From positions 1-64,000 of the IMG/VR virus record IMGVR_UViG_3300032242_002717: a DNA stretch of 64,000 bases; one strand, given 5' to 3'. The notes below the pieces were generated by a model. That model did no database searches. It was not told the DNA's origin and worked only from the letters and a program-made list of their open reading frames with translations. This document shows, in pieces, positions 1-64,000 of this stretch. The DNA comes from a virus. Within the stretch, counting starts at the first letter, position 1; each line of letters opens with the position of its first letter. The translations under genes were made by a program, and so were the position numbers.

Positions 1-62
1 CGTCCGGAGGACCGGAGGACCGGACGTCCGGAGGACCGGAGGACCGGACGTCCGGAGGACCG
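1..62. repeat. 24-bp tandem repeat at the left edge
   Basis: A 24-bp GC-rich unit built from CGTCCGGAGGACC and GGAGGACCGGA is repeated at 1-24, 25-48 and partly 49-62. The array may continue to the left of the window. The unit shares its CCGGAGG core with the reverse complement of the GGCCTCCGG array at 3163-3357. No gene overlaps it. Confidence 0.85.
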
Positions 63-200
63 TAGCTACCAGGAAGGAAACAACCTAATAAGTAACGCAC
101 TATACAATTGAACAGTTTTTACTATTCTGTTCTAGTTTCGCGCTTTCCTTGCAACTATTGTACCAAAATACTAGGAAAATATCAAGATAATTCGGCGCAT

Positions 201-233
201 AAAAAAACAACCTATTTTTTAGGATAGGTTGTT
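201..233 (-). terminator. Intrinsic terminator of the amidoligase gene
   Basis: AACAACCTAT (206-215) pairs with ATAGGTTGTT (224-233) as a 10-bp stem. On the minus strand the stem is followed directly by a run of seven T (plus 201-207). It lies just past the stop of the minus-strand gene that ends at 260. Confidence 0.75.
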
Positions 234-259
234 CAAAGAATTCTGGAAAAGACTATTTT

Positions 260-1573
260 TTAGAATAATCTTGAAGGCGTATCTTTAAGCTTGGCTATAT
301 CATCAAAATATTTTGATATTTTGGCCAGTATTACTGGCCATTTATCTTTATTGCTTGCAAGGTAGCCATGGTAGTTCTCCGGAGTAAGCATGCTCCAAGA
401 TACTCCAGAACGCACCCAAGCGCGCAAACTATCGGCAAACTCAGCATACGATATTGCATCATCTAAGGTTAGGCACTGCGCGAATAGTCTTAACTCTACT
501 CTACTTTTATCAGTCAAATTGACCGCACTCGAACGATAGGTTCTACTCTCGAACATCCTTAATCTTCGCGCGCAATAGCCATTTTGCGATCTATTGGCTA
601 TCATATCAATGAAATTGATATGCTTGGAATTGTTTACGAACGAATGAATTTTACCTATTTCATAGGCTTTCAGTGTGGAACGGTCAATACTAACGTGAGT
701 CCCTGCGTTATCTGTATGGTCAAGGTTATCCAATATCGTCCAGAGTTTAGTTAATTTGTCGCGCAGTCTATCTAATGGCATGCGCGCAGACTGGATTTCA
801 AGCCCCGTATCGGAGTCTAAGCTACCATCACGCTCAAAACAGAATGATCGGTTATAGTCAGCTGATATAGCTTCGATAATGTCATCCCTATCATCCGATT
901 CTATCTCAATTTCAATACCTAACCATTGGGATTGCTGGCCATGATGTTTTAACTCCTTCCACGCTTCTCTACCATAAGCTGGTATTGATGCATTATTGCG
1001 CGCGCGCGAATTGGAACATGACGTACAATGCTGGCCAAAATCGCCAAAACTACCCAAATCATCGTCAGAACAGACTTCCCCGCAATCGTCGCAACTAAAA
1101 TAACCATCACCATTACATAAGCATGATTGGCATATATGACCTCCACCGGAGACAGCAATATGATTGTCGTCATGGTGTCTATCTCCGCAAGAGTCACAGT
1201 TAAAACTATGTCGTTCGGCGCAGCGTTCACAGTAAGACTCAGAACTATGTCGCCTATAATGGGACTCATGCGCGTCAACATAAACCTCAACTGCATCATC
1301 ATTTTCAATGATATCGTCACAAGATGAGCAAGTCGAAAAATGATTGTCTATACAATGAGGACACACACGCTGCTCATTAACCTCCGTTAGATCGTCTGAC
1401 GGATAATGCTCACCGCAATAGTCACAAGGCACGATATCGTTATCGGCCAGATATCCATCAATGCAAAACGCGCAGACGGAAGAAACATCATGATGGCTAT
1501 TGACGAAAAGACTATGATTGAACGAAAAATTGTATCGTTCCACCGAACAGGCCGAACATACGATTGAACACAT
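260..1573 (-). CDS. Amidoligase-family protein with N-terminal zinc ribbons
   Basis: The 437-residue protein has two parts. Residues 1 to about 190 hold many CxxC pairs, which suggests an array of zinc ribbons rich in Asp and His. Residues about 215-420 resemble the phage amidoligase (COOH-NH2 ligase, ATP-grasp-like) family: a GIEIEIE strand, an FERDGSL motif, GLEIQS, and GTHVSID. Family members form amide bonds between amino and carboxyl groups; the substrate here is unknown. The zinc-ribbon head is unusual and may bind a partner or nucleic acid, which is inference. The CGGAG upstream of the start at 1573 is a reasonable ribosome binding site. The gene leads a minus-strand Cys-rich cluster. 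Confidence 0.7.
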   Translation of the reverse strand: MCSIVCSACSVERYNFSFNHSLFVNSHHDVSSVCAFCIDGYLADNDIVPCDYCGEHYPSDDLTEVNEQRVCPHCIDNHFSTCSSCDDIIENDDAVEVYVDAHESHYRRHSSESYCERCAERHSFNCDSCGDRHHDDNHIAVSGGGHICQSCLCNGDGYFSCDDCGEVCSDDDLGSFGDFGQHCTSCSNSRARNNASIPAYGREAWKELKHHGQQSQWLGIEIEIESDDRDDIIEAISADYNRSFCFERDGSLDSDTGLEIQSARMPLDRLRDKLTKLWTILDNLDHTDNAGTHVSIDRSTLKAYEIGKIHSFVNNSKHINFIDMIANRSQNGYCARRLRMFESRTYRSSAVNLTDKSRVELRLFAQCLTLDDAISYAEFADSLRAWVRSGVSWSMLTPENYHGYLASNKDKWPVILAKISKYFDDIAKLKDTPSRLF

Positions 1574-1600
1574 AGCTAAGACTCCGTAGTGACGTAGAGT

Positions 1601-1637
1601 AGAGAAGAGAAGAGAAGAGAAGAGAAGAGAAGAGAAC
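1601..1637. repeat. AGAGA pentamer microsatellite
   Basis: About seven copies of the AGAGA pentamer lie between the amidoligase start and the next minus-strand gene, in the probable 5' leader of the amidoligase mRNA. Its length could vary by slippage. Function is unknown. Confidence 0.85.
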
Positions 1638-1646
1638 GGAAGCAGA

Positions 1647-1931
1647 TTAAGAATCTTCAGAGACTAAAACGGAACAATCATCACAATAGTGGAAGCTCCA
1701 AAGATGTCCGCCTATTGCCCTATCAAATACTTGCCATTCGTCGATATAAGACCAACAACTCGCGCATCTTTTTAAGTTTAATGACGCAACGTAGTCTCTG
1801 ACACAACCACAACAAACGTCAGTAAGCTTATGTCGTATTTTGTCGAGACATTCAAACTCATGACGATATTTGCTTGTACGTTTTTTGAGCTTGCAAGAGG
1901 CACACTTCTTAATCGTCTCTTTGATCGGCAT
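1647..1931 (-). CDS. Small zinc-ribbon protein (94 aa)
   Basis: The protein has four Cys pairs: CASC, CCGC, CASC and CDDC. This spacing suggests a compact double zinc ribbon. The chosen start at 1931 has GGAG five bases upstream; the open frame extends further but without a better site. It is similar in size and Cys layout to its neighbour at 2000-2284, so the two look like old duplicates. No specific function can be assigned. Confidence 0.65.
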   Translation of the reverse strand: MPIKETIKKCASCKLKKRTSKYRHEFECLDKIRHKLTDVCCGCVRDYVASLNLKRCASCWSYIDEWQVFDRAIGGHLWSFHYCDDCSVLVSEDS

Positions 1932-1940
1932 GGTGACTCC

Positions 1941-1970
1941 AAAAAAAATGGGAGTCTTTTTAGACTCCCA
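1941..1970 (-). terminator. Intrinsic terminator downstream of the 2000-2284 gene
   Basis: TGGGAGTCT (1949-1957), a TTTT loop and AGACTCCCA (1962-1970) form a 9-bp stem. On the minus strand a run of eight T follows (plus 1941-1948). It separates the two small zinc-ribbon genes into distinct transcripts, unless read-through occurs. Confidence 0.75.
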
Positions 1971-1999
1971 ATGGGAAGGAAGGAATGAAGGAAGACAGA

Positions 2000-2284
2000 T
2001 TAGTCTACTGTCAACATAACGGCGCATTTAAGGCAAAAATCATCCTCTCCAGTTACACTTTCTGGGCTTTCTACGGTCACCCACTCCGTTGTCTCCATTT
2101 TGCAGTAAGTGCAAGGTAGCATTCTGTTGCGCATTAGATAGTCTTCTATGCAATTTCGGCAAACCTTAGATAGGTCACGCGCCTCTTCATTTGACTGTTT
2201 GCCATGGTCGAAAAACGAGAGATATTTGAGATCAGAGCAGCATTGGCATCTTTTGAGCGGCGGAACGTAGACACCGTCGATCAT
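2000..2284 (-). CDS. Small zinc-ribbon protein (94 aa)
   Basis: This 94-residue protein carries Cys pairs CQCC, CRNC, CTYC and CLKC, matching the layout of the gene at 1647-1931. GGAG lies eight bases before the start at 2284. It probably binds zinc. Its role is unknown, although Cys-rich small proteins next to phage accessory genes often act as adaptors of host proteins; that is inference. Confidence 0.65.
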   Translation of the reverse strand: MIDGVYVPPLKRCQCCSDLKYLSFFDHGKQSNEEARDLSKVCRNCIEDYLMRNRMLPCTYCKMETTEWVTVESPESVTGEDDFCLKCAVMLTVD

Positions 2285-2941
2285 GGTAAATACTCCGGAA
2301 AAAGAGAGAAGGAAGTCGGTAACGTCATACATACTATAGTCTAATTTCTGAGGTAGTCAATACCATGCTCTCATTTTGTTTCCAGTTTGTTCCCGTTTTG
2401 TTTCCAAGCCTAGATATTATGTAGGCGCGCGTAGCAATAAGCATGCCAATGCATACAAAATACCAAAAAATTGCCGAAAAATTACCTAAAACTCTAGACC
2501 CTAAAATCGCCCAGAATCGACGATTGAACCATGGGTGGATAGATTCTACCTCTTTTCCTAGACAATCGATTCTAGGGCACTTTACGGCCACTACACGAAA
2601 TATCGAATATTGTTTATGCCGGAAAAATGGTTCCATGGTACGTTATAGAATAGACCTATTTTTTCGCCAATAGTCAAACGATAGTAAAATTAAACAATAT
2701 TGCGCATGATCGACCTAGTATTGGTTATCCTAGTACTACTACAAGCATAGTATCTAATTTCCTAATACTAGGAATACGATACCATACTATAACGATAGGG
2801 ATAGTATGGATTAAAACTAGATAATACGATCCGATTATCCAATTATAGCCAATAGGTAAGTAAAGCTTTATATAAGCAATTACCTATCAAACATAGTGGC
2901 ATAACGTACACTAACGGACAATAGGTATACGATAGTACAGG

Positions 2942-3083
2942 TAAGACACAAGACTCAAGACACAAGAGGAGAGACACAAGGATACAAGAGATACAAGACT
3001 CAAGACTCAAGAGACACAAGGATGCAAGATACAAGAGATACAAGGATACAAGAGGAGAGACACAAGGATACAAGGATAGTGGT
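2942..3083. repeat. ACAAG-type purine-rich low-complexity array
   Basis: Degenerate units such as ACACAAG, GATACAAG and ACTCAAG recur for about 140 bp, with an almost pyrimidine-poor top strand. The variation among units suggests slippage plus point mutation. No coding role is apparent. Confidence 0.8.
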
Positions 3084-3162
3084 AGTGATAGTGGTAGAAT
3101 TGTTTAACATCATGACGATTAAAATAAGACAATATTGTCCTGTTTTCAGAAAATTACTCTCG

Positions 3163-3357
3163 GCCTCCATGGCCTCCATGGCCTCCATGGCCTCCGGTCC
3201 TCCATGGCCTCCATGGCCTCCATGGCCTCCGGTCTTCTCGGCCTCCGGTCCTCCATGGCCTCCGGTCTTCTCGGCCTCCGGTCTTCCTGTACTCTCGGCC
3301 TCCGGTCCTCCGGTCTTCTCGGCCTCCGGTCTTCCTGTACTCTCGGCCTCCGGTCCT
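3163..3357. repeat. GGCCTCC compound tandem array
   Basis: The array starts with 9-bp GGCCTCCAT units. It then changes to longer units mixing GGCCTCCGGTCC and GGCCTCCGGTCTTCTC, with two copies of CTTCCTGTACTC. The word CGGAGG/CCTCCG is shared with the array at 1-62. All three top-strand frames can be open, so ORFs here are not evidence of genes. Confidence 0.85.
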
Positions 3358-3694
3358 TATTCGCCTATTTTCTAGTGCGATTAAGCAACCTACTATCGAC
3401 GGATTGCAGATTGATTACGATTCTGGGGATAGTCCCCGCCCCCCCTACCATCGGCAATGGCGCGCCATGCCATGGGGGCGGCGTAGTCTCCCCTCCGCGA
3501 TAGCAGGTAAAGTGAAATCTGCAATGGTCTTTGGTAGTATGTACTAAACGTATGTACCGTTTTTGGCGACTCGGTAGTAAAGAGCGTGCTGTATATTGGC
3601 ATGCTCTTATGCGGTCGCTGTGGCTCTGTAGCGAGCCTTAAGGATGCGTACTGGCTATTAGGACGGGTACGCCTTAGGTGGCCTTGTAGGGGCT

Positions 3695-4213
3695 TTATTG
3701 ACCTTGTGGGACATCGTATCCGAGTTCGGTCATCTTGGTGGACAGATCGATAGCTCCATCTTGGTTGACGGAGTAGACTCTTCCGACATGTCGGTTGAAT
3801 GATACGTTGCCTGTGAGCTTGACCCAGACCTGTCCTTTGTCGAGCAGGTCGCTGAGAGTCTTTGTTGCTTGTGTTGCCTTTTGTTTGTTTGGTCCGCTGA
3901 GTTCGGGTGCGTTGAACGACTCGAAGCGTACCCAGGCGTCTACGGAGACCCCGGCTTCGAGGTTGATGCGGAAGAGTGCGGTATCGCCGTCATGGATACG
4001 GATGACGGTTGCCTTGTGTGCCGGGTGCGGATCGAACTCGGGGGTGTCTGGTGGCATCGAGGCCGATACGGGCGATGGCGTGATTTGTTGGTTGGGCTTA
4101 TCTTGGGGACCGAATACGATTACGAGGATCAAGATCACCGAGACAAGGCATACCAGAAACAGGGCAGGGGCCTTCAGGTGATCGGTGAAACGAGCGCGGT
4201 CGGTGGCATCCAT
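3695..4213 (-). CDS. Membrane-anchored thermonuclease (staphylococcal nuclease fold)
   Basis: The 172-residue protein begins with a short basic tail and one strong membrane helix (about residues 15-34). A linker leads to a nuclease-like domain. Visible family features are VIRIHDGDT, a WVRFESF strand with Arg, NAPEL with Glu, and RHVGRVY with a third Arg. These match the calcium-binding Asp and the Arg/Glu/Arg catalytic set of staphylococcal nuclease. The domain would lie outside the cytoplasm. Possible roles are nucleotide scavenging or exclusion of incoming DNA, which is inference. The region is GC-richer than its neighbours. Confidence 0.75.
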   Translation of the reverse strand: MDATDRARFTDHLKAPALFLVCLVSVILILVIVFGPQDKPNQQITPSPVSASMPPDTPEFDPHPAHKATVIRIHDGDTALFRINLEAGVSVDAWVRFESFNAPELSGPNKQKATQATKTLSDLLDKGQVWVKLTGNVSFNRHVGRVYSVNQDGAIDLSTKMTELGYDVPQGQ

Positions 4214-4419
4214 TGTTTGCCTTTATTTGAGTTGTGAAATTGCGGACTTTTCCTAGCATTATAGGCTAATCCCCTATCCAGAAAAAAAGGACTTTTGTGT
4301 CCACAATGGTCTTTTGTTACTATTTTGTTTCCAGGGTATTGCCAAGTTCGTGCCGCTCTATTAGTATGGGTTCGAGTTAAACGGTTCTGTCAGTTGCTTT
4401 TATTGGACTGGAGTGAGAG

Positions 4420-4749
4420 ATGCTTACAAACGAAGAAGACGAGTCCAAGAACGTGTGCGATAACTGCGGTGACGAGATGACTCTTCTTGAATCAGAAGAG
4501 GGCGGCACAACTTGCGAAGAGTGTGTTGTCTTGATGTGCAGTGACGAACAAGACTACGACGATGAAGACGACTACGAAGATGACGATGAAGACGACGACG
4601 ATGACTATGAAGACTACGATGATGAAGATGAAGACGACGAAGACGAAGATGACGACATGGAAATGTGCGACGACTGCGGGCATAGCCTCTGGACGTGCAA
4701 CTGCACATGGGCAATCTCTGATCGATTGGAGCCTGTGCTAAATGGGTGA
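4420..4749 (+). CDS. Highly acidic zinc-ribbon protein
   Basis: The 109-residue protein has Cys pairs near its start (CDNC, CEEC) and its end (CDDC, CNC). Between them is a run of about 45 residues that are almost all Asp, Glu and Tyr, encoded by GAC/GAA/GAT repeats. Such acidic tracts can mimic DNA or bind basic proteins; this is inference. GAGAG just before the ATG is the likely ribosome binding site. It overlaps the next gene by eight bases. Confidence 0.7.
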   Translation: MLTNEEDESKNVCDNCGDEMTLLESEEGGTTCEECVVLMCSDEQDYDDEDDYEDDDEDDDDDYEDYDDEDEDDEDEDDDMEMCDDCGHSLWTCNCTWAISDRLEPVLNG

Positions 4750-4993
4750 CGACTACGAAGAGGAGACCAAAGAGAACGCAACGGCCATGTATCTTCAGTC
4801 GTGGCAATTCGTTGCCATTGTCTGGATAACAATGATTAGTTGTTCTTACGGTGTTCTCAGCATCTACTCTTGGGCGTCAGGCTCGGAGTCGCCGCCAAGC
4901 ATATTCCAGGCGTTCGCCCTGATCTGCGTTGTCATGATGTTGCTCGACGTTAAGGAAGAGATCGAAAAGATCTTGGCCCCTAACGAGAGATAG
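4742..4993 (+). CDS. Small membrane protein with two predicted helices
   Basis: The 83-residue protein has an acidic N terminus, then hydrophobic stretches at about residues 22-45 and 55-70, and a charged C-terminal tail. The size and topology would fit a class II holin, but no lysis gene sits next to it, so this is only a possibility. Translation is probably coupled to the acidic zinc-ribbon gene through the eight-base overlap. Confidence 0.6.
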   Translation: MGDDYEEETKENATAMYLQSWQFVAIVWITMISCSYGVLSIYSWASGSESPPSIFQAFALICVVMMLLDVKEEIEKILAPNER

Positions 4994-5000
4994 TCGCCAA

Positions 5001-5214
5001 AAAGGTCTCCGCGCGGAGACCTTTGCAGATCTGAGCCAGGGTATGGACGCAGCGTTCGTTTAAACGAACGTAAATGGGCCTTCCTGCGACTTTGGAGGCT
5101 GTCGCCTCCTTATCATCGGGTTGAGCTTGGAGCCTCTTAAATCGAAGATTTGGGGCTTGCGTAAATTTTGAGACGATCAAAGAAACGGTCTCCGCGCTTT
5201 TGTGGAGACCGTTT
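5001..5214 (+). promoter_or_regulatory. Structured leader with five hairpins before the cassette genes
   Basis: The 4994-5237 interval holds five hairpins. They are a perfect 24-bp GGTCTCC/GGAGACC palindrome at 5001-5024, CGTTCGTTTAAACGAACG at 5053-5070, GGAGGC-TGTC-GCCTCC at 5094-5109, AAATC-GAA-GATTT at 5139-5151, and an 11-bp stem AAACGGTCTCC/GGAGACCGTTT at 5183-5214. The first may end transcription of the upstream pair. The last sits close to the next start codon and could control its translation. No known riboswitch is recognised. Confidence 0.6.
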
Positions 5215-5237
5215 GTAAGTCGAGAGGCTGAAAAGTG

Positions 5238-5780
5238 ATGTCACGTGAATGCAATGATAGGTGCCAATGTTCCGTATGCAAAGAACTTGACATTGTAGAA
5301 TTAGAGGCTGAGAACACAAGACTCAAATGGGAAGCAGAAAGGCTGCGAGAAGAGAATCGCAAACTTAGAGATGCATGGCCAGAAAGCAAGACAATTAAAG
5401 AGTGGTCTTCCGTTGAGAATTCCATTTACGTCACAACGATAGGCAACTTTTTTTCTTACCCTGATTGCCGGTTGTATGGCACTTGGGATGAAGCGGTTAA
5501 TGCAGCAGCAGAGATTACTCCAAGCAAAGAAGAGGCGGGAATATCGAGCGTAGCCGATAAGCTTCGAGAAGAATTGGTCGCTGCACATAAAGAAATAGGA
5601 CTTGTCCGCCAAAGCGCAGGGCAACTCATACTTTATGTGGCGTTGGCACGTTTGGATATGAATGACATGCGTGAGGACATAAGCAACATGTACAACGAAA
5701 ACAAGGAACTTGCTGCAAGGTGTGAGCGTCTTGAGACTGAAAACAAAATTCTTAGGGATGCATTCGAGTGCGTTGGCTAA
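5238..5780 (+). CDS. Cassette-family protein with Cys-rich head and coiled coil
   Basis: The 180-residue protein starts with a CxC...C motif and then a Leu/Glu coiled coil. It next contains a module with the words LRDAWP, FFSYPDCRLYGTWDEAVNAAAEI, and ends with a second coiled coil. The middle module recurs in the gene at 12031-12342 (LRDAWP, FFSWNDGCKLYDTRDEAIDAAA). GAGAGG precedes the start. The role is unknown. It is the first gene of a co-directional run that continues to 8800. Confidence 0.65.
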   Translation: MSRECNDRCQCSVCKELDIVELEAENTRLKWEAERLREENRKLRDAWPESKTIKEWSSVENSIYVTTIGNFFSYPDCRLYGTWDEAVNAAAEITPSKEEAGISSVADKLREELVAAHKEIGLVRQSAGQLILYVALARLDMNDMREDISNMYNENKELAARCERLETENKILRDAFECVG

Positions 5781-5798
5781 AACTGAGAAGGGCATGCA

Positions 5799-6083
5799 AT
5801 GCTTGGAACAAGTGCGGTGCGAGACGCGATGAGTACGATGGAAGGCGTTTGTCGGAGTTCTGGAACAGGAGAATCTCTTGACGTTATTCGTCGATACATT
5901 GAAAAGCTTGAGTCTGAGTCTTTTGACGCAAGAGACGAAATTGCTGAGATGGACTCGGTTTTAGAGTCCATTGCATCGTGTCTTGCAAGTAGTGCAGACG
6001 GGACGACCAGTCAAGCGAGATGCATATTGGACAATTGGCGTCTCAATAATGCATTCTGGAAGTCAAGTACGCCTAAGCCGTGA
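5799..6083 (+). CDS. Hypothetical small helical protein (94 aa)
   Basis: The protein is mostly helical with a Ser/Glu-rich coiled segment (about residues 28-50). No family is recognised. GAGAAGG lies seven bases upstream of the ATG, which supports expression. It sits in the cassette-gene operon. Confidence 0.5.
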   Translation: MLGTSAVRDAMSTMEGVCRSSGTGESLDVIRRYIEKLESESFDARDEIAEMDSVLESIASCLASSADGTTSQARCILDNWRLNNAFWKSSTPKP

Positions 6084-6152
6084 TTCAGTCTATAGTCACG
6101 ACTCATGAGAGAACCTGGACAGTCATCACTCCGAACAATGAGAGGCAAAAGC

Positions 6153-6623
6153 ATGACCGGCGATAAGGGTATGACCCTCGAACAAGTCTACAAGAAACTT
6201 TGCGTTTACGACAAGCGAAGCCCTTATTGTTTGGAATGGTCGTGTGATTTTGGGGCAAACCAAAAACCCAGAGATGGGTGTTTCTGCGACAATTGCTCCC
6301 AGGGGCGTGATCGATTGGCTTTGGAGATATTGCGACTAAAAGAACTTGTAGAAGAAAAAGAGCGACGACTTCTATGCGTCGATGCAGACAAGGCACTCCG
6401 CCAACGTGCCGAGCGTGCGGAAGCCGCACCGCAATGGAGGCCGATAGAGACGGCACCAAGGGACGGGACCGAAGTTTTGACTTGCAATCAGGATAGACAC
6501 ATCTATTTAGATTGGCGTGACGACACTTCAAATTTTCCATTCAACCGAAAATGGTATGGCAATCCAACTCACTGGATGCCGCTACCGCTAGCACAAGCCG
6601 CCGATGCGGCAGAGGACAAGTGA
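6153..6623 (+). CDS. DUF551-domain cassette protein
   Basis: The 156-residue protein has a Cys-containing N-terminal part, the family coiled coil ALRQRAERAE, and a C-terminal DUF551-like domain. That domain is shown by WRPIETAPRDGTEVL and GNPTHWMPLPLA. It ends with QAADAAEDK, the tail shared by this gene family. The start at 6153 is chosen because GAGAGG precedes it; an in-frame ATG also exists at 6105. DUF551 is common in phages and its function is unknown. The TGA overlaps the next ATG. Confidence 0.7.
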   Translation: MTGDKGMTLEQVYKKLCVYDKRSPYCLEWSCDFGANQKPRDGCFCDNCSQGRDRLALEILRLKELVEEKERRLLCVDADKALRQRAERAEAAPQWRPIETAPRDGTEVLTCNQDRHIYLDWRDDTSNFPFNRKWYGNPTHWMPLPLAQAADAAEDK

Positions 6624-6919
6624 TGACTCACGAGTACGATCGAACGTGTTATTGCTCTACATGCCAAGACACGGAAATCGCAGGGCTTAAGGCCGAGATT
6701 GACGCACTTCGCCAGCGTGCTAATCATGCGGAGGTGGCAATAGATTTATACGCGCGATCCTGCGGATGGGACACGCACTGCGAATATTGGGTTCTGCCTC
6801 ACGGTAAAGTCAAAGTCCAGATTTGGCCAGGTCAATTTTACTATTTCCAGACAGACATTGGTCTGGCCGTGATTGCAATTCGAGCCAGACAAGCCGCCGA
6901 TGCGGCAAAGGAGGAATGA
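6623..6919 (+). CDS. Cassette-family protein (98 aa)
   Basis: The protein has a CYCSTC head, the coiled coil ALRQRANHAE, then a domain containing YARSCGWDTHCEYWV and FQTDIGLAVIAIR, and the family tail QAADAAKEE. The gene at 11407-11718 is a clear paralogue in all but the head. The start overlaps the preceding stop (TGATG). Function unknown. Confidence 0.7.
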   Translation: MTHEYDRTCYCSTCQDTEIAGLKAEIDALRQRANHAEVAIDLYARSCGWDTHCEYWVLPHGKVKVQIWPGQFYYFQTDIGLAVIAIRARQAADAAKEE

Positions 6920-7269
6920 TGAGTGATTTTCGACACTCGGTAGGTGCCAAAAATTCAGAAACCTACATGCCGGTTTATTACTCGTGCCCGCATGGTCGAG
7001 CAGCTCAAATTGGAATTGGCTTCAAATGTGAAATCTGCAGTTTGGCAGCGGAAAACAAAGCGTTGAAACATCTACTTAGAAGAGTTTTCGACATTGTTTT
7101 TCAAAACGAGTCGGGACTTTATCGGATTGCCAAACTCAAAGCCTTACTGCAAGAAGATGCTAAAGAGGGGGAATCATGGGTGATTACTGTTGGGAATGCG
7201 GAATGCCTGAGTACAACCCGGAAAAATCTCGGGGAACGCATCTCCCAGTATGCGAGCGAGGTCAATTGA
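6919..7269 (+). CDS. Cassette-family protein extended by loss of its stop
   Basis: This 116-residue frame starts after a strong AAGGAGG site. It has a CPHG...CEIC zinc-like head and a short coiled coil, and reaches the family tail EDAKEGES near 7170. There the usual TGA is missing, so the frame runs on through the start of the next gene for about 94 bases. The last 30 residues look like frame-shifted text of the neighbour. Function unknown. Confidence 0.55.
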   Translation: MSDFRHSVGAKNSETYMPVYYSCPHGRAAQIGIGFKCEICSLAAENKALKHLLRRVFDIVFQNESGLYRIAKLKALLQEDAKEGESWVITVGNAECLSTTRKNLGERISQYASEVN

Positions 7270-7478
7270 TTTCAGGACTTGCTGCGGCACGCGATGAGAT
7301 CACCGCACTCCGCCAACGTGCCGAGCGTGCGGAGAATGAACTCGCAGTAACAAACGACATTATTCATCGTGTGGATGAGCTTCTTCGGCGTCATGAAATC
7401 GAATTCCCTGATGTGCGGGAAGAATTAAACAGGTGGTATGACGAACCACCAACCGCCGATGCGGCAGAGGGGGAGTGA
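7176..7478 (+). CDS. Cassette-family protein (100 aa)
   Basis: The protein begins with CWECGMPEY...CERG, a probable zinc ribbon. The family coiled coil ALRQRAERAEN follows, then a helical region and the tail TADAAEGE. AGAGGGGGA before the ATG is a strong ribosome binding site. Its start lies inside the read-through tail of the previous gene. Function unknown. Confidence 0.7.
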   Translation: MGDYCWECGMPEYNPEKSRGTHLPVCERGQLISGLAAARDEITALRQRAERAENELAVTNDIIHRVDELLRRHEIEFPDVREELNRWYDEPPTADAAEGE

Positions 7479-7786
7479 TGAGCGTTTGTTTTACAGGCAA
7501 ATTGGTTAAAACTCGCAAGCCACATCGATGCTTTGGTTGTGCAAAGACCTATCCCGCAGCATCGTTGCTACACTATAGCTCGGGCGTCAACGAGGACGGA
7601 ATGTGGTCAACGTACTTTTGCCAAGTCTGCAAAGACATTTGGGACGCCATGCATAAAGAAGATCCTTTCGCATACGAATCCATCTTTGAAGGCGATTTGT
7701 TTTCTGAATGCCCTGAAGAGTGGCTATCCGTACAAGCCAGGCTCGCGTCCAATTGTTCAAAAGACGAGAACAATCGTGACTCGTAA
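7478..7786 (+). CDS. Phage zinc-finger protein (102 aa)
   Basis: The protein has the pattern K-x-R-K-P-H-R-C-F-G-C at about residues 13-23 and CQVC at about 48-51. This is a four-Cys zinc site of a type often seen in phage genomes. The rest contains conserved aromatic residues and an acidic helix. It is translationally coupled to the gene before it (TGATG). No biochemical role is known. Confidence 0.6.
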   Translation: MSVCFTGKLVKTRKPHRCFGCAKTYPAASLLHYSSGVNEDGMWSTYFCQVCKDIWDAMHKEDPFAYESIFEGDLFSECPEEWLSVQARLASNCSKDENNRDS

Positions 7787-7804
7787 GATTTGAGGTCAAT
7801 CCAA

Positions 7805-8242
7805 ATGTCACAAGATGAGCAAGTCGCAATAATAAAATGTTTTGAGTGTGGACACAACAAAGACATTCAGCATCATCACGTTGTGCCAAAATCGAGGGGA
7901 GGCAAAACAACTTTACCTCTTTGCTCTTCCTGCCATAGCCTTGTCCACAACAAAAAAATGACGAGCGTTTCTTTCTTAACTAAGCAAGCCTTGGGACTGA
8001 GGAAAGCGAACCGTCAAAGAGCAGGCCAAATTCCTTTTGGTTATCGGTTGAGTGAAGACAGAAAAACGCTGATTCCAGATCATGCAATGAGTCAACCGAT
8101 TGAGAGTGTTCGAGCTTTGCGAGAAAGCGGACATACGATCCGCAAGATCGTTGAGATAATGAACGCATCTCAGGGCTTGTCTGCCGAACCTCGAAAATGG
8201 CACATTTCAACCGTGCAAAAAGCCATAGCGTTTTACTCCTAA
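7805..8242 (+). CDS. HNH endonuclease fused to a recombinase-type helical domain
   Basis: Residues 15-60 carry an HNH fold: CFEC, HHHVVPKSRGG, CSSCH and a final His. Residues about 70-145 match the Recombinase domain that follows the catalytic part of large serine recombinases: IPFGYRLSEDRKTLIPD, then a helix-turn-helix-like region and WHISTVQKAI. No serine-recombinase catalytic domain is present. The fusion suggests a DNA nickase or homing-type nuclease that borrows a recombinase DNA-binding module. GAGG is upstream of 7805; the frame is open from 7790. Confidence 0.7.
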   Translation: MSQDEQVAIIKCFECGHNKDIQHHHVVPKSRGGKTTLPLCSSCHSLVHNKKMTSVSFLTKQALGLRKANRQRAGQIPFGYRLSEDRKTLIPDHAMSQPIESVRALRESGHTIRKIVEIMNASQGLSAEPRKWHISTVQKAIAFYS

Positions 8243-8287
8243 AATCATTTCGTTTGAATGTGACAATAGGCGGAGGAGCGAAACATT

Positions 8288-8800
8288 ATTACTTTCGACT
8301 TAGTGATGTCTTGGGGGCCTTGCTACCATTCAGAGAGAATACAAAGAATATTTGGAAACAGGAAGTCGTTCGAGGTCCACGAACTTTTTGATATCGCAAT
8401 CCCCGCACATGATCGTCTTTGGGTTCTCTTGAGAGAAGAATGCGTCGAGCCAAACATACTGCATGAATTTGCTTGCATTGTCGCAGAAATGTCGCTCAAC
8501 GCCTGGAATAATCCAGATCCAAGAGGTTCGCTTGCCTTGGATAGCAAGAAAAAATGGATGGCTGGTGAAATCGACACTGTGAAATTGGTGTCGGATTGCA
8601 GTTCTGTATGGGATTACGCAAGACACTACGGGTCAAACGCAGCGTGGGCGGCAGCGTGGGCGACAGAATTTAACCCTCAGTCCTGTTCTAGGAACGTAAG
8701 CCAATACGGCTTCTCTTATCCGAACACAAGACCACAGGACCAGATAGAGATTTTGCGAAAACTTCTTGATAATCAGAAGCTTGGCATGGCCGATGGTTGA
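8288..8800 (+). CDS. Hypothetical phage protein, possible ATT start
   Basis: The frame encodes CYHSERIQRIFG, then FEVHELFDIAIPAHDRLWVLLREE and HEFACIVAE, a pattern I have a general impression of in phage early regions. The first ATG is at 8306, 29 bases from the only good ribosome binding site (GGAGGAG, 8271-8277). An ATT at 8288 is well spaced from that site. The start is therefore uncertain, and 8303 (GTG) or 8306 remain possible. The C-terminal half is Ala/Trp-rich. Function unknown. Confidence 0.6.
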   Translation: MTFDLVMSWGPCYHSERIQRIFGNRKSFEVHELFDIAIPAHDRLWVLLREECVEPNILHEFACIVAEMSLNAWNNPDPRGSLALDSKKKWMAGEIDTVKLVSDCSSVWDYARHYGSNAAWAAAWATEFNPQSCSRNVSQYGFSYPNTRPQDQIEILRKLLDNQKLGMADG

Positions 8801-9022
8801 CATATAATTTGAGGGAATTGTCCATTTTTTGGATTAAATTTTTTTATAGCAAGATAACAGCAAGACAAATGAGAAGCATGGCAATAAATATCTTGATTGA
8901 AATGAACATTATGGTAACATTGAATTAAACCAAAGGGATTGATTTAGACTAGCTGGGAATCTTTATCCCGGAAAGCAATTTCCTGGATTTTTGAAATTCT
9001 CTCAAATTAAATTGAGGTTCAA

Positions 9023-9208
9023 ATGAGACAATTAAAAGCATCAAGGAAAGATCGGACGCAATCTCAGGTTTGCGCAATTGTTTTGCGATGGGTCACAAGA
9101 GAATCTGACAACGAAGCAAGAAGGAAACTTGAGGCAACCGTCCCCGACAACTGCAATCTTATGGAAGATTCATGGGACGGCACTGTGCATGGTATTTACA
9201 ATCATTAA
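9023..9208 (+). CDS. Hypothetical small basic protein (61 aa)
   Basis: The protein is basic at its N terminus and has no recognised domain. The upstream 8801-9022 interval has no gene; it contains a small GGGA-TCCC hairpin near 8961-8975, and TTGAGG precedes the ATG. It precedes the first sigma-like gene in the same direction. Confidence 0.45.
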   Translation: MRQLKASRKDRTQSQVCAIVLRWVTRESDNEARRKLEATVPDNCNLMEDSWDGTVHGIYNH

Positions 9209-9240
9209 CAAAGGCTAGCATCTTAGGAAATTGAAAGCAA

Positions 9241-10002
9241 ATGTCGAGAATTCCTATCAATAGCTACGACAAAGAAAGCGTAGAGTTAATTGTAAAGCAT
9301 AGGTCTGGCGATCCCAATGCATTTAACGACATTTGCGAGTTGCACTCAGGATTGATAGAGACGGTTATCAATTCTGAGATAGGAACGGAGACGCCGAAGT
9401 CTCACCACTGGCGAAAAGATTTAAGACAGGAGATCAGTCTGACTTTGTTTTTAGCTGTAAATCATGGAGGTTACGACCCTTCAGTTGGACCTTTTTCCTC
9501 ATATTTCTTTAAGTCTGCCAAAAGGCGAATCAAAAGATATAAAAACAAGTTTGGAAGCTTGATTAGCACGCCGCAAGATCGGAAAGCCGGTCGCTATAGC
9601 TCACAGGCGGACATGGTTAGAAGGATTGCCGTTTCAGTAGGAAACGCAGACGAACAGGGTGATCAATTTTATTTGACGCCCTACGAAGACACTGGAATTG
9701 CTGATTTAATCGAAAAAGAAGAGCAATCCTTACTAATGCCAATCCTTGACAAATGCTTAGATCTTCTGAATGAAAAACAGAAAGATATATTGATTTCTGT
9801 TTGCAGCGGAGAAAGTTACGCAAGCATTGGAAGGAAATATAAAATGTCAAGGGAAGCGGCTCAGCAAATGTACATGGTAAGCCTTAGAAGCATGCAAATT
9901 CGATTTCAAAGAGAAGGTTATGATTTGAAAGTGCTAGAAAACAGAAAATCTTCTTACAAGAGAGCTAGCCAGCAAATCAAAAGGCGTTCTTTAAGTGCGT
10001 AG
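9241..10002 (+). CDS. Sigma-70-like RNA polymerase factor (1 of 3)
   Basis: The 253-residue protein shows a region 2-like part (about residues 20-95: GDPNAFNDICELHSGLIE, DLRQEISLTLFLAVNHGGYDP, FSSYFFKSAKRRIKR). A region 4-like helix-turn-helix follows near 178-215 (LNEKQKDILISV, SYASIGRKYKMSREAAQQ). It probably redirects RNA polymerase to phage promoters. Two more paralogues are at 13170 and 49565. A strong bidirectional hairpin ends the gene. Confidence 0.7.
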   Translation: MSRIPINSYDKESVELIVKHRSGDPNAFNDICELHSGLIETVINSEIGTETPKSHHWRKDLRQEISLTLFLAVNHGGYDPSVGPFSSYFFKSAKRRIKRYKNKFGSLISTPQDRKAGRYSSQADMVRRIAVSVGNADEQGDQFYLTPYEDTGIADLIEKEEQSLLMPILDKCLDLLNEKQKDILISVCSGESYASIGRKYKMSREAAQQMYMVSLRSMQIRFQREGYDLKVLENRKSSYKRASQQIKRRSLSA

Positions 10003-10036
10003 CTTTACATGCAGGTTGTTACTTGCATGTAAAGCT
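10001..10036. terminator. Bidirectional hairpin between convergent genes
   Basis: AGCTTTACATGCA (10001-10013) and TGCATGTAAAGCT (10024-10036) form a perfect 13-bp stem. It overlaps the stop of the sigma-like gene and faces the convergent gene ending at 10050. There is no strong T tract, so termination may be partial. Confidence 0.65.
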
Positions 10037-10049
10037 AGTGGTAACGCTA

Positions 10050-10271
10050 TTATCCAATAACTCTGACAGAAGTAATCTTGCAGCCTGAATACTGAAATTC
10101 GATTACATGGAAGGCTTCGTCTACGGTGTATGCAGGTATATCAAGATCAAAAACGCGATCCCGATAAATAAAAATCACTTTGTAAAGTCGGAGCTTACTG
10201 ACTTGCGCGAAACTTGTTAGTCTTGGCTCTTCTTGGTGAATGACTATTGCGGGCTTTGCTTCGTACTGCAT
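10050..10271 (-). CDS. Hypothetical small protein (73 aa)
   Basis: The chosen start at 10271 has GGAG six bases upstream. The frame is open to 10340, but that extension overlaps a repeat array that looks like an operator. The protein is beta-rich (KVIFIYRDRVFDLDIPAYT). No family is recognised. Its promoter region holds three TTGCCA boxes at 11-bp spacing, like those next to the repressor gene. Confidence 0.5.
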   Translation of the reverse strand: MQYEAKPAIVIHQEEPRLTSFAQVSKLRLYKVIFIYRDRVFDLDIPAYTVDEAFHVIEFQYSGCKITSVRVIG

Positions 10272-10333
10272 CTCGGTCTCCAATCGCATTGGGGTCAGCA
10301 ATGTTCTTTCAAGGTAATAACAACACTTTGGTG

Positions 10334-10361
10334 TTGCCATTCCATTGCCATTGTATTGCCA
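10334..10361. promoter_or_regulatory. Helically phased TTGCCA operator-like array
   Basis: TTGCCA occurs at 10334, 10345 and 10356, exactly 11 bp apart. The array is upstream of the minus-strand gene starting at 10271. The same motif and spacing occur between the divergent regulators at 58246-58273, which suggests one regulator binds both. Confidence 0.55.
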
Positions 10362-10458
10362 GTTAGTGAATGGTCAACAGGTCTTACATTTCCAGCAGTA
10401 CGCCATTCATAAGTTTTGGCAATAAGCCAAAAAAAGCCTTAGATAGTTGCAAATTTCC

Positions 10459-10701
10459 TTATTTCATCTTTGATCCATCGGGCCAAACAAAATTGGGTAT
10501 TGGCATCCAGGCTACGAACTCCTTATAGTACTCAAGAGAATTCCATCCTCTTCTGGAGAATTCGGTTCCTCCCCAGAACCAAATATAAGTGGTGACGCAC
10601 AACGACAAATCGTTGAACTTCACAATTGCTATAACCTCAACCATCTGGCCTGGCTCGCAGTCCGGCTCTTCGCTTGGCCTTCTCCAGCAATTGTCGCTCA
10701 T
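10459..10701 (-). CDS. DUF551-like small protein (80 aa)
   Basis: The protein contains CWRRPSEEPDCEPGQMVEV near the start and a late WMPIPNF, the ordered hallmarks of DUF551 proteins (a W-x-x-P...P-x-x-G start and a final WMPLP-like motif). It is related in type to the C-terminal half of the gene at 6153-6623. Its ATG overlaps the TGA of a tiny membrane-protein gene. Function unknown. Confidence 0.6.
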   Translation of the reverse strand: MSDNCWRRPSEEPDCEPGQMVEVIAIVKFNDLSLCVTTYIWFWGGTEFSRRGWNSLEYYKEFVAWMPIPNFVWPDGSKMK

Positions 10702-10805
10702 TGGCTATCCTCTATCCAAGAGATGATTGTGCCTAAAATAAGGACAATCAATATAAAAAAGACTACAACCGAAATAGAAAAAATCGCACCAGATATTACC
10801 TGCAT
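10698..10805 (-). CDS. Tiny single-span membrane protein (35 aa)
   Basis: On the minus strand an ATG at 10805 opens a 35-codon frame whose residues 9-28 are almost purely Val, Ile, Leu and Phe, a clear membrane helix. A short WIEDSQ tail follows. The TGA overlaps the ATG of the DUF551-like gene (ATGA), which supports coupled translation. Only a weak GGTGG site is upstream. It could be a small regulator or a lysis accessory protein; no family is recognised. Confidence 0.45.
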   Translation of the reverse strand: MQVISGAIFSISVVVFFILIVLILGTIISWIEDSQ

Positions 10806-10908
10806 TCAAGGCCACCAGTCTGCTAAAGTTCGATTGCTTGCGAATTGGCTTTGCCTTATAATTATAGGAACAAAAGACGTTTTCAGCACGCATTTAAGAA
10901 GGAATAAA

Positions 10909-11319
10909 ATGATTGTCTATGAGCTTTCTCTTCCTTTTCAGTTTTTCATTGAACGAGACAATAAAGGAACTCAATGCTTTCCGACTTACGTCCTTTATTA
11001 CCCAACACTCACAGAAGCCTACTCGGCGGCAAAAGGGCTAGCTAAGTCACATGGGCACGACTCAAAGCCCGATGAAGACGGTTTTTTTACATTCGTCATC
11101 TCAAAGATTGTCACCAAAGACATCTCAAAGACCGTGCTGTGCGCCTTAATGACTGAGGCCGTTTCAGGTTTCGCAACCTCTGGTTTTGGAGTGTCTCAAG
11201 TTTTCTCAAAAGAAATAATCGATAAGGTGTGTGTAAAATCTTCTGATTTTACCGGAAATACAAAGGTGTTTGATTTTAATGAAGAGCAGCCTCAAGAAGA
11301 AGTTTCATCTTCCGGGTGA
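10909..11319 (+). CDS. Hypothetical protein (136 aa)
   Basis: The start at 10909 has AAGGA five bases upstream. The frame is open further upstream, but there it overlaps the divergent tiny membrane gene. The first half is beta-strand rich (YELSLPFQFFIERDNKG). A helix TEAYSAAKGLAKSHG follows, and the C-terminal end is acidic. No family is recognised. It begins a new rightward operon. Confidence 0.5.
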   Translation: MIVYELSLPFQFFIERDNKGTQCFPTYVLYYPTLTEAYSAAKGLAKSHGHDSKPDEDGFFTFVISKIVTKDISKTVLCALMTEAVSGFATSGFGVSQVFSKEIIDKVCVKSSDFTGNTKVFDFNEEQPQEEVSSSG

Positions 11320-11406
11320 TGGTTCATGTCATTGGCTTTTGCGTTTGAATGGAATCGCATTTTAGATTACCAAGCTTGAGTTCCCGAACAATGAAGAGAA
11401 GTGGCA

Positions 11407-11718
11407 ATGACCGAGCGTGTTGAAACTCTCGTATCTTCAAAAGATTACATAAAACTTGAAAACGAGAACATCAAGCTTAAGGATGAGATCCTCGCACTTC
11501 GCCAACGTGCTAAGTATGTGGAGGCTGCAATAGACTCGTACGCTCGCTCATGCGGGTGGAACAACCACTGTGAATACTGGGTCGGTTCCAACGGCTTTAT
11601 AAAAGTTCAAATTAGGCTAAACACTTTTTATGTGTTTCAGCCAGAGATTGGGCAAGCCGTAATTGCGATTAGGTCTGGAAAATCTGTTGAAAATCAGGGG
11701 CCAAGTGATGTCCAGTAA
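11407..11718 (+). CDS. Cassette-family protein, paralogue of 6623-6919
   Basis: The 103-residue protein has a coiled coil ending in ALRQRAKYVEAAIDSYARSCGWNNHCEYWV, then FQPEIGQAVIAIR. This is the same architecture and clear similarity as the gene at 6623, but without its Cys head. It ends differently (no ADAAEE tail) and overlaps the next start. Function unknown. Confidence 0.65.
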   Translation: MTERVETLVSSKDYIKLENENIKLKDEILALRQRAKYVEAAIDSYARSCGWNNHCEYWVGSNGFIKVQIRLNTFYVFQPEIGQAVIAIRSGKSVENQGPSDVQ

Positions 11719-12034
11719 TAAATACTGCTTGAAATGTCGTAGTCGGCATTTTTTTCCGTCCATCGGTCCTGCTGTTTGCGGTATGACAGATGAGGTTTCT
11801 CCAGCAATATCCAGGTTAGAGTCCGATTTGTTGGACTCGCTAACGAAAATCAAGCGTCTCGAACTTGAAAACAAAGCACTCAACCAGCGTTTGGAGCGTT
11901 ACGAATCAGCATTATGGTCCGTTTCCGTTTCCGTGAGCATGTTGGGCCAACTGAAGGACACTGATAGCGTGTGGTATAAGGTTTTGCAGACATTAAATTC
12001 AAACGTCGTCGATGCGGAAGAGGTTCAGGCATGA
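11708..12034 (+). CDS. Cassette-family protein (108 aa)
   Basis: The protein has a CLKC head, a long coiled coil (LESDLLDSLTKIKRLELENKALNQRLERYE), and a tail VVDAEEVQA that is a worn form of the family ADAAEE ending. It overlaps both neighbours (ATGA-type junctions), so the genes are co-translated. Function unknown. Confidence 0.6.
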   Translation: MSSNKYCLKCRSRHFFPSIGPAVCGMTDEVSPAISRLESDLLDSLTKIKRLELENKALNQRLERYESALWSVSVSVSMLGQLKDTDSVWYKVLQTLNSNVVDAEEVQA

Positions 12035-12342
12035 GCATGGAAACGCTTAGTAAGCTTTGTAAGCTTTATCTTGAATTGTCAAAAGTTGTCTCGCCGACAA
12101 CCGAAAAAGAAATTGTGTTAAGCGCGGAAATTAACGTGCTTCGTCATCAGGTGTTGGAGTTGCAAATTCAAAACCGTAAACTGAGGGACGCATGGCCCGC
12201 AGACGATTTTCGAAAAAATGCCATTTGCAAAACAATTGCGGGCAGGTTCTTTTCATGGAACGATGGTTGCAAGTTGTATGATACGCGAGATGAAGCTATT
12301 GATGCGGCGGCAGGCATTTCTTGTGACAAAGAGGATGAATAA
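12031..12342 (+). CDS. Cassette-family protein sharing the LRDAWP module
   Basis: The 103-residue protein has a coiled coil (EINVLRHQVLELQIQNRK) followed by LRDAWPADD, RFFSWNDGCKLYDTRDEAIDAAAGI. The second part matches residues in the gene at 5238-5780. This shows the module was copied between the two ends of the accessory region. Function unknown. Confidence 0.6.
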   Translation: MSMETLSKLCKLYLELSKVVSPTTEKEIVLSAEINVLRHQVLELQIQNRKLRDAWPADDFRKNAICKTIAGRFFSWNDGCKLYDTRDEAIDAAAGISCDKEDE

Positions 12343-12348
12343 CGTCAA

Positions 12349-13167
12349 ATGAAAGACAAAATCAAGGTAGTCACTGAGCCTCAAGTTTTTTTGATTGGAG
12401 ACCAGTCGATTGACCATGTAGAGTTAGACAGGTTTTTCGAGGGTGTAATGGCCGGGGAGATGTTCCCGCTAACAGGAATGAGTGAAAGCGAGGTTATCGT
12501 TGAGTTAGCAGGACGACTTTGCTATATGTCGTTCAAGAAACCCAGACCTGGAGGAAACAAGGCATACCTGAAACACATCCTTGAAGTCGGCCATGGATCA
12601 GTTCTTGAACATGCTGTCTATAGCATGATAATCACTGGAGTAAGCAGATCTCTTACTCACGAATTCATCCGACATCGAGCAGGATTTGGCTATTCTGAGC
12701 TTTCGCAACGCTATGTAAACATGGAAGACGTTTCGTTCGTAGTTCCACCGGCTTTGTTTCCTGCTTTCGGCTCTTTTCCATTGAGCGAACAAAAGTCAAT
12801 GGACAATTTTAGGAAAGCCAGAAAAGATTGGGAAAAGTCTTGCATTGAATCGCTAAACGCCTACTCTTCTATTGTGAATCTGTTGACATCGTCGTCGAAC
12901 GATGATGCCTCCACCATGAAAAACAAGCGTATTAGAGAAGCAGCAAGATCAGTATTGCCAAACTGCACTGAAACCAAAATTTTTGTTACGGGGAACGCAC
13001 GAGCGTGGAGGCATTTTATTGAGCTTCGCGCAGACGTTAATGCAGACGTAGAAATCCAAAGATTGGCAATTTTGATTTGCAGGACTCTTGCAGAACATAG
13101 CCCTCACATGTTTGAAGACATTGAGATTGAAAAAGATGGCGTAAAAAGCATAAACAAGAAAGTGTAA
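12349..13167 (+). CDS. thyX: Flavin-dependent thymidylate synthase
   Basis: ThyX makes dTMP from dUMP using FAD, NADPH and methylene-tetrahydrofolate. The 272-residue protein carries the signature RHRAGFGYSELSQRY (about residues 104-118), matching RHRxxxxxxS. It also has LEVGHGSVLEHAVYSMIITGVSR before it and the late NARAWRHFIELR, which binds nucleotide. The length fits the family. It supplies thymidine nucleotides during phage DNA synthesis. It lies just before a sigma-like gene, with three bases between them. Confidence 0.93.
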   Translation: MKDKIKVVTEPQVFLIGDQSIDHVELDRFFEGVMAGEMFPLTGMSESEVIVELAGRLCYMSFKKPRPGGNKAYLKHILEVGHGSVLEHAVYSMIITGVSRSLTHEFIRHRAGFGYSELSQRYVNMEDVSFVVPPALFPAFGSFPLSEQKSMDNFRKARKDWEKSCIESLNAYSSIVNLLTSSSNDDASTMKNKRIREAARSVLPNCTETKIFVTGNARAWRHFIELRADVNADVEIQRLAILICRTLAEHSPHMFEDIEIEKDGVKSINKKV

Positions 13168-13169
13168 AA

Positions 13170-13862
13170 ATGTCAAAAGTCAGTTTGACTAGAGATGAAA
13201 TAATCAAACTTATCGATTTACATAAAAACAATGACAAATCTGCAATTCAAGAAATTGTCGATTGCAACATGGGTTTAATTAGAAAGATAGCATCAAATTA
13301 CGCTTGTCTTTTTAAAATTCTGCCAAGAGATCAGTTCTACGATGACCTTCTTCAAGAGGGGGTAATCGGCGTGATTGAGGCGGCTGAAAGATTTGACTCA
13401 GGCAAAGGCACAACATTTTCTACCTACGCATACAAGCTAATAAGAGGTCGAATTGCGAGTCACTGCATGCAAACTTGCGGACAAATGTCTTTGCCTTTTA
13501 CGACGATAAAGAAAGCTGTGCAATCTCATCATGGAAAAGCAGTCGTGGACAACATGAGGTCAAGCGTTCGCATATTTCCTGGAACTGAACTTGGAATATG
13601 TTTTGAAGAAAGCATGGCACTTGAAGAAAAAGACGAGCTAAATTGGATGGAAAATAAGGTTTCTCAAGTGGTTGGCAATATGAGTAGAAGAGATAGGGAG
13701 GTCATGTCGATGAGACTTGGACTCAATGGAAATCAATCCATGAGTCCACTGGAAATCAGCAGGAAAACAGGGGTTAATTATGGTCTTTCGAAAATGATTG
13801 TTAGTAAAGAGTTGAGACGAATGAAAATGCTTTTCAAGGGATGCGTGCAATCATGGACATAG
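13170..13862 (+). CDS. Sigma-70-like RNA polymerase factor (2 of 3)
   Basis: This 230-residue protein is the clearest sigma of the three. Region 2 is seen at about residues 20-90: NMGLIRKIASNYA, DDLLQEGVIGVIEAAERFD, GTTFSTYAYKLIRGRI. A region 4-like end has NMSRRDREVMSMRLGL and LEISRKTGVNYGLSKMIVSKELRRM. It probably directs RNA polymerase to phage promoters at some stage of infection. It follows thyX closely and overlaps the next small gene. Confidence 0.8.
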   Translation: MSKVSLTRDEIIKLIDLHKNNDKSAIQEIVDCNMGLIRKIASNYACLFKILPRDQFYDDLLQEGVIGVIEAAERFDSGKGTTFSTYAYKLIRGRIASHCMQTCGQMSLPFTTIKKAVQSHHGKAVVDNMRSSVRIFPGTELGICFEESMALEEKDELNWMENKVSQVVGNMSRRDREVMSMRLGLNGNQSMSPLEISRKTGVNYGLSKMIVSKELRRMKMLFKGCVQSWT

Positions 13863-14023
13863 AGAAAGCAATAGAAAACCTAAAGAATCTTGGCTTCGCC
13901 ATGTCAGCAAGTGGCGACAAAGAGTATGCAGATTCCGTCTTCGCCGTATTGAGAGAACTTTACAATTTGAGGACGGCCCTTGTCATAAACAGGAATTCGA
14001 AAGAAATAGCTGAGCTTAATTGA
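13853..14023 (+). CDS. Hypothetical small helical protein (56 aa)
   Basis: The protein is predicted all-helical (IEKAIENLKNLGFAMSA, YADSVFAVLRELYNL). It overlaps the end of the sigma-like gene by ten bases. An alternative in-frame ATG at 13841 has AAGGG directly before it. No family is recognised. Confidence 0.45.
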   Translation: MDIEKAIENLKNLGFAMSASGDKEYADSVFAVLRELYNLRTALVINRNSKEIAELN

Positions 14024-14050
14024 TCTCTTGATGCAAAGGGCAAAAAACCG

Positions 14051-14245
14051 ATGGAAAAACACAGGTCCGCTTACGTCATGAAATTAAATGGCAATCCTTT
14101 AATTTCAAAAGCAAGGAATTCCATTGAGAAATGTTGGGAACATCATTTGGAAGTGCTTGGAGTAAGCATGGAAATCGCCAAAGCGAGAGGGTGGCAGGCA
14201 GCAAAGATGTCTTGGTATCTAGATGAAAGCGAGCCAGTCAATTAA
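14051..14245 (+). CDS. Hypothetical small protein (64 aa)
   Basis: A mixed helical protein with basic N-terminal half and acidic end (YLDESEPVN). No domain is recognised. Its end overlaps the start of the next gene by 23 bases. Confidence 0.4.
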   Translation: MEKHRSAYVMKLNGNPLISKARNSIEKCWEHHLEVLGVSMEIAKARGWQAAKMSWYLDESEPVN

Positions 14246-14492
14246 GCTTAAAATACAAAAGCCGAAGTCTGAAATTTTGCGAAATATTGACGATTGCTGC
14301 TTGGACTTTTTGATCAAAGTCGAATCTATTGACCATCCATTAAAACCAAGCGTGGACGCAATAAAAGGATTGCTTTGGAGCCATCTCAGGATGAAGCTTT
14401 TCATAGAAAGGATTTATTGCGACGGATTTCTTTATGGGGACAACGCAGAAAGAGCCAAGAAAATACTGTCTGACCTTGGAGAAAAAGTCTAG
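14223..14492 (+). CDS. Hypothetical small protein (89 aa)
   Basis: The protein has a Lys-rich start and a helical body (CCLDFLIKVESIDHPLKPSVDAIKGLLWSH). No family is recognised. It is the last of a run of short coupled genes after the second sigma factor. Confidence 0.45.
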   Translation: MKASQSIKLKIQKPKSEILRNIDDCCLDFLIKVESIDHPLKPSVDAIKGLLWSHLRMKLFIERIYCDGFLYGDNAERAKKILSDLGEKV

Positions 14493-14536
14493 CATTATAA
14501 AGCTTCATGCTGATAATATTGCAATATCTCTGTTTT

Positions 14537-14559
14537 GTTGCTATCATTATGATAGCAAC
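14537..14559. promoter_or_regulatory. 23-bp perfect palindrome in a leader
   Basis: GTTGCTATCAT (14537-14547) and ATGATAGCAAC (14549-14559) flank a single central T. The palindrome is 16 bases before the ATG at 14576 and just before its GGAG site. It may be an operator or a hairpin that limits translation. The GTTGC/GCAAC ends resemble the TTGCCA-type sites elsewhere. Confidence 0.6.
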
Positions 14560-14575
14560 TAATCGGAGAAGTCGC

Positions 14576-15103
14576 ATGAGTTCAGTTTCTGCTATTTCAT
14601 TGTTTTCTGGGCCAATACGGAAAGCATTTGAAAAGAAAATGGCAAGAAAAGATGCTGTCTTGCCTCCTGTTAAATATAAGCAAGGCGTTTTTAAATGGTT
14701 TGAACAAGACCCTATCATAGAAATCAACGAAAATTTTAACAATAGTCAAACAATTGTTAAACATTCGTTGGACACACAAGAAAAATCAGAGATATTGGCT
14801 CCATGGGAAGGCGAAAACCTTTTTGCCTGCAAGGATTACGTTGCAAGCATTATTCAGCCAGAGACTTGTGGACAGGATGATTTCATAAATAAAACCAAAA
14901 GAACATCACGTCGAAAATGGTCTATGCAAAGGCCGGACTGTGTAGGTTGGTGGAGGCGTAGGGATGTTGGAAGGAAAGGGTGGGGGCTGCTGGCCAAGAT
15001 GGAAATGCATAACGGAAAACTTGCCTGGATGAAATACAATACCTTGGTTTCGTATGTTGATGAAATCGAGGAAGGTAAGTTTTTTTGGCTTCCGTGGAAA
15101 TAA
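14576..15103 (+). CDS. Hypothetical basic protein (175 aa)
   Basis: The start at 14576 is supported by CGGAGAAG. The C-terminal third is rich in Trp, Arg and Lys (RKWSMQRPDCVGWWRRRDVGRKGWG) and may bind nucleic acid. No family is recognised. A separate leader palindrome suggests it is controlled apart from the genes before it. Confidence 0.5.
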   Translation: MSSVSAISLFSGPIRKAFEKKMARKDAVLPPVKYKQGVFKWFEQDPIIEINENFNNSQTIVKHSLDTQEKSEILAPWEGENLFACKDYVASIIQPETCGQDDFINKTKRTSRRKWSMQRPDCVGWWRRRDVGRKGWGLLAKMEMHNGKLAWMKYNTLVSYVDEIEEGKFFWLPWK

Positions 15104-15153
15104 ATTCCTTTGTGTTGTTGCCTTGTTATGGTTTTGTTGCTACTATGTTGTTG

Positions 15154-15295
15154 GTAGGCTCGATTGGCCTACTTGCGTATTTTCGATTTTCGATTCAAGC
15201 GGTCGCCATACGCCACGAAAAATAGACTAATAAATCTGCCAGCGAGCTATCACAAGGGCTTTTAAGGCAGAAAAGGTCTCCAATTGGAGACCTTT
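15154..15295 (+). terminator. Two hairpins ending the left accessory operon
   Basis: GTAGGC/GCCTAC (15154-15172) is a 6-bp stem with a 7-base loop. Further on, 15272-15295 is a perfect 24-bp palindrome with arms AAAGGTCTCC and GGAGACCTTT around AATT, followed by TTGGTTTT. The second is the better intrinsic terminator. Its stem is the same GGTCTCC sequence used at 5001 and elsewhere, with AATT in place of GCGC. Confidence 0.6.
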
Positions 15296-15304
15296 GGTTT
15301 TCAC

Positions 15305-15720
15305 GATGTTCTTTTCCCTGTGGCAAAACGACCAATGCTTGAAACCTGACACCTCCCTGATAAGAGGTGGAGCTAGGGGTGAGGCGAAAGCCAAAAGACT
15401 CAACCGGCGATTCTAGCCAAACCCGGTCCCCCGAACGATCCGCATGCCATTCGTGATCACAAAAAAATTCCAGGCAATGTCCTCAATCTGACAACCTGGG
15501 GGTCATGACCTACGCAAGTAGGTTCGCAAAACTTACTGGCCAGAAGGGCCAGGGTGGCAACAGGACGAGTTTGCAGGTCTGAGACTATCGGTGACGTTAC
15601 GGCAATCGCTAGTGATGTTTGTTCTTCAGTGTTGTACGGGTCTATGTCCAGGAAACTCAGGGTAATAGTTTTCTGTTCGTAGGAAGTACAGTCAGGCAAA
15701 AAGTAAAAATACTTTTAGTC
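15305..15720 (+). ncRNA. Candidate large structured non-coding RNA
   Basis: About 400 bases have no credible gene but contain many clean hairpins. They are CACCTC/GAGGTG (15350-15369), GGC-GAAA-GCC (15383-15392), ACCGG/CCGGT (15403-15427), CCAGG/CCTGG (15470-15499), ACCTAC-GCAA-GTAGGT (15508-15523), CTGGCC/GGCCAG (15536-15552) and AAAAGTA/TACTTTT (15699-15716). Two have GNRA tetraloops. GCTAG (15372-15376) can also pair with CTAGC (15413-15417). Phages are known to encode large ornate RNAs such as GOLLD and ROOL; membership is not shown here. The strand is inferred from the neighbours. Confidence 0.5.
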
Positions 15721-15819
15721 AGACAGACAAGGAAGAGACGCAGGCAGCACTAGATATAACATGACCCATAAAGATATGCTATGCGCTGAGCTAATTGTGC
15801 TTTTTTGAGTTGTTTTATG

Positions 15820-15835
15820 GTCTCCGCGCGGAGAC
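15820..15835. promoter_or_regulatory. GTCTCCGCGCGGAGAC palindrome in the 15857 leader
   Basis: A perfect 16-bp palindrome lies ten bases before the AGGAG site of the next gene. Identical copies are in leaders at 36328 and 52344, and within the longer palindrome at 5001. This one is preceded by TTTTTT at 15801-15806. It may be an operator or an RNA hairpin. Confidence 0.65.
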
Positions 15836-15856
15836 GTTTTCTGTCAGGAGACGCCT

Positions 15857-16489
15857 GTGAAAATCATGTTCAACGGAACCTCTGGTGGAGTTGTTGAGTT
15901 TGTTGTTCAGTTGGATGAAGGGCTTATCGATTCTCATGGATCAAGCTGCGGATACGTCGAATCCTTTTGGAGATGCCTTGATTCTTATCTTCAACTGACG
16001 CGAGTTGCTTCCGGGTACGGAGAAACACCGGATGCAATCAAATCTTGGCTACTCGAAAAGATCTGCGTGATGAAAACTAGGCACGAAGGCCGAATGGCTT
16101 ACAACGACGCCTGTATTGACCTTGAGTCAATGATTAAGTCTGAGTGGGACGAAACTGCCAGGCGAATCCAAAACGGCTCTGTGCCTTCCCTGGGGCTTCC
16201 TGGAGGCCCGCGAGTGCTTGAGCCTAAAGATGACGTTCCGTTGACTCATGGCGACATCGCAGCAGAAACTAAAGCCACAGACCTTCAAAGTCTTAATGAC
16301 AACCCATTAGAGGGACTGTTGCTTATTGCCGATGGTTTGGAAGCCGCATTGAGTCACAGGCTAGCAGAAAAGATCAGGTCTTGCGTGTTAAGCATTCAAA
16401 AAACCGACAAGTCGCAAGGATTACAAAAGTTAAATCCTATCGATCACGATCACGAAGCGACAGTTGTTGTCAATCAAGCTTCAAGTTAA
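15857..16489 (+). CDS. Hypothetical protein with GTG start (210 aa)
   Basis: AGGAG six bases upstream supports the GTG at 15857 over a later ATG. The N-terminal half is compact with conserved-looking Trp and Cys (GYVESFWRCLDSYLQLTRVASGYGETPDAIKSWLLEKI). The C-terminal half is more polar and helical. No family is recognised. The following 16490-16767 gap holds a 37-codon minus-strand frame with a good GAGGG site (16583-16696), which I do not call. Confidence 0.55.
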   Translation: MKIMFNGTSGGVVEFVVQLDEGLIDSHGSSCGYVESFWRCLDSYLQLTRVASGYGETPDAIKSWLLEKICVMKTRHEGRMAYNDACIDLESMIKSEWDETARRIQNGSVPSLGLPGGPRVLEPKDDVPLTHGDIAAETKATDLQSLNDNPLEGLLLIADGLEAALSHRLAEKIRSCVLSIQKTDKSQGLQKLNPIDHDHEATVVVNQASS

Positions 16490-16767
16490 TAGTTCCGCGC
16501 AATCTCTGTGTTTTTTTAAGTCGTTTGATTGAAAGAATTTACAGACATTATTTTTTGTTTGCGCGAAAAAAGTGCCAGTCCATTAGATAGAGTCATTTCT
16601 GTTTAATGCGAAACAAAAATGTCCAAGCTTTTGTTGAGGGGGCCTGGAAGGCGGAGAAGGGGTGACGACCTCATAATCTGGATCGTTCAATTCCATCTTC
16701 CCTCGTTTGCGATGACGCAAGTAACTGACTGGCCTGTTAATAATTGGCAATATTGAGCGAGGGTCAC

Positions 16768-17256
16768 ATGTATTCTGGACTTGATATTCCTGTCGCGCAT
16801 CACGGTACTGGAAACTTTGGGTACGCGCTCTATGCCTCGACAGCAACTTCGCAGTTGCTGGCATCGTTTCTTCCTCAGACCCTTGGTGAGACCATCACCG
16901 TAGTAAATCTTGGGTTGATTAGCGTTGGTACAACGTACCTTGCCTTTCGTCAAAAGAAAGCCGAGCAGGACCGTCAAGAACGAGTTCGAGACGAGCAGGC
17001 AGAGCGTCAGATTGTTTCTGACAGAATGATTGCGTTACATGACAAACTTGATGAGGCAAATTCCGCAACCGCAAGCTCCAGAATGCAGGCAGAAAAAGAG
17101 CGAGAAGATCTTAAGCAGCAGATACTTATGCTTTCCGAGTCGATTAAATTGAAAGAAGCACAAATGGCTGAGGTGCTTGAAAGAGTTGGGAAGCCGGAAA
17201 ATTGCCCACATTCACCTGAAATCAAATGCATTAAAATTCCAGGAGTTGCGAAGTGA
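16768..17256 (+). CDS. Membrane protein with cytoplasmic or periplasmic coiled coil
   Basis: The 162-residue protein has a hydrophobic segment at about residues 30-60 (LLASFLPQTLGETITVVNLGLISVGTTYLAF). A long charged coiled coil (about 65-140) and a CPHSPEIKC tail follow. GAGGG supports the ATG at 16768. It is the first of three overlapping genes (17253, 17817). Holin-like or host-takeover roles are possible, but nothing decides this. Confidence 0.55.
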   Translation: MYSGLDIPVAHHGTGNFGYALYASTATSQLLASFLPQTLGETITVVNLGLISVGTTYLAFRQKKAEQDRQERVRDEQAERQIVSDRMIALHDKLDEANSATASSRMQAEKEREDLKQQILMLSESIKLKEAQMAEVLERVGKPENCPHSPEIKCIKIPGVAK

Positions 17257-17798
17257 AAGCCAACAAAGAAGTCATCGAAGTTTTGCAGTCCAGCTTTCAA
17301 TACCACTTATTGGCTATTGAGACATACATGGGACAGGCCGGGCATTTTGCCAGGTGGGGATACCCTGTTCTTGCTGAAAGGGCCAGGTGCGCCCTTAAGC
17401 ATAAAAAGCATCAACTTTGGCTTTTGATGGAACGTCTCGAATTTTTCAATGTGGCTCCAGAGTATGAACACGATTCTCCAGAGTGGCCAAGGCAGGACTA
17501 TGTCGGGATTCTTAAGGCCAATCTTGAGATGGAAGAAGAATGCGTAAAGATGGATCAGGCCGCTATCGAAGTTTGCCGTGGCACAGATTCCGTCACTTCT
17601 TACCTGTTTATGAATCAAATCGTGGCTGGCGAAAAAGAAATTGAAGAGATCACTTCCATTCAGAAAATCATTGATTCTGTTGGAATTAGCGAATATCTAA
17701 GCGAGATGGCTTGGAAGAGCGGCGACTGGAAGATGAGGCATCACGGAAAGCATCACGACAGTTTATACGAAAAAAACAATCACAGCCTCAATAAATAG
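17253..17798 (+). CDS. Ferritin-like four-helix protein
   Basis: The 181-residue protein resembles bacterioferritins in helix order: LQSSFQYHLLAIETYMGQAGHFARWGY, ALKHKKHQLWLLMERLEFF, LKANLEMEEECVKMDQAAIEVC and MNQIVAGEKEIEEI. The first Glu (IETY) is present. The usual E-x-x-H of helix 2 reads H-x-x-H, and the last E-x-x-H reads E-x-x-I. The diiron centre would therefore be altered or absent. The GTG start overlaps the previous stop (GTGA). A structural or metal-binding role is possible. Confidence 0.5.
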   Translation: MKANKEVIEVLQSSFQYHLLAIETYMGQAGHFARWGYPVLAERARCALKHKKHQLWLLMERLEFFNVAPEYEHDSPEWPRQDYVGILKANLEMEEECVKMDQAAIEVCRGTDSVTSYLFMNQIVAGEKEIEEITSIQKIIDSVGISEYLSEMAWKSGDWKMRHHGKHHDSLYEKNNHSLNK

Positions 17799-17816
17799 GG
17801 GTGCGAAGGAGTGAGA

Positions 17817-18155
17817 ATGGAACGTGTTTTGTTGGTTCTTGCTATTGCCATCGTTACTATCTCTGCAATTACAGCAATAGCTTTTTTGGTCACTTCACAT
17901 AAAGAGGTGCTAGAAGTGTCAAAGTTTTCTTCGATTATTTCTCAGTTGAATTCGACTCACGAAGCGTATTGTTTGTCAATGACAAAAAAGCTTGATGAGA
18001 TCGTAAGCCAGAACTCTTCTCTTTCTTCGCAGATCGAAGAGCTTAAGGCGAAACTTGCGGAAGCTCCAAACGAGTCAGACTATGCAGTGCTTCAGTCTTT
18101 GGTTGACAAGATGAACGCTGCAATATCGGGTTCAAACTTACCACCGTCTCCATGA
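17817..18155 (+). CDS. Single-span membrane protein with coiled coil, i-spanin-like
   Basis: The 112-residue protein has an N-terminal membrane helix (about residues 5-25), a coiled coil (about 40-80) and a Pro-rich end LPPSP. This layout matches inner-membrane spanins, which join inner and outer membranes at the last step of lysis. No o-spanin or endolysin is seen next to it, so the call is tentative. AAGGAG five bases before ATG 17817 is preferred over the GTG at 17811. Confidence 0.45.
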   Translation: MERVLLVLAIAIVTISAITAIAFLVTSHKEVLEVSKFSSIISQLNSTHEAYCLSMTKKLDEIVSQNSSLSSQIEELKAKLAEAPNESDYAVLQSLVDKMNAAISGSNLPPSP

Positions 18156-18160
18156 CGTTC

Positions 18161-18258
18161 GGCAGCGTATCTCGTAATGCTCTAATGGCTTGAGCCTCCT
18201 TTGCGAGTTGTTACCTCAAAGGTTGAGTTTAATGTGGGTTCGACTCCCATCGCTGCCA
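18161..18258 (+). tRNA. tRNA-like structure with unusual D-side helix
   Basis: A 7-bp acceptor stem GGCAGCG (18161-18167) pairs with CGCTGCC (18251-18257), followed by A. A 5-bp T stem GTGGG/CCCAT with loop TTCGACT sits exactly next to it (18234-18250). A D-arm-like GCTC...GAGC hairpin is at 18179-18195. It is enclosed by an extra helix CTCGTAA/TTGCGAG (18171-18177 with 18201-18207). No standard anticodon stem forms; CTCAAAG at 18215-18221 resembles a Leu CAA loop on a weak stem. It may be a degenerate or remodelled tRNA. Confidence 0.4.
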
Positions 18259-18309
18259 TTGCGGTTTGCCGATTCTCATGGCCGTAGGATTTATTTTAAC
18301 TTGATTACC

Positions 18310-18987
18310 ATGTATGGCACTCAAGAGGGATGGAGCTTTCCAACTCTTGATATTAATATGGCGGCAAGGCCAAGCGACATCGTTTTGCCTTGGATTAAAT
18401 GGGGAGAAAACAGGTCTCAAATTAAATATCCTGGGAGATCTGCCCATTTCTATGCCTGGGACTTTATTTTCAGGGCGTTGCAAAAACATCCAGAAAAATT
18501 GATTTCAAGCCAATTTTCAGTTGCGATTGAACCAAACTTTTCTACTTGGGATAGACAACCTTCGATTGAAGCCTTGTGGACAATATACAGAAAACGAAAA
18601 ATAGCAAAATGGTGGCAGTCCAAGGGGTGCAAGCTAATCGTTGATCTGAATGTGTCTGACTGGCTACTTAAGTCCGGGATTGGATTGTGGGGAGTTCCGA
18701 AAGGCTGGCCATGCTACGCGACCAGATTTCATGGCGATTCAACAATTGATGAGATTGAAGCGAAATACGGATTTGCTGAAAAGCATTCTGATTCAAAGCC
18801 TGAAATGTTTTGGGTGTTTGGTGGAGGGCCAGCGGTTAAGTCGCACTGCCAAGCCAGGGGCTGGCTATGGAGCAAAGCTAGATGTTCTTGGAGAAACAGG
18901 GACGAACTGTTTGAAACAAAGAAGCTTGAAAAGATCAGTTCAGAGTTGAGTTGCGACTGGGCCGAACTTCCATGGAGTCCTCAGTAA
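18310..18987 (+). CDS. DUF4417-family protein
   Basis: The 225-residue protein has the ordered motifs of DUF4417: HFYAWDFIFRALQKHPEKLI, a VAIEPNFSTWDRQPSIEALWTIYRKRKIAKWWQSKG stretch, LIVDLNVSD, and a GGGPAVKSHCQARGW end. The family is common in mobile elements and has no established function. The ATG at 18310 has no clear ribosome binding site; a TTG at 18301 is an alternative. It lies just after the tRNA-like structure and overlaps the next start by one base. Confidence 0.65.
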   Translation: MYGTQEGWSFPTLDINMAARPSDIVLPWIKWGENRSQIKYPGRSAHFYAWDFIFRALQKHPEKLISSQFSVAIEPNFSTWDRQPSIEALWTIYRKRKIAKWWQSKGCKLIVDLNVSDWLLKSGIGLWGVPKGWPCYATRFHGDSTIDEIEAKYGFAEKHSDSKPEMFWVFGGGPAVKSHCQARGWLWSKARCSWRNRDELFETKKLEKISSELSCDWAELPWSPQ

Positions 18988-19610
18988 TGGGAAGCGGAGG
19001 ATCTGGCAGCAAATCCAAACGCACTGGGCTAAAGGCTCAGCAAAGGCCAACTCCTGAAAGCGGAAGCCCAAACAGTTGGGACGATTCAAGTCGCGTTCCT
19101 TTGTCGAAAATGAAAGAAATCTACAAAAACAGGTTAAATACAGACATACTCGGAAGACTTGGGCACGAAAGCACGCCTAAATACAAGGAAGTAGCCGCAA
19201 GAATTGAAAAGATAGCTCGGGAACAAAAGCAATGGAATTCGAAAATAAAGACTAATGTTGTTCCTATTTCGAAAATTAGGATCGAATTAGCAAAAGAAGG
19301 AATTGTTTTAAGTAAAAAGCAATTTGACAGAATCGTTTTAGACTCGATACACAATAAAAGATATGGTGCTTCTTCGTTGTATTTAGTTAAAACAAAAACA
19401 AAACCAAAGCTTTTTAGTTCAAGATCGCAAATGGTCAGAAATGTTCAAGCAACAGGAAAGAATAAATACATATCGCGTCTTGAAGAAGAAAAGTCTAGAG
19501 CTATCATGAGATTAGATTCGAAGAGATATGAACAAACCTCCAAAGAGATTAGAAATTGGAAGCAAAGTGGAAACACTGAAGTCTCTTATTATTCCCATGT
19601 AGCTTTTTGA
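18987..19610 (+). CDS. Hypothetical basic protein before the terminase
   Basis: The 207-residue protein is Lys/Ser-rich, with a disordered Gly/Ser/Pro N terminus and a helical, basic C-terminal part. Its place directly before the large terminase gene would suit a small terminase subunit. However, no helix-turn-helix or terminase signature can be seen, so this is only positional inference. ATG 18987 overlaps the previous TAA. Confidence 0.45.
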   Translation: MGSGGSGSKSKRTGLKAQQRPTPESGSPNSWDDSSRVPLSKMKEIYKNRLNTDILGRLGHESTPKYKEVAARIEKIAREQKQWNSKIKTNVVPISKIRIELAKEGIVLSKKQFDRIVLDSIHNKRYGASSLYLVKTKTKPKLFSSRSQMVRNVQATGKNKYISRLEEEKSRAIMRLDSKRYEQTSKEIRNWKQSGNTEVSYYSHVAF

Positions 19611-19637
19611 AAATTGAGCATATAGCGCAAGCAAAAA

Positions 19638-22600
19638 ATGGCAGACGACCAACTAACGCAAAAACAGAGAGCATTAGCAGAACTTGAGCTTCGTCGTCGG
19701 GAGACGATCAAGAATCTCGGTCCTGTTTTTGATTGGTATGGAAAACCGTGTTTTTGCAAAGAGTATGATGCGGAAAAGCAGAATTGCAAAAAGCATCCAA
19801 GAGCATTGCCTCATCAAAGGCCACCTGATGGAATTGATTGGCTAACATGGATGATGCTTGCCGGTCGATCAAGCGGAAAAACCCGAGCGTCCGCTGAGTG
19901 GATTCGCTACAAGGTTGAATCTCATGCAGCAAAAGGCGAGCAGATAAGAATTGCGCTGGTGAACGAGACGGTTAGTGAAGTTCGTCGAGTGCAAATCGAG
20001 GGTGCATCGGGATTGTTGGCGGTATCTCCGCCTTGGTTTATGCCCGTCTATATACCTTCAAAAGCTGAAGTTGTATGGCCCAACGGATCTGTGGCTTACA
20101 TATTTTCAGGCGAACAGCCAGACCAACTCCGAGGACCGCAACATCACTATGCATGGTGCTTGCCTGGGTGGACTCAAGTCCTTATGGGCGATGGCACGGA
20201 AAAGCCAATCTCTGACGTTGCCATCGGCGATAAGGTGATGACAAGAGCCGGTGCAAGGACGGTTACGGCATCAATGATGACTCGTCGTTCGGCTCAATGT
20301 CTGACTATGACTTTATCAGATGGAAGAACCCTGACGGCGACCGCAGAACATCCTGTTTACATCGAAGGTCGTGGATTTGTTCCTCTTGGGCAATTAAAAC
20401 CAGGAATGCTTGTATGTGCGATAGATGCATCGTTCACGATGGAGTCTCTTATCACGTCTGGGCAAAAGGATACTACGAGACAAGAATCCGACTTCATCGT
20501 GTCATATGGCAGCAAGCATTTGGGCCAATCCCCAAGGGATTTGACGTCCACCACAAGAACGGCAACAAACTCGACAATCGAATTGAAAACCTTGAATTGC
20601 TTCTCAAGGCAGAGCATAGCAGATACCACTTTGCCATTCATATCACGCCCAACGTCAGAAAAAAAGCGGCAGAAAGATCAGTTGCCAAAATGCATCAAAG
20701 GCGGAATGCCAACGAACAAGTCGTTCGTATTTGTGCGATGTGCAAAGGCGAGTACACTAGCAGGTCTTTTACGCCATCTGCTTTCTGCTCGTCGCCATGC
20801 GTGGAAAAAGCAAGGTCTGGTGGATTCGCAGGCGAAAGCAGGATTTGCTCGCATTGCGGAGCGACTTATACAGCATACAGGAGATGCCACAAGTATTGCT
20901 CAAAGAATTGCAACAACCGTGCATCGCAAGTGCGATATGCGAATAAGGAATCGCTTCTCAAGACAGTTAAATGCGAACAATGCAGCAAAGAGTTTGACAG
21001 CAGGCGAATTAACGCAAGGTTCTGCTCAAGACCTTGTTCCCTTAACTACCACGCTCGAAATTCAAAGCGTACAACCTTGTCGGACGCTACTAGACGTCTA
21101 CGATCTAACGGTTGACAAAGAACACGAATTTTTCGCAAACCGTTTACTGGTAAGGAATTGCGATGAATTGTGCCTAACTCCAGACACCATAATAACTTGC
21201 GCCGATTTTGATAAGCCGATATCTCAAGTAGTTCCAGGCGACATGGTGTTGACTCGTGCTGGTTATCGGCCAGTTGTTGCAGCCTGGAAAACAACAGATT
21301 TAGCCGTTGTGTATCGCCTGACAGCAGACGATGGAAGTTTCATTGTTGGCACTGCCGGGCATCCTGTGTGGGTTGAGGGTGAAGGATGGGTTCCATTAGC
21401 GAATGTGAAGCCGGGCAGCAGACTGAGAAGCCTGACCTCATGCCGTGCGTTGTCTGGGGAGGTCGTCGATGGTGGCTCAATGGCCCATACTACATGTCAC
21501 GAGAAGGAAAATTGCTTCATAGGGCGATTTACGCAGAACATCATGGGCCAATCCCGAAGAACATGGACATTCACCATAAAGACTTTTGCAAAACTAATAA
21601 CGCAATTGAAAACCTTGAGGCGCTTACGAGAAGTGATCACCTCAAGTCTCATAGGATCGTTGGCTGGCCAGGTCCACCAAAGAAAGAGCTTGAACGCAGG
21701 TTCCGGCCTTGGCATTGCCGAGAGCCTGTTTCGTATACATGTAAGTGGTGCAACAAACAGTTTGTCAGCAAAGCTACATATGCATACTACTGCTCCAAAG
21801 AATGCAGAAATAGGTACGTCTGGCACATTGGCACAGATAGCGGGCCTTCAGCCAAGTCAAAGCGAATTCGAGGCAAGATATCTGAGGGAACTCGAAAGCC
21901 ATACAAAACAAAGAAACCAGAAGGCTGGAAGCCAAAAGAGAGGCCGGTCAAGCCTTTGCCTGAGTGCGTTATCTGCAAAACACAGTTTGCGGCCAAAGAC
22001 AGTCGCGGCGTTACATGCGGTTTTGAATGCGGGTGGTCACTACGAAAAAAGCGTTGGGCCGAGAAGCGTGAGCGTGGAGAGGCTTCCCGAAAGAAGTCCG
22101 GTGTATAACATTGAGGTCGAAGGGGAACACGAGTATTTCGCCAACGGTATCCTAACTCATAATTGCAAATGGTCAAAAGCCCAAGCGCAGGTTTGGGATA
22201 ATCTTCTTCTGGGCATGCGTCTTGGCAATAATCCTCAAATTGTTGTGTCTACTACGCCCCAGCCAACGCCAACCCTCCGGGCCATAATTGCAGACAAATT
22301 TACTAAAATATCGAAAGCTTCTACCTATGCCAACCGAAACAATCTTCCAGAAAAGTTCTTTGAAAGCGTAGTAAACAAATACGAGGGTACGAGAATCGGT
22401 CGCCAGGAGTTACATGCTGAGGTTTTGCTTCAGAATCAGAATGCTCTTTGGAATCAAGCTCAAATCGATTCTTTGCGAGTCAGGTCTGTTCCCTATGGGG
22501 TCGAACTTAAAAGGATAGCGGTTGGAGTAGACCCTGCTGGCAAAATATCGGAGATGGCAAAGTTTGTTCATGGCATGCCAACGGAGTCTGGATCGGGCGA

Positions 22601-23066
22601 CGAGGCGGGTGTCGTGGTAGCTGGACTTGGCACTGATGGGCACGGATATATTTTGGGCGACCATTCTACAGGCGGGTCTCCTTCGTCTTGGGGAAAGGCT
22701 GTAGGCGAAGCTTACCATAGGCATCAGGCCAACGTGGTTGTCTGGGAGTCTAATCACGGTGGCGATACGGTGCGAGATGTGATTCTAACGGTCGATCCGA
22801 ACATTGTTCAAAAGCGAGTTCATGCTAGTCGGTCCAAGTACGTTCGGGCCGAGCCTATTGGAGCATTATCTGAGCAAGGCAAAATTCACATAGTCGGCGA
22901 ACTACCACAACTCGAATCTGAAATGTGCGAGTTTGAGCCAGGTGGACCGTCTCCAAACAGGCTCGATGCAATGGTGTTTGCTCTTACAGACCTCATGATT
23001 CAGATCGAAGAAGAAGACAAACAAGAGCTTCCATTTAACAGAATTAGCATCAAGGGGCTTTTTTAA
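19638..23066 (+). CDS. terL: Terminase large subunit precursor with two inteins
   Basis: TerL packages phage DNA with an ATPase and a nuclease. The 1142-residue precursor has a Walker A-like AGRSSGKT (residues 75-82). The Walker B core YAW-CDEL-CKW is split by intein 1 after residue 173 and by intein 2 four residues (CDEL) later. Removing 334 and 331 residues leaves 477, a normal TerL size. C-terminal nuclease features are AVGVDPAG and RLDAMVFALTDLM. Both extein junctions begin with Cys, as splicing needs. Without splicing the ATPase centre cannot form, so packaging depends on it. An HNH frame is nested inside each intein. Confidence 0.93.
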   Translation: MADDQLTQKQRALAELELRRRETIKNLGPVFDWYGKPCFCKEYDAEKQNCKKHPRALPHQRPPDGIDWLTWMMLAGRSSGKTRASAEWIRYKVESHAAKGEQIRIALVNETVSEVRRVQIEGASGLLAVSPPWFMPVYIPSKAEVVWPNGSVAYIFSGEQPDQLRGPQHHYAWCLPGWTQVLMGDGTEKPISDVAIGDKVMTRAGARTVTASMMTRRSAQCLTMTLSDGRTLTATAEHPVYIEGRGFVPLGQLKPGMLVCAIDASFTMESLITSGQKDTTRQESDFIVSYGSKHLGQSPRDLTSTTRTATNSTIELKTLNCFSRQSIADTTLPFISRPTSEKKRQKDQLPKCIKGGMPTNKSFVFVRCAKASTLAGLLRHLLSARRHAWKKQGLVDSQAKAGFARIAERLIQHTGDATSIAQRIATTVHRKCDMRIRNRFSRQLNANNAAKSLTAGELTQGSAQDLVPLTTTLEIQSVQPCRTLLDVYDLTVDKEHEFFANRLLVRNCDELCLTPDTIITCADFDKPISQVVPGDMVLTRAGYRPVVAAWKTTDLAVVYRLTADDGSFIVGTAGHPVWVEGEGWVPLANVKPGSRLRSLTSCRALSGEVVDGGSMAHTTCHEKENCFIGRFTQNIMGQSRRTWTFTIKTFAKLITQLKTLRRLREVITSSLIGSLAGQVHQRKSLNAGSGLGIAESLFRIHVSGATNSLSAKLHMHTTAPKNAEIGTSGTLAQIAGLQPSQSEFEARYLRELESHTKQRNQKAGSQKRGRSSLCLSALSAKHSLRPKTVAALHAVLNAGGHYEKSVGPRSVSVERLPERSPVYNIEVEGEHEYFANGILTHNCKWSKAQAQVWDNLLLGMRLGNNPQIVVSTTPQPTPTLRAIIADKFTKISKASTYANRNNLPEKFFESVVNKYEGTRIGRQELHAEVLLQNQNALWNQAQIDSLRVRSVPYGVELKRIAVGVDPAGKISEMAKFVHGMPTESGSGDEAGVVVAGLGTDGHGYILGDHSTGGSPSSWGKAVGEAYHRHQANVVVWESNHGGDTVRDVILTVDPNIVQKRVHASRSKYVRAEPIGALSEQGKIHIVGELPQLESEMCEFEPGGPSPNRLDAMVFALTDLMIQIEEEDKQELPFNRISIKGLF
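20157..21158 (+). other. Intein 1 in terL (334 residues)
   Basis: Block A starts with CLPGWTQVLMGDGTEKPISD. Block B is TATAEHPVYIEGRG, with the TxxH motif. Block F is VYDLTVDKEHEFFAN and block G is LLVRN, followed by Cys+1. The penultimate residue is Arg, not the usual His, while the terminal Asn is intact. Between B and F the terL frame reads a Ser/Thr/Arg/Lys-rich text with no endonuclease motif; the HNH enzyme is in the -1 frame there. The intein is homologous to intein 2 in its splicing blocks. Confidence 0.9.
20297..21115 (+). CDS. HNH endonuclease nested out of frame in intein 1
   Basis: This frame is -1 relative to terL. Translation probably starts at ATG 20414, which has AGGA eight bases upstream, giving 233 residues. 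The open frame begins at 20297. In 20297 numbering, the HNH core is LHRVIW (His67), FGPIPKGFDVHHKNGN (His85-86) and NRIENLELL. Three zinc modules of the form CxxC...CxxxC follow at 146-168, 184-205 and 226-247. It stops in intein block F. It is probably the homing enzyme that spreads the intein, made as a separate protein. Confidence 0.85.
   Translation: MSDYDFIRWKNPDGDRRTSCLHRRSWICSSWAIKTRNACMCDRCIVHDGVSYHVWAKGYYETRIRLHRVIWQQAFGPIPKGFDVHHKNGNKLDNRIENLELLLKAEHSRYHFAIHITPNVRKKAAERSVAKMHQRRNANEQVVRICAMCKGEYTSRSFTPSAFCSSPCVEKARSGGFAGESRICSHCGATYTAYRRCHKYCSKNCNNRASQVRYANKESLLKTVKCEQCSKEFDSRRINARFCSRPCSLNYHARNSKRTTLSDATRRLRSNG
21171..22163 (+). other. Intein 2 in terL (331 residues)
   Basis: Block A is CLTPDTIITCADFDKPISQV. 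Block B is VGTAGHPVWVEGEGWVPL, with TxxH. Block F is VYNIEVEGEHEYFAN and block G is GILTHN, followed by Cys+1. All canonical splicing residues are present, including the penultimate His that intein 1 lacks. The splicing blocks share KPIS, GD-V-TRAG, DG, HPV and KPG words with intein 1, so the two are paralogues. The middle region again hides an HNH gene in the -1 frame. Confidence 0.9.
21386..22108 (+). CDS. HNH endonuclease nested out of frame in intein 2
   Basis: This 240-residue frame is -1 relative to terL, as in intein 1. GAGGG six bases before ATG 21386 supports it as a start; ATG 21440 is an alternative. The HNH core is LLHRAIY (His45), GPIPKNMDIHHKDF (His63-64) and NNAIENLEAL. Two zinc modules are at Cys 119/122/136/140 and 194/197/211/215. 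The stop TAA lies at the first codons of block F. It is homologous to the HNH in intein 1 and is its likely sister homing enzyme. Confidence 0.85.
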   Translation: MGSISECEAGQQTEKPDLMPCVVWGGRRWWLNGPYYMSREGKLLHRAIYAEHHGPIPKNMDIHHKDFCKTNNAIENLEALTRSDHLKSHRIVGWPGPPKKELERRFRPWHCREPVSYTCKWCNKQFVSKATYAYYCSKECRNRYVWHIGTDSGPSAKSKRIRGKISEGTRKPYKTKKPEGWKPKERPVKPLPECVICKTQFAAKDSRGVTCGFECGWSLRKKRWAEKRERGEASRKKSGV

Positions 23067-24854
23067 ATGCCAGCGAACACGCCTTCGGCAACAACCAATG
23101 CTTTAAAAGAAAACCTTGAAATTATTCAAAGGCGTTCTCGGGAATATCTTGAGCATGTTGACAGATGGAATTTTCTTCTTGATTCTCTAGAGGGTGGCAA
23201 TCGTTACAGGTTTGCGACCTATGGTGAATTCCCATACGAATACAGTTATCAGAGAGTGGTCCCAGGTGCTGCTGCTGCCAGACCTGAAAGAACAATTGCA
23301 AACGTCTATAGGATTCAGCTTCGACGATACAATCTGATCCGTCACCCAAGAGAATATCCCGATCCACGCGACGACGCTCCGGCTGTAGACCCATTTGAGC
23401 TTCGCAGGGAAAGAACTCCGGTCCCAATTTATGTGCAAAGATCTGTTGAGAAGCATCTTAGCCGAATCTATGCGCAGGAAGTCGGAAGAGACGGTCCTGA
23501 TAACATAAAACTCTGGTGGAAGAATGTCGATGGATGCGGATCAAACATCGATCATTGGATGGCGAACGAATTCGCTCCAATGTTCCTTGTTTTGGGGCAA
23601 CTAGACTTAGTATTCGATCATCCTCAAGCTCCTGCTGGAGTAAAAATCAGAACTAAGGCCGATGAGAAGAAGTACGGGTTAGACAAGTGTGTAGTTTCTT
23701 ACTACTTGCCTGAGAACGTGCTTTGGTGGAAGCTTTATCCAAATCGACAATATCAGGAAGTGGTTGTAAGGGAGCTTGTTGATCAAGATGCTACGATTCA
23801 GCAGTCGTATGTAAGGCTGCAATTCAAGTGGAATTATCGACATTGGAGAGAAGACGGATGGACTTTGTATTCGGACGAGGGTCTTGAGCTTGATTCCGGC
23901 ACATATTCCTATGGAAGACCTCCGATGGTTCGGATCTTCGATAGAAAGAAGCCAAGGTGCAAGAATGTTGGTCAAAGTAGATATGAGTCAATAGCTGAGC
24001 GACAAAGAGAAGTCTATAACTTAAGCTCAGAGTTGATTCTCGCAAATACTACGCAAGCTTTTCCCATGCTCCAGGGACCAGAAAAGTATTTGGCTGGAGA
24101 CAATACGATTCCCGTTGGACCAGAACGTATACTTCCAATTTGGTCAAACAAAGATGGTAGCAACCACCACGGTTGGTCGGTTGTGGATTTTCCTAAAACT
24201 GGCGTTGATTTCATACAGAAGACAATAGAAGACCAGAGAAGAGAGGCCGACCGCGAAGCGGCACTTTCTGGATCATCTGACAACGCAGTTTCTGCTGCTG
24301 CAAAAGCTTTCGACTTTAGAGAAGGAAATGACTTACTGTCCAGCATTGCTGGAGTATTGGGTAAGGCAGAGCAAACAATATCGCAATATGCATTGTGGGT
24401 TCTCTCTAATGGAGAGCAGACCCCAATGGGAGATCAGGGTGAAGACGAAATCAATATCACCTACCCAAGAAAGTTTGATTTGCAGACAGCCGACCAAATT
24501 ATTCAGGTAATGAGCAGGCTTCAGCAAGTTGTCATGGGTGCTGGATGCCTTCCAAAAGCGGAAGCCGATTATCTAAAAACATCTGTAAGGCTTTCTCTTC
24601 CAGGTCGAACAGATGAAGAATACGAAGTGTTTAACAATGAGATAGACGAGTGGATTGACTACAAACACAATGTAATGCCAACAATCATTCTTCCGCCTGG
24701 ATCTCCAGGAGTAATTGGTCCAGGAGGCGGAGGCATTGCAGATAAAGGCGGAACCGATAAGCTTTTGGCACCTTCAGCACCTGCTGCACAAATACCAACA
24801 AGAAGTCTGGACATCGAAGACATTATTGATGGTCCTTCGGGTCCATCGATGTAA
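23067..24854 (+). CDS. Portal protein
   Basis: The 595-residue protein begins directly after the terL stop, the usual place and size for a portal. It forms the dodecameric ring through which DNA enters the capsid. Long helical regions with conserved Trp and Arg (NFLLDSLEGGNRYRF, SVEKHLSRIYAQEVG), a central SRYESIAERQREVYNLSSELIL helix, and a late SGSSDNAVSAAAKAFDF segment fit portal architecture. The C-terminal tail is Gly/Pro-rich. I rely on position and general pattern rather than one signature. Confidence 0.8.
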   Translation: MPANTPSATTNALKENLEIIQRRSREYLEHVDRWNFLLDSLEGGNRYRFATYGEFPYEYSYQRVVPGAAAARPERTIANVYRIQLRRYNLIRHPREYPDPRDDAPAVDPFELRRERTPVPIYVQRSVEKHLSRIYAQEVGRDGPDNIKLWWKNVDGCGSNIDHWMANEFAPMFLVLGQLDLVFDHPQAPAGVKIRTKADEKKYGLDKCVVSYYLPENVLWWKLYPNRQYQEVVVRELVDQDATIQQSYVRLQFKWNYRHWREDGWTLYSDEGLELDSGTYSYGRPPMVRIFDRKKPRCKNVGQSRYESIAERQREVYNLSSELILANTTQAFPMLQGPEKYLAGDNTIPVGPERILPIWSNKDGSNHHGWSVVDFPKTGVDFIQKTIEDQRREADREAALSGSSDNAVSAAAKAFDFREGNDLLSSIAGVLGKAEQTISQYALWVLSNGEQTPMGDQGEDEINITYPRKFDLQTADQIIQVMSRLQQVVMGAGCLPKAEADYLKTSVRLSLPGRTDEEYEVFNNEIDEWIDYKHNVMPTIILPPGSPGVIGPGGGGIADKGGTDKLLAPSAPAAQIPTRSLDIEDIIDGPSGPSM

Positions 24855-24939
24855 TGTTCCGTTTTGAGTTCACTGTCGATGGCGAGGTTCTGTTACCACG
24901 CCATTCCTTTTTCGTTATGTTTAACATGTGAGGATAGCC

Positions 24940-25755
24940 TTGACAACCGGCGAAACAAAGCAAAATATGCCAGAACAACCTTCTCAGACGGCAACCGCAA
25001 GTCAGTCCGCACCGACTTTTGAAACGAATACAAACACTGGAGGAACTCAGCTTAAAGCCGAGTTTGATCCGGTGCAAATTGCGAAGCTTGCTCAAGAAAA
25101 CAAGATGTTGCAGGAGCAAATCGCAAAATTCGAGTCCGAGAAGGCTGTTGCAATTGAGCGAGAACGCAAGTCTGCTCTTGAACAGATCGCTGCAAAAGAT
25201 GGTGCCGCCAAGGCAATTGAAGAGCAGTTCCGAGTGTTCAAGGAAGAGCAAGAAAACAACAAAGTTAAGATGGAAGAGATTCTTCGCAAGGCTCAAGAAG
25301 AGTCTACTGCGAAGTGGAAAACCGAAGCTGAGCGTGCCGACAAGATTGAGCAAGTTTACCTTTCTGAAAAGAAGGAAAACGTCATCAATCGAGCGATTGA
25401 CGGGAAAGAGTTTGTTTCCGCTGCTGCCGAACGGCAGGTTCGCAAGCTTCTTGAAGACAGGTTTGATGTATCGCGCGATGATAAGGGTTCTGTGACCGTC
25501 AGAGACAGGGTCAATGGAAAATACGCATCAGACGTAATTCCAGAACTTCTTGCCACGGAAGATTTTGAACATTTCTTGAAGCCATCGACTCGCGGTGGTG
25601 CCGGTGTCTCCAACAATGGGGCCGGTAGAGAGCCTTCCAATTCGGCGTCTTACGCGAAAGATGATCCGCTGGCTTCCTTGTGGGAAGCAGCTAGAGAATC
25701 GATGAATCGCACTGACAGCGCAATTGGCTTTGGTTTTAGGCCGAAGGCAAATTGA
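24940..25755 (+). CDS. Scaffold-like protein
   Basis: The 271-residue protein lies between portal and major capsid genes. A disordered Gln/Thr-rich N terminus leads to a long Glu/Lys coiled coil (about residues 45-155), then a compact C-terminal part. This is typical of capsid scaffolding proteins, which shape the procapsid and then leave. A TTG at 24940 has GAGGA five bases upstream and is the preferred start; ATG 24967 lacks a site. A 25-codon frame (24854-24931) lies in the leader. Confidence 0.75.
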   Translation: MTTGETKQNMPEQPSQTATASQSAPTFETNTNTGGTQLKAEFDPVQIAKLAQENKMLQEQIAKFESEKAVAIERERKSALEQIAAKDGAAKAIEEQFRVFKEEQENNKVKMEEILRKAQEESTAKWKTEAERADKIEQVYLSEKKENVINRAIDGKEFVSAAAERQVRKLLEDRFDVSRDDKGSVTVRDRVNGKYASDVIPELLATEDFEHFLKPSTRGGAGVSNNGAGREPSNSASYAKDDPLASLWEAARESMNRTDSAIGFGFRPKAN

Positions 25756-25795
25756 TTTGCCTGTAATGTCGGATATTTCAAACAGGAGACTTTAA

Positions 25796-26932
25796 ATGGC
25801 TGTTGCTTATCAGGGTCTATTTGGACCCGTTGGGTTTGGGACTGAAACCCAAACCGTGCTGCACCCCTTCTTGCGTGAAATTTTCATTCAAGAAGCACCA
25901 CTCGTGAATCGCTTGCCTCGGCTACAGTCCGAAGGCGAAGTTTTCCAGATGATCACTTATGACGTTCGCCAGCGAACAGGCATGACGCTGACGACCGCAC
26001 TGAGTGACACTACTACCACCACGCTGGTCTTGAACGACGACAGTCGTCTCTTGACTGGCGACGTACTCATGATCGACTCTGAGCGATTTGAGGTCACTAG
26101 CATCACGGCAAACGGTACCAACGTGACTGTGGTTCGTGGTGCTGAAAGCACCACCGCTGCCACGCACAGTTCCGGTGCCCCAGTTACTCTGCTCTACAAT
26201 AGCCGAACTGGTGCTGAAGTTAATCAGGACACCACTCGAAGTCTGAGAAGCGTTACTGAGCAGTACGTCCAGACCTTCCAGTTCCCAGTGCAGATCTCTG
26301 GCAAGGCAAACGCAGTGACGGCAGTGCGTCTTCCTCAAGGCGTGCCAGACATTCTGACTTACGAGCAGAGGACCAAGGCAATCGAGATGCTCCGTGATAT
26401 GGAGTATGCTTGCTATTATGCCGGTGGCCAGAAGCCATATAACATTGGCGACCGAGCAAAAATGAAGGGTCTCAAGACCCTGATCGACTCCGGCAATGTG
26501 ACCACAAACACGGTGTCGAGCTACACGAAGTTCAACTTTATCTCTGATACGTTGAACAAAGCTTTCGCTGGTGGTGGCAACCCAGACATTCTCATCGTTT
26601 CTTCGGACTTTATGACCGGAGTTGCGACCTGGGGATATCCAGTTCAGTTGGACATGAATTATACGCCCACTCTCGGAATTGCATTCAATCAGATTGCTGT
26701 TCCTTTCCTTGGTGCGCCGGTCATGATGATTCCCAGTTACCAGCTTAAGTCTGGTACTGCAATCGCTTTGACTTCAAGCGATGTGAAGATTCGATACCTG
26801 CGTCAAGAAACCTGGATTCCACGAGGTCGTCGCGGTGATGCTTACGAAGGCGATTGGGTAGCTGATATCGCCGTTGAAATCGGCCATCCCAAGTGGCACG
26901 CCTGGCGAGAAGGCATCTCTTCTTTTGCCTGA
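25796..26932 (+). CDS. Major capsid protein
   Basis: The 378-residue protein follows the scaffold gene and has a strong AGGAG site. It opens with PFLREIFIQEAPLVNRLPR and has an inserted beta-rich domain (about residues 60-130: LLTGDVLMIDSERFEVTSI, VTVVRGAESTTAATHSSGAPV). A helical spine region with VRLPQGVPDILTYEQRTKAIEMLRDMEYACYYAG follows. The end RGRRGDAYEGDWVADIAVEIGHPKWHAWREG is typical of HK97-fold capsids of this group. Its codon use differs from neighbours (more GC-ending codons), fitting very high expression. Confidence 0.88.
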   Translation: MAVAYQGLFGPVGFGTETQTVLHPFLREIFIQEAPLVNRLPRLQSEGEVFQMITYDVRQRTGMTLTTALSDTTTTTLVLNDDSRLLTGDVLMIDSERFEVTSITANGTNVTVVRGAESTTAATHSSGAPVTLLYNSRTGAEVNQDTTRSLRSVTEQYVQTFQFPVQISGKANAVTAVRLPQGVPDILTYEQRTKAIEMLRDMEYACYYAGGQKPYNIGDRAKMKGLKTLIDSGNVTTNTVSSYTKFNFISDTLNKAFAGGGNPDILIVSSDFMTGVATWGYPVQLDMNYTPTLGIAFNQIAVPFLGAPVMMIPSYQLKSGTAIALTSSDVKIRYLRQETWIPRGRRGDAYEGDWVADIAVEIGHPKWHAWREGISSFA

Positions 26933-26940
26933 TTTACAAA

Positions 26941-26967
26941 GCACGCAGGAGTATTTCTCCTGCGTGC
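26941..26967 (+). terminator. Terminator after the major capsid gene
   Basis: GCACGCAGGAG and CTCCTGCGTGC form a perfect 11-bp stem around TATTT. TTATCTTTTACTTTT follows. It would let the capsid message be made in excess of the downstream neck and tail genes. Confidence 0.85.
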
Positions 26968-26990
26968 TTATCTTTTACTTTTGGAATACT

Positions 26991-27383
26991 ATGATCGATC
27001 CAGATAAAGTGTACGACAACGAATTAGTGAATCCTCTCTGGGATTCATTTTTTGTTCCACAAGACTACGATCACAGGCCAGAAGCATTTGCAATGATGCA
27101 GCATCTGGACGTAATCAAAAAAGTTAAAGTTAATCTATCGACTGCAATTGGAAGAATGAATAGCGATATCGTGACCAGTAATCGCATTCATCGTGAGACA
27201 GCAGTCATGACTCAATCGGAGATTGACTCTGCTCTTGCAATCGCAGAAGCCATGAAGATAGCCGAGTATGCAATTCGTGGATGGGTTGACAAAATTGTTT
27301 CTCAACTTGACCAGAAAGATTTGCGAAACAATCAGAACTCAATTCCAGTTAAACCTGCGATTCAGGCTAAGAGAACTTCATGA
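26991..27383 (+). CDS. Putative neck protein (130 aa)
   Basis: The protein is largely helical, with an aromatic/acidic start (NPLWDSFFVPQDYDHRPEAF). Its place right after the capsid gene fits a head completion or adaptor protein. No family is recognised. It overlaps the next gene by four bases. Confidence 0.5.
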   Translation: MIDPDKVYDNELVNPLWDSFFVPQDYDHRPEAFAMMQHLDVIKKVKVNLSTAIGRMNSDIVTSNRIHRETAVMTQSEIDSALAIAEAMKIAEYAIRGWVDKIVSQLDQKDLRNNQNSIPVKPAIQAKRTS

Positions 27384-28102
27384 GCAGCATGAATTCGGCG
27401 GGAACTACATACTGGGCAAATCCGACCCCACTGGCAGTATACAACTTTTGCCTGGATGAGCATATTGCGCTAAGGGTTATGGACGATTTTGTTAGAGTTA
27501 CCCCAGACTCAAACAAGCTATCGTCTGGGTATGACGGTTTTATGACGGACTCTTCGCCTTGGACCATGACTAGCCAGTCAAATAATTTTCAGTCGCTAGG
27601 TGTTGCTTCTGGTCATGTTATCTGGCTTCAAAAGCCAACAAATATTTTTGGCGCGAATGGCGATCTGTTTGCGATTGACAGCGTATCTGGCAACACGCTT
27701 ACGATGAGGGGTATAGGTAGAAAGCTTTCGGTGGGCAAGCCTCCTTGCCCTCCTGGATCGCTTTCTGCTGTTCAGTTCATTATAAAGACATTGGACCCCC
27801 AAATCGAGGAAGTCAGCTATGAGGTAATGCAAGAATATGGAATGACAATTAACCTTCCTAATCATCAACCTAGTCAGTTGATGGATCAGAGGCAACTAAG
27901 AAAATATTGCATTGAACGTGTTTTGTACTATCGCTATTTAGATATGAGCAAGCAGGCAGATTCCAACGATCTCTGGCTGCATAAGAGTAAGGTTTATGGC
28001 GAGTTTGCGGAAGAGACCGTGCGAAAGATTGAGGTAAGGTGGGGTCCAGAGGGCAACGATGAACCTCCGACCGGAAAGTATATTGGTCGCTTATCCAGGT
28101 AG
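27380..28102 (+). CDS. Putative head-tail connector protein (240 aa)
   Basis: The first half is beta-rich, with a G-x-N-x-x-L-x-M-R-G-x-G-R-K core (NTLTMRGIGRKLSVGKPPCPPG). The second half is helical (LRKYCIERVLYYRYLDMSKQAD) and ends near a basic EVRWGPEG strand. Position between capsid and tail genes suggests a connector. This is inference from gene order. ATGA overlap couples it to the gene before. Confidence 0.55.
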   Translation: MSSMNSAGTTYWANPTPLAVYNFCLDEHIALRVMDDFVRVTPDSNKLSSGYDGFMTDSSPWTMTSQSNNFQSLGVASGHVIWLQKPTNIFGANGDLFAIDSVSGNTLTMRGIGRKLSVGKPPCPPGSLSAVQFIIKTLDPQIEEVSYEVMQEYGMTINLPNHQPSQLMDQRQLRKYCIERVLYYRYLDMSKQADSNDLWLHKSKVYGEFAEETVRKIEVRWGPEGNDEPPTGKYIGRLSR

Positions 28103-28115
28103 AAGGTACAATCCA

Positions 28116-28406
28116 TTGAAAGATAGTGCCAGATTCGATTCTTTGAATAGCAACCTTGATTTCTCTGAATCCTTTCTTGTCGAGTCTAGGCTTTTCCCGT
28201 TCCATAACAAACATGTCGTTGGATTGATTTTTAAGGATATTGAGACTTCAGTCGAGCGAGCTATCCACATTTCAGTAGAAGAAGCTGGACGTGTTGTAGA
28301 GTTGCTATCCGTCCTGACAGGAAACAAGCATTTGTCAAGCACAAAAGACTTGAAAATCAATAAGTCGTGCTGCGGATCTGGCCCTGACTGCAATGAGTGC
28401 AATTAG
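28116..28406 (+). CDS. Hypothetical neck-region protein, probable TTG start
   Basis: The 96-residue protein has a central beta-rich part (HVVGLIFKDIETSVERAIHISVEEAGRVVELLSVL) and ends with a Cys cluster CCGSGPDCNEC. The TTG at 28116 with GAAGG upstream avoids the 44-base overlap that the ATG at 28059 would cause. No family is recognised. Being in the neck block it may be structural or regulatory. Confidence 0.5.
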   Translation: MKDSARFDSLNSNLDFSESFLVESRLFPFHNKHVVGLIFKDIETSVERAIHISVEEAGRVVELLSVLTGNKHLSSTKDLKINKSCCGSGPDCNECN

Positions 28407-28438
28407 TCTTTGATTGATTACGCATGTCTTCGCAAAAC

Positions 28439-28455
28439 TTCTCCGCGCGGATACC
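28439..28455. promoter_or_regulatory. Imperfect copy of the GTCTCCGCGCGGAGAC palindrome
   Basis: TTCTCCGCGCGGATACC keeps the CTCCGCGCGG core but has two changes in the arms. It lies six bases before the GGAGGA site of the next gene, the same location as the perfect copies before the genes at 15857 and 36361. Confidence 0.5.
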
Positions 28456-28471
28456 TTTACGGAGGATTGTC

Positions 28472-28783
28472 ATGTCAGCATCCAAATCGAGCGGTGGCAA
28501 CCCTGTACCTAAAAGCAAAAAACATGCGAACGTAGACGCCAGGTCAAAAACTTCTCCTGCTCCATTCCACAGACGAGTTCCTTACGTTCAGCAAACCGAG
28601 CGATTAGAGGTTCTGTCGAATTTTGTTTCTGCGTTTGCTCCTGCCTTTCTTGAAGACATGCCAGCTTCCCTGGAGTGCCTTGATCCGCTTCTGGTTGTTG
28701 ACGACGATGATGTCACATCGGCCAGAAATCTCGCGTTGATTGAAGCCTTCAAGGCAATTCAAAAGATTTCGGAAGACCGATAA
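28472..28783 (+). CDS. Hypothetical protein (103 aa)
   Basis: GGAGGA five bases before ATG 28472 is a strong start. The N terminus is basic and disordered; the C-terminal half is hydrophobic and acidic (LEDMPASLECLDPLLVVDDDD). No family is recognised. The gene has its own leader palindrome, which suggests separate control. Confidence 0.5.
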   Translation: MSASKSSGGNPVPKSKKHANVDARSKTSPAPFHRRVPYVQQTERLEVLSNFVSAFAPAFLEDMPASLECLDPLLVVDDDDVTSARNLALIEAFKAIQKISEDR

Positions 28784-28787
28784 TCTT

Positions 28788-30095
28788 ATGAGGCAACAAC
28801 TGACTGAGCAGCAGAAAAAGTCGATCATAGAAGCTGTCGAGAAGTTTGACGGAAACAAGACGCATGCCGCAAAGCATCTTGGACTTCACAGGCAGGTAAT
28901 AATAGATGTTTGCAAAGAATTGGGACAGTATTGCGAAAAATGCAACATGAAGTCAGAGTGCGATGTCTCGGAGAATGGCGACAATCGCACCGTTAGTTAT
29001 GTTTCGGATAAGATAATAAGGACCGAAAAGGAAGCAATAGAATACGCTGAAGTTGATTTGTCCATATGGCATGTCGAGAAGTGGGAGTGTAGCGGGTGGA
29101 CCGTCCCCATGAAAATAAGCATGGGGTTTGACAAAAATGGAAAGAAAAGACCGGACAAGCCAATAGTAAAACAGCAATGGAAGGTCAAGCTTTATCTCAA
29201 AAGGATTTTTCCTAAAGCTTTCATTGAAGCATCCCAGATTCTTTTTGACAGGCTTTCAAAAAAGTCGCCCAGATATCAAACTCCGGCTTTTTCTATAAGC
29301 AAAAACCACATGATGGTTTTTGATCCTTATGACGTTCATTTCGGCAAGCTTGCCTGGGCACCAGAGACTAGCAGCGAATACAATATTGGGATTGCAAGAG
29401 AATCCTTGATTAGCTCCGCCAAAACATTTGTGGATAGGTGTAAGGCTTTCCCTCTAGATATGGTTGTAATATTTATAGGACAGGATTTCTTTCACGTTGA
29501 CAACAATTTCAATACGACCACGGCAGGAACTCCGCAAGATGTTGATGGTAGGTACGCTCAAATAATCGTTGCTGGCGAAGAAGCAATGATTGAGTCCGTA
29601 GAAATATTCAGAAAGATATCGCTCGTCAAATTGTATACAATTCCTGGAAACCATGACTGTTTATCGAGTTTCCATTTGACAAGAACCCTGAAGGCTTATT
29701 TCAGAAATTCGGAGAATGTCATAGTAGATGATTCTCCTTGTCCTAGAAAATATGTCAGATATGGAACAAACTTGATTGGCTGCACTCATGGTAATGAAGA
29801 AAAGCATTCAGACCTACCGATCATTATGGCTGTAGAAAGAAATGATTTCGGCTCAGCGACATGTCGAGAATGGCATCTTGGTCATTTGCACAAAAGCAAA
29901 AGAACACAGACTACTAATGTGGATCAATTCAACGGCGTAACAGTAAGGATACTTCAATCCCTCTCTGGTACTGACGCCTGGCATCACAGAAAAGGATATG
30001 TTGGCGGAACCAGAGCGGCGGAAGCTCTCGTGTACAGCAAAGATGGCGGACACGAAGCAACATTTGTGGCAAGAGCAAAAGATTTTAGGTCTTAG
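28788..30095 (+). CDS. Metallophosphoesterase with N-terminal Fis-type helix-turn-helix
   Basis: Residues about 8-45 form a Fis-like helix-turn-helix (IIEAVEKFDGNKTHAAKHLGLHRQVIIDVC). A Cys pair region follows. Residues about 185-430 have calcineurin-type phosphoesterase motifs in order: DPYDVHFGK, IFIGQDFFHVDN, IPGNHD, GCTHGNE and HLGHLHKSK. These bind two metal ions. The enzyme may act on DNA ends or nucleotides, as in SbcD-like nucleases. Its place among neck and tail genes is unusual for a DNA enzyme. Confidence 0.8.
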   Translation: MRQQLTEQQKKSIIEAVEKFDGNKTHAAKHLGLHRQVIIDVCKELGQYCEKCNMKSECDVSENGDNRTVSYVSDKIIRTEKEAIEYAEVDLSIWHVEKWECSGWTVPMKISMGFDKNGKKRPDKPIVKQQWKVKLYLKRIFPKAFIEASQILFDRLSKKSPRYQTPAFSISKNHMMVFDPYDVHFGKLAWAPETSSEYNIGIARESLISSAKTFVDRCKAFPLDMVVIFIGQDFFHVDNNFNTTTAGTPQDVDGRYAQIIVAGEEAMIESVEIFRKISLVKLYTIPGNHDCLSSFHLTRTLKAYFRNSENVIVDDSPCPRKYVRYGTNLIGCTHGNEEKHSDLPIIMAVERNDFGSATCREWHLGHLHKSKRTQTTNVDQFNGVTVRILQSLSGTDAWHHRKGYVGGTRAAEALVYSKDGGHEATFVARAKDFRS

Positions 30096-30113
30096 ATATA
30101 AGGAAAATGATCA

Positions 30114-30530
30114 ATGGCTCTCTTGTCTCCTCAGCAGGGCGAACAGCAGTTGATGAATGACCTGCTTTCGTCTGGCGAGAACTGGATTTTGAAGCTTTAC
30201 ACTAGCGGACAAACTCCAAGTTCAACCGATACTCCGGCTACATATACTGAAGTTAATTCCACCACAAACTCATGGTACTCCTCGAAAACCATAACCAGAA
30301 CTGTCACGGCTTCCACTTGGAGCAGCCCGACACTGGCAACGCCATCTGTTTCTTATTACAACTCGGGGTCTGGGGTTGTGTGGAGCGCGACCACTGCTGT
30401 GACTTTGACTGGGTATTTTGTGGTCGGAAACACAAGCGGAAAGCTGATTTTTGCTGAAAAGTTTGCAAGCAGCATTGGGCTTGTTAATCCTTCAACTTTT
30501 ACTCTCTATCCACAGTTCTCTTTGACTTGA
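30114..30530 (+). CDS. Putative virion protein (138 aa)
   Basis: The protein is Thr/Ser-rich and predicted to be all beta, with a helical start (QQGEQQLMNDLLSSGENWILKLYTSG). It ends with a capsid-decoration-like strand pattern. Its location among structural genes suggests a virion decoration or tail protein. No firm family match is seen. Confidence 0.5.
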   Translation: MALLSPQQGEQQLMNDLLSSGENWILKLYTSGQTPSSTDTPATYTEVNSTTNSWYSSKTITRTVTASTWSSPTLATPSVSYYNSGSGVVWSATTAVTLTGYFVVGNTSGKLIFAEKFASSIGLVNPSTFTLYPQFSLT

Positions 30531-30538
30531 GGCTTGAC

Positions 30539-30841
30539 ATGCGTCTTAAATCTGGCGACTGGGTTTCTTTTCTTCCTCCCATGGAAGGATCTCACGTTGT
30601 TGACGGAAGGACAGTAGGCATTTACGTCCATGGATACACAGATTCTCTTGGGCAAGAAGTTCAAGAGCATGTCCAGGTGGTTCAGGACGATGGAACAGAC
30701 CTTGTTGTTCTTAAAGAAAAACGTGCTGTGTCTGTTGCAGTCAGAGTCGAAGACGCCATCGACCTTCAGATGGTTACTGACATTAAGTTTGTTCCAGAGC
30801 CAAGGCGACCTGCTGCTGATTTTGTTTTTCGTTCAGTCTGA
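30539..30841 (+). CDS. Hypothetical structural-region protein (100 aa)
   Basis: GAGG six bases upstream supports ATG 30539. The protein is a small beta-barrel type: RLKSGDWVSFLPPMEGSHVVDGRTVGIYVHGY, with later acidic residues. The opening resembles small phage proteins with SH3-like folds. No role can be assigned. Confidence 0.45.
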   Translation: MRLKSGDWVSFLPPMEGSHVVDGRTVGIYVHGYTDSLGQEVQEHVQVVQDDGTDLVVLKEKRAVSVAVRVEDAIDLQMVTDIKFVPEPRRPAADFVFRSV

Positions 30842-30938
30842 CATTTCACTTTCACACCAAAAGATGTGTTGCGATTTGGTTTGACATCTAGCCGCTGCTG
30901 ACCAAGCCACAGGATGTCGCAAAATTAAGGAGAGCGAA

Positions 30939-31280
30939 GTGGCAGATGCAGTTAATCCGCAACTTGTGACGTGGGCGAACGGCAGGGTCAGAACCCTCGC
31001 GGACGCACTTAAGTCTTTAGAACTGACCATAGCGTCATATCAGGCTGATTACAACTCCCAGGGCCTGGCCGCTGTCATTACGGCAGCAGGGCCAGCCAAC
31101 AACATCGCCGATGGCTACACCGTCGATGGGCGGCAACCTATCACCGGAAATCAAATTTTGAGTTTTAACGCTTGTCTGACTCAAATCCAGACAGCGATTA
31201 CAACGACCGTGGTTTCAGGCGTAGGAAGTCCGCCTTCTCCAATTGTGTCGGCAATTCAGGTTAATGGAAGCAAGAGGTGA
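30939..31280 (+). CDS. Hypothetical structural-region protein with GTG start (113 aa)
   Basis: AAGGAG precedes the GTG at 30939. The protein is Ala/Thr-rich and partly helical (VTWANGRVRTLADALKSLELTIASYQADY). It ends eight bases before the beta-helix gene. The second half of the gene is GC-richer, similar to the start of the next gene. A virion role is inferred from position. Confidence 0.5.
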   Translation: MADAVNPQLVTWANGRVRTLADALKSLELTIASYQADYNSQGLAAVITAAGPANNIADGYTVDGRQPITGNQILSFNACLTQIQTAITTTVVSGVGSPPSPIVSAIQVNGSKR

Positions 31281-31287
31281 CATCTAG

Positions 31288-32646
31288 ATGGCCTACCTCG
31301 ACCTCTACGTTCGCACCGGTGGCAGCAACCTGAACGCCGGGACCACGGACACAGACAGCCCCAGCATCACGGCCACGTGTACCTACAATGACTCCGGCTC
31401 TGGCCAGGTGACGTTTACGGCCAGCAGTGGTACGCCGTTTAGCGGGGCATCCGTGGGCCAATGGGCGTCGATCCTGAGCGGGGGCGAAACACTCCCAAGC
31501 GGCACCTCGTTTATCAGCCAAATATCCGCAATTGGTGGCAGCGGCGCATCAATTACCGTTTATACCGAAAACGGCCAAAGCGCGGTTAAGACATTTTTCG
31601 GTCAGTTTTCTAACACCAATAACGGAGTCTTCGGGCCATCCGGCACCGTCACAGTGCGAGTGGGCGGGGCGTGGGGTTCAATTGTGCCGCTAACCACAGG
31701 AGCGAGTGGCGGCAGTACAGGCCCCAACACGCTCTCCTACGCCGGATCTATCTACAGCATTCGCGTGAACGTCAAGAGCGGGACGTACAGCAGCTCGACA
31801 TCGCTCACGCTGGCGACACCTCCCACCGCTGGCAAGCCTCTGTTCATTCGTGGCTACGCCACCACAGCGGGCGACCTCGACAACGTCGCCAACCCTGGCA
31901 CGCATCCAGTCCTATCATTCAGCAGCACGGCAAATCTAACCATTCCAAACTACACACGATTAGAAAATATCGATATCACGGCAACTGGCACGGCAAATCC
32001 TTTGATATCTGTGACTTCGTTAGGCGTAATGATGACTCGCTGTCGAGTCACAGCGACCGGTGCGGCACTTACAATATCGGGCACTGCTCCTGGCTTTAAT
32101 GCGTGGGCCTGTTATTTTACTACTACATCAACAACAGTGGCTCTAGTCAACTGTAACACCAATAATAATCTTCCGACATTTAATCAGTGTGTGTTCCAAG
32201 GCGGTTTGTATAACGTATCTATGGCTTACAACGGAAGCTTCAATGAATGCTTGTTTAGAAACTCGTCTTCGCATCTGGTGTATTGCACTCAAATTGGAAT
32301 GATATCTCAGTTCTACAGATGTACGTTCTATAACAGCGGAGCATCGTCTGATGCCATCAATTTGGGCGGAACAAATGCTCAGTATCTTACAGTTGCGTAT
32401 TGTATATTTGCCAATATTTCACGTTACGCAATAAACGTAACGGACACGGCTTTTGTGGGATGTCGGATCATAGGCCCAGACTATTACAGTATTACAAGCG
32501 GTCAGCTTAATGGAGTCTACGAAAGCTACCAGCACGCTGCCACTACCGAAACCGCAAGCCCGTTTACTTCTGCCAGCGGAAACGACTTTACGCTTGTGAC
32601 TAATTCCTCTGCTGCCTCGCAGAGCTTTACGTTCGAGATGCCATAA
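31288..32646 (+). CDS. Beta-helix tail protein, probable tailspike
   Basis: The 452-residue protein has a Gly/Ser/Thr-rich N-terminal part and a right-handed parallel beta-helix signature from about residue 200. Short strands recur with TxL/CxF words such as LENIDITATG, MTRCRVTATG, FNQCVFQGGLYNV, FNECLFRN and FYRCTFYN. Such proteins bind or cut host surface sugars. The first 620 bases are clearly GC-richer than the rest, so the gene looks chimeric. No catalytic residues can be picked out. Confidence 0.75.
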   Translation: MAYLDLYVRTGGSNLNAGTTDTDSPSITATCTYNDSGSGQVTFTASSGTPFSGASVGQWASILSGGETLPSGTSFISQISAIGGSGASITVYTENGQSAVKTFFGQFSNTNNGVFGPSGTVTVRVGGAWGSIVPLTTGASGGSTGPNTLSYAGSIYSIRVNVKSGTYSSSTSLTLATPPTAGKPLFIRGYATTAGDLDNVANPGTHPVLSFSSTANLTIPNYTRLENIDITATGTANPLISVTSLGVMMTRCRVTATGAALTISGTAPGFNAWACYFTTTSTTVALVNCNTNNNLPTFNQCVFQGGLYNVSMAYNGSFNECLFRNSSSHLVYCTQIGMISQFYRCTFYNSGASSDAINLGGTNAQYLTVAYCIFANISRYAINVTDTAFVGCRIIGPDYYSITSGQLNGVYESYQHAATTETASPFTSASGNDFTLVTNSSAASQSFTFEMP

Positions 32647-34122
32647 GTGCCAACGCTGACAAGCTATCGATCTTCTGGTTGCTTTCAGCTTGGTTCAAGC
32701 TCAAGGATGCGTGTTTCCTACGCGAGTCCAGGGCCAATACAGCCAGCAATAGTTTTGGCTTTTAGTGCAAACGCGAGCGGTGGCATTTCCGTGTCTGGTT
32801 CCGCGAGTGGACTTCTTGGCCTAAGCGTAGCCGGGACCGGAGGCGTAGTATCTAGTGGCTTGGCTTCGACTTCTTTTGGTTTTATCGTAAGCGCAACTGG
32901 CGGACTGCAAGCATCAGGATTGTCTTCTTATTTGTTCGATGCTAGCGTGTCGAGTGTCGGAGGATTGACGACCGGAGGATCGAGTTCGACGCTATTCGGA
33001 ATTATCGCAAACTCAAGCGGTGGCGTGCAAGTATCCGGTTCTTCTAATGCTATCTTGGGTCTTGCTTACTCGACGACCGGAGGATTAACCACTGGGGGGT
33101 CTTCTTCATATTTTGCGACGTTCATCGCAAACTCAAGCGGTGGCGTGCAAGTATCCGGTTCTAGCACAGGCATTTTTGGAATTGCTTACTCGGGAGTTGG
33201 TGGAGTAACAGCCGGAGGATTATCGGCAGCGATTGCGGTTATTGGGTACACTGGAATCGGCGGATTAAAGGTCTCGGGTTCTTCTGGTTACTCAATCCAG
33301 TTAGCGGCAATCTCATCTGGAGGCGTATCGGCATCAGGAACTGCATCCTACTTGGTAACTTTTTCATTTCTTGCTACTGGAAATTTGACGGTTTCTGGAT
33401 ATGGAATACCATTATTGTCGTTTTATCAAAGTTGCGGAGGAGGGGTTTACGTCTCTGGTTCTGCAAACAACTCTATAGGATTTAAAAACTACTCAACGGG
33501 ATCTATTGTAGTATCTGGTACGAGCAAAGCATTTTCCGCAAATCTGTATTTCCAGTATTATTCTTCGTACGCAAAACCTGCTGTCGGAGGCATTCCATTG
33601 GTCCGTAGAAATCAACAGATAACAAACCTGCCAATTGGCAGGTTTATATCGACATCGACTGGACAAGAGGTGACTGCCGGAGTTGTCGCCGCGACATTTT
33701 ATTCTGGAGGCAACTCTGGACCGATCACCGGCCTGGCTTCTTACAATTCAAGCGGTGGGACATGGGTGTGGAACACTATTGATGCGTCAGTTATGAACTC
33801 TGAATTAGTTGGTCTTTCATTTACACTTCAAGGCTGCATCCCAATTTTCCATTTGCTTTCTACAGAAGTAAATACTTATGTTTCGTCACAAGTGTCATCT
33901 GGATTGATAAATACTACCTCATTTGCAGGCGACTCTCTGCTTTCAACGCAGGCGGGCTTCTACGCAGGATCTGTTTTGCTCTTTACGAGCGGGAATCTTT
34001 CAGGAATATCTAGACGAATTACAAATTACGATGGGATAACAAAGACTTTTACCTTTGCAACATCTTGGCCTTCAATTCCCTCATTGCAAGACCAATTTAT
34101 TATAATGGGGCGAATAGAATGA
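32647..34122 (+). CDS. Gly/Ser-repeat tail fibre with shared C-terminal domain
   Basis: The GTG start follows the previous TAA directly. Residues about 35-300 are made of roughly twelve to thirteen repeats of about 20 residues with a GG-x-x-x-S/G-G core, of the type FIANSSGGVQVSGSS. Two units share 39 identical bases (33004-33042, 33124-33162). The last 75 residues (LSTQAGFYAGSVLLFTSG, ISRRITNYDG, TFTFATSWP) recur in the gene at 34659. It is probably a fibre or tail tip shaft. The ATGA end couples it to 34119. Confidence 0.7.
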   Translation: MPTLTSYRSSGCFQLGSSSRMRVSYASPGPIQPAIVLAFSANASGGISVSGSASGLLGLSVAGTGGVVSSGLASTSFGFIVSATGGLQASGLSSYLFDASVSSVGGLTTGGSSSTLFGIIANSSGGVQVSGSSNAILGLAYSTTGGLTTGGSSSYFATFIANSSGGVQVSGSSTGIFGIAYSGVGGVTAGGLSAAIAVIGYTGIGGLKVSGSSGYSIQLAAISSGGVSASGTASYLVTFSFLATGNLTVSGYGIPLLSFYQSCGGGVYVSGSANNSIGFKNYSTGSIVVSGTSKAFSANLYFQYYSSYAKPAVGGIPLVRRNQQITNLPIGRFISTSTGQEVTAGVVAATFYSGGNSGPITGLASYNSSGGTWVWNTIDASVMNSELVGLSFTLQGCIPIFHLLSTEVNTYVSSQVSSGLINTTSFAGDSLLSTQAGFYAGSVLLFTSGNLSGISRRITNYDGITKTFTFATSWPSIPSLQDQFIIMGRIE

Positions 34123-34649
34123 TAAGGCCGACAAACCCAAACTTTTGGAATATTTCCAGGAAATTGAAGGGGCCGTTTAAAGACACCGATGCTTTTTATG
34201 GCACTGACTATGGGTTTGGTTTGGTTGAGTTGTTGAGCCTAACTGGAGAGTTCGATTCTATTGCAGTAGGAAGAAAAGAGCAGCAGTCTTGGCTGTCTTC
34301 GGAGCATCGCATTTCTGCCGTGTTTGAAATCAAAGGTTGTTCTTATCGAAATGACGGTAGTCAAGACACAAGAATACGAGTTGTTCCTTATTCGTTAGCA
34401 ATAGAGTATCACGAGAATTGGCAGGATGCCGCTTACAGGAAACTGGATATGCTGGAAAGTTTGGTAATGAACATACTTATGGACAAATCAAACAGATCTT
34501 ATGGCGGATTCACATTGGAGTGGATGTCAAGAATTGGCAGCGGGAAACAAATAAGATATTCGGTTCCATCGAAAATAAGACAGTTGGATGGCGAGTTTGG
34601 CTATAGAGTACCAAAAACAATTTCGGAAGTGTCGTTGTCATACTCTTGA
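34119..34649 (+). CDS. Tail-module protein with DAFYGTD motif (copy 1)
   Basis: The 176-residue protein contains FKDTDAFYGTDYGFGLVELLSLTGEFDSI, and later RKLDMLESLVMNILMD and SYGGFTLEWMSRI. The gene at 35213 has the same ordered motifs, so the two are paralogues. The mixed alpha/beta pattern could suit a tail completion or fibre assembly protein. No known family is recognised. Confidence 0.6.
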   Translation: MIRPTNPNFWNISRKLKGPFKDTDAFYGTDYGFGLVELLSLTGEFDSIAVGRKEQQSWLSSEHRISAVFEIKGCSYRNDGSQDTRIRVVPYSLAIEYHENWQDAAYRKLDMLESLVMNILMDKSNRSYGGFTLEWMSRIGSGKQIRYSVPSKIRQLDGEFGYRVPKTISEVSLSYS

Positions 34650-34658
34650 GAGGTGAAA

Positions 34659-35198
34659 ATGTCTCTTTACAGGAATGTAGCAGGCCAGATGGCGGTCGTT
34701 TACGCTTCAGACAGTTCTGGGCCAAAGCTTGGCGACGCTGCAAACATTTCGCTCTATATTAGCAAGGATGCGGGAGTTCCTCAGCTTGCTTCGACTCCAT
34801 CTCCGACCGAGATCGGTGGCGGCTACTACGCACTAACTTTTAGTCAAAACGAGAGTAACGCATCTATTGTGGTTTTTTATGGCTCATCAACAACTTCTGG
34901 CGTTAAAGTGCAGGGCGGCAAAGAATACACAGTTGATCCCATATCTCCAATCTCTGGAACCATATCGACATCATCAATAAGCACTTTTAGCTTTTGTGGA
35001 AACTCTGGACTTCAGCAGATAGATCAATTTTATCAGGGAATGTGCCTTGTGTTTACTTCTGGACTTTTGGCTGGAGTCGCAAGAAGGATTACGGCATACG
35101 CTGGACTCACAAGGACGTTCACGTTCGCAAAGCCTTGGCCAGCAACAGCCTCGCCTGGAGATTCTTTTGCTATTGTCGGACTGATAGACTTGCCATAA
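34659..35198 (+). CDS. Tail protein sharing the C-terminal domain of the fibre
   Basis: GAGAGG supports ATG 34659. The 179-residue protein has a beta-rich N-terminal domain (SLYRNVAGQMAVVYASD, GGGYYALTFSQNES). Its C-terminal 75 residues (FYQGMCLVFTSGLLAGVARRITAYAG, TFTFAKPWPA) match the end of the fibre at 32647. It lacks the Gly-repeat shaft. With 35213 it forms the second copy of a duplicated pair. Confidence 0.6.
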   Translation: MSLYRNVAGQMAVVYASDSSGPKLGDAANISLYISKDAGVPQLASTPSPTEIGGGYYALTFSQNESNASIVVFYGSSTTSGVKVQGGKEYTVDPISPISGTISTSSISTFSFCGNSGLQQIDQFYQGMCLVFTSGLLAGVARRITAYAGLTRTFTFAKPWPATASPGDSFAIVGLIDLP

Positions 35199-35212
35199 TA
35201 AAGAGCAATTCA

Positions 35213-35824
35213 ATGCTTTACGGAACGAACAAGTCGTTGCTATGGTTCTTAGGAAGGCAGTCGTCTCCATTGCCTTCCAAGGTTGATGCTAGGTGGTTAT
35301 TTAAGTCTTGCTGGTACTACGGAAAACACCCGTCTTCTCTTCAATGGAAATACTCAGATAGAGACGCATTCTATGGGACAGACATTGGACTTGGCATTAT
35401 AAAGATTCTGGAACTTACTGGCCAATTTGATGAAGTGATTCTTACGCCAAAGCCAGTAGTGTCTCGTTCGACATTGGACAATTATGTTGTCGCAATGGTA
35501 ATACCTATGCCTGTGAAACAAGTACAAGACGGATCTCCTCAAGTTTCTCTAAGATCTGTTTCGTATTCAATTGTAATTGAAGCGATAATTCCTACTCCAG
35601 AAGATTCTGCACAAGAGCTTGATAGACTTGAGAGTGTTGTCCTGAATTCTTTGCTTGGAGGTATTTCTTATGGAGGATTTACTTACTCTTGGAAATCTAC
35701 AATTCAAAGAAACGACTATGCTTCGGGATTAGATCCAGCCAGGCAAAGATGGCTATCTGGTGTTTTTTCTTATACTTATTATTCTAAAGAAGGGCAATCT
35801 GAGAAAATAACATGGCAACGCTAA
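35213..35824 (+). CDS. Tail-module protein with DAFYGTD motif (copy 2)
   Basis: The 203-residue protein contains YSDRDAFYGTDIGLGIIKILELTGQFDEVIL, DRLESVVLNSLLG and SYGGFTYSWKSTI, matching the gene at 34119 motif for motif. It is longer at both ends. AAGAGC precedes ATG 35213. Its end overlaps the next gene by 13 bases. Confidence 0.6.
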   Translation: MLYGTNKSLLWFLGRQSSPLPSKVDARWLFKSCWYYGKHPSSLQWKYSDRDAFYGTDIGLGIIKILELTGQFDEVILTPKPVVSRSTLDNYVVAMVIPMPVKQVQDGSPQVSLRSVSYSIVIEAIIPTPEDSAQELDRLESVVLNSLLGGISYGGFTYSWKSTIQRNDYASGLDPARQRWLSGVFSYTYYSKEGQSEKITWQR

Positions 35825-36318
35825 ACGAACTCCCTGTGGCACCAGAAGAGACTGTATTCAACGGTTTGCTGTCAATCTTAAGAAGCAACCCAGATTTACA
35901 GAAAGCAAACGTAAAGATATTTTCTCTTTCTAATGGAGCAGAGAATACTCCTGCTGTTCAGCCGATCCCGTCTCCAGACCTAATGCCGGTGATTCGAGTT
36001 CGATGCGGCTCTTATCCAATGGCACAATGGACCGAACACCAGCATCGTGGCGTATGGACAATTTACCTTGAAATGTTTGTTGCGGGATTGGATGAAACGG
36101 ACATGCTTAGGCTGTTCAGTGCAGTGAGGCACGCATTAAGGCCAGCCGTAAAGTACGGAACCGATGACGTTAGGCCAAGAATGGACCCAAATTCCAGCAT
36201 TGTTCAACATGCTGAATTCGGCGGAGGCAGCAACGATATCGTTGCAGTCGGAGAGGGTGTTTATGCGATCAAATCGATTGCAACCTTCAGGATAAAGATT
36301 CAAGTCAATGCGGCTTGA
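35812..36318 (+). CDS. Putative tail terminator or completion protein (168 aa)
   Basis: The protein has an alpha/beta pattern with a helical N-terminal part (NGLLSILRSNPDLQKANVKIF). Strands such as PVIRVRCGSYPMAQWTEHQHRGVWTIYLEMFV and a final beta segment follow. Gene order (just before the tail tube gene) and size fit a tail terminator. This is inference; no signature is recognised. Confidence 0.5.
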   Translation: MATLNELPVAPEETVFNGLLSILRSNPDLQKANVKIFSLSNGAENTPAVQPIPSPDLMPVIRVRCGSYPMAQWTEHQHRGVWTIYLEMFVAGLDETDMLRLFSAVRHALRPAVKYGTDDVRPRMDPNSSIVQHAEFGGGSNDIVAVGEGVYAIKSIATFRIKIQVNAA

Positions 36319-36327
36319 TTTTAAGCT

Positions 36328-36343
36328 GTCTCCGCGCGGAGAC
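36328..36343. promoter_or_regulatory. GTCTCCGCGCGGAGAC palindrome before the tail tube gene
   Basis: A perfect 16-bp copy lies five bases before the AAGGAG site of the gene at 36361. The spacing to the start is like that at 15820. The hairpin would sit at the edge of the ribosome binding region. Confidence 0.65.
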
Positions 36344-36360
36344 CTTCAAGGAGATTTAAA

Positions 36361-37284
36361 ATGGCAGTTGTAGGAAGTTGCATTTATGCGAGGTGGTATC
36401 TTGAGGGTGCTTCTTACTGGGGTTCGTATCCAAGCCCAGTGACATCTTCATTCTATACGGTGTTCACTGAAGCCGGTTCAATGACGATGGATACAAACCC
36501 ACAGCCTTTTACAATCAATACGGCAGGCTGTGGCATTTTAACTCACAAGTGGAAAAAGTTTGTCAAGCGAAAGTCCGTTGCAGGTTCGCTAAAAACTCCC
36601 ATTTGGCCGAGCCAGTCTCAATTGATCGCGTTTGCTACTACTCCACAGTTAGTTGGTGGTCGCTATCAGCTTCCTTCCTATACTGTTGACATGTTTGACG
36701 GATTTGAGATTCGTCGTTTTACTGGCGTTAGAGTAACAAGTGCTACTTTTACGTCTGACGACTCGTCAGACATGCTAATGGGTTCATTTACCTTGATTGG
36801 AAAGCAGGAAGTGACACCTCCTGGAACCTTGACGGCTCCCAACCCAGGCACGGATTTCCCTATTGAGATCCCATACACGCATTATGACTCGTCTGGCTAC
36901 ATTACAGTGGGCGGCACTGTGATTAGCGGATACAAGAGCGTAGAACTAAAGGTTGACAACACGCTCCATATGCCCTTTCTTGATGGCGTGTGGATCAATC
37001 GAGCCAATCTAGCGCAGAGGGCAACGTCATGGCAAGTCGTGCTTTCAAAAGAAAACACGACTTATCGTCAAGCGTTTACAAACCAGACTGTCACCGCATC
37101 TTGCCTTCTGAAGTACACTCATCCGAACGGCACAAATAGTGTCACGTTCAACCTTCAGAACGCAGATTACCTCGAAAGTTATTCTGTTGATCGAAACTGG
37201 GACAGCGACCAGTATGAAACGCTTTCGTTCCAAAGCTTCCTTGACCCGACCTCGGCTACAGATCTTGCCGTTACTATCGTTTGA
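36361..37284 (+). CDS. Tail tube (major tail) protein
   Basis: The 307-residue protein is predicted mostly beta, with KWKKFVKRKSVAGSLKTPIWPSQSQLIAF and a second similar beta domain after about residue 170 (GGTVISGYKSVELKVDNTLHMPF). It lies before the tape measure gene and ends at a strong terminator. Its strong ribosome binding site and leader palindrome suit a highly made tail tube protein. No tail sheath gene is next to it, which supports a siphovirus. The assignment rests on order and fold pattern. Confidence 0.65.
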   Translation: MAVVGSCIYARWYLEGASYWGSYPSPVTSSFYTVFTEAGSMTMDTNPQPFTINTAGCGILTHKWKKFVKRKSVAGSLKTPIWPSQSQLIAFATTPQLVGGRYQLPSYTVDMFDGFEIRRFTGVRVTSATFTSDDSSDMLMGSFTLIGKQEVTPPGTLTAPNPGTDFPIEIPYTHYDSSGYITVGGTVISGYKSVELKVDNTLHMPFLDGVWINRANLAQRATSWQVVLSKENTTYRQAFTNQTVTASCLLKYTHPNGTNSVTFNLQNADYLESYSVDRNWDSDQYETLSFQSFLDPTSATDLAVTIV

Positions 37285-37312
37285 CGGTGGATTCTCGCAA
37301 TAGCATTCCTTC

Positions 37313-37364
37313 GCGGGGTTCTTTGGGGTCTTTGGCCAGAACCCAAGGAACCCCGCTTTATTTT
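37313..37364 (+). terminator. Strong terminator after the tail tube gene
   Basis: GCGGGGTT (37313-37320) pairs with AACCCCGC (37349-37356). The stem extends inward through CTTTGGG/CCCAAGG to 15 pairs with one G-T. TTTATTTT follows. It would limit read-through from the abundant tail tube message. Confidence 0.9.
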
Positions 37365-37377
37365 AAGGAGGTGCAAA

Positions 37378-37932
37378 TTGATAAATTTCAGTCTTCATTA
37401 CGACAAGCAATTGTCTGCTCTGTCTGTTGGAATAGCTAGTGCTGACTTTGATCTGTTGTCGCTTGCTAACAAGCTTGCAGTAATCATGATAGAGGAAAAC
37501 AAAAACGCAAGACTTGCAAGTATAGACAAAGATGGAAATCCTCTTAGTGAAATTGTTTTATCCACGATTGCCAGAAGAAAAAGAGCCAACAAAGGCAACG
37601 GTCCTCCTTTGATACCTGATTACATGAAGTCTAGGCTAATAGATACTGCCGAACCTGAAATCAATTTAATTTCAGATGACCATATTCAAATAATACTGCA
37701 TTGGCCTGGAGCGGAACCTTGGCTAAAATACCATAAGACCGAATGTAAGACTCGAAATGGTATTCCATTTAAATCTGGCCAGCCAAGACCAGTTAGAGAT
37801 ATTGTCGGCATGGACAAAGGGTGGATCGAAAAGATTCGCCAAGAGGCCATCAAAGAAATTCAAAGCAGTGCCGCCAGCGGTTCTCCCGCACACGCCGGAC
37901 TTCCTAATGGGCTGATCGAGGAGTTGATTTAA
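37378..37932 (+). CDS. Putative tail assembly protein with TTG start (184 aa)
   Basis: AAGGAGGTG, an ideal ribosome binding site, precedes the TTG at 37378. The protein has a helical first third and a middle section PLIPDYMKSRLIDTAEPEIN. HIQIILHWPGAEPWLKYHKTE follows and then a charged helical end. It may be a tail chaperone or completion protein by position between tail tube and tape measure. Its stop overlaps the tape measure ATG. Confidence 0.55.
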   Translation: MINFSLHYDKQLSALSVGIASADFDLLSLANKLAVIMIEENKNARLASIDKDGNPLSEIVLSTIARRKRANKGNGPPLIPDYMKSRLIDTAEPEINLISDDHIQIILHWPGAEPWLKYHKTECKTRNGIPFKSGQPRPVRDIVGMDKGWIEKIRQEAIKEIQSSAASGSPAHAGLPNGLIEELI

Positions 37933-40900
37933 TGTCTATACGCGAAGAGATCGTCCTTGATATTCAAAGGCAAGGCGGGGACATACTCAATGAGATGATT
38001 GCCGAGTTGGCAAAAGCAAAAGACGAGATGAATGTATTGACAGGATCTTTCTCTGGAGGAAAAAAGAATTTAGACGATTGGGTCAAGGCTCTTAACGAAG
38101 CAATCAAAAAAACAAAAGATTATAGCACCGTAGTCGAGGCAGCAAAAAAAATAGAAGACGATGCAAGAAGGAAAAGAGAAAAGGATGCGGCAAAACTTAA
38201 AGCTGATCAAAAAGAAGCCGAAAGAATAAACAACGCATTGATTAAAGATGCGAAAGCTTTGGCAGATGCTGAATCGCAAAAAGCTTCCGCAGTCGTAAAA
38301 TCCGAATCTGATATTGCTAAGGCGAAAAATGCCGCTGCGTCTGGAGATTTAGCGACAACGAAAAAGCTTTTAGATCAAGCAAAGAACGAAAAGCTTAAGA
38401 TCGAAGCTGAAATTAAAGCAAACAAGATAGCATCAAATTCAATTTCTTCGGGGTCTTCTGGAAACCCTTCCAATGCTAGCCAGCAGGCTCAGAATGAATT
38501 GGCCAGGAAGGCGATAGAGCTTCATAACAAACTCTTAGACGCTAAATTGAAGCTGACGGAGATTGAAGACGAACACACTCGTGCGATGGCTGCCAACGCT
38601 GTAACTACCGATCAAGCTATTAAAAAATCCGAAGAGTTGGCAACAAAAGAAGAGAATCTTAAAAAGGCTGTCATAGAACACGAGAAAGCAAAAGCGGAAT
38701 ATGCAAAAGACCCTAGTGCTGCAAACAAGTCAGCAGTAGACAGTGCCTACAAGGTCAAGATAGCTGAAGCCAGAGAGTATAAGAAGACACGCGATGAATT
38801 AGAGGAAATCGCAAGGAAGGCGATAGCCACGGACAACGAAGAGGCTCAGGTTGTATTAGAGAATGGTACAAAGCGAAAGAACTCAAACACGGTAGCAAAA
38901 GAAGCGGTAATAGGAAACAACAAGCAAATTGCCGAGAGCGCGAAAGCAAAAGCTAAAGCAGATCAAGAAGCATTGGATGAACAAAAAAGAATCGAGAAAG
39001 AGGCAGCACAGGCAGCTGCCGAATCTGTTCAGCAAAAAAAGAAAGAAGAAGCAGATCTTGAATCTTTAGTCTCAGCAAGGGCCGGAAATGTAAAACGCGC
39101 GCAGAAAGAAATGGATGATGCAAAGCGAAAGTCTGCTTCGATTGAAAAAGAAATAAATTTGATTGATGATGCTCTGTATGAGGAAAGAGCAAAGCTTGGA
39201 AATGCTGATCTCGAAAAGATTAAAGCACTCCAGGGAGAAAAAAAGAAGCTTGCCACAAGCTATATTGAGCAACAAAAGGAAGTAGCTAGAACAACCGACA
39301 ATGTTGCGACAGCAGAAAAAAATGCAGTCGTTACAACCCGTTCAATAATGGAAGCTGTAAAAGAGCTAAACCTTGCCAGAAAAGAGCAGCAGCAAAAACT
39401 AAAAGATCTCGCTAATGCGCAAGATCAATATAACAAAAACAGCACTCCAGAAAACGAAAAGAAACTCGAAAGTGCGTATAACGCAGTAGCGGCTTCTGTC
39501 GAGAGAATGAAAAATGCAACCAATGGCATGAATGATTTGAACGACAGAGCCGGAGGCTCTTTGTCTGGAGTTGCCGATGCCGCATTTAAAACTGGCGAAG
39601 GACTTGAAAATGTTTCTTTGCGTTCAGGGCACTTGTCTAGGGCTATATATTATACGGCACAAGCGGCACAAGATTTAAATTATGGGTTTGTCGCAATTAT
39701 CAACAATCTTCCACTCATTACTGAGGCTTTCGCAAAAGCGGCTGGAGCGGATCACCAGAAGGCTATGGCGTGGGCGGCTGGAGTTGGGTTTGTTACAGCG
39801 GCCTTTCAAGCACTTATAACACTCGGTCCAAAGGTATACGATTTCTTTAAGGCTATAGACCTGACAACGCTTGAAGGTCAAATGACGAGCGTTAAAAATG
39901 AGCTAACAATTCTCAACGGAATGAGCTATGTGTTTAATGTCGATCAAAGTCAGCTTTTTAAGCTTGAGTCAAAGCTTAAGGATCTTGAGGACAGGGAAAA
40001 ACTTTTAAAGGCTAACCTTGAAAAGAAAAGCGTTGACGAAGTCGCAGCGGAGGAAGCCGCATCCAAAGTGCTTTCTGAGCATGGAGGTGAAAGGACTATC
40101 GTTGATAAAGACGGAAAGAAAGTACAGGTAAAGGGTGGAGAAAACATTAAAAATGTCTTGATGTCTGACGATTCTTTTTTGACTAAAAATGAAAAAGAAG
40201 AAGTAGAACAGCTAAGATTAAAACTTGAGAAAGCAAAGGAAATGCTTGATGAGATGCATGAGAATGGCGATCATTCATACACCCTGGCAAACTTAACAAT
40301 ACCCTACATCGAAAGTCAAATCAAAGGGATTGAAGGTAAACGAGCAAAAAGAGTCGATGAAAAACTTGGAAATTTTTCTGGAGCAGTGCCAGGATCGGAA
40401 GCCGAATTTTCTGATATTGTCAAAAGGAACAGAAAGGCACTTGAGGAGTCTGGAGTCGATGTAGACAAAATTCTTAAGTATGCTCCCGAGGTAAATAAGG
40501 AAAAGGCCAAGCAACATAGGTTGGATGGCACTAAACCTCAGTACGAGCAAGACGAGGAGATTGAGCAGGAGGTTAGGAAATCTCTAGACCCAGAAGGCGC
40601 AAGAAAGATTGCCAAAAACTCATTGAATCCACTTCAGGACGTTCAGAAGTTTAACAAGAACCTTAAAGAGAAGGCTGATAAAGAAGAGAAAGCTCCAGAG
40701 CAAGTCGAAAAGGCAATCGAAAACAGATCGGTGTCAAAGACTTTACAGGAAGCCAAAAAAGAGCTTGATAAGTTTTCCGAAGAAATGGTGACTGATGCCA
40801 AAGGAAGCGATCACGCTACCGCATATAAGAAAATGACAGAAAAAGTAAATGCCTTAATAAATAACGCAGTTACAAACAACAAGTCGATACCTGATAATCT

Positions 40901-41840
40901 TAAGTCAAAAGTTGCAGAAGATGTAATCGATAAAGCTATTTCAAGCGTAGAGTCCGACTACGTTGGAGGCGGAGCAGATGAAAGAATAGCCAAAGCAGAG
41001 GCGAAATCTAAGGCTAGGCAGGACAGAGAGAAAAGAATTGAAGATAACAAAGATAAGAGAATCGCGCAGAGTCATGAGAAGGCATTAGCTCCGCAGTTAG
41101 ACATGATGGTGACAGAAAGCCTTCTGAATGGAAAAAGTGAAGAAGACATGGCCAAAGAGATTGGGCCTAAGATTGAGCAATATTTGCAAGGCATTGGAAT
41201 GCAAGACCAAGAAGCCATAGAAAAAGAAGTTGCCGCAATTATCGATATTGCTATTCAAGACAATGAAAAAAGAGGCATGGCCAAGCCTGGCGGTCTTCAA
41301 GAACATCTTCAGGATGTATCGAAGATTGCCAACAAAAAGCAAATCGAAGAGCAGAAGGCAGCACAAAGCCAGGCCAATAGCCAGATGAGTCATTATCAAA
41401 GCCAGGTCGAAAAGCATGCCAACGAACTCGACCGTTCCTTTGGTGGACAAATTCACGCAAGCGTAGCCAGAGGAAGAATAAATGGCATGGATGAGGCATC
41501 GATCATGCAAAATCTAATGCCTCATGTGTATCAATCGGCCAGGCAGTCATTGAACGAAAACTACTCCGATCAAGACGCGATGGCGATTGCGCAGAGGATG
41601 ATTGGCAAGCACCTGGACCAAAACAGGGCCTCCTCTGTTGCGCACGGGGCTAGAAACGATCTGAATCAAGCATTGATTAACAATTCAAACGCACAAGCTA
41701 ATTATGCAGAAAACAACCAGAAGGTCCAGGAAATCAACGGCCAGAGGCTGAACCAGAATACAAAGAATCTTAAGAGAGCTACTAGGGGCCTTCGTAATGG
41801 CGTGACTCAGATGCAGACATTCTATCCGGGAATAAACTGA
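37932..41840 (+). CDS. Tail tape measure protein
   Basis: The 1302-residue protein is Ala/Lys/Glu-rich with very long coiled coils (about residues 20-540 and 660-1300). One hydrophobic stretch near residues 575-640 (AAQAAQDLNYGFVAIINNLPLITEAF, AWAAGVGFVTAAFQALITLG) interrupts them. This layout is typical of tape measures, which set tail length and help DNA entry. At about 0.15 nm per residue the tail would be near 200 nm, a rule-of-thumb estimate. It overlaps the genes on both sides by one base. Confidence 0.88.
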   Translation: MSIREEIVLDIQRQGGDILNEMIAELAKAKDEMNVLTGSFSGGKKNLDDWVKALNEAIKKTKDYSTVVEAAKKIEDDARRKREKDAAKLKADQKEAERINNALIKDAKALADAESQKASAVVKSESDIAKAKNAAASGDLATTKKLLDQAKNEKLKIEAEIKANKIASNSISSGSSGNPSNASQQAQNELARKAIELHNKLLDAKLKLTEIEDEHTRAMAANAVTTDQAIKKSEELATKEENLKKAVIEHEKAKAEYAKDPSAANKSAVDSAYKVKIAEAREYKKTRDELEEIARKAIATDNEEAQVVLENGTKRKNSNTVAKEAVIGNNKQIAESAKAKAKADQEALDEQKRIEKEAAQAAAESVQQKKKEEADLESLVSARAGNVKRAQKEMDDAKRKSASIEKEINLIDDALYEERAKLGNADLEKIKALQGEKKKLATSYIEQQKEVARTTDNVATAEKNAVVTTRSIMEAVKELNLARKEQQQKLKDLANAQDQYNKNSTPENEKKLESAYNAVAASVERMKNATNGMNDLNDRAGGSLSGVADAAFKTGEGLENVSLRSGHLSRAIYYTAQAAQDLNYGFVAIINNLPLITEAFAKAAGADHQKAMAWAAGVGFVTAAFQALITLGPKVYDFFKAIDLTTLEGQMTSVKNELTILNGMSYVFNVDQSQLFKLESKLKDLEDREKLLKANLEKKSVDEVAAEEAASKVLSEHGGERTIVDKDGKKVQVKGGENIKNVLMSDDSFLTKNEKEEVEQLRLKLEKAKEMLDEMHENGDHSYTLANLTIPYIESQIKGIEGKRAKRVDEKLGNFSGAVPGSEAEFSDIVKRNRKALEESGVDVDKILKYAPEVNKEKAKQHRLDGTKPQYEQDEEIEQEVRKSLDPEGARKIAKNSLNPLQDVQKFNKNLKEKADKEEKAPEQVEKAIENRSVSKTLQEAKKELDKFSEEMVTDAKGSDHATAYKKMTEKVNALINNAVTNNKSIPDNLKSKVAEDVIDKAISSVESDYVGGGADERIAKAEAKSKARQDREKRIEDNKDKRIAQSHEKALAPQLDMMVTESLLNGKSEEDMAKEIGPKIEQYLQGIGMQDQEAIEKEVAAIIDIAIQDNEKRGMAKPGGLQEHLQDVSKIANKKQIEEQKAAQSQANSQMSHYQSQVEKHANELDRSFGGQIHASVARGRINGMDEASIMQNLMPHVYQSARQSLNENYSDQDAMAIAQRMIGKHLDQNRASSVAHGARNDLNQALINNSNAQANYAENNQKVQEINGQRLNQNTKNLKRATRGLRNGVTQMQTFYPGIN

Positions 41841-44806
41841 TGAGATTTTCTATACAGGTGAACGGCCAGGCTATAGACTTATCGTCTGGCTACAGTTCAT
41901 TTCTTCCTGCATTTCTTGAATACACAACGGACGAATTTGACACGTTTGTATTCAGCGAGATAAACACTTGCCCTCCCGGATCTTATTCTTTTGGTATGCC
42001 AGTAAAGCTTTTTCTAGATTCAAATCAATACCCATGCTTTGTTGGCAAGATATCTGATATCAGTTACGATTACTCGGAGGACATGCAATGGACTGTGAGC
42101 TATACGGTTCATGGTCTGAAATATTGGTTAAATTTTATTCCTGTTATCAGCAATTACGATACTGCTGACTACAACTTCAATCTTCCATCTAACGATCCAG
42201 GGTACAATCCTTATTTCTCTGGATTGACAGTCGGCCAAATGTTCAAGATTGTCCTCGACAATCACATGTCAAAACTTGTTGCTGCTGGCATCACAGGCTA
42301 TGTCCAGTCTGATCTTGATGCAATGACGATAGTACCGCCAGCTCCAGTCAATATTGGTGGACCAAAAATACTTGACGCTCTTCAAGGCGTATTGAGTTCG
42401 TGGCAAGCCAGGTACTGCATTCGTGTCAAATATGATACAACGAATGGACTTGCTTATTTGCGATTTGAGAATCCGTTTAATTATTCGTCGAGTACACTTA
42501 CTTTCGGAGTTGACCCAATAGATCCTTCCTCTTTTTCATGCAAGCCCGATAGCAAAGATTGCTATGGAAGAGTTGAGTATAGGGGATATGCCAAGGTCGA
42601 GGCGGCAATTCTTTCGGTAAAAGAAGGTACTTTGCTTCAAAGCTGGACAAGCACTCAGCAGACAAACTGGAACTGGAACCAGTTTGCTAATCCTAGCGGA
42701 ATGATTTCGATTGGTACTGTTTCGAATCTTTCTACGGTTGATTGTTATTGCAAGCCAGATAATCCTTCAGAGACATGGACTGCTAACCAGTGGAACGCAA
42801 CGGGAACGTGGATCTACCTTCAGTATGCAGCTGGAACAAATGCAGGCAACATAACATTTGCCGAGTACAGAAGGCTCAACTCAAATCAAGCACTTACCGC
42901 AGGAGGGACCGCAAACGTCTCCTGGGCGGGTGATATTCCTGTGACTGGAACAAACTACAACAGGTATCGAATTGTTGGATCAAATAGCTCGACTTCTGAC
43001 GTTTGGAGAAAATACACGATAGCAAATAGCTATGTGGCAACTCATCTCGTGAATAGCTTTCCTATTCCAGTGCCTTGGGCTGTATCTACAACCGTCTCTC
43101 TTATCAAGTATCCATCGGCACTCGTTTTTTGGGGTAATGCTGGTTCCACATACGGAAACAACACATACAATGTCGCTTGTGGTCCAGTTCTCTTCGAGAT
43201 TGACAAGATCAATGGGGTTATTCGATTCAGAGAACCGACCGTCAAGCCATTTAATACTCAGGCGAACTTGAATACTGGCGGGTCCAGTGTGACGCCTCCT
43301 TGGGATGTTCAAATCATTGTGCCATACAGTCTGGGTACGCTTGTCGCTTCCTATCCTCCTGACTCATACGGCAACCAAAATTATTCCGGTACGTTTTATA
43401 CTGCTACGGGAATTCAAAGAACTTTGACGTTCACCGACGATAATTGGATCGACCCTCGGCAGGCAAGCCAATATCAAAACGTATGTCAAATGCTTCAGGA
43501 GTGCTACAAGGACGTGAAGTACGATGGCGAGGTTTCGTACATGGGCCTTTATACGTCCGCACTTTATCCTCAATTCAAATTGAATTTTGCCGTCAATGAA
43601 CTTGTTGGCGTATCTCAAAGTTTGGGTCTTGAAGGGATTAACTGCCCTGTGCGAGTTGCTAGAATAACCTGGAATGCGAACGGAGGTGCGGACGATTTCA
43701 CGACAACGCTTCAGTTCAACAATCGCAAGCAGCCAGTGACCGGCCAGAACTATTTCATTCACCCTGCCTTCGCAAGCGTCGAGAATGCCTTCCACGCGAC
43801 TTCTGTCGAGCAAGCCCTGTCTTCTATGTCTGGGTCTTCTCCGTTCAATGAGGGGGCATTTAACGGCACTGGAGTGGGCTTCCTGGGCATGAACACCGGA
43901 GAAGGAATCAATGTCGATCAGGGCGGCAATCTTCCTGTTCCTAAAATGGGATTTGAGTCTGGTCTTGGCATGGGCGTCGATCCATCGCTAGGTGGTGACG
44001 CACGGGGTTTAGCAGATCAGTTGTTTGCGCCGGATGGCTTTAGCGGAGCAGATAGATTCCAAGGGAATGGCAATCGTGGCAATCTTCCAAAAGCTGAAGA
44101 CATGGAAGGATTCGTGGGTCCACCAAGGCCCAAGCCAGAAGACATGGAAGCGGCACAGGGACCACAGAACCCTAACGATATTGCAAAGCCTATGGGTATG
44201 GTCGGTCCTCCTCGACCGGCTGTTGGGCCAATGGGAGAATACTTGCCAACCGAACCCAGGAAATCCACGTTTGTTCCAGAGACTCCGGCCTCAAAGTTCG
44301 TTGGGCCACCAGACCCAAGGACCGCATTACAGAGAACTGGGAGGTCTGGCGAAGACTCGTCTTCAAAGCCGTCCTCTCAAGACGTATTGAAAGACAGGAA
44401 TTCTAGACTTGTTGAACAGGGAAAGATTTTCCCAACAACAGAAGCACAAACAAACAGAAAAAGCACTCCTAAGCAAAGCACTGAAGACATTCTTGATAAG
44501 CGAGACGCGAGAATCGCAAGGGACGGAGACAATAAAAAAGAACAGTCTGTGGAGATGGGCAGAGGTCTTGGTGGAAGGGAGTATATGACTACACCATCCA
44601 AAACTAATGCCTATTCGCCTATTCAGTACTCATCTCCCATGGTCGGACCTCCTGACATGAGATCTCAGGATCGCAAGAGGGAAGATCAAAAAGATAGTGA
44701 TCTTGATAGGTTTCCTGGACCAAGTACTGAAGATTATGAGAATGTCAAGAAGCTAAAATCGACGTACAATTACTTGCCGCCTTCGATTGGCCAGTACGGC
44801 CAATAG
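41840..44806 (+). CDS. Distal tail protein with disordered Pro-rich end
   Basis: The first about 640 of 988 residues are beta-rich (SIQVNGQAIDLSSGYSSFLPAFLEYTTDEFDTF; later VARITWNANGGADDFTTTLQFNNR). This is the pattern of a distal tail or hub protein that follows the tape measure. The last about 300 residues are disordered and repeat VGPP-x-PR-like words. The tail may recruit other tail-tip proteins. No peptidase or lysozyme motif is seen. Confidence 0.65.
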   Translation: MRFSIQVNGQAIDLSSGYSSFLPAFLEYTTDEFDTFVFSEINTCPPGSYSFGMPVKLFLDSNQYPCFVGKISDISYDYSEDMQWTVSYTVHGLKYWLNFIPVISNYDTADYNFNLPSNDPGYNPYFSGLTVGQMFKIVLDNHMSKLVAAGITGYVQSDLDAMTIVPPAPVNIGGPKILDALQGVLSSWQARYCIRVKYDTTNGLAYLRFENPFNYSSSTLTFGVDPIDPSSFSCKPDSKDCYGRVEYRGYAKVEAAILSVKEGTLLQSWTSTQQTNWNWNQFANPSGMISIGTVSNLSTVDCYCKPDNPSETWTANQWNATGTWIYLQYAAGTNAGNITFAEYRRLNSNQALTAGGTANVSWAGDIPVTGTNYNRYRIVGSNSSTSDVWRKYTIANSYVATHLVNSFPIPVPWAVSTTVSLIKYPSALVFWGNAGSTYGNNTYNVACGPVLFEIDKINGVIRFREPTVKPFNTQANLNTGGSSVTPPWDVQIIVPYSLGTLVASYPPDSYGNQNYSGTFYTATGIQRTLTFTDDNWIDPRQASQYQNVCQMLQECYKDVKYDGEVSYMGLYTSALYPQFKLNFAVNELVGVSQSLGLEGINCPVRVARITWNANGGADDFTTTLQFNNRKQPVTGQNYFIHPAFASVENAFHATSVEQALSSMSGSSPFNEGAFNGTGVGFLGMNTGEGINVDQGGNLPVPKMGFESGLGMGVDPSLGGDARGLADQLFAPDGFSGADRFQGNGNRGNLPKAEDMEGFVGPPRPKPEDMEAAQGPQNPNDIAKPMGMVGPPRPAVGPMGEYLPTEPRKSTFVPETPASKFVGPPDPRTALQRTGRSGEDSSSKPSSQDVLKDRNSRLVEQGKIFPTTEAQTNRKSTPKQSTEDILDKRDARIARDGDNKKEQSVEMGRGLGGREYMTTPSKTNAYSPIQYSSPMVGPPDMRSQDRKREDQKDSDLDRFPGPSTEDYENVKKLKSTYNYLPPSIGQYGQ

Positions 44807-44826
44807 AAAATGAGAGGTTTTGAATC

Positions 44827-44976
44827 ATGGTATCAGACATTGAGGCGAGACTTAGATTCCTTGAGCAAAAGCTTGCCAGGATCGAGAATCTTCTTAAGAG
44901 CCTACAGTCTCAGCACGAGCAGGCTAACACCATGCTTCAAATGACAACTTCGGTCAATCAGAGCAGCGCATCATGA
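44827..44976 (+). CDS. Small coiled-coil protein (49 aa)
   Basis: The protein starts MVSDIEARLRFLEQK and continues as a coiled coil. The next gene starts MINDIEARLRFLEQK, so this is a short copy of its N terminus. GAGAGG lies upstream. Its stop overlaps the next ATG. It could form a mixed coiled coil with the larger protein and so set its assembly; that is inference. Confidence 0.6.
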   Translation: MVSDIEARLRFLEQKLARIENLLKSLQSQHEQANTMLQMTTSVNQSSAS

Positions 44977-47720
44977 TTAACGATATTGAAGCCAGGTTAA
45001 GATTTCTGGAACAGAAGTCGTTTGGGATTCAGAGAAAATCCGACTTGCTAAAAGGGGAAATAGGCAAGTTCGCGCAGGATGTCATGATGACATTAAGTGG
45101 ATTTCAAAACGGAGGAAACGGAAAAGTAGATTTTATTATTTTATTGACAGGTTGCAATGGGTTGCCTTTGGATAACGAATACATTTCCGTTGTTCCAGTT
45201 TTAGATAATCGATATACCTCTGGATGGCCAACAGACGATTATGCGATACTTTACATCGATTCAACTCACGTTCAAAAGACCGATAGGAATGGATACGCTA
45301 AGTTCAGCCTAAGTTGGCCTATGTACTACGATAGGGACGGAAACGGATTTGACATTTCGAGCGGAAATTCCTGTCATTTTATAAAAAATTCTGATGGTTT
45401 TTGGGTAATAGATAAAACTCAGTCTAGCCAAACCACTGGCATTATAAAATACTTTGCATCGGTAGTTATGAATAAAGTATTTTCTTATTACTTAGATACC
45501 AATGAAATTAGAAACTATTACTGGATTTTTAATGATTTCTTATCTGTAACTCCTAAGGTAAACACAAACTCGGACACAAGTGATCGTCCAGGTTTTTTCG
45601 TTTCTACTACACAATGGTCGAGTGCAATAGCAAATAGCCCCAGGCCAAGGAAATTAAGAAAAGTTATTATTCCTGACGGAAACGGAAATAACGCAATTAT
45701 TGATTATGACTATTTGGATAACCCGGAAATATGGGGAGATACTCTTAGGTATGGGCTAGTATACACAGACATTTACAAAGAAACAACCGCCTACGGATTA
45801 TATGCCATTCAGTGGGTCATTCAATCGGACAGTTATCAGCAAAGGTCGTCTGTTTCGAGATTGACTGCTAGAGTTCCGTCCTACACGTCAAGATCCGGCG
45901 GATTAACCCTTCCGGTTGCCTATGGAGTTCAAACTACATCGTGTGACAGCGGTGCGGCAACGGCATCATTTTCAGGAAATCCCATTCAGGTTAAATTCGA
46001 CTTTTCATCGACCCGTATTTATTCTTTGACTGGAATAGACCATGTAACAATGGAGGATTGCGGAGATCCTCCGTACGCTTATTTTGCATATCAGTACTAT
46101 AATGCAAACAATTTATCTAATCCATGGATTGACAAAAATGGGTATTACGCATATCTATCGGACAGCAACACCTTATCTTACGGATATGTCAACGTCAGCA
46201 GGCGTCTTGACCTAACTTTTTCTTATGATAGAACGATAGTTTACCCTGGAGCAAGTGATTACATTATTAGCAAGACCAAATTGCAAACAGTTTCATTTAG
46301 TTTTCAGTCAAATCCTGGGTCTTATGTTTTAAATAAAACACCTACTGGAGTTACCTATTGGTATAATTTTTCTTTTGATATTTTTAACCAAAAGCCAACA
46401 TTAACTGTGAACGCAAAAACTGTTAATGGATTCTATATATACGGAGGATATTATAAAACAAGTCAGACTGTTGTAGACGTTCAAGAGTCGGCTGTATCTT
46501 ACATTGGGACAGGGTACGGTCAATCGTTTGAATTTATTTTTAATGGCAACCTTTCTAAAGACCTTGGCGTAGGAAGCGTCTCTATAATTTTTAAGGAATT
46601 TGACGCAGCAAGACTTTTTTCTACCACTGGGAAAAGAGTATTGTCTAGCGTGATGGACCCGATCATAATCACGGACAACAATAATGTTATAAGTTCTTCA
46701 CTTGTGGCATTGAGGTACGATTACTACAAGACCAATACCAACAGAAAGTTTTTTGTTAGCTCAAAGATTCAGCCTTGCATGGCTTATAATCAAAGCAAGG
46801 ATGTTTTTGAAAAAGTAATGGGATACCCTGTTTATTGGTATCAATCATATTATGCTTACGATGAATTTCTTAACTCGCAAAATGCATGTAGCTTGCAAAT
46901 AATCTACAGGACGATATACGGTCTTCCGCAATGCGCATCATCAAATGGTAACACCTTTCCTTGTGGAAACATATATGGAAAAGAAAATAATGGTCAAATC
47001 TTCGATTCCGTGTATGGAAATGATTCTGGGGTAAGGCAAAGCTTAACTTTCGTTTCGCATAATAATTCCACGCACACTGATACTTATTCTGTTCCAACTT
47101 CTGTGTCCGACTTATTGGGAATAACATCGGTAACTATATCGCACGGAGATCGAAAAGATTATTTAATTTTTGATGTGAGTTTCGGGTTCGACAACAACAG
47201 CCAAGGGTGGTATGGATATCCGAGCTACAGTGCGTCCAGAGGTGCATTTTGGGACAATTCGCATGGATCTGCTGTCGGATGCCTTTCGGGGTTTGCAAGC
47301 ACAGGATATGGTGGCGACCTGCCTTTTTCTTTCACTTATTCTGGGACTTGGCAAAGCTTAGGGGTTCCAGCAAATGCCATGGTTCAGTCGATTGGTCTTC
47401 ATTTGAAGGAAAACGGACGAGGCGGAGTTACTTCAAGTACTTTTGGGCCGCATGTTCTCGCCGACGCGAATGGCGCGACTCGTGAAATAATGAGGATGCC
47501 TGAGCAGATCCAGCCTGTATTCCCAGACTCTTGGAGGCAGGTTGTTTGCGAAAATGTCGTGGTTCCTCTTGATATGCAATCGTCATCATCTTCAATCAAA
47601 TTGATCTTGAATGGTGTTGCTGCCGGAGGAGACACCAGCGACACATATGTAAGTTTTGACGATGTAGTTTTTACGATATTCTACAAAGCTCAATCAAATA
47701 ACGGTCCACCGCTTTCATGA
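44973..47720 (+). CDS. Large tail-tip or receptor-binding protein (915 aa)
   Basis: An N-terminal coiled coil (DIEARLRFLEQK) probably drives oligomer formation or attachment. The rest is beta-rich with many Tyr, Asn and Ser, the composition of phage fibre proteins. Low-GC codons dominate. The C-terminal part (NNSQGWYGYPSYSASRGAFWDNSHGSAVGCLSGFA) resembles a carbohydrate-binding jelly-roll. It is the best candidate for host recognition along with the beta-helix protein. Confidence 0.6.
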   Translation: MINDIEARLRFLEQKSFGIQRKSDLLKGEIGKFAQDVMMTLSGFQNGGNGKVDFIILLTGCNGLPLDNEYISVVPVLDNRYTSGWPTDDYAILYIDSTHVQKTDRNGYAKFSLSWPMYYDRDGNGFDISSGNSCHFIKNSDGFWVIDKTQSSQTTGIIKYFASVVMNKVFSYYLDTNEIRNYYWIFNDFLSVTPKVNTNSDTSDRPGFFVSTTQWSSAIANSPRPRKLRKVIIPDGNGNNAIIDYDYLDNPEIWGDTLRYGLVYTDIYKETTAYGLYAIQWVIQSDSYQQRSSVSRLTARVPSYTSRSGGLTLPVAYGVQTTSCDSGAATASFSGNPIQVKFDFSSTRIYSLTGIDHVTMEDCGDPPYAYFAYQYYNANNLSNPWIDKNGYYAYLSDSNTLSYGYVNVSRRLDLTFSYDRTIVYPGASDYIISKTKLQTVSFSFQSNPGSYVLNKTPTGVTYWYNFSFDIFNQKPTLTVNAKTVNGFYIYGGYYKTSQTVVDVQESAVSYIGTGYGQSFEFIFNGNLSKDLGVGSVSIIFKEFDAARLFSTTGKRVLSSVMDPIIITDNNNVISSSLVALRYDYYKTNTNRKFFVSSKIQPCMAYNQSKDVFEKVMGYPVYWYQSYYAYDEFLNSQNACSLQIIYRTIYGLPQCASSNGNTFPCGNIYGKENNGQIFDSVYGNDSGVRQSLTFVSHNNSTHTDTYSVPTSVSDLLGITSVTISHGDRKDYLIFDVSFGFDNNSQGWYGYPSYSASRGAFWDNSHGSAVGCLSGFASTGYGGDLPFSFTYSGTWQSLGVPANAMVQSIGLHLKENGRGGVTSSTFGPHVLADANGATREIMRMPEQIQPVFPDSWRQVVCENVVVPLDMQSSSSSIKLILNGVAAGGDTSDTYVSFDDVVFTIFYKAQSNNGPPLS

Positions 47721-48331
47721 TCAATCAATTGCAGGCAAACTCGATAAAAGTTGAATTTGAAGTGCTGCGAAAGCATCATATGGCGGCTTTCGATATGGAC
47801 GGAGTTTTGTGTGAAGAGCCAACTCCGGGAACATTTGATCCATCAAATGCCGTTCCTTTCTACATTCCCGACCACCCTATTCATCTGATAATTACAGCCA
47901 GAAATGAAAAATATAGACAGCAAACCCTGGATTGGCTCGCTAAGCACTCCGTCACGGCCTACCGAGTCGCCATGCCGACCTGGGAAGAATATCCAGGATT
48001 GGAAGCGGTCGCCCGATGGAAGGCCGAGGAGTACCGAAAGAGCCGACTTCCGATGTTTGTTGAGTCAAACATCGACATAGCCAGGATCGTCGCCAGGGAG
48101 GCTTGTATGCCTGTCTATTGCCCATCGGCCAGAAAGACTATAGAGCCTGAAAGTCCAGTTCTTGGAAACTCGGACGCCATAGGGAGAAGGGTCAGGGTTT
48201 GCCCTCATCGCCTCGACCTGTGTTGCGGGTCAGCGAGATGTGCAAAAAGGGATCATGTCATTGTCTATCGTGACGATTGCCGTTCTTGCCCGGACTTGCC
48301 TTTGCCTGAATACGCGACTGTACATGGCTAA
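47717..48331 (+). CDS. HAD-type phosphatase
   Basis: The 204-residue protein has the HAD nucleophile motif FDMDGVLCEEPTPG near residues 24-37, LIITARNEKYRQQTLDWLAKH as motif II, and FVESNIDIARIVARE as the late acidic motif. Residues after about 150 are Cys-rich (CPHRLDLCCGSARCAKRD) and may bind metal. The gene precedes a glycosyltransferase, which suggests a joint role in sugar metabolism; that link is inferred from position. Confidence 0.75.
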   Translation: MINQLQANSIKVEFEVLRKHHMAAFDMDGVLCEEPTPGTFDPSNAVPFYIPDHPIHLIITARNEKYRQQTLDWLAKHSVTAYRVAMPTWEEYPGLEAVARWKAEEYRKSRLPMFVESNIDIARIVAREACMPVYCPSARKTIEPESPVLGNSDAIGRRVRVCPHRLDLCCGSARCAKRDHVIVYRDDCRSCPDLPLPEYATVHG

Positions 48332-48338
48332 TTTTTTT

Positions 48339-48347
48339 TGCTATAAT
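48339..48347 (+). promoter_or_regulatory. Extended -10 promoter before the glycosyltransferase
   Basis: TGCTATAAT gives a perfect TATAAT with the TG extension one base upstream. It lies 38 bases before the ATG at 48385. No clear -35 box is seen, as expected for extended -10 promoters. It could be read by the host housekeeping sigma factor. Confidence 0.6.
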
Positions 48348-48384
48348 AGTGTACATTTGAATATTACTTTTCAAAGGAAGATTT

Positions 48385-49572
48385 ATGGACTCGCATGACC
48401 CAAGAAGCCCAAACAGGATAGCCTGGCTTCAGAGCCTGAACCAATGCGCGGATCGCAGAGATAACCCGGTCCCAGTCGGCGGAATCGTAAGTCGATATCA
48501 GACGCCAAATAAGAGAATTGTGATCAGAGCTAACCTGTATGGTCACGGCGGCTACGGGCAGCTTGCAGAATGGACTGGCAGGGAACTTGAGTCGCATGGA
48601 ATCCCTGTAGCGTACGACCCGATAGCAGTTATCGAAGAATTTATTCCTTTGCAAGCTTTTGTGCGAGACCGACTTATCGTTTCGCCGGTCGATAATTGGG
48701 AGCTTTTGCTCTCTACGCCATCAACCAAACCTATGCCCAACAAAAATAGCGTGTTTTTTTCAATGTGGGAGACTACTGGCATAAATCGGACATCTGTGTC
48801 CAATTTAAATCAGTCAAAGTTTGTTATTGTGCCATGCAAATTCAACAGAGACACCTTTTTTGATTGTGGAGTGAATGTTCCTATCGATATCGTGCCTTTG
48901 GGAGTCGATGGAGATAAATGGACTTGCACGGACATGCCAAGGTATCCGTCTGGAGACACGGTGTTTGTGACAGCCGCGAGGCATTCCCATGGTGGCGTAA
49001 GAAAAAATACTATTGATATGGCGAGAGCGTTTTGCGAGGCATTCCCTAAAGGTGACGAGCCTGTTCAATTCAGAATCAAGTGCTTTACGGACTGTCAATC
49101 GCATCTTGATAATCTGCCAAGAGATAAAAGAATCAGAGTCTACAAAAACACCATGACCGATGACCAGTTAGTCGATTGGTGCAAAGAATCCACGGTTGGA
49201 GTTTTTTGTTCAAGGGGAGAGGGTTGGGGCATGCACATACACCAATTCCTTTCAATTGGGAGGCCGGTGATTACATGCTTTGGTTCGGCGATGAACGATT
49301 ATTGCAACCGCGATGTTGCTTTCCCTGTTGAGTTCAAGTGGGAAAAAGCGAGAGACTGTTATGAAGACAGTGGATCTTGGATGGTCCCATTGAGGGAAAG
49401 CATGATAAGCACTTTTCAATATGTATTTAATAATAGATGCGAGGTTCAGAAAATGTCTGGTTTATGCGCGGTGAAAGCGAGGGAGTTTACCTGGAAAACA
49501 ATGGGAAACAAGCTTGTAGAAACACTGAAGATGCGTGGACTACTAAAAGAAATTGGATTTCCAGATGTATAA
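48385..49572 (+). CDS. Glycosyltransferase, GT4-like
   Basis: The 395-residue protein has an N-terminal GHGGYGQLAEWTGREL loop, where acceptor or sugar nucleotide binds in GT-B enzymes. The C-terminal SRGEGWGMHIHQFLSIGRPVI contains the E-x7-E-like nucleotide-sugar site. It transfers sugars to an unknown acceptor, perhaps virion proteins or host surface glycans. AAGGAAG precedes the start, and an extended -10 promoter lies just upstream. Confidence 0.8.
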   Translation: MDSHDPRSPNRIAWLQSLNQCADRRDNPVPVGGIVSRYQTPNKRIVIRANLYGHGGYGQLAEWTGRELESHGIPVAYDPIAVIEEFIPLQAFVRDRLIVSPVDNWELLLSTPSTKPMPNKNSVFFSMWETTGINRTSVSNLNQSKFVIVPCKFNRDTFFDCGVNVPIDIVPLGVDGDKWTCTDMPRYPSGDTVFVTAARHSHGGVRKNTIDMARAFCEAFPKGDEPVQFRIKCFTDCQSHLDNLPRDKRIRVYKNTMTDDQLVDWCKESTVGVFCSRGEGWGMHIHQFLSIGRPVITCFGSAMNDYCNRDVAFPVEFKWEKARDCYEDSGSWMVPLRESMISTFQYVFNNRCEVQKMSGLCAVKAREFTWKTMGNKLVETLKMRGLLKEIGFPDV

Positions 49573-50266
49573 TAACGACGAAAAAAACAGAGAAATGATT
49601 GCCGAGATTCAACTTGGCGATAATCAGGCTCTGGAAGAACTTATCAACTTGAACATGCCGATGGTAAAGGCAGTTGTTAGAGACGTTCTGAAAGGGTGGT
49701 CCAAGTCAAGAAGGTCGAATTTCTCAAGCGATCTGCAACAAGAAGGCGTGATAGCCCTTATTGAGTCATCTCGCAAGTTCAACCTTGAGTCAAAGACTAT
49801 TTTTTATTCTTATGCAAAGAAAGCGATATATCGACGGGTTGTCAGAAAAACGAGAGACATGCTGATAGTCTCGATTCCAAGCACTGTACTCGATTGCAAT
49901 ATGGAAGCATCGAAAGCCGCATTTAGTCTTGAGGCGATAGGCAATAGCAATGGTGGCTTCGAGGGAATGATCGAGAGAGAATGTTGCTTGACGAGCGATG
50001 GTGGAATGAGTCAGATTGAAAACGTAGAAGACATGGAATTTGTGGACTCAATATCAGACATGGTCGATGCTATGCCAGAGATGCTCGCCAGGTGCGTCAA
50101 GCTCAGGCACGGTTACGAGAAAGGCAAATGGTGCTGCGAGAACAGCATGTCTTATCGAGAGATGGGCCATGAGCTAGGAATCTCTCATGTGTGGGCAAGG
50201 GTTGTTTATACTCTCGCCCAACAAGAGTTAAAAATGATGGTTTGCGACATGAGGAACAAAATTTAG
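49565..50266 (+). CDS. Sigma-70-like RNA polymerase factor (3 of 3)
   Basis: The 233-residue protein has region 2 features: GDNQALEELINLNMPMVKAVV, SDLQQEGVIALIESSRKF, and IFYSYAKKAIYRRVV. A late helix-turn-helix is MSYREMGHELGISHVWARVV. It is related to the factors at 9241 and 13170. The ATG at 49565 is chosen over a TTG at 49553. It sits at the end of the late genes, so it may close or sustain late transcription. Confidence 0.75.
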   Translation: MYNNDEKNREMIAEIQLGDNQALEELINLNMPMVKAVVRDVLKGWSKSRRSNFSSDLQQEGVIALIESSRKFNLESKTIFYSYAKKAIYRRVVRKTRDMLIVSIPSTVLDCNMEASKAAFSLEAIGNSNGGFEGMIERECCLTSDGGMSQIENVEDMEFVDSISDMVDAMPEMLARCVKLRHGYEKGKWCCENSMSYREMGHELGISHVWARVVYTLAQQELKMMVCDMRNKI

Positions 50267-50562
50267 GAACAGACAGAAATTCGATAAATGGCGACGTTGT
50301 CCTCAAACTGAATTAGTTCTGCTTCAATGCGAATTACATCCCCATCGCTAGGTGGATGGAATGGGCACACTGAGTACTCGTAAACTAACCCGATCACTTT
50401 TAGTCCGGCGACATCGATATTGACGATGTCATATTCGACCGAATACTTGAGTTTTGAGTGGTTTCTTTCTTTGACCTGATGAGCCACTAAAGAAGTAGCC
50501 TCTATCAGCTTGTCTTTAATTAAATGCGTATCATTTATGATCTCGCTGATTTCTGTTGTCAT
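50263..50562 (-). CDS. Hypothetical protein (99 aa)
   Basis: A helical N-terminal half leads to a beta-rich C-terminal half (KYSVEYDIVNIDVAGLKVIGLVYEY). No family is recognised. It converges with the third sigma-like gene and overlaps its stop by four bases. It is the last gene of a five-gene minus-strand run from 52324. Confidence 0.5.
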   Translation of the reverse strand: MTTEISEIINDTHLIKDKLIEATSLVAHQVKERNHSKLKYSVEYDIVNIDVAGLKVIGLVYEYSVCPFHPPSDGDVIRIEAELIQFEDNVAIYRISVCS

Positions 50563-50759
50563 CTTGCGTTGTGACCTTCTTCGGAAATGATGACAAAAAT
50601 GCCTTTTTCTCGAAGAGATTTAAGTTCTTCTAAAGCCTTTGTTCCTTCGTCCATGAACGGTTTCAACGGTTTTTTCTTTTTCCATGATTCGATCATGCCA
50701 GACAATGAGAGTTCCATCGAAATCATTGCATTCTTGTACCGTTCCATATCAGCTTGCAT
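50559..50759 (-). CDS. Hypothetical small protein (66 aa)
   Basis: The protein is helical and Lys-rich (ESWKKKKPLKPFMDEGTKALEELKSLREKG). It overlaps both neighbours by a few bases. No family is recognised. Confidence 0.5.
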   Translation of the reverse strand: MQADMERYKNAMISMELSLSGMIESWKKKKPLKPFMDEGTKALEELKSLREKGIFVIISEEGHNAR

Positions 50760-50991
50760 AAATTGGCTCCTCGCACTTTAGCACTATTTCTCGGATCTCT
50801 TTGATTGCGTCCGTAAAGTTTTGCAACTCTTCTTCCGTATCAACCCTGCAAACAAGCTTTTTGGCAACATCATACAAATCCACGGCATTTGCTATGATTT
50901 GCGAGTCGAAAGGATCGGGAAGCCTGTCTCCCAATGCCTTGGATTTTTGCAGAAGATCGTAAATCTCGGTTGCACTCACTTTGACTGGCAA
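50749..50991 (-). CDS. Hypothetical helical protein with TTG start (80 aa)
   Basis: AAGGAG lies six bases before a TTG at 50991, which is preferred over an ATG at 51021 inside the resolvase gene. The protein is helical (LLQKSKALGDRLPDPFDS, EEELQNFTDAIKEIREIVLK). No family is recognised. Its start overlaps the resolvase stop by 16 bases. Confidence 0.55.
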   Translation of the reverse strand: MPVKVSATEIYDLLQKSKALGDRLPDPFDSQIIANAVDLYDVAKKLVCRVDTEEELQNFTDAIKEIREIVLKCEEPIYAS

Positions 50992-51524
50992 AGTATTCTC
51001 CTTCCGTATTCGGCCATGCACAGAGCGTCTGCAATTCCATCGTGAGACTTTCTTGATCTTTCGGTGGCCTTTAAATCAAATCCCGGCCACCGCCGATTGC
51101 AATATGCGATAGAGTCGTTCTTGTCCTTATTTGCAAATCCATCAAGCACGACCTTCTTCCATCTTTGCGGTGTCACGAACTGATAGGGAAGGCCAAGCGT
51201 TCCAACGACTCCTTCGATAATTCCAAGAGATCTTCCGAACGAAAACACGGAAGCCACTCCTTGTTTTGGCATACTGTGAACTTGTTCTATGATGACAAGT
51301 AAAACAACATATACTTTTTCATCGCAAACATATCCCCCATCGTATTGAGAGAGCAAAGACGCTAGGCCGTTGGGATCAATCGAGTTCTTTTTTGATTTTG
51401 TTACTGGCATCGGTTTGCCAGATATTGGAATTCCTGTGTCTTTGTCAATTACGCTTATGCCGCCACTGATCCCAGGATCAATTCCAATCACTACGTCTTT
51501 TGCAAATTCATTTCTGTAAAGCAT
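50976..51524 (-). CDS. RuvC-like Holliday junction resolvase
   Basis: The 182-residue protein has an RNase H fold of the phage/poxvirus RuvC type. Strand 1 carries VIGIDPGISGG with the first catalytic Asp. IIEQVHSMPKQGVASVFSFGRSLGIIEGV carries the Glu and the DNA-binding loop. HDGIADALCMAEYG carries the last acidic residues. It resolves branched DNA before packaging. A partner for recombination is the Rad52-like protein at 58589. Confidence 0.85.
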   Translation of the reverse strand: MLYRNEFAKDVVIGIDPGISGGISVIDKDTGIPISGKPMPVTKSKKNSIDPNGLASLLSQYDGGYVCDEKVYVVLLVIIEQVHSMPKQGVASVFSFGRSLGIIEGVVGTLGLPYQFVTPQRWKKVVLDGFANKDKNDSIAYCNRRWPGFDLKATERSRKSHDGIADALCMAEYGRRILCQSK

Positions 51525-52324
51525 TAGATTTGCTCATCCTGTTCTTCCCACAAGAAAGCCAAGGCTTCTTCTTTGGTCAAGAAAAAACTGACACCTGGAC
51601 CTTCGTCGCTCTTGTCTTCCGAGAACTCTTCGCTCGAAATACAATCTCCCGGCTTGAATTGCTTCCCGTCCGTCAGGCGCTCGTAAACTGCCTCCCCTGG
51701 GTTCGACGGAGACAGAAGGACTTCTGAGGCTCGGCACCATCTAAATGGCCCGTTGGTGCGTTTAGCGTAGTCAGGAACAACGATCAGGCCGACCACTCCG
51801 TTTCTGAACGCCTTGAAGGCAACGAAAGATCCAGATTGAGGGACGATAGACTGAGACGCGATGGCTACCTCAATTCCTCGGCATTCGTCAGCGTGGCTGT
51901 TCGCAGTAGAGCATCCTGACATGATAGCCTTAAAAAAATCAGATCTTACAAAAACAGACTCAGACCACGACGACATGGAGAAGTCGGCAAACCCGAACTG
52001 AGAGTCAAAGACCATGCCGTTTATCTGAGAGTATCCAAAATCTGCACCGTAGAACTTGGTGTTTTTGATGAGTGTATCGGACAGGTCAGCGAAAAGAAAA
52101 AGCGAGTCAGAGAAGTCGCACCCTATGAAGGTCGATCCAGTAAAGTCGGCATGACAAAAGTCTGACCTTTTAAGATCGGCTTTATACAGCTTCGAGCCTC
52201 TCAAGTTTGCGTAGGAAAGGCTAATACCTCTCTCGGTCGCCATCTCCAGGGCTTCACGTCTTGTATTTGCTTCAGGAATCTCGCAGATGCATGTTCCATG
52301 CACGCTCATAATTGTGATGGCCAT
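51524..52324 (-). CDS. Pentapeptide-repeat protein
   Basis: Residues about 35-130 contain A(D/N)LxX-type repeats: YANLRGSKLYKADLKRSDFCHADFTGS, CDFSDSLFLFADLSDT and ADFGYSQINGM. They form a right-handed quadrilateral beta-helix. A C-terminal domain of about 130 residues is not recognised. Some pentapeptide proteins mimic DNA and block gyrase; no such claim is made here. ATG 52324 has AAAGG upstream. A GTCTCCGCGCGGAGAC palindrome lies 20 bases upstream. Confidence 0.75.
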   Translation of the reverse strand: MAITIMSVHGTCICEIPEANTRREALEMATERGISLSYANLRGSKLYKADLKRSDFCHADFTGSTFIGCDFSDSLFLFADLSDTLIKNTKFYGADFGYSQINGMVFDSQFGFADFSMSSWSESVFVRSDFFKAIMSGCSTANSHADECRGIEVAIASQSIVPQSGSFVAFKAFRNGVVGLIVVPDYAKRTNGPFRWCRASEVLLSPSNPGEAVYERLTDGKQFKPGDCISSEEFSEDKSDEGPGVSFFLTKEEALAFLWEEQDEQI

Positions 52325-52343
52325 GATTTGACCTTTCTTTTTG

Positions 52344-52440
52344 GTCTCCGCGCGGAGACAAGTCTTCTCTTGTGCCGACACATTCTAGGTTTGCTCTCGT
52401 TGCCTGGCAACCTTATGGCAACTAGAATACGGCATGGCAA
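52344..52440. promoter_or_regulatory. Divergent control region with palindromes and TGGCAA repeats
   Basis: This region separates the pentapeptide gene (minus) and the SLOG gene (plus). It has GTCTCCGCGCGGAGAC at 52344-52359 and GTTGCC-T-GGCAAC at 52399-52411. TGGCAA boxes lie at 52405, 52416 and 52435, the first two 11 bp apart. An outer inverted repeat ATTCTAG/CTAGAAT is at 52382-52388 and 52422-52428. The boxes match those beside the repressor at 58246, so the SLOG gene may belong to its regulon. Confidence 0.6.
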
Positions 52441-53240
52441 CCACTTGCTTAAAGAAGGTCATCAATTCAGGCAGGCCGGGAGCTTGCCAAGAGGTGATTG
52501 TTGCTGCGCGTCGGTATGGACTAGAGACGGGGGGATGGAGTCGTCCCTTTTTTTGGAATGGGCATTGGGGTGCTGTCTGGCTGAGAGCATACGGACTGAA
52601 GGAACTCCAAAGAGGCCCAGGCAAAATGTTTTTTCGAGTGCCTTTTGCCAACGTAAGGGATTCGGATGGGACCGCATGGTTTGGCAGCGTTAAGAATGAT
52701 GGTTGCGTCAGAGTAAGAGAGGCGATACATCGTTTTCGCAGGCCGATTATGTTTGTGACTCAGTCAAAGAAAATTGGAGATGATCCCAAAAGGATGGCCG
52801 ATTGGATAGAAAAAAATGCAATCGAGGTTCTGAACGTCGAGTCTTACGCCGGTACTGACATGGGTCTGGGCATGCCTTACTTCGCAAAAAGGTTTATGGT
52901 CAAGGTTTTTCTGGAGCTTGGGCTGAAGGCGTTGCAGGTAGAACATGATTTTTGGACTCCAACTCACTTCTTGCATAGCGAGTGCTGGTGCAATTACGGC
53001 CCCCAGCGCAATCTTAATAACAATGTTCATCATAAAATTGAATTTTTGACTTTGGACGTTTCGAGTTATGAGAAACTCAAATCCCTAAATCATTTTCAGC
53101 GTTCACACTCTTGTCATTCAAGTGACGAAATCGTTGATTTCAAAGAAGTTCCAGAATATCCCTCAATGCCTTTCGTGAGGCATTGGGGCGTGTACAAAGA
53201 AGGTCGAATGGGCATCCAAGCAATCGAGTGGATCAAATGA
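52434..53240 (+). CDS. SLOG-superfamily (YpsA-like) protein with C-terminal extension
   Basis: The first about 150 of 268 residues follow the order of YpsA/putative molybdenum carrier-like SLOG proteins. They read VINSGRPGACQEVIVAARRYGLETGGW, FANVRDSDGTAWFG, VREAIHRFRRPIMFV and RMADWIEKNAIEVLNVE. SLOG domains bind nucleotide-type ligands and act as sensors in several defence or stress systems. The remaining 120 residues are not recognised. Its own divergent promoter region is rich in operator-like repeats. Confidence 0.65.
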   Translation: MATTCLKKVINSGRPGACQEVIVAARRYGLETGGWSRPFFWNGHWGAVWLRAYGLKELQRGPGKMFFRVPFANVRDSDGTAWFGSVKNDGCVRVREAIHRFRRPIMFVTQSKKIGDDPKRMADWIEKNAIEVLNVESYAGTDMGLGMPYFAKRFMVKVFLELGLKALQVEHDFWTPTHFLHSECWCNYGPQRNLNNNVHHKIEFLTLDVSSYEKLKSLNHFQRSHSCHSSDEIVDFKEVPEYPSMPFVRHWGVYKEGRMGIQAIEWIK

Positions 53241-53911
53241 AAAATGCTTCTGCGGTCGCTGTTAGTCTTACTGCAAATATCTTCCCGATTGTATCCAGAT
53301 GCACGCGCGTCGATTCCGATGACAAGAGCGACGAAAAGACCAAAACGGAAATTGTTGCGGTCAGGCTGTTTGATGGCGAACCTGCGGAAGAAATCGTCCT
53401 TTCAGAAGTTTCTGACGATGTTGCAATGGCGTGCCTTTCCTTGCATCATCAATTTGAACTGAAGTGCCTTCGTGACATCGACCTTAATCTTGGTCGAGCG
53501 ATCCCTAAAGACGGCAATACTTTTTGGGATGTCTTACGCGAAGTTGTCGATGATAACCCTTTAATTGACACTGTGATTTTGCCAGCGACGTTCCTTAGTA
53601 TTTATCCTCGCTCGCTAGTTACTCAAACTGAAAATAAGACTCTTATGGGCGAGGAGGTCTTGTATTTCAGATCTGCCGAATTTCCAGAGCTATTTTTTTC
53701 TATCGACGCAGCACTTAGCGGACAAGCAATATGTATGGTTTCTAGTGATTTTCGGATCAAGATAATTTGCTGCGAGACACTTCTGGACGATGCTTGTTTT
53801 ATGTCGGCTTGGATCGAAATTGCAAGTGTGCAAAGTGGGATCGTCATAATGATTCCAGAAGATCCGGGCAGCATATGGGGTGAAGAAAAGGAGTCAGCCG
53901 ATGACGAGTGA
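53237..53911 (+). CDS. Hypothetical protein (224 aa)
   Basis: The start ATG overlaps the previous TGA. The protein is mixed alpha/beta with many acidic residues and an acidic end (WGEEKESADDE). No family is recognised. It is in an operon with the SLOG gene and the next gene, which it overlaps by eleven bases. Confidence 0.5.
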   Translation: MKNASAVAVSLTANIFPIVSRCTRVDSDDKSDEKTKTEIVAVRLFDGEPAEEIVLSEVSDDVAMACLSLHHQFELKCLRDIDLNLGRAIPKDGNTFWDVLREVVDDNPLIDTVILPATFLSIYPRSLVTQTENKTLMGEEVLYFRSAEFPELFFSIDAALSGQAICMVSSDFRIKIICCETLLDDACFMSAWIEIASVQSGIVIMIPEDPGSIWGEEKESADDE

Positions 53912-54350
53912 TGTCGTTTCTGATCCTCCCTGGGTTGAATATGCGAGATGGCTGATTCTTAACAAGTACGAATCTGCGTACACTCGTTTTTGCGAAAGAG
54001 CATGGGCTATCTATCTTTCTCAACCCGAGAAGATAAGATCCCTGGAGTACTCGTATACGCAAGCGTGGATCGAGCTTCGTCTTGTCAGTCCCGAATGCAA
54101 TTATCAACCTCAAGGCGTTGCAAGCAACTCACACGAAAACATACGGCCAGGCAAGCCAACTTTTGGATACACGAAATCTGGTCATTTGATAAGTATAGAA
54201 GAAGGGAGGAGCGAGTCAGATCAAGAATCTGATCCGGTTTTGATGGTCAGTGGAGAAGGATGGCTTTTTTGGGATGCGTGCAAGAAACATGACATCCTTG
54301 TGAAAAAATCAGCAAGGTCAAAAGTCAAACAGAAGTCGGTTTATTCTTAA
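53901..54350 (+). CDS. Hypothetical protein (149 aa)
   Basis: AAGGAG supports ATG 53901. The first 70 residues are helical with many Trp and Tyr; a later segment (GYTKSGHLISIEEG) is polar. The end is basic (KKSARSKVKQKSVYS). No family is recognised. Confidence 0.5.
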   Translation: MTSDVVSDPPWVEYARWLILNKYESAYTRFCERAWAIYLSQPEKIRSLEYSYTQAWIELRLVSPECNYQPQGVASNSHENIRPGKPTFGYTKSGHLISIEEGRSESDQESDPVLMVSGEGWLFWDACKKHDILVKKSARSKVKQKSVYS

Positions 54351-54360
54351 GGAGCATGAA

Positions 54361-54522
54361 ATGCCAAGCAAGAGCAAGAAGCAGCACGACATGATGGAAG
54401 GCGCATCTCACGACAAGAAATACGCCAAAGAGATGGGAGTTCCTCAGAAGGTCGCCAAAGACTACACCGATGCCGACAAAAAGTCTGGCAAGTACAAATC
54501 AAAGAAAAACAAGTCCAAGTGA
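54361..54522 (+). CDS. Small basic DUF3008-like protein (53 aa)
   Basis: The protein starts MPSKSKKQHDMMEGASHDKK and is Lys-rich to its end. The opening matches the MPAKSKxQ start of small phage DUF3008-type proteins, which have no known function. It may bind DNA or be a capsid-associated peptide. The frame is closed by TGA, and GGAGCATGAA with GGAG four bases before the ATG supports translation. Confidence 0.6.
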   Translation: MPSKSKKQHDMMEGASHDKKYAKEMGVPQKVAKDYTDADKKSGKYKSKKNKSK

Positions 54523-54539
54523 AGTCAACAGGAGTTTAA

Positions 54540-55037
54540 ATGCTTAAGCTTTATGAGATTCCTGAAGAATATAGAAAGCTCATGGCTCAGGTGGACGAGG
54601 CCAACGGCGAGCTAACTTCAGAGATGGAAGAATCGCTCAATGCAATTGAGGCGAACATTGAAGCCAAGGTTGACGGTGTCGTCACGCTGATAAAGGAAGC
54701 TGAAGGGGAATCTGCTTCATTCGCTGCCGAAATCAAGAGACTGCAAGAGCGAAAAAAGGCTTGCGACAACAGAGCCAAAAACCTGGCTTCCTATGTGATC
54801 AAAACCATGGATCAGATAGGCATGGACAAGGTCAAGACAACACGCTTCACAGTCGCTCCTCAATTCGCAGGCAGGCCGTCCATTTCTTGGACAGGACTAC
54901 CGGAAGAGATTCCAGATGAGTTCAAGCGAACAAAGCACGAACTTGATGGCAATGCCGCTTTTGAAGCGTGGAAACTAGGCGTTCTGAATTCAGAGCGTTT
55001 TGAAGTTCAAAAAAGCCGATTCCTATCAATCCGATAG
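54540..55037 (+). CDS. Siphovirus Gp157-like protein
   Basis: The 165-residue protein has a long N-terminal coiled coil (EESLNAIEANIEAKVDGVVTLIKE, ESASFAAEIKRLQERKKACDNRAKNLASYV). It ends in a small domain with TTRFTVAPQFAGRPS and LPEEIPDEFKR. Both parts match the siphovirus Gp157 family, linked to phage resistance in Streptococcus thermophilus and found near recombination genes. CAGGAG precedes the start. Confidence 0.75.
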   Translation: MLKLYEIPEEYRKLMAQVDEANGELTSEMEESLNAIEANIEAKVDGVVTLIKEAEGESASFAAEIKRLQERKKACDNRAKNLASYVIKTMDQIGMDKVKTTRFTVAPQFAGRPSISWTGLPEEIPDEFKRTKHELDGNAAFEAWKLGVLNSERFEVQKSRFLSIR

Positions 55038-55045
55038 GATTTATC

Positions 55046-55264
55046 ATGCCAAGCCTAGAATTCAATAAAACGCTGCAAGAAATTGCGTTTTCCTACGATC
55101 AAATCCTCAATGCAATCGATATGCTTGCCGTTCGGCCCGTCTGTCGAGGTTGTGGCACTGACATACTTCCGACAATCGAGGCTGCGAGGTCGGCTATAGA
55201 CAAGTTCTTGTCAACACCAAATCCTTGCGATAGTCCTGGGATGTGTCCAAGAAGACTTTGGTGA
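55046..55264 (+). CDS. Hypothetical small protein with Cys pairs (72 aa)
   Basis: The protein has CRGCGTDILP in the middle and CDSPGMCPRRLW at the end, which could form one zinc site. It ends just before a very strong hairpin that separates it from the convergent integrase gene. Function unknown. Confidence 0.5.
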   Translation: MPSLEFNKTLQEIAFSYDQILNAIDMLAVRPVCRGCGTDILPTIEAARSAIDKFLSTPNPCDSPGMCPRRLW

Positions 55265-55290
55265 GAACTTGGGATTGACAAACAGGTAAA

Positions 55291-55330
55291 CACTAACGGC
55301 CACTCTGGTTTCCCAGAGTGGCCGTTAGTG
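55291..55330. terminator. Perfect 18-bp hairpin between integrase and early genes
   Basis: The arms CACTAACGGCCACTCTGG (55291-55308) and its complement (55313-55330) flank a TTTC loop. It sits between convergent genes, so it may stop transcription from both sides, although there is no T tract. A second hairpin GGCGGAA-TCCG-TTCCGCC follows at 55372-55389. An integrase-proximal recombination site is an alternative reading. Confidence 0.6.
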
Positions 55331-55421
55331 CCACCACAAACAAGAGACTGCTTGCACAATGTATTGCGAGGCGGAATCCGTTCCGCCTTCAACATAATCA
55401 TAGGCAGTAGTGTACGGATGG

Positions 55422-56513
55422 TCAAGACTGTCTATCAATTGCAACTTTGCACGCAAGGTCCAAGTCAGGCTCCGGCTTTGCGTAATTCAAGGTCGTGGTA
55501 ACGTCGGAATGGCCCAACACGGCCCTGGCGGCATCGACGCCATATTTCCTCCTGATCTCTGTCGCGGCCAGGTGACGAAGGGCATGCGGCGACCAGATTG
55601 GGATCTTGTTTTTTTGGCATGCAAACCTGATGACTCCGCGATAATTTTCAGGCGTGTATTTTGTCCTGTACTGGTTCTGAAAGATCTCCTGACTGTCAAG
55701 TCGCATGGGAAGGTATTTGCTTATTATGGCTTTTGCCTTTTCTCCTAGAGCGACTTTCCTGATTTTATTTCGATGGGAAGTTTTGTTGAATTCGGGCGGG
55801 ACAACGTACACCCAGATTTCGTTTGAGCGGTCAATGTCTTGAGGTCGCATCGCGCAAATCTCACACGACCTCATGCCGGTCATGATCTGAAGATCGATCA
55901 TGTCTTTGACTCTTTCGCAGGTATACTCGCGTACAGTCTGAATGTCTTCTGAAGGCGGAGGTTTTCTTTCTGGCCTGTCTGGAGCTTTTGACCTTCCAAT
56001 TCTTTGGGTATCAACAATTTTTGATTTCATCCATGCGTCAACCTGGCAATAACCTCTGACTCCGGCCCAACGCAAGAACACCGTAGTTATCCTGTGCCTA
56101 TCATTTACTGAACGCCTGACCAGTCCATCGTTGATCCACTTTTCAATGAGCATCAGAAGACTTTTGGGTTGAAACTGATCCATCGGCAGTGAGCCAAATA
56201 GCTCAACAAGATCCTCAAGTGCCGCCTTGATGTTTTTGACCTGCGAGGTCGGCTTTCCTCTCTTCACATAGTAGATGGAGCAATAGTCCAGGTATTGCTT
56301 GACAGTCCATTCAATCGTCGACTTTGTGTCCGATGATTCATAGACGGTTGTTCGTCCTTTGGCTTCCCACTGGCCAATCAGTTCCCCGTATTTTTGTTTG
56401 GCCGCTTTGAGATCGTGGCCGAGGTAATGGTCAAATCCCGAAAGCCGAACAACATACTGTCCGCTAGCATGCGTTCTCAACATCGGTATTTTGTTTTTAG
56501 TAAGCCGAGGCAT
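55422..56513 (-). CDS. int: Tyrosine recombinase (integrase)
   Basis: The 363-residue protein integrates and excises phage DNA. It has an N-terminal SAM-like core-binding part (WTVKQYLDYCSIYYVKRGK). The catalytic domain shows TGMRSCEICAM with Arg I, SPHALRHLAATEI with His and Arg II, and VLGHSDVTTTLNYA with the Tyr nucleophile. GGAG six bases upstream supports ATG 56513 over 56555. It reads toward the hairpins at 55291-55389, where an attP core may lie. Confidence 0.9.
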   Translation of the reverse strand: MPRLTKNKIPMLRTHASGQYVVRLSGFDHYLGHDLKAAKQKYGELIGQWEAKGRTTVYESSDTKSTIEWTVKQYLDYCSIYYVKRGKPTSQVKNIKAALEDLVELFGSLPMDQFQPKSLLMLIEKWINDGLVRRSVNDRHRITTVFLRWAGVRGYCQVDAWMKSKIVDTQRIGRSKAPDRPERKPPPSEDIQTVREYTCERVKDMIDLQIMTGMRSCEICAMRPQDIDRSNEIWVYVVPPEFNKTSHRNKIRKVALGEKAKAIISKYLPMRLDSQEIFQNQYRTKYTPENYRGVIRFACQKNKIPIWSPHALRHLAATEIRRKYGVDAARAVLGHSDVTTTLNYAKPEPDLDLACKVAIDRQS

Positions 56514-56920
56514 GGCGTTCTCCCCAAAAATAGTAAGTACCATTTTCAGGTTCATTGTAAACGCCTTTATTTAAGAGTCAAACACAATATGTTTGGCTCA
56601 TAGTTTCAGATTCATGTAAAAGACGCAAGGCATTGCATTGCAATAACTTGCGTCTTTGCATGTACGAACGAATACTATTTTTATAGTGGTCACAACGTGG
56701 TAATTTACTATTTTTATTATGGCAACATCTTGATCATTACTTTAAAAGTGGTATTTACTTTTTTGAGCCGACAAACAAAGATTTGACATCGTTCCGAGCC
56801 TGTTTTATTGAGAACAACATGGAAAACGAACAAAAGCTCAAAGTTCCTGTAAAGCTTGAATCTTTGAGGCAGGTATCCGTGCGAGTTGGGAAAAACTTGG
56901 CTCCTGAAACGGCACGGAGG
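56514..56920. other. Gap between integrase and lysogeny regulator
   Basis: About 400 bases carry no gene I accept. An AT-rich stretch at 56670-56760 contains ATTATGGCAAC (56716-56726), a single TGGCAA-type box. It could hold the integrase promoter on the minus strand. A plus-strand open frame at 56819-57067 is rejected because it runs opposite to the regulator gene. Confidence 0.5.
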
Positions 56921-57445
56921 TCATGGCATCTTCGTCTCAGTGATGGGCAGATTGTTGAACTGAGCATCGTCTTCGCAAGGCGAAGCGTTTGGTTCAATCG
57001 AGTTCTCGATAGAGACTGGACTACCTGGGGCGTTGGGCCTTTTGTGATTGCGTTTCGACTCAGGTAAATTTTTCTCAAGGTGGGTTTCGTCTCTAGATCG
57101 GATGACCTTTGCAACCTCGCTTTTCTTGGTTTGCGTTGTCTCGGAATTGAGAAGTATTCTCAAAGATTCTCGTTCGCCGATTCGCTCGATTTCAATATTG
57201 AGTGTTTGCCGAATTGCAGACGCTCCCTCGACCGGCAAAGAGTCGTTCAGAACAAAACCGACATCAAGATCCGCTAGAGAGCATAGTGTCAGAAGCGTGT
57301 CATAGTCTGGCTGATTAGCTCCACTGAGCCATTTGCTAACCGCGCCATGCGAACACCCCAAATGCTTCGCAATAAATTGCAGCGATATGTTTTTGAGAAG
57401 AATCGCTCTCTTAATCTTGGCGTGCCAGAGATTGGTTGTTGTCAT
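56921..57445 (-). CDS. Helix-turn-helix regulator with disordered tail
   Basis: The 174-residue protein has a lambda-repressor-type helix-turn-helix at about residues 10-55: RAILLKNISLQFIAKHLGCSHGAVSKWLSGANQPDYDTLLTL. The remaining half is disordered and rich in Glu, Ser and Pro, and there is no peptidase. It is one of two such regulators here. It may be Cro-, CI- or excision-control-like; the sequence does not decide. Confidence 0.7.
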   Translation of the reverse strand: MTTTNLWHAKIKRAILLKNISLQFIAKHLGCSHGAVSKWLSGANQPDYDTLLTLCSLADLDVGFVLNDSLPVEGASAIRQTLNIEIERIGERESLRILLNSETTQTKKSEVAKVIRSRDETHLEKNLPESKRNHKRPNAPGSPVSIENSIEPNASPCEDDAQFNNLPITETKMP

Positions 57446-57572
57446 TTCTCGTTCTATTGACCGTTACTTGGGTCTAAATGTTGATTTCCAAAAAGTACTT
57501 GATTGTCCTTTAATGGAACGATATTCTTTTTCTCATCAGGATGAGTGCCGACAGGTTCACCGAGGTGGCTCA

Positions 57573-57794
57573 ATGAAAATTGTCAAACCGGATCACACAA
57601 ATAATAGGGAACGAGTCAAAATAAGGATTTCAGAAGACGCATATCTTTTAGCCACAATAAGCGAAACCAGACACCTGGATAAATCTCAAATGTCTGGTTT
57701 TATAATCTCTGGAAGATTTGCGATAGGCGAGATGGAATTGGTTTCGGCTCAAGAAGAACGTCGAGACACTTTGTCTCTGCGTTTGTTTTCGTAG
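57573..57794 (+). CDS. Small ribbon-helix-helix-like protein (73 aa)
   Basis: The protein has a strand RVKIRISEDAYLLATISETRHLDKSQMSGFIIS that fits a ribbon-helix-helix pattern. GAGG-GG before ATG 57573 supports translation. Its end overlaps the convergent repressor gene by 46 bases, so transcription interference is likely. The call is modest. Confidence 0.45.
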   Translation: MKIVKPDHTNNRERVKIRISEDAYLLATISETRHLDKSQMSGFIISGRFAIGEMELVSAQEERRDTLSLRLFS

Positions 57795-58210
57795 GGATCA
57801 ATCGGTCCAGGCTGGACTGCCAGACCGACCAGCCGTTTCATCGCAGTAGATAGTTCTGAGGGATCGTCGTCCGAGGAGGACACGGCGCGGGCCACCATCA
57901 ATAGACGCTCCTCGACTTCAGATAACTGAGGCTTCAGCTCTTCGCCTTTGGCTGGCGGCAACAGTCCAGGTCCGTTAATCAGCCAGTCGACGGTCGTGTT
58001 CATCCCCGCCGCAAGCCTATCGACAACATTTAGACTGACCAGAAATTTTGGATTGGTTCCGACGATTGCAGATATTCGCTCTTTGCCAAGACCGCAGAGT
58101 TGAGCGAAATCGATTTGTTTAATTTTTTTCTGTTTGAGGTATTCTCGGCACACGTCCCTGATTCTGGACCTGTATGCGTCCATGTAAGGATCTTCTGACC
58201 GAAACGTCAT
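57749..58210 (-). CDS. CI-like repressor, helix-turn-helix type
   Basis: The 153-residue protein has a helix-turn-helix at about residues 28-75: YLKQKKIKQIDFAQLCGLGKERISAIVGTNPKFLVSLNVVDRLAAGMNTTVDWLINGPGLLP. The C-terminal half is helical and lacks a LexA-type peptidase. It faces a divergent small regulator across a control region with three phased TTGCCA boxes. It is the best candidate for the protein that binds them. Confidence 0.7.
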   Translation of the reverse strand: MTFRSEDPYMDAYRSRIRDVCREYLKQKKIKQIDFAQLCGLGKERISAIVGTNPKFLVSLNVVDRLAAGMNTTVDWLINGPGLLPPAKGEELKPQLSEVEERLLMVARAVSSSDDDPSELSTAMKRLVGLAVQPGPIDPYENKRRDKVSRRSS

Positions 58211-58226
58211 TTGCTTTTTCCTAAAC

Positions 58227-58273
58227 TTGACCTCTAGTCAAAGTGTTGCCACAATGTTGCGGACACCTTGCCA
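58227..58273. promoter_or_regulatory. Lysogeny operator region with 11-bp phased boxes
   Basis: TTGAC-CTCTA-GTCAA is an inverted repeat at 58227-58241. TTGCCA at 58246, TTGCGG at 58257 and TTGCCA at 58268 follow, each 11 bp apart. They lie just before the ATG at 58288. The same boxes and spacing occur at 10334-10361. Repressor binding on one face of the helix is the likely meaning. Confidence 0.65.
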
Positions 58274-58287
58274 CGGAGCGAGATGCT

Positions 58288-58482
58288 ATGGACGAGACAA
58301 AGTACACGTTTACCCAGGCTGCCAGCGAAATCGGTGTTGACCGAAGGTTTTTTGGGGCATTGGTCAATGCGGCCAAAATTCCCCACGAAGACCTTGGGAC
58401 TCTGAAGTTAATTGGGAAAGCCCAATTGCAGAGAATCCGCACCGTATTGCTTATGTTGTCGGCAGAAGGGAATCACAACTGA
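58288..58482 (+). CDS. Small DNA-binding regulator (64 aa), Cro/excisionase-like
   Basis: The protein reads as a single helix-turn-helix domain: YTFTQAASEIGVDRRFFGALVNAAKIPHEDLGTLKLIGKAQLQRI. GGAG supports ATG 58288. It is divergent from the CI-like gene and is first in the rightward early operon, the usual place of a cro or cII type gene. Its exact role is not shown. Confidence 0.6.
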   Translation: MDETKYTFTQAASEIGVDRRFFGALVNAAKIPHEDLGTLKLIGKAQLQRIRTVLLMLSAEGNHN

Positions 58483-58588
58483 AACGTAGTACACAGGTTG
58501 CACTTGGCAACTTTGTGCAAATTTATTGCAAACGGCTCTTGGTGTCAAACTGTCCGTTTGTTCATTTCACTCAGATGGAGATGATCTT
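58483..58588 (+). promoter_or_regulatory. Leader with GTTGC-GCAAC inverted repeat
   Basis: GTTGC-ACTTG-GCAAC lies at 58497-58511 in the leader of the Rad52-like gene, and TTGCAC/GTGCAA words overlap it. The half-site resembles the TTGCCA boxes of the operator region. It may be a further weak operator. Confidence 0.4.
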
Positions 58589-59629
58589 TTGGCCACTAAA
58601 TTTGACAAGGTTTTTCAGGCATTAAGTGAACCTTTCTCTCCAGACCAGATCAAGTATCGTCCCATATTCAGCAAAGGCCAGCGGGCCATGGACGCTGCGT
58701 ATGTCGATGCTAGGAGCTACGAGAACCGGCTGGACCTTGTGTTGGGTCCAGAGAATTGGTGGACCTCGTTTGAGATCCATGAGCGCGGTGTGATCTGCAA
58801 GTTTACGATGCAGCTTGATCAGTCAACCGTAGTGCAAAAAAGTGGATTCGGAGAATACACGGCTGTCGCATCTTGGAAGGGGGCCAGCACTGATGCGTTC
58901 AAACGCGCGGTAAGTCACGCTACCGGCCTTGGTCGGCATCTATACGATCAGGGGATCGTTGATTATGAGGCGGGCGGCATCTGGTATGAAGACGATCAGA
59001 ACCAGCAGCAAGGTCCACCGCCATCGCGTCATGAGTACGCAGAAAATCAAAAATCGAGTCATTCTCCTGCTCCATCCTCGTCAAGTCCCCAGTCGCGTTC
59101 TGCTCAGTCAGGCAACGATAGGCATCCAGACTACGGAAACCTGCCCTCTGCTGGCGGTCCTCTGTTTGGGTGGTGCAAAGACATGAACGCAAAATTCAAT
59201 TGCGATCTAACAAAATACATTTCTACTCAAGGCCAGGTGGCTGGCTACCCGCGCAAATGGGGCGAGTGGAATTCCGAGCAAGTCGGAAGTATGGTGAAAT
59301 TGGCATGTGCAAAGCTTGATGAGTTGAGGGGTGTCGAGCCAGATTATCAGTCTAAGGTTTCGCCCAACACTCAGTTAAATACTCCATCTACGCAAAAAGC
59401 CGAAGAGTTTGCATTGAAAGCGCAGAAGGATCGTCTGAGGTCAGTCATCAATGAGTGGGCAAGGATGAGAGGGGTCGCTACCAAGGAAGGATGTCTTGCC
59501 CTTATGGACGAGACCGGAAAGGCTTGCGGTCGAATGATTGACAGCCTTGATTCCGAGACAGATTCTGCACTGCTTGCCAAGTACATCGAGTACGCAACAC
59601 TTCAAGCAACTGAGGCACCACCCTTCTGA
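58589..59629 (+). CDS. Rad52/Rad22-family single-strand annealing protein
   Basis: The 346-residue protein has a Rad52-like N-terminal domain (about residues 1-130): FDKVFQALSEPFSPDQIKYRP, AAYVDARSYENRLDLVLGPENWWTSFEI, and STDAFKRAVSHATGLGRHLYD. These proteins anneal single strands in phage recombination. A disordered Ser/Gln linker and an unknown C-terminal part follow. The TTG at 58589 with GGAG upstream starts exactly where homology begins. It leads the replication module. Confidence 0.8.
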   Translation: MATKFDKVFQALSEPFSPDQIKYRPIFSKGQRAMDAAYVDARSYENRLDLVLGPENWWTSFEIHERGVICKFTMQLDQSTVVQKSGFGEYTAVASWKGASTDAFKRAVSHATGLGRHLYDQGIVDYEAGGIWYEDDQNQQQGPPPSRHEYAENQKSSHSPAPSSSSPQSRSAQSGNDRHPDYGNLPSAGGPLFGWCKDMNAKFNCDLTKYISTQGQVAGYPRKWGEWNSEQVGSMVKLACAKLDELRGVEPDYQSKVSPNTQLNTPSTQKAEEFALKAQKDRLRSVINEWARMRGVATKEGCLALMDETGKACGRMIDSLDSETDSALLAKYIEYATLQATEAPPF

Positions 59630-59641
59630 CGAGGAAGCACG

Positions 59642-60598
59642 ATGCTATCAATTGAAGATTGTGTCAGCAGTGCTGACACAATCAGATCTCTTGGCTACAA
59701 CCCAATCGCCTCTTGTCCGGTACACAATCACCCATGCTACGGCTACAAGCAAGACAAACAAGAGGGGCAACCTAAAAGCAAGTTTGATTCGCTTGCGAAA
59801 AGGGCAATGCCTTGCGGCGAAAAGCAAACCAATATTCAGGTAGCAACAGGGCTAGCATGGAAGCTAGTCGTGCTTGACCTGGATGGACCTTCGTCGCTTG
59901 CTATCTGGAAGTATTGGCTTGCCCTGGATGGTCGAATCGACCTATTGACATGGGTTGTCCAGACTCCAAGGGGAGGCCAGCAGTGGTGGTTTCACTGTGA
60001 GGAGTCAGTCCCTTACTCAATAATCTGGAAAGATGAGGAAGGGGGACATTCCTTGATTGAAGTCTTGGGCGAAGACCGACTGGCAAAAATACCGCCAAGC
60101 GTCAAAGAGGTCAACGGAGAGTTTGTTCCATACAAATGGGTGGTTGGTCCTGAAGACACTCCGAGGCCAGCGCAGATGCCTTCATGGTTAATAAGTAAAG
60201 CTATGTCAAGCTTTGCGGCAAAAAAACCTGAAAAGCCTGCATTGTTAGTTCGGAAAGAAGGGCCAATGAAAACATCGAACTTCAGGTATGAGTGGAGGTC
60301 GGTCCTTGACGCAATACCCAGTTCCGAGCGGCTCTCGTTGGCCATGTCTTGGGGATTAAAAACGGCTACAAGTACTGCAAACAGTAGTGGTTTTGTCAAA
60401 TGCCATTCTTTTTGTAGAGAGGACTCTAATCCGAGTGCATATCTAAACTTGAACACTGGGTACTACTCAGATTTTGGGAGCGAAGGGCATAGACTGACGT
60501 TGTTTGAACTTGGCGCGGCACTTGGAGTGTATGCGTCTTGGATGGATGCGGTGAACGACCTGGGACACGTTTACAATGCCGTTGGAGCAAACGCATGA
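59642..60598 (+). CDS. AEP-type primase with C-terminal zinc-like domain
   Basis: The first about 190 of 318 residues have a primase/polymerase pattern: IASCPVHNHPCYGYK, ATGLAWKLVVLDLDGP with the catalytic Asp pair, and QTPRGGQQWWFHC. A later LAKIPPSVKEVNG loop also fits. Residues about 255-300 (VKCHSFCREDSNPSAYLNLNTGYYSDFGSEG) look like the zinc-binding entry of DnaG-type primases. It probably makes primers for phage replication. ATGA overlap couples it to the next gene. Confidence 0.75.
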   Translation: MLSIEDCVSSADTIRSLGYNPIASCPVHNHPCYGYKQDKQEGQPKSKFDSLAKRAMPCGEKQTNIQVATGLAWKLVVLDLDGPSSLAIWKYWLALDGRIDLLTWVVQTPRGGQQWWFHCEESVPYSIIWKDEEGGHSLIEVLGEDRLAKIPPSVKEVNGEFVPYKWVVGPEDTPRPAQMPSWLISKAMSSFAAKKPEKPALLVRKEGPMKTSNFRYEWRSVLDAIPSSERLSLAMSWGLKTATSTANSSGFVKCHSFCREDSNPSAYLNLNTGYYSDFGSEGHRLTLFELGAALGVYASWMDAVNDLGHVYNAVGANA

Positions 60599-61539
60599 GC
60601 ATTGCAGAAATAAGGGAAACGCAAGAGGTTCTAACTCACGGCGAGATGGTCACGCTGGAGAGCCTTGAGCAATTCATTACTCTTAACATGAGTACGGCAC
60701 TTCAGGTTGCCGAAGCTCTAAAGAAGATTCACGACGAAAAACTTTATCGGGGAACGCACTCGTCCTTTAATCAATATGTTAAGGACAGGTTCGGAATCCA
60801 GAAGGCACATGCCTATCGCATGATTTATGCCGGTCGAACAATCGAAGACCTGTCTGGGCATCCCGTTGCTCCAGAAAGCGAATTTCAGATTCGCCCACTC
60901 GCAAACCTAGACCCTGGACTCAAGGTTGAGATCTGGGATCAGGCTGTTGCCGAGGCGGGTGGAGAACAGCCCAAACCGGCAGACATTAAAAAGAAAGTCG
61001 AGGAGATCAAAAACAAGAAGCCTACGGCACTTTCGCCTTCTCATGTAGATGCGGCAATAGCTGGCGACGACGACGAGCGTGCGGCTATTAGTGCCGAAGG
61101 TTCCATGTCCGATCCTGTGGTCACAGATGTTGTCGGCGAAGAAGAAAACGAAGAACTCGATATGCATGCGGTATTAGCTTCAATACCAGTCAGGGAAAAG
61201 CTTTCAAGGCGATGCAGGGAAGGTTTTGATATTGACGTACTTGCATATCTTAAGTTCAACGAGACTTCTTCGTCCTCGATCAGAAAGATCTTTCTTGAAT
61301 CTGACAAGTCGAGACCAACAGGAGTCAAGCAGGGAGTGTTTGTTGGCAGGCTCTACTCTATTCATCGATTCCCTCATCCAAGGCCAGGAATCAATTCGGC
61401 TGGAAGGCAAGAGAGTGGCTGGCTTGCATGTCTTGATTGCCTTGATAGGCTTGAGCAGGTAAGCACTGGCTACATGCGTGGGACCACTAATGACTGCTTG
61501 AGTTGCAGAGGTCGCGGATACACGATCCCCGGAGCTTGA
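60595..61539 (+). CDS. Phage DNA-binding-type protein with C-terminal zinc ribbon
   Basis: The 314-residue protein has an N-terminal helical part with YRGTHSSFNQYVKDRFGIQKAHAYRMIYA, common in phage replication regions. A Lys/Glu linker follows. The C-terminal domain has a four-Cys site CLDCLDRLEQVSTGYMRGTTNDCLSC. The location between primase and helicase suggests a replication accessory role such as loading or origin binding. That is inference. Confidence 0.6.
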   Translation: MSIAEIRETQEVLTHGEMVTLESLEQFITLNMSTALQVAEALKKIHDEKLYRGTHSSFNQYVKDRFGIQKAHAYRMIYAGRTIEDLSGHPVAPESEFQIRPLANLDPGLKVEIWDQAVAEAGGEQPKPADIKKKVEEIKNKKPTALSPSHVDAAIAGDDDERAAISAEGSMSDPVVTDVVGEEENEELDMHAVLASIPVREKLSRRCREGFDIDVLAYLKFNETSSSSIRKIFLESDKSRPTGVKQGVFVGRLYSIHRFPHPRPGINSAGRQESGWLACLDCLDRLEQVSTGYMRGTTNDCLSCRGRGYTIPGA

Positions 61540-61540
61540 A

Positions 61541-63229
61541 ATGAAAACCAACCCAACAAGAGACGACATTCAAGCCGAGATGGTTCAGTCGGTGATACGA
61601 GAGTGGCAATCTGGCAAGAAGACGATCATTCACGCTGCCACCGGAACAGGAAAGACTATTACGGCTGCAAAGCTAGTCAAGGAGACCAACAGTCTCGGCA
61701 AGTGCCTTTTTATTGCGGACATGAGAAGGCTTGTGGAGCAAACTGAGGACAAATTTCACCGATGGGGTGTTGTCACAGCTGTCGAAATGGGAGATAGGAA
61801 CGCAAAGGACTCCATGGCCCTATTGGGTGGAGTCGATGCGGTCATCGCCACAAGACAAACTCTTTCTAGCCCAACTCGGCTTGCGAAATGGAACCCTCAT
61901 GAATTTACTCGTGGGATTATCGATGAATGTCAGATGTCTTCATCTGATAGCATTCGCCTTATCATGTCTTATTTCAAAGGCATCACGAACTGGGTGGGAC
62001 TATCGGCAACTCCATACAGGTCTGATGGCAAAGCCCTTGTTCCCGACATATTTGATTCCATCGCCTACCACTATCCACTCAAAGACTATCCTGACGGCAG
62101 GCCGGGAGCTATCTCGAACGGACATCTCGCGCCCGTGAAAATGGTCGAGTGCAATGTTGGAATCAATTTAAAAGGTCTCAAGAAGACCATGACAAAATAC
62201 GGAAAGGACTACAGCCAACAAGAGCTTGAAGACAGAATCTCAAAACATGTCGATAAAATGGCAAATGCCGCAAGAATGGAGATCAAACGCCTGGGAATCA
62301 GGAAGGCACTCCACTTCACCCCAGACGTTAAGACGGCGTTGGCCTTTGAATCGGCTTACACTGCCATCGGGTTGCGTGCAAAGGCTATCTACGGCGACCA
62401 CAAGGAGCCTGAAGAGATATTCAGGCAGTTCGACGAGGACGAACTCGATGTACTGGTGGGATGTCAGATGTTCAACGTGGGAGTGGATTTCCCTTCGTGT
62501 GACTGCGTAATCATGGGTAGGCCAACCAAAAGTCACGTTCTGGCCTGGCAGCAACTTGGTCGAGTCACAAGGGTGTCGCCCGAGACCGGCAAGCAGGTGG
62601 GATATTGCATTGGTTTTGGTTGGGACTGTGATGACGAGGGTCCGGTATCCACCCTTGATTTGTTTTTTGAAGATGAGCCAGATCCACGACTTGGAGAGAT
62701 TGGACGGCAGATCGCCAGGGGCATGGAAGATTTTGACCCTCTGCAAGTTCTTGAACAGGCAAAAAAGATAAGAGAAAAGGAACTAGAGGACGAGGAGCGA
62801 AAGGCAAAGGCGAGAGAAGCAAAGGAAAAGGCTCAAGAAGAAAACCGCATTAAGCTCAGGATCGCCGCGAGAGAAAGGTCAGTGTCTTACCGCAGAAGGG
62901 AGCTAGACCCTCTTGGTGTCGCACTTTCATCAGCTGTTCAACAACCTGCAAACATGGCACCGAGGGAATCTATCGATGGGTCAGTCAAAAAAGTCTTGGA
63001 GCAGTTTGGCATCCATGACACTCGTTCTCTTTCTCCTAGCCAAGCCATGCACGCGATAGAATTTTGGAGTGATAGAGAATTTCGCAAAATGGCCACCTAC
63101 GGTCAGGTCAAGTTCCTGATGAAACAGGGATATAGCGAAAAAGAAGTATTGAAGATGTCTCGTCAAGAAGCCGACCGCGCGGTCGGCATGCGGTTCGCAA
63201 AGTTCAAACAAGATAGGAGCGTTTCGTGA
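61541..63229 (+). CDS. Superfamily 2 DNA helicase
   Basis: The 562-residue protein has helicase motifs in order: AATGTGKTITAA (motif I, about residues 32-43), IIDECQM (motif II, DECQ), VGLSATPYRSDG (motif III), GDHKEPEEIFRQFDEDELDVLVGCQMFNVGVDFPSCD (motif V) and WQQLGRVTRVSPETGKQ (motif VI). It unwinds duplex or branched DNA. The C-terminal 160 residues are coiled coil and unassigned. Its end overlaps the clamp gene. Confidence 0.9.
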   Translation: MKTNPTRDDIQAEMVQSVIREWQSGKKTIIHAATGTGKTITAAKLVKETNSLGKCLFIADMRRLVEQTEDKFHRWGVVTAVEMGDRNAKDSMALLGGVDAVIATRQTLSSPTRLAKWNPHEFTRGIIDECQMSSSDSIRLIMSYFKGITNWVGLSATPYRSDGKALVPDIFDSIAYHYPLKDYPDGRPGAISNGHLAPVKMVECNVGINLKGLKKTMTKYGKDYSQQELEDRISKHVDKMANAARMEIKRLGIRKALHFTPDVKTALAFESAYTAIGLRAKAIYGDHKEPEEIFRQFDEDELDVLVGCQMFNVGVDFPSCDCVIMGRPTKSHVLAWQQLGRVTRVSPETGKQVGYCIGFGWDCDDEGPVSTLDLFFEDEPDPRLGEIGRQIARGMEDFDPLQVLEQAKKIREKELEDEERKAKAREAKEKAQEENRIKLRIAARERSVSYRRRELDPLGVALSSAVQQPANMAPRESIDGSVKKVLEQFGIHDTRSLSPSQAMHAIEFWSDREFRKMATYGQVKFLMKQGYSEKEVLKMSRQEADRAVGMRFAKFKQDRSVS

Positions 63230-64000
63230 GGATTTCTGTTGCCAGGAAACTTTTTGAGGAAGCGTTGTCTTCTTCTGGGATGGTAGTCTCTAAGAGTTCG
63301 CCAAGGGTAAGCATTCAGTGTGTCCTGATTGAATGCGAAGATTCATGCATGACGATTACTGGTACAAATTTGAATTACTGGGTAGAAAAAACCATTCCCG
63401 CTGAATGCGAAAATGGGTCATTTCTTGTTCAGCACGATAGGTTACTGGCCGCTGTCAGATCAATAAAGAGTGGGGACGTTGTCACATTAGAATATGACAA
63501 CGATTTACAGTTGCTCAAAGTCAAATGCGGGAAAGCCAAGTGGGAGTTTGCGTGCGTTGACCCTTCCGAGTTTCCCAGGCCAAAACGAATCAACGATGAA
63601 GGGGTTTTTGTTTTAAGCTCGGAGTATCGAAACGCTATCAAGAAAACAGCGTTTGCAGCAGAAATCGAAACGACACAATACGCACTTCAGGCAGTGGCTC
63701 ATTTTGCGGACCATTTTGGAGTCTCTCTTGTCGCCACAGACGGGAGAAGGCTTAGTAAATGCTTTGCAACTTGCGGGTGGAAAACCGAATCACAGGTTCC
63801 AGTTCTTGTCCCGGCTTCAGTAATGAAGACCATAGAAAAGATCTCAGCTTCGATAGACGGATCAGATTTGATATGCGTCTCTTTTGATGCGTCAACAGTA
63901 TGTTTTTCTTTTGCAAGCACCAAGGTAACAAGCAGAACACAGGAAGGAAAGTTTCCGCAAAACTGGAGCCTGATCCTTCCAGGTTCTGATCCGATTGCAA
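63226..64000 (+). CDS. dnaN: DNA polymerase III sliding clamp, truncated by window edge
   Basis: The frame opens with GTG at 63226, overlapping the helicase TGA, and runs off the right edge after 258 codons. It matches the beta clamp: LFEEALSSSGMVVSKSS, a CEDSCMTITGTN strand, and SEYRNAIKKTAFAAEIETTQYALQAV. VSLVATDGRRLSKC is the most telling motif. The clamp holds the polymerase on DNA. A phage-coded clamp implies an own or adapted polymerase further right. Confidence 0.88.
   Translation, partial: MRISVARKLFEEALSSSGMVVSKSSPRVSIQCVLIECEDSCMTITGTNLNYWVEKTIPAECENGSFLVQHDRLLAAVRSIKSGDVVTLEYDNDLQLLKVKCGKAKWEFACVDPSEFPRPKRINDEGVFVLSSEYRNAIKKTAFAAEIETTQYALQAVAHFADHFGVSLVATDGRRLSKCFATCGWKTESQVPVLVPASVMKTIEKISASIDGSDLICVSFDASTVCFSFASTKVTSRTQEGKFPQNWSLILPGSDPIA

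Follow-up and report, generated by a model that had tools for sequence, protein, structure and literature searches.

The window, i.e. the entire 64,000-nucleotide stretch analyzed here (positions 1 to 64,000 of the IMG/VR virus record IMGVR_UViG_3300032242_002717), carries a large terminase gene (terL) that is a single ORF in the frame of position mod 3 = 0, matches Terminase_6N (3e-13) and Terminase_6C (5e-7), and holds two inteins, each overlapping an HNH endonuclease gene in the -1 frame relative to terL (Table 1). The extein junctions run HYAW-intein 1-CDEL-intein 2-CKWSK, with intein 2 starting four residues after intein 1. The earlier note on this DNA named intein 1 alone; intein 2 has the same layout, with HNH_3 at -1. 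Both inteins meet the criteria for position 1, block B, the C-terminal Asn and the +1 nucleophile. The penultimate residue of intein 1 is Arg in place of the usual His, as in 2 of the 90 distinct loci described below, and for this reason its splicing rate is uncertain. The N- and C-halves of the intein 1 Hint domain lie in one stop-free host ORF, and in the AF2 model, residues 1-90 and 292-334 form a Hint fold, which Foldseek matches to solved inteins, the region separating them being modelled with low confidence.

Table 1. Features of the terL locus, in window coordinates
Feature	Position	Strand	Basis
terL, large terminase ORF (1142 aa), holds both inteins	19638..23066	+	ORF listing
Intein 1 (334 aa): Cys1, TAEH block B, RN end, +1 Cys	20157..21158	+	Intein_splicing match
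Intein 1 Hint N-half	20157..20399	+	profile match E 3e-23
AGGA, candidate Shine-Dalgarno of HNH1, spacer 8	20402..20405	+	sequence; SD enrichment over loci
HNH1 endonuclease gene (233 aa), -1 to terL; HNH_3 and three zinc modules	20414..21115	+	PF13392, homologue alignment
Intein 1 Hint C-half (blocks F, G)	21096..21158	+	profile match E 2e-11
Intein 2 (331 aa): Cys1, TAGH block B, HN end, +1 Cys	21171..22163	+	profile matches; L179 homologue
GAGGG, candidate Shine-Dalgarno, 6 nt before ATG 21386	21375..21379	+	sequence, pairing -6.6
HNH2 endonuclease gene, -1 to terL; HNH_3 and two zinc modules	21386..22108	+	PF13392 4e-15
In-frame 597-nt stretch, almost all HNH2, absent from the L179 intein	21447..22043	+	L179 comparison

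The claim that an HNH enzyme with three zinc modules is encoded in the -1 frame of intein 1 holds: the ORF at 20297-21115 (272 aa, open stop-to-stop from 20234) lies at position mod 3 = 2, matches HNH_3 (PF13392, E 2e-20) and contains modules of the form CxxC...C..C at HNH residues 107, 145 and 187. The ORF thus exists as first described, but its start is probably not 20297: judging from the homologue alignment, it is more likely to be ATG 20414, for which the proposed AGGA site is indeed present. HNH2 comprises 240 aa from ATG 21386 or 222 aa from ATG 21440. Between the Hint halves, the terL frame and the HNH frame are free of stops across both genes, as had been noted for terL over HNH1, and the third frame contains 13 stops across HNH1 and 20 across HNH2. 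The AF2 model of HNH1 has a mean pLDDT of 89, and its nearest solved structure is the homing endonuclease I-HmuI (PDB 1U3E; profile E 7e-5; fold search probability 0.98, E 0.03), which is intron-encoded, whereas HNH1 has no intron and its C-terminal part consists of CxxC zinc modules. The criteria for the HNH homing endonuclease fold, namely the catalytic His and Asn and the metal modules, are met (PF13392, alignment A4, I-HmuI match).

A related record, L179 (IMGVR_UViG_3300032236_001100), has a terL that is 85% identical to that of the window in the best segment. Intein 1 is missing from this gene with exact borders, and the gene's copy of intein 2, about 88% identical in nucleotide sequence, lacks almost all of HNH2, which leaves a mini-intein. 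This pattern implies that the overprinted element and its HNH are separable and polymorphic; the HNH of the L179 mini-intein may have been lost or may never have been there, both being possible. Support for mobility, as far as sequence comparison goes, consists of only this one polymorphic pair and is limited to intein 1. The L179 terL additionally has an in-frame LAGLIDADG_3 insertion at Walker A (L179:780-2063), so that two intein styles, this one and the mini-intein of the overprint family, occur in one gene.

Relatives in other phages

Searches with an HNH alignment (A1) and a Hint-only alignment (A2), both independent of the relative frame, yielded 169 further loci, in which frames were assigned by HMM scanning and elements were considered distinct at 80% HNH identity. 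Among the 132 contiguous Hint inteins found in these relatives, 107 (90 distinct) have the HNH at -1, five have it at +1 (about 10 when loci with a weakly scoring C-block are included), two have it in antisense orientation and 14 are mini-inteins without an HNH; one locus among them, represented by two records, has an antisense DUF559/Vsr-like nuclease. The HMM scan found the HNH in the intein frame in none of the 132. Of the 108 loci in which the two Hint halves are in phase and the HNH is at -1, 106 have an intein frame free of stops; Cys1, the block B TxxH and the C-terminal Asn are retained in nearly all inteins of the family. In Pfam, the N-exteins match no families other than terminases, and all their annotated PHROGs are terminases; by a simple motif count, 60 of the 90 distinct elements are inserted at the DA-RY motif of the nuclease domain and 11 after GPQ near Walker B. 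In control inteins from a phylum-wide sample of bacterial genomes, no HNH was found, and 6 of the 10 that were checked have LAGLIDADG in frame, LAGLIDADG_3 being among the domains seen.

Direct IMG/VR searches with HNH1 and HNH2 returned relatives at 33% identity only, and the highest identity in the later set is about 49%. The HNH tree is poorly resolved, with overprinted and free HNHs intermixed, and the number of origins is not settled. The contiguous -1 arrangement occurs in deposited records, namely Tetrasphaera phage TJE1 (NC_019930), Acinetobacter phage Highwayman (OZ038341), Rhodobacteraceae phage LS06-2018-MD07 (OP947163) and the fecal scaffold MT838676; where these records are annotated, the HNH is not listed, so that, for example, the TJE1 terL appears without it.

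Several loci depart from the common layout. At L144:2953-4254 (also in L146), a 407-aa antisense ORF with zinc-module repeats and a DUF559/Vsr-like nuclease (E 5e-10) overlaps an intein frame that belongs to the same Hint family and is open; by these sequence matches, the overprinted gene on the opposite strand encodes an endonuclease with a different fold. At L020:454-1479 and L136:991-1893, the antisense ORF is of the HNH_3 type and the intein frame is still open; the L136 terL ORF also holds a second intein, with a -1 HNH, beside the antisense one. Two loci appear decayed, namely L178:2461-3180, where only the zinc-module tail of a -1 HNH is left, and L048:1589-3563, where an HNH lies over a reduced Hint in terL.

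Open frames, selection and translation

The openness of the terL frame was scored against a null in which the HNH amino acids were fixed and synonymous codons were resampled. The frame stays open by chance in 0.07% of the trials for HNH1 and 0.03% for HNH2, roughly 1 in 1,000 each, so that the initial estimate of about 1 in 100,000 (61/64 to the 240th power) is about 100 times too small; it rests on the wrong null because the -1 arrangement generates few stops. A host-frame stop at this offset requires an NTA or NTG codon followed by A or G, and the expected number is 5-6 in the window, compared with 18-21 for the other sense frame. Across the 90 distinct loci, the respective expectations are 4.7 for -1 and 16.8 for +1, the intein frame would be open by chance with a median probability of 0.0045, and the log10 probabilities sum to about -184; none of the 179 HNH Met codons in these loci is followed by A. 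The -1 offset probably prevails because the host frame then suffers the fewest stops.

Selection in the two frames, a comparison that the earlier note had called for, differs: pooled over ten pairs of related elements, not all of them independent, pN/pS is 0.34 in the HNH and 0.22 in Hint, and the intein text that overlaps the HNH has a value of 1.00; most of the changes between the paired elements fall at HNH third positions. For the HNH of the +1 family, the value is 0.26. In alignment A4 of 89 HNHs, all of which match HNH_3, one His and four zinc Cys do not vary at all, and further catalytic His and Asn residues hardly do. The purifying selection and the conservation of catalytic and zinc residues imply that both HNH and Hint are maintained. 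At the sequence level, the intein-frame text over the HNH is shown to be kept stop-free, without conservation of the sequence itself. A hydrophilic character of this text was hinted at by the two window inteins only, and over the 90 loci no selection for it is seen (bulky hydrophobics 0.290 observed, 0.279 expected); the small deficit of changes in the text of diverged pairs is possibly a simulation artefact.

A start codon precedes the HNH core in 87 of the 90 loci, usually an ATG soon after the Hint N-half, and the remaining 3 lack one in the searched stretch. An ATG with strong anti-SD pairing is found in the HNH frame in 43% of the loci, compared with 8% and 3% in the other two frames; SD is weak or absent at many homologous HNH starts. 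A separate promoter for the HNH was considered and rejected, there being no excess over shuffles. Internal initiation is the simplest reading of how the HNH would be translated, translation itself being inferred. The suggestion that the HNH is made as a separate protein on the terL mRNA, out of frame with the intein, fits the selection, the ATG and SD enrichment, the conserved residues and the empty site in L179, with expression again inferred.

The proposed element and competing explanations

The favored interpretation, to which a probability of about 0.8 is assigned, is a cis-splicing mini-intein combined with an overprinted, internally initiated gene for an HNH homing endonuclease, where expression, splicing and cleavage are all inferred. 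The Hint halves would be those of a mini-intein separated by a complete, independent HNH gene at -1. Ribosomes translating terL would read the HNH DNA in the host frame as a poorly ordered linker of ~200 residues, which would leave with the intein when Hint splices, and other ribosomes on the same mRNA would initiate at the internal ATG that closely follows the Hint N-half, producing the zinc-finger HNH nuclease. The nuclease would then cut the intein-free terL of a co-infecting phage, and repair would copy the element in. Homing by cutting of an element-free allele is inferred on an only indirect basis, the empty site in L179.

Among the competing explanations, programmed -1 ribosomal frameshifting from terL, which would yield a TerL-N/Hint-N/HNH fusion without a separate start, is unlikely. 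It could draw on the -1 position of the HNH frame in most loci, on the opening of this frame slightly upstream of the likely ATG, and on the canonical slippery heptamers in 19 of the 90 loci; however, no slippery site is conserved, the HNH ATG lies a median of 24 nt after a stop in the HNH frame, which leaves little room for a shift, SD-bearing starts are enriched in that frame, and a -1 shift could not give the HNH in the +1 and antisense versions. Somewhat more doubtful is a role of the HNH in serving the phage, e.g. in DNA packaging, with its place in terL inteins reflecting that role rather than homing. Phages are known to have HNH proteins that act together with terminases (cited in PMC11855218), and the host genes of the HNH inteins are nearly all terL, but presence is patchy, HNH2 and the whole of intein 1 being absent from the L179 terL, the same HNH family is found also in methylases, and the nearest fold is that of a homing enzyme. 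Slightly less credible again is the possibility that the HNH is a fossil or is not expressed and the splicing domain alone is alive: there are no expression data for the HNH, and mini-inteins without it are common, yet the HNH frame is under purifying selection and the catalytic and zinc residues are kept in 89 distinct members.

Two further possibilities can be set aside almost entirely. An in-frame endonuclease being the norm for inteins, assembly or sequencing frameshifts at both HNH edges could hide an ordinary intein, and the earlier note would have accepted such frameshifts, or homologues with the HNH read in frame with the intein, as refutation. Neither was encountered: the same -1 offset recurs in over 100 independent contigs and deposited phage genomes, the artefact would require the host frame to be open by chance every time, and no homologue with an in-frame HNH was found, so that a sequencing frameshift is ruled out by the homologues. 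HNH genes are common in group I introns, which makes it conceivable that the HNH gene resides in an RNA intron or a bypassed segment, but an intron needs no stop-free host frame such as these loci have, the Hint blocks are complete in the window inteins, and no Rfam intron family is matched around the HNH ORFs even at E <= 1.

Relation to known elements and implications

Inteins with an endonuclease are normally a single bifunctional protein with the endonuclease in frame. In the canonical large inteins, this in-frame domain is, e.g., LAGLIDADG (PMC6801210, PMC5050341); the window elements resemble them in the splitting of Hint by an endonuclease at the usual central place and in the insertion at conserved phage terminase motifs, but fail the criterion of an endonuclease in the intein frame because the HNH, at -1 in both, is a separate ORF and not part of the intein protein. 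The likeness to mini-inteins lies in the Hint of about 130 aa, and intein 2 of L179 is exactly of this form; the difference is about 200 extra residues in the intein frame of the window elements, for which the only reason is that the HNH is encoded there.

Dassa et al. in 2009 reportedly described fractured genes in which the intein is split and the endonuclease has a free ORF. Five relatives (L027, L030, L035, L047 and Lactobacillus phage CL2) resemble this arrangement and meet the split-gene criterion: a stop occurs soon after the Hint N-half, and the next two ORFs are the HNH and IntC-TerL-C, in this order, so that the endonuclease has a cistron of its own between the Hint halves. In contrast, the window, where terL is one ORF, does not meet it, and here, as in most relatives, an overprinted cistron lies within a contiguous intein. 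In phage CL2 (L227, NC_028835, 506-2771), the terL annotated as complete seems to end in the Hint N-half; a separate HNH gene follows and, after it, an IntC-TerL-C ORF that is not annotated. On this layout, the terminase is likely to be split and joined by a split intein. In Pectobacterium phage Koroua (L229, 1275-3682), an ORF with a Hint N-half overlaps a LAGLIDADG ORF, which is annotated as a homing endonuclease, and IntC with a helicase comes next; this is probably one more split layout, in which the nuclease belongs to a different family.

The closest precedent is the ShiLan domain, a hidden out-of-frame HNH insertion in phage DNA methylases (Arsenault, Gosselin and Gogarten 2025, PMC11855218). 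The window elements share with it an out-of-frame zinc-finger HNH in an open, uninterrupted host ORF and a patchy distribution, but not the lack of a detectable splicing domain, since they have a complete in-frame Hint and lie in terL; the HNH of the terL elements, furthermore, usually has an ATG and often an SD. Six methylase-like loci (L036, L062, L066, L076, L079 and L089) carry the same HNH_3 family at -1 without Hint, i.e. ShiLan-type insertions, and L036 carries two in one gene. The ShiLan work is the only prior art found in the literature, although earlier mention is not excluded (a preprint on non-canonical actinobacteriophage inteins, Gorbalenya 1998).

These elements are likely to represent an unrecognised and widespread class of phage inteins whose homing endonuclease is never a domain of the intein but is encoded in every case by an overprinted gene of its own. 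The splicing domain and the endonuclease would be two genes sharing DNA, the endonuclease gene being usually at -1, sometimes at +1 or antisense, and sometimes, in the split version, a separate cistron; the intein frame would be guarded against stops only, and the ShiLan-type methylase insertions would be the same kind of element without the splicing domain. In ~90 distinct elements, splicing and homing would then depend on two genes that overprint the same stretch of DNA, against the single-protein norm, and mini-inteins, ShiLan domains and split inteins would be linked in one scheme. The arrangement would show directly how inteins, and ORFs in general, can be invaded by an endonuclease gene, which persists where the host frame can stay open. 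Current annotation misses this class of nuclease genes, as in the TJE1 terL, and named phage records now exist in which internal initiation and homing can be studied.
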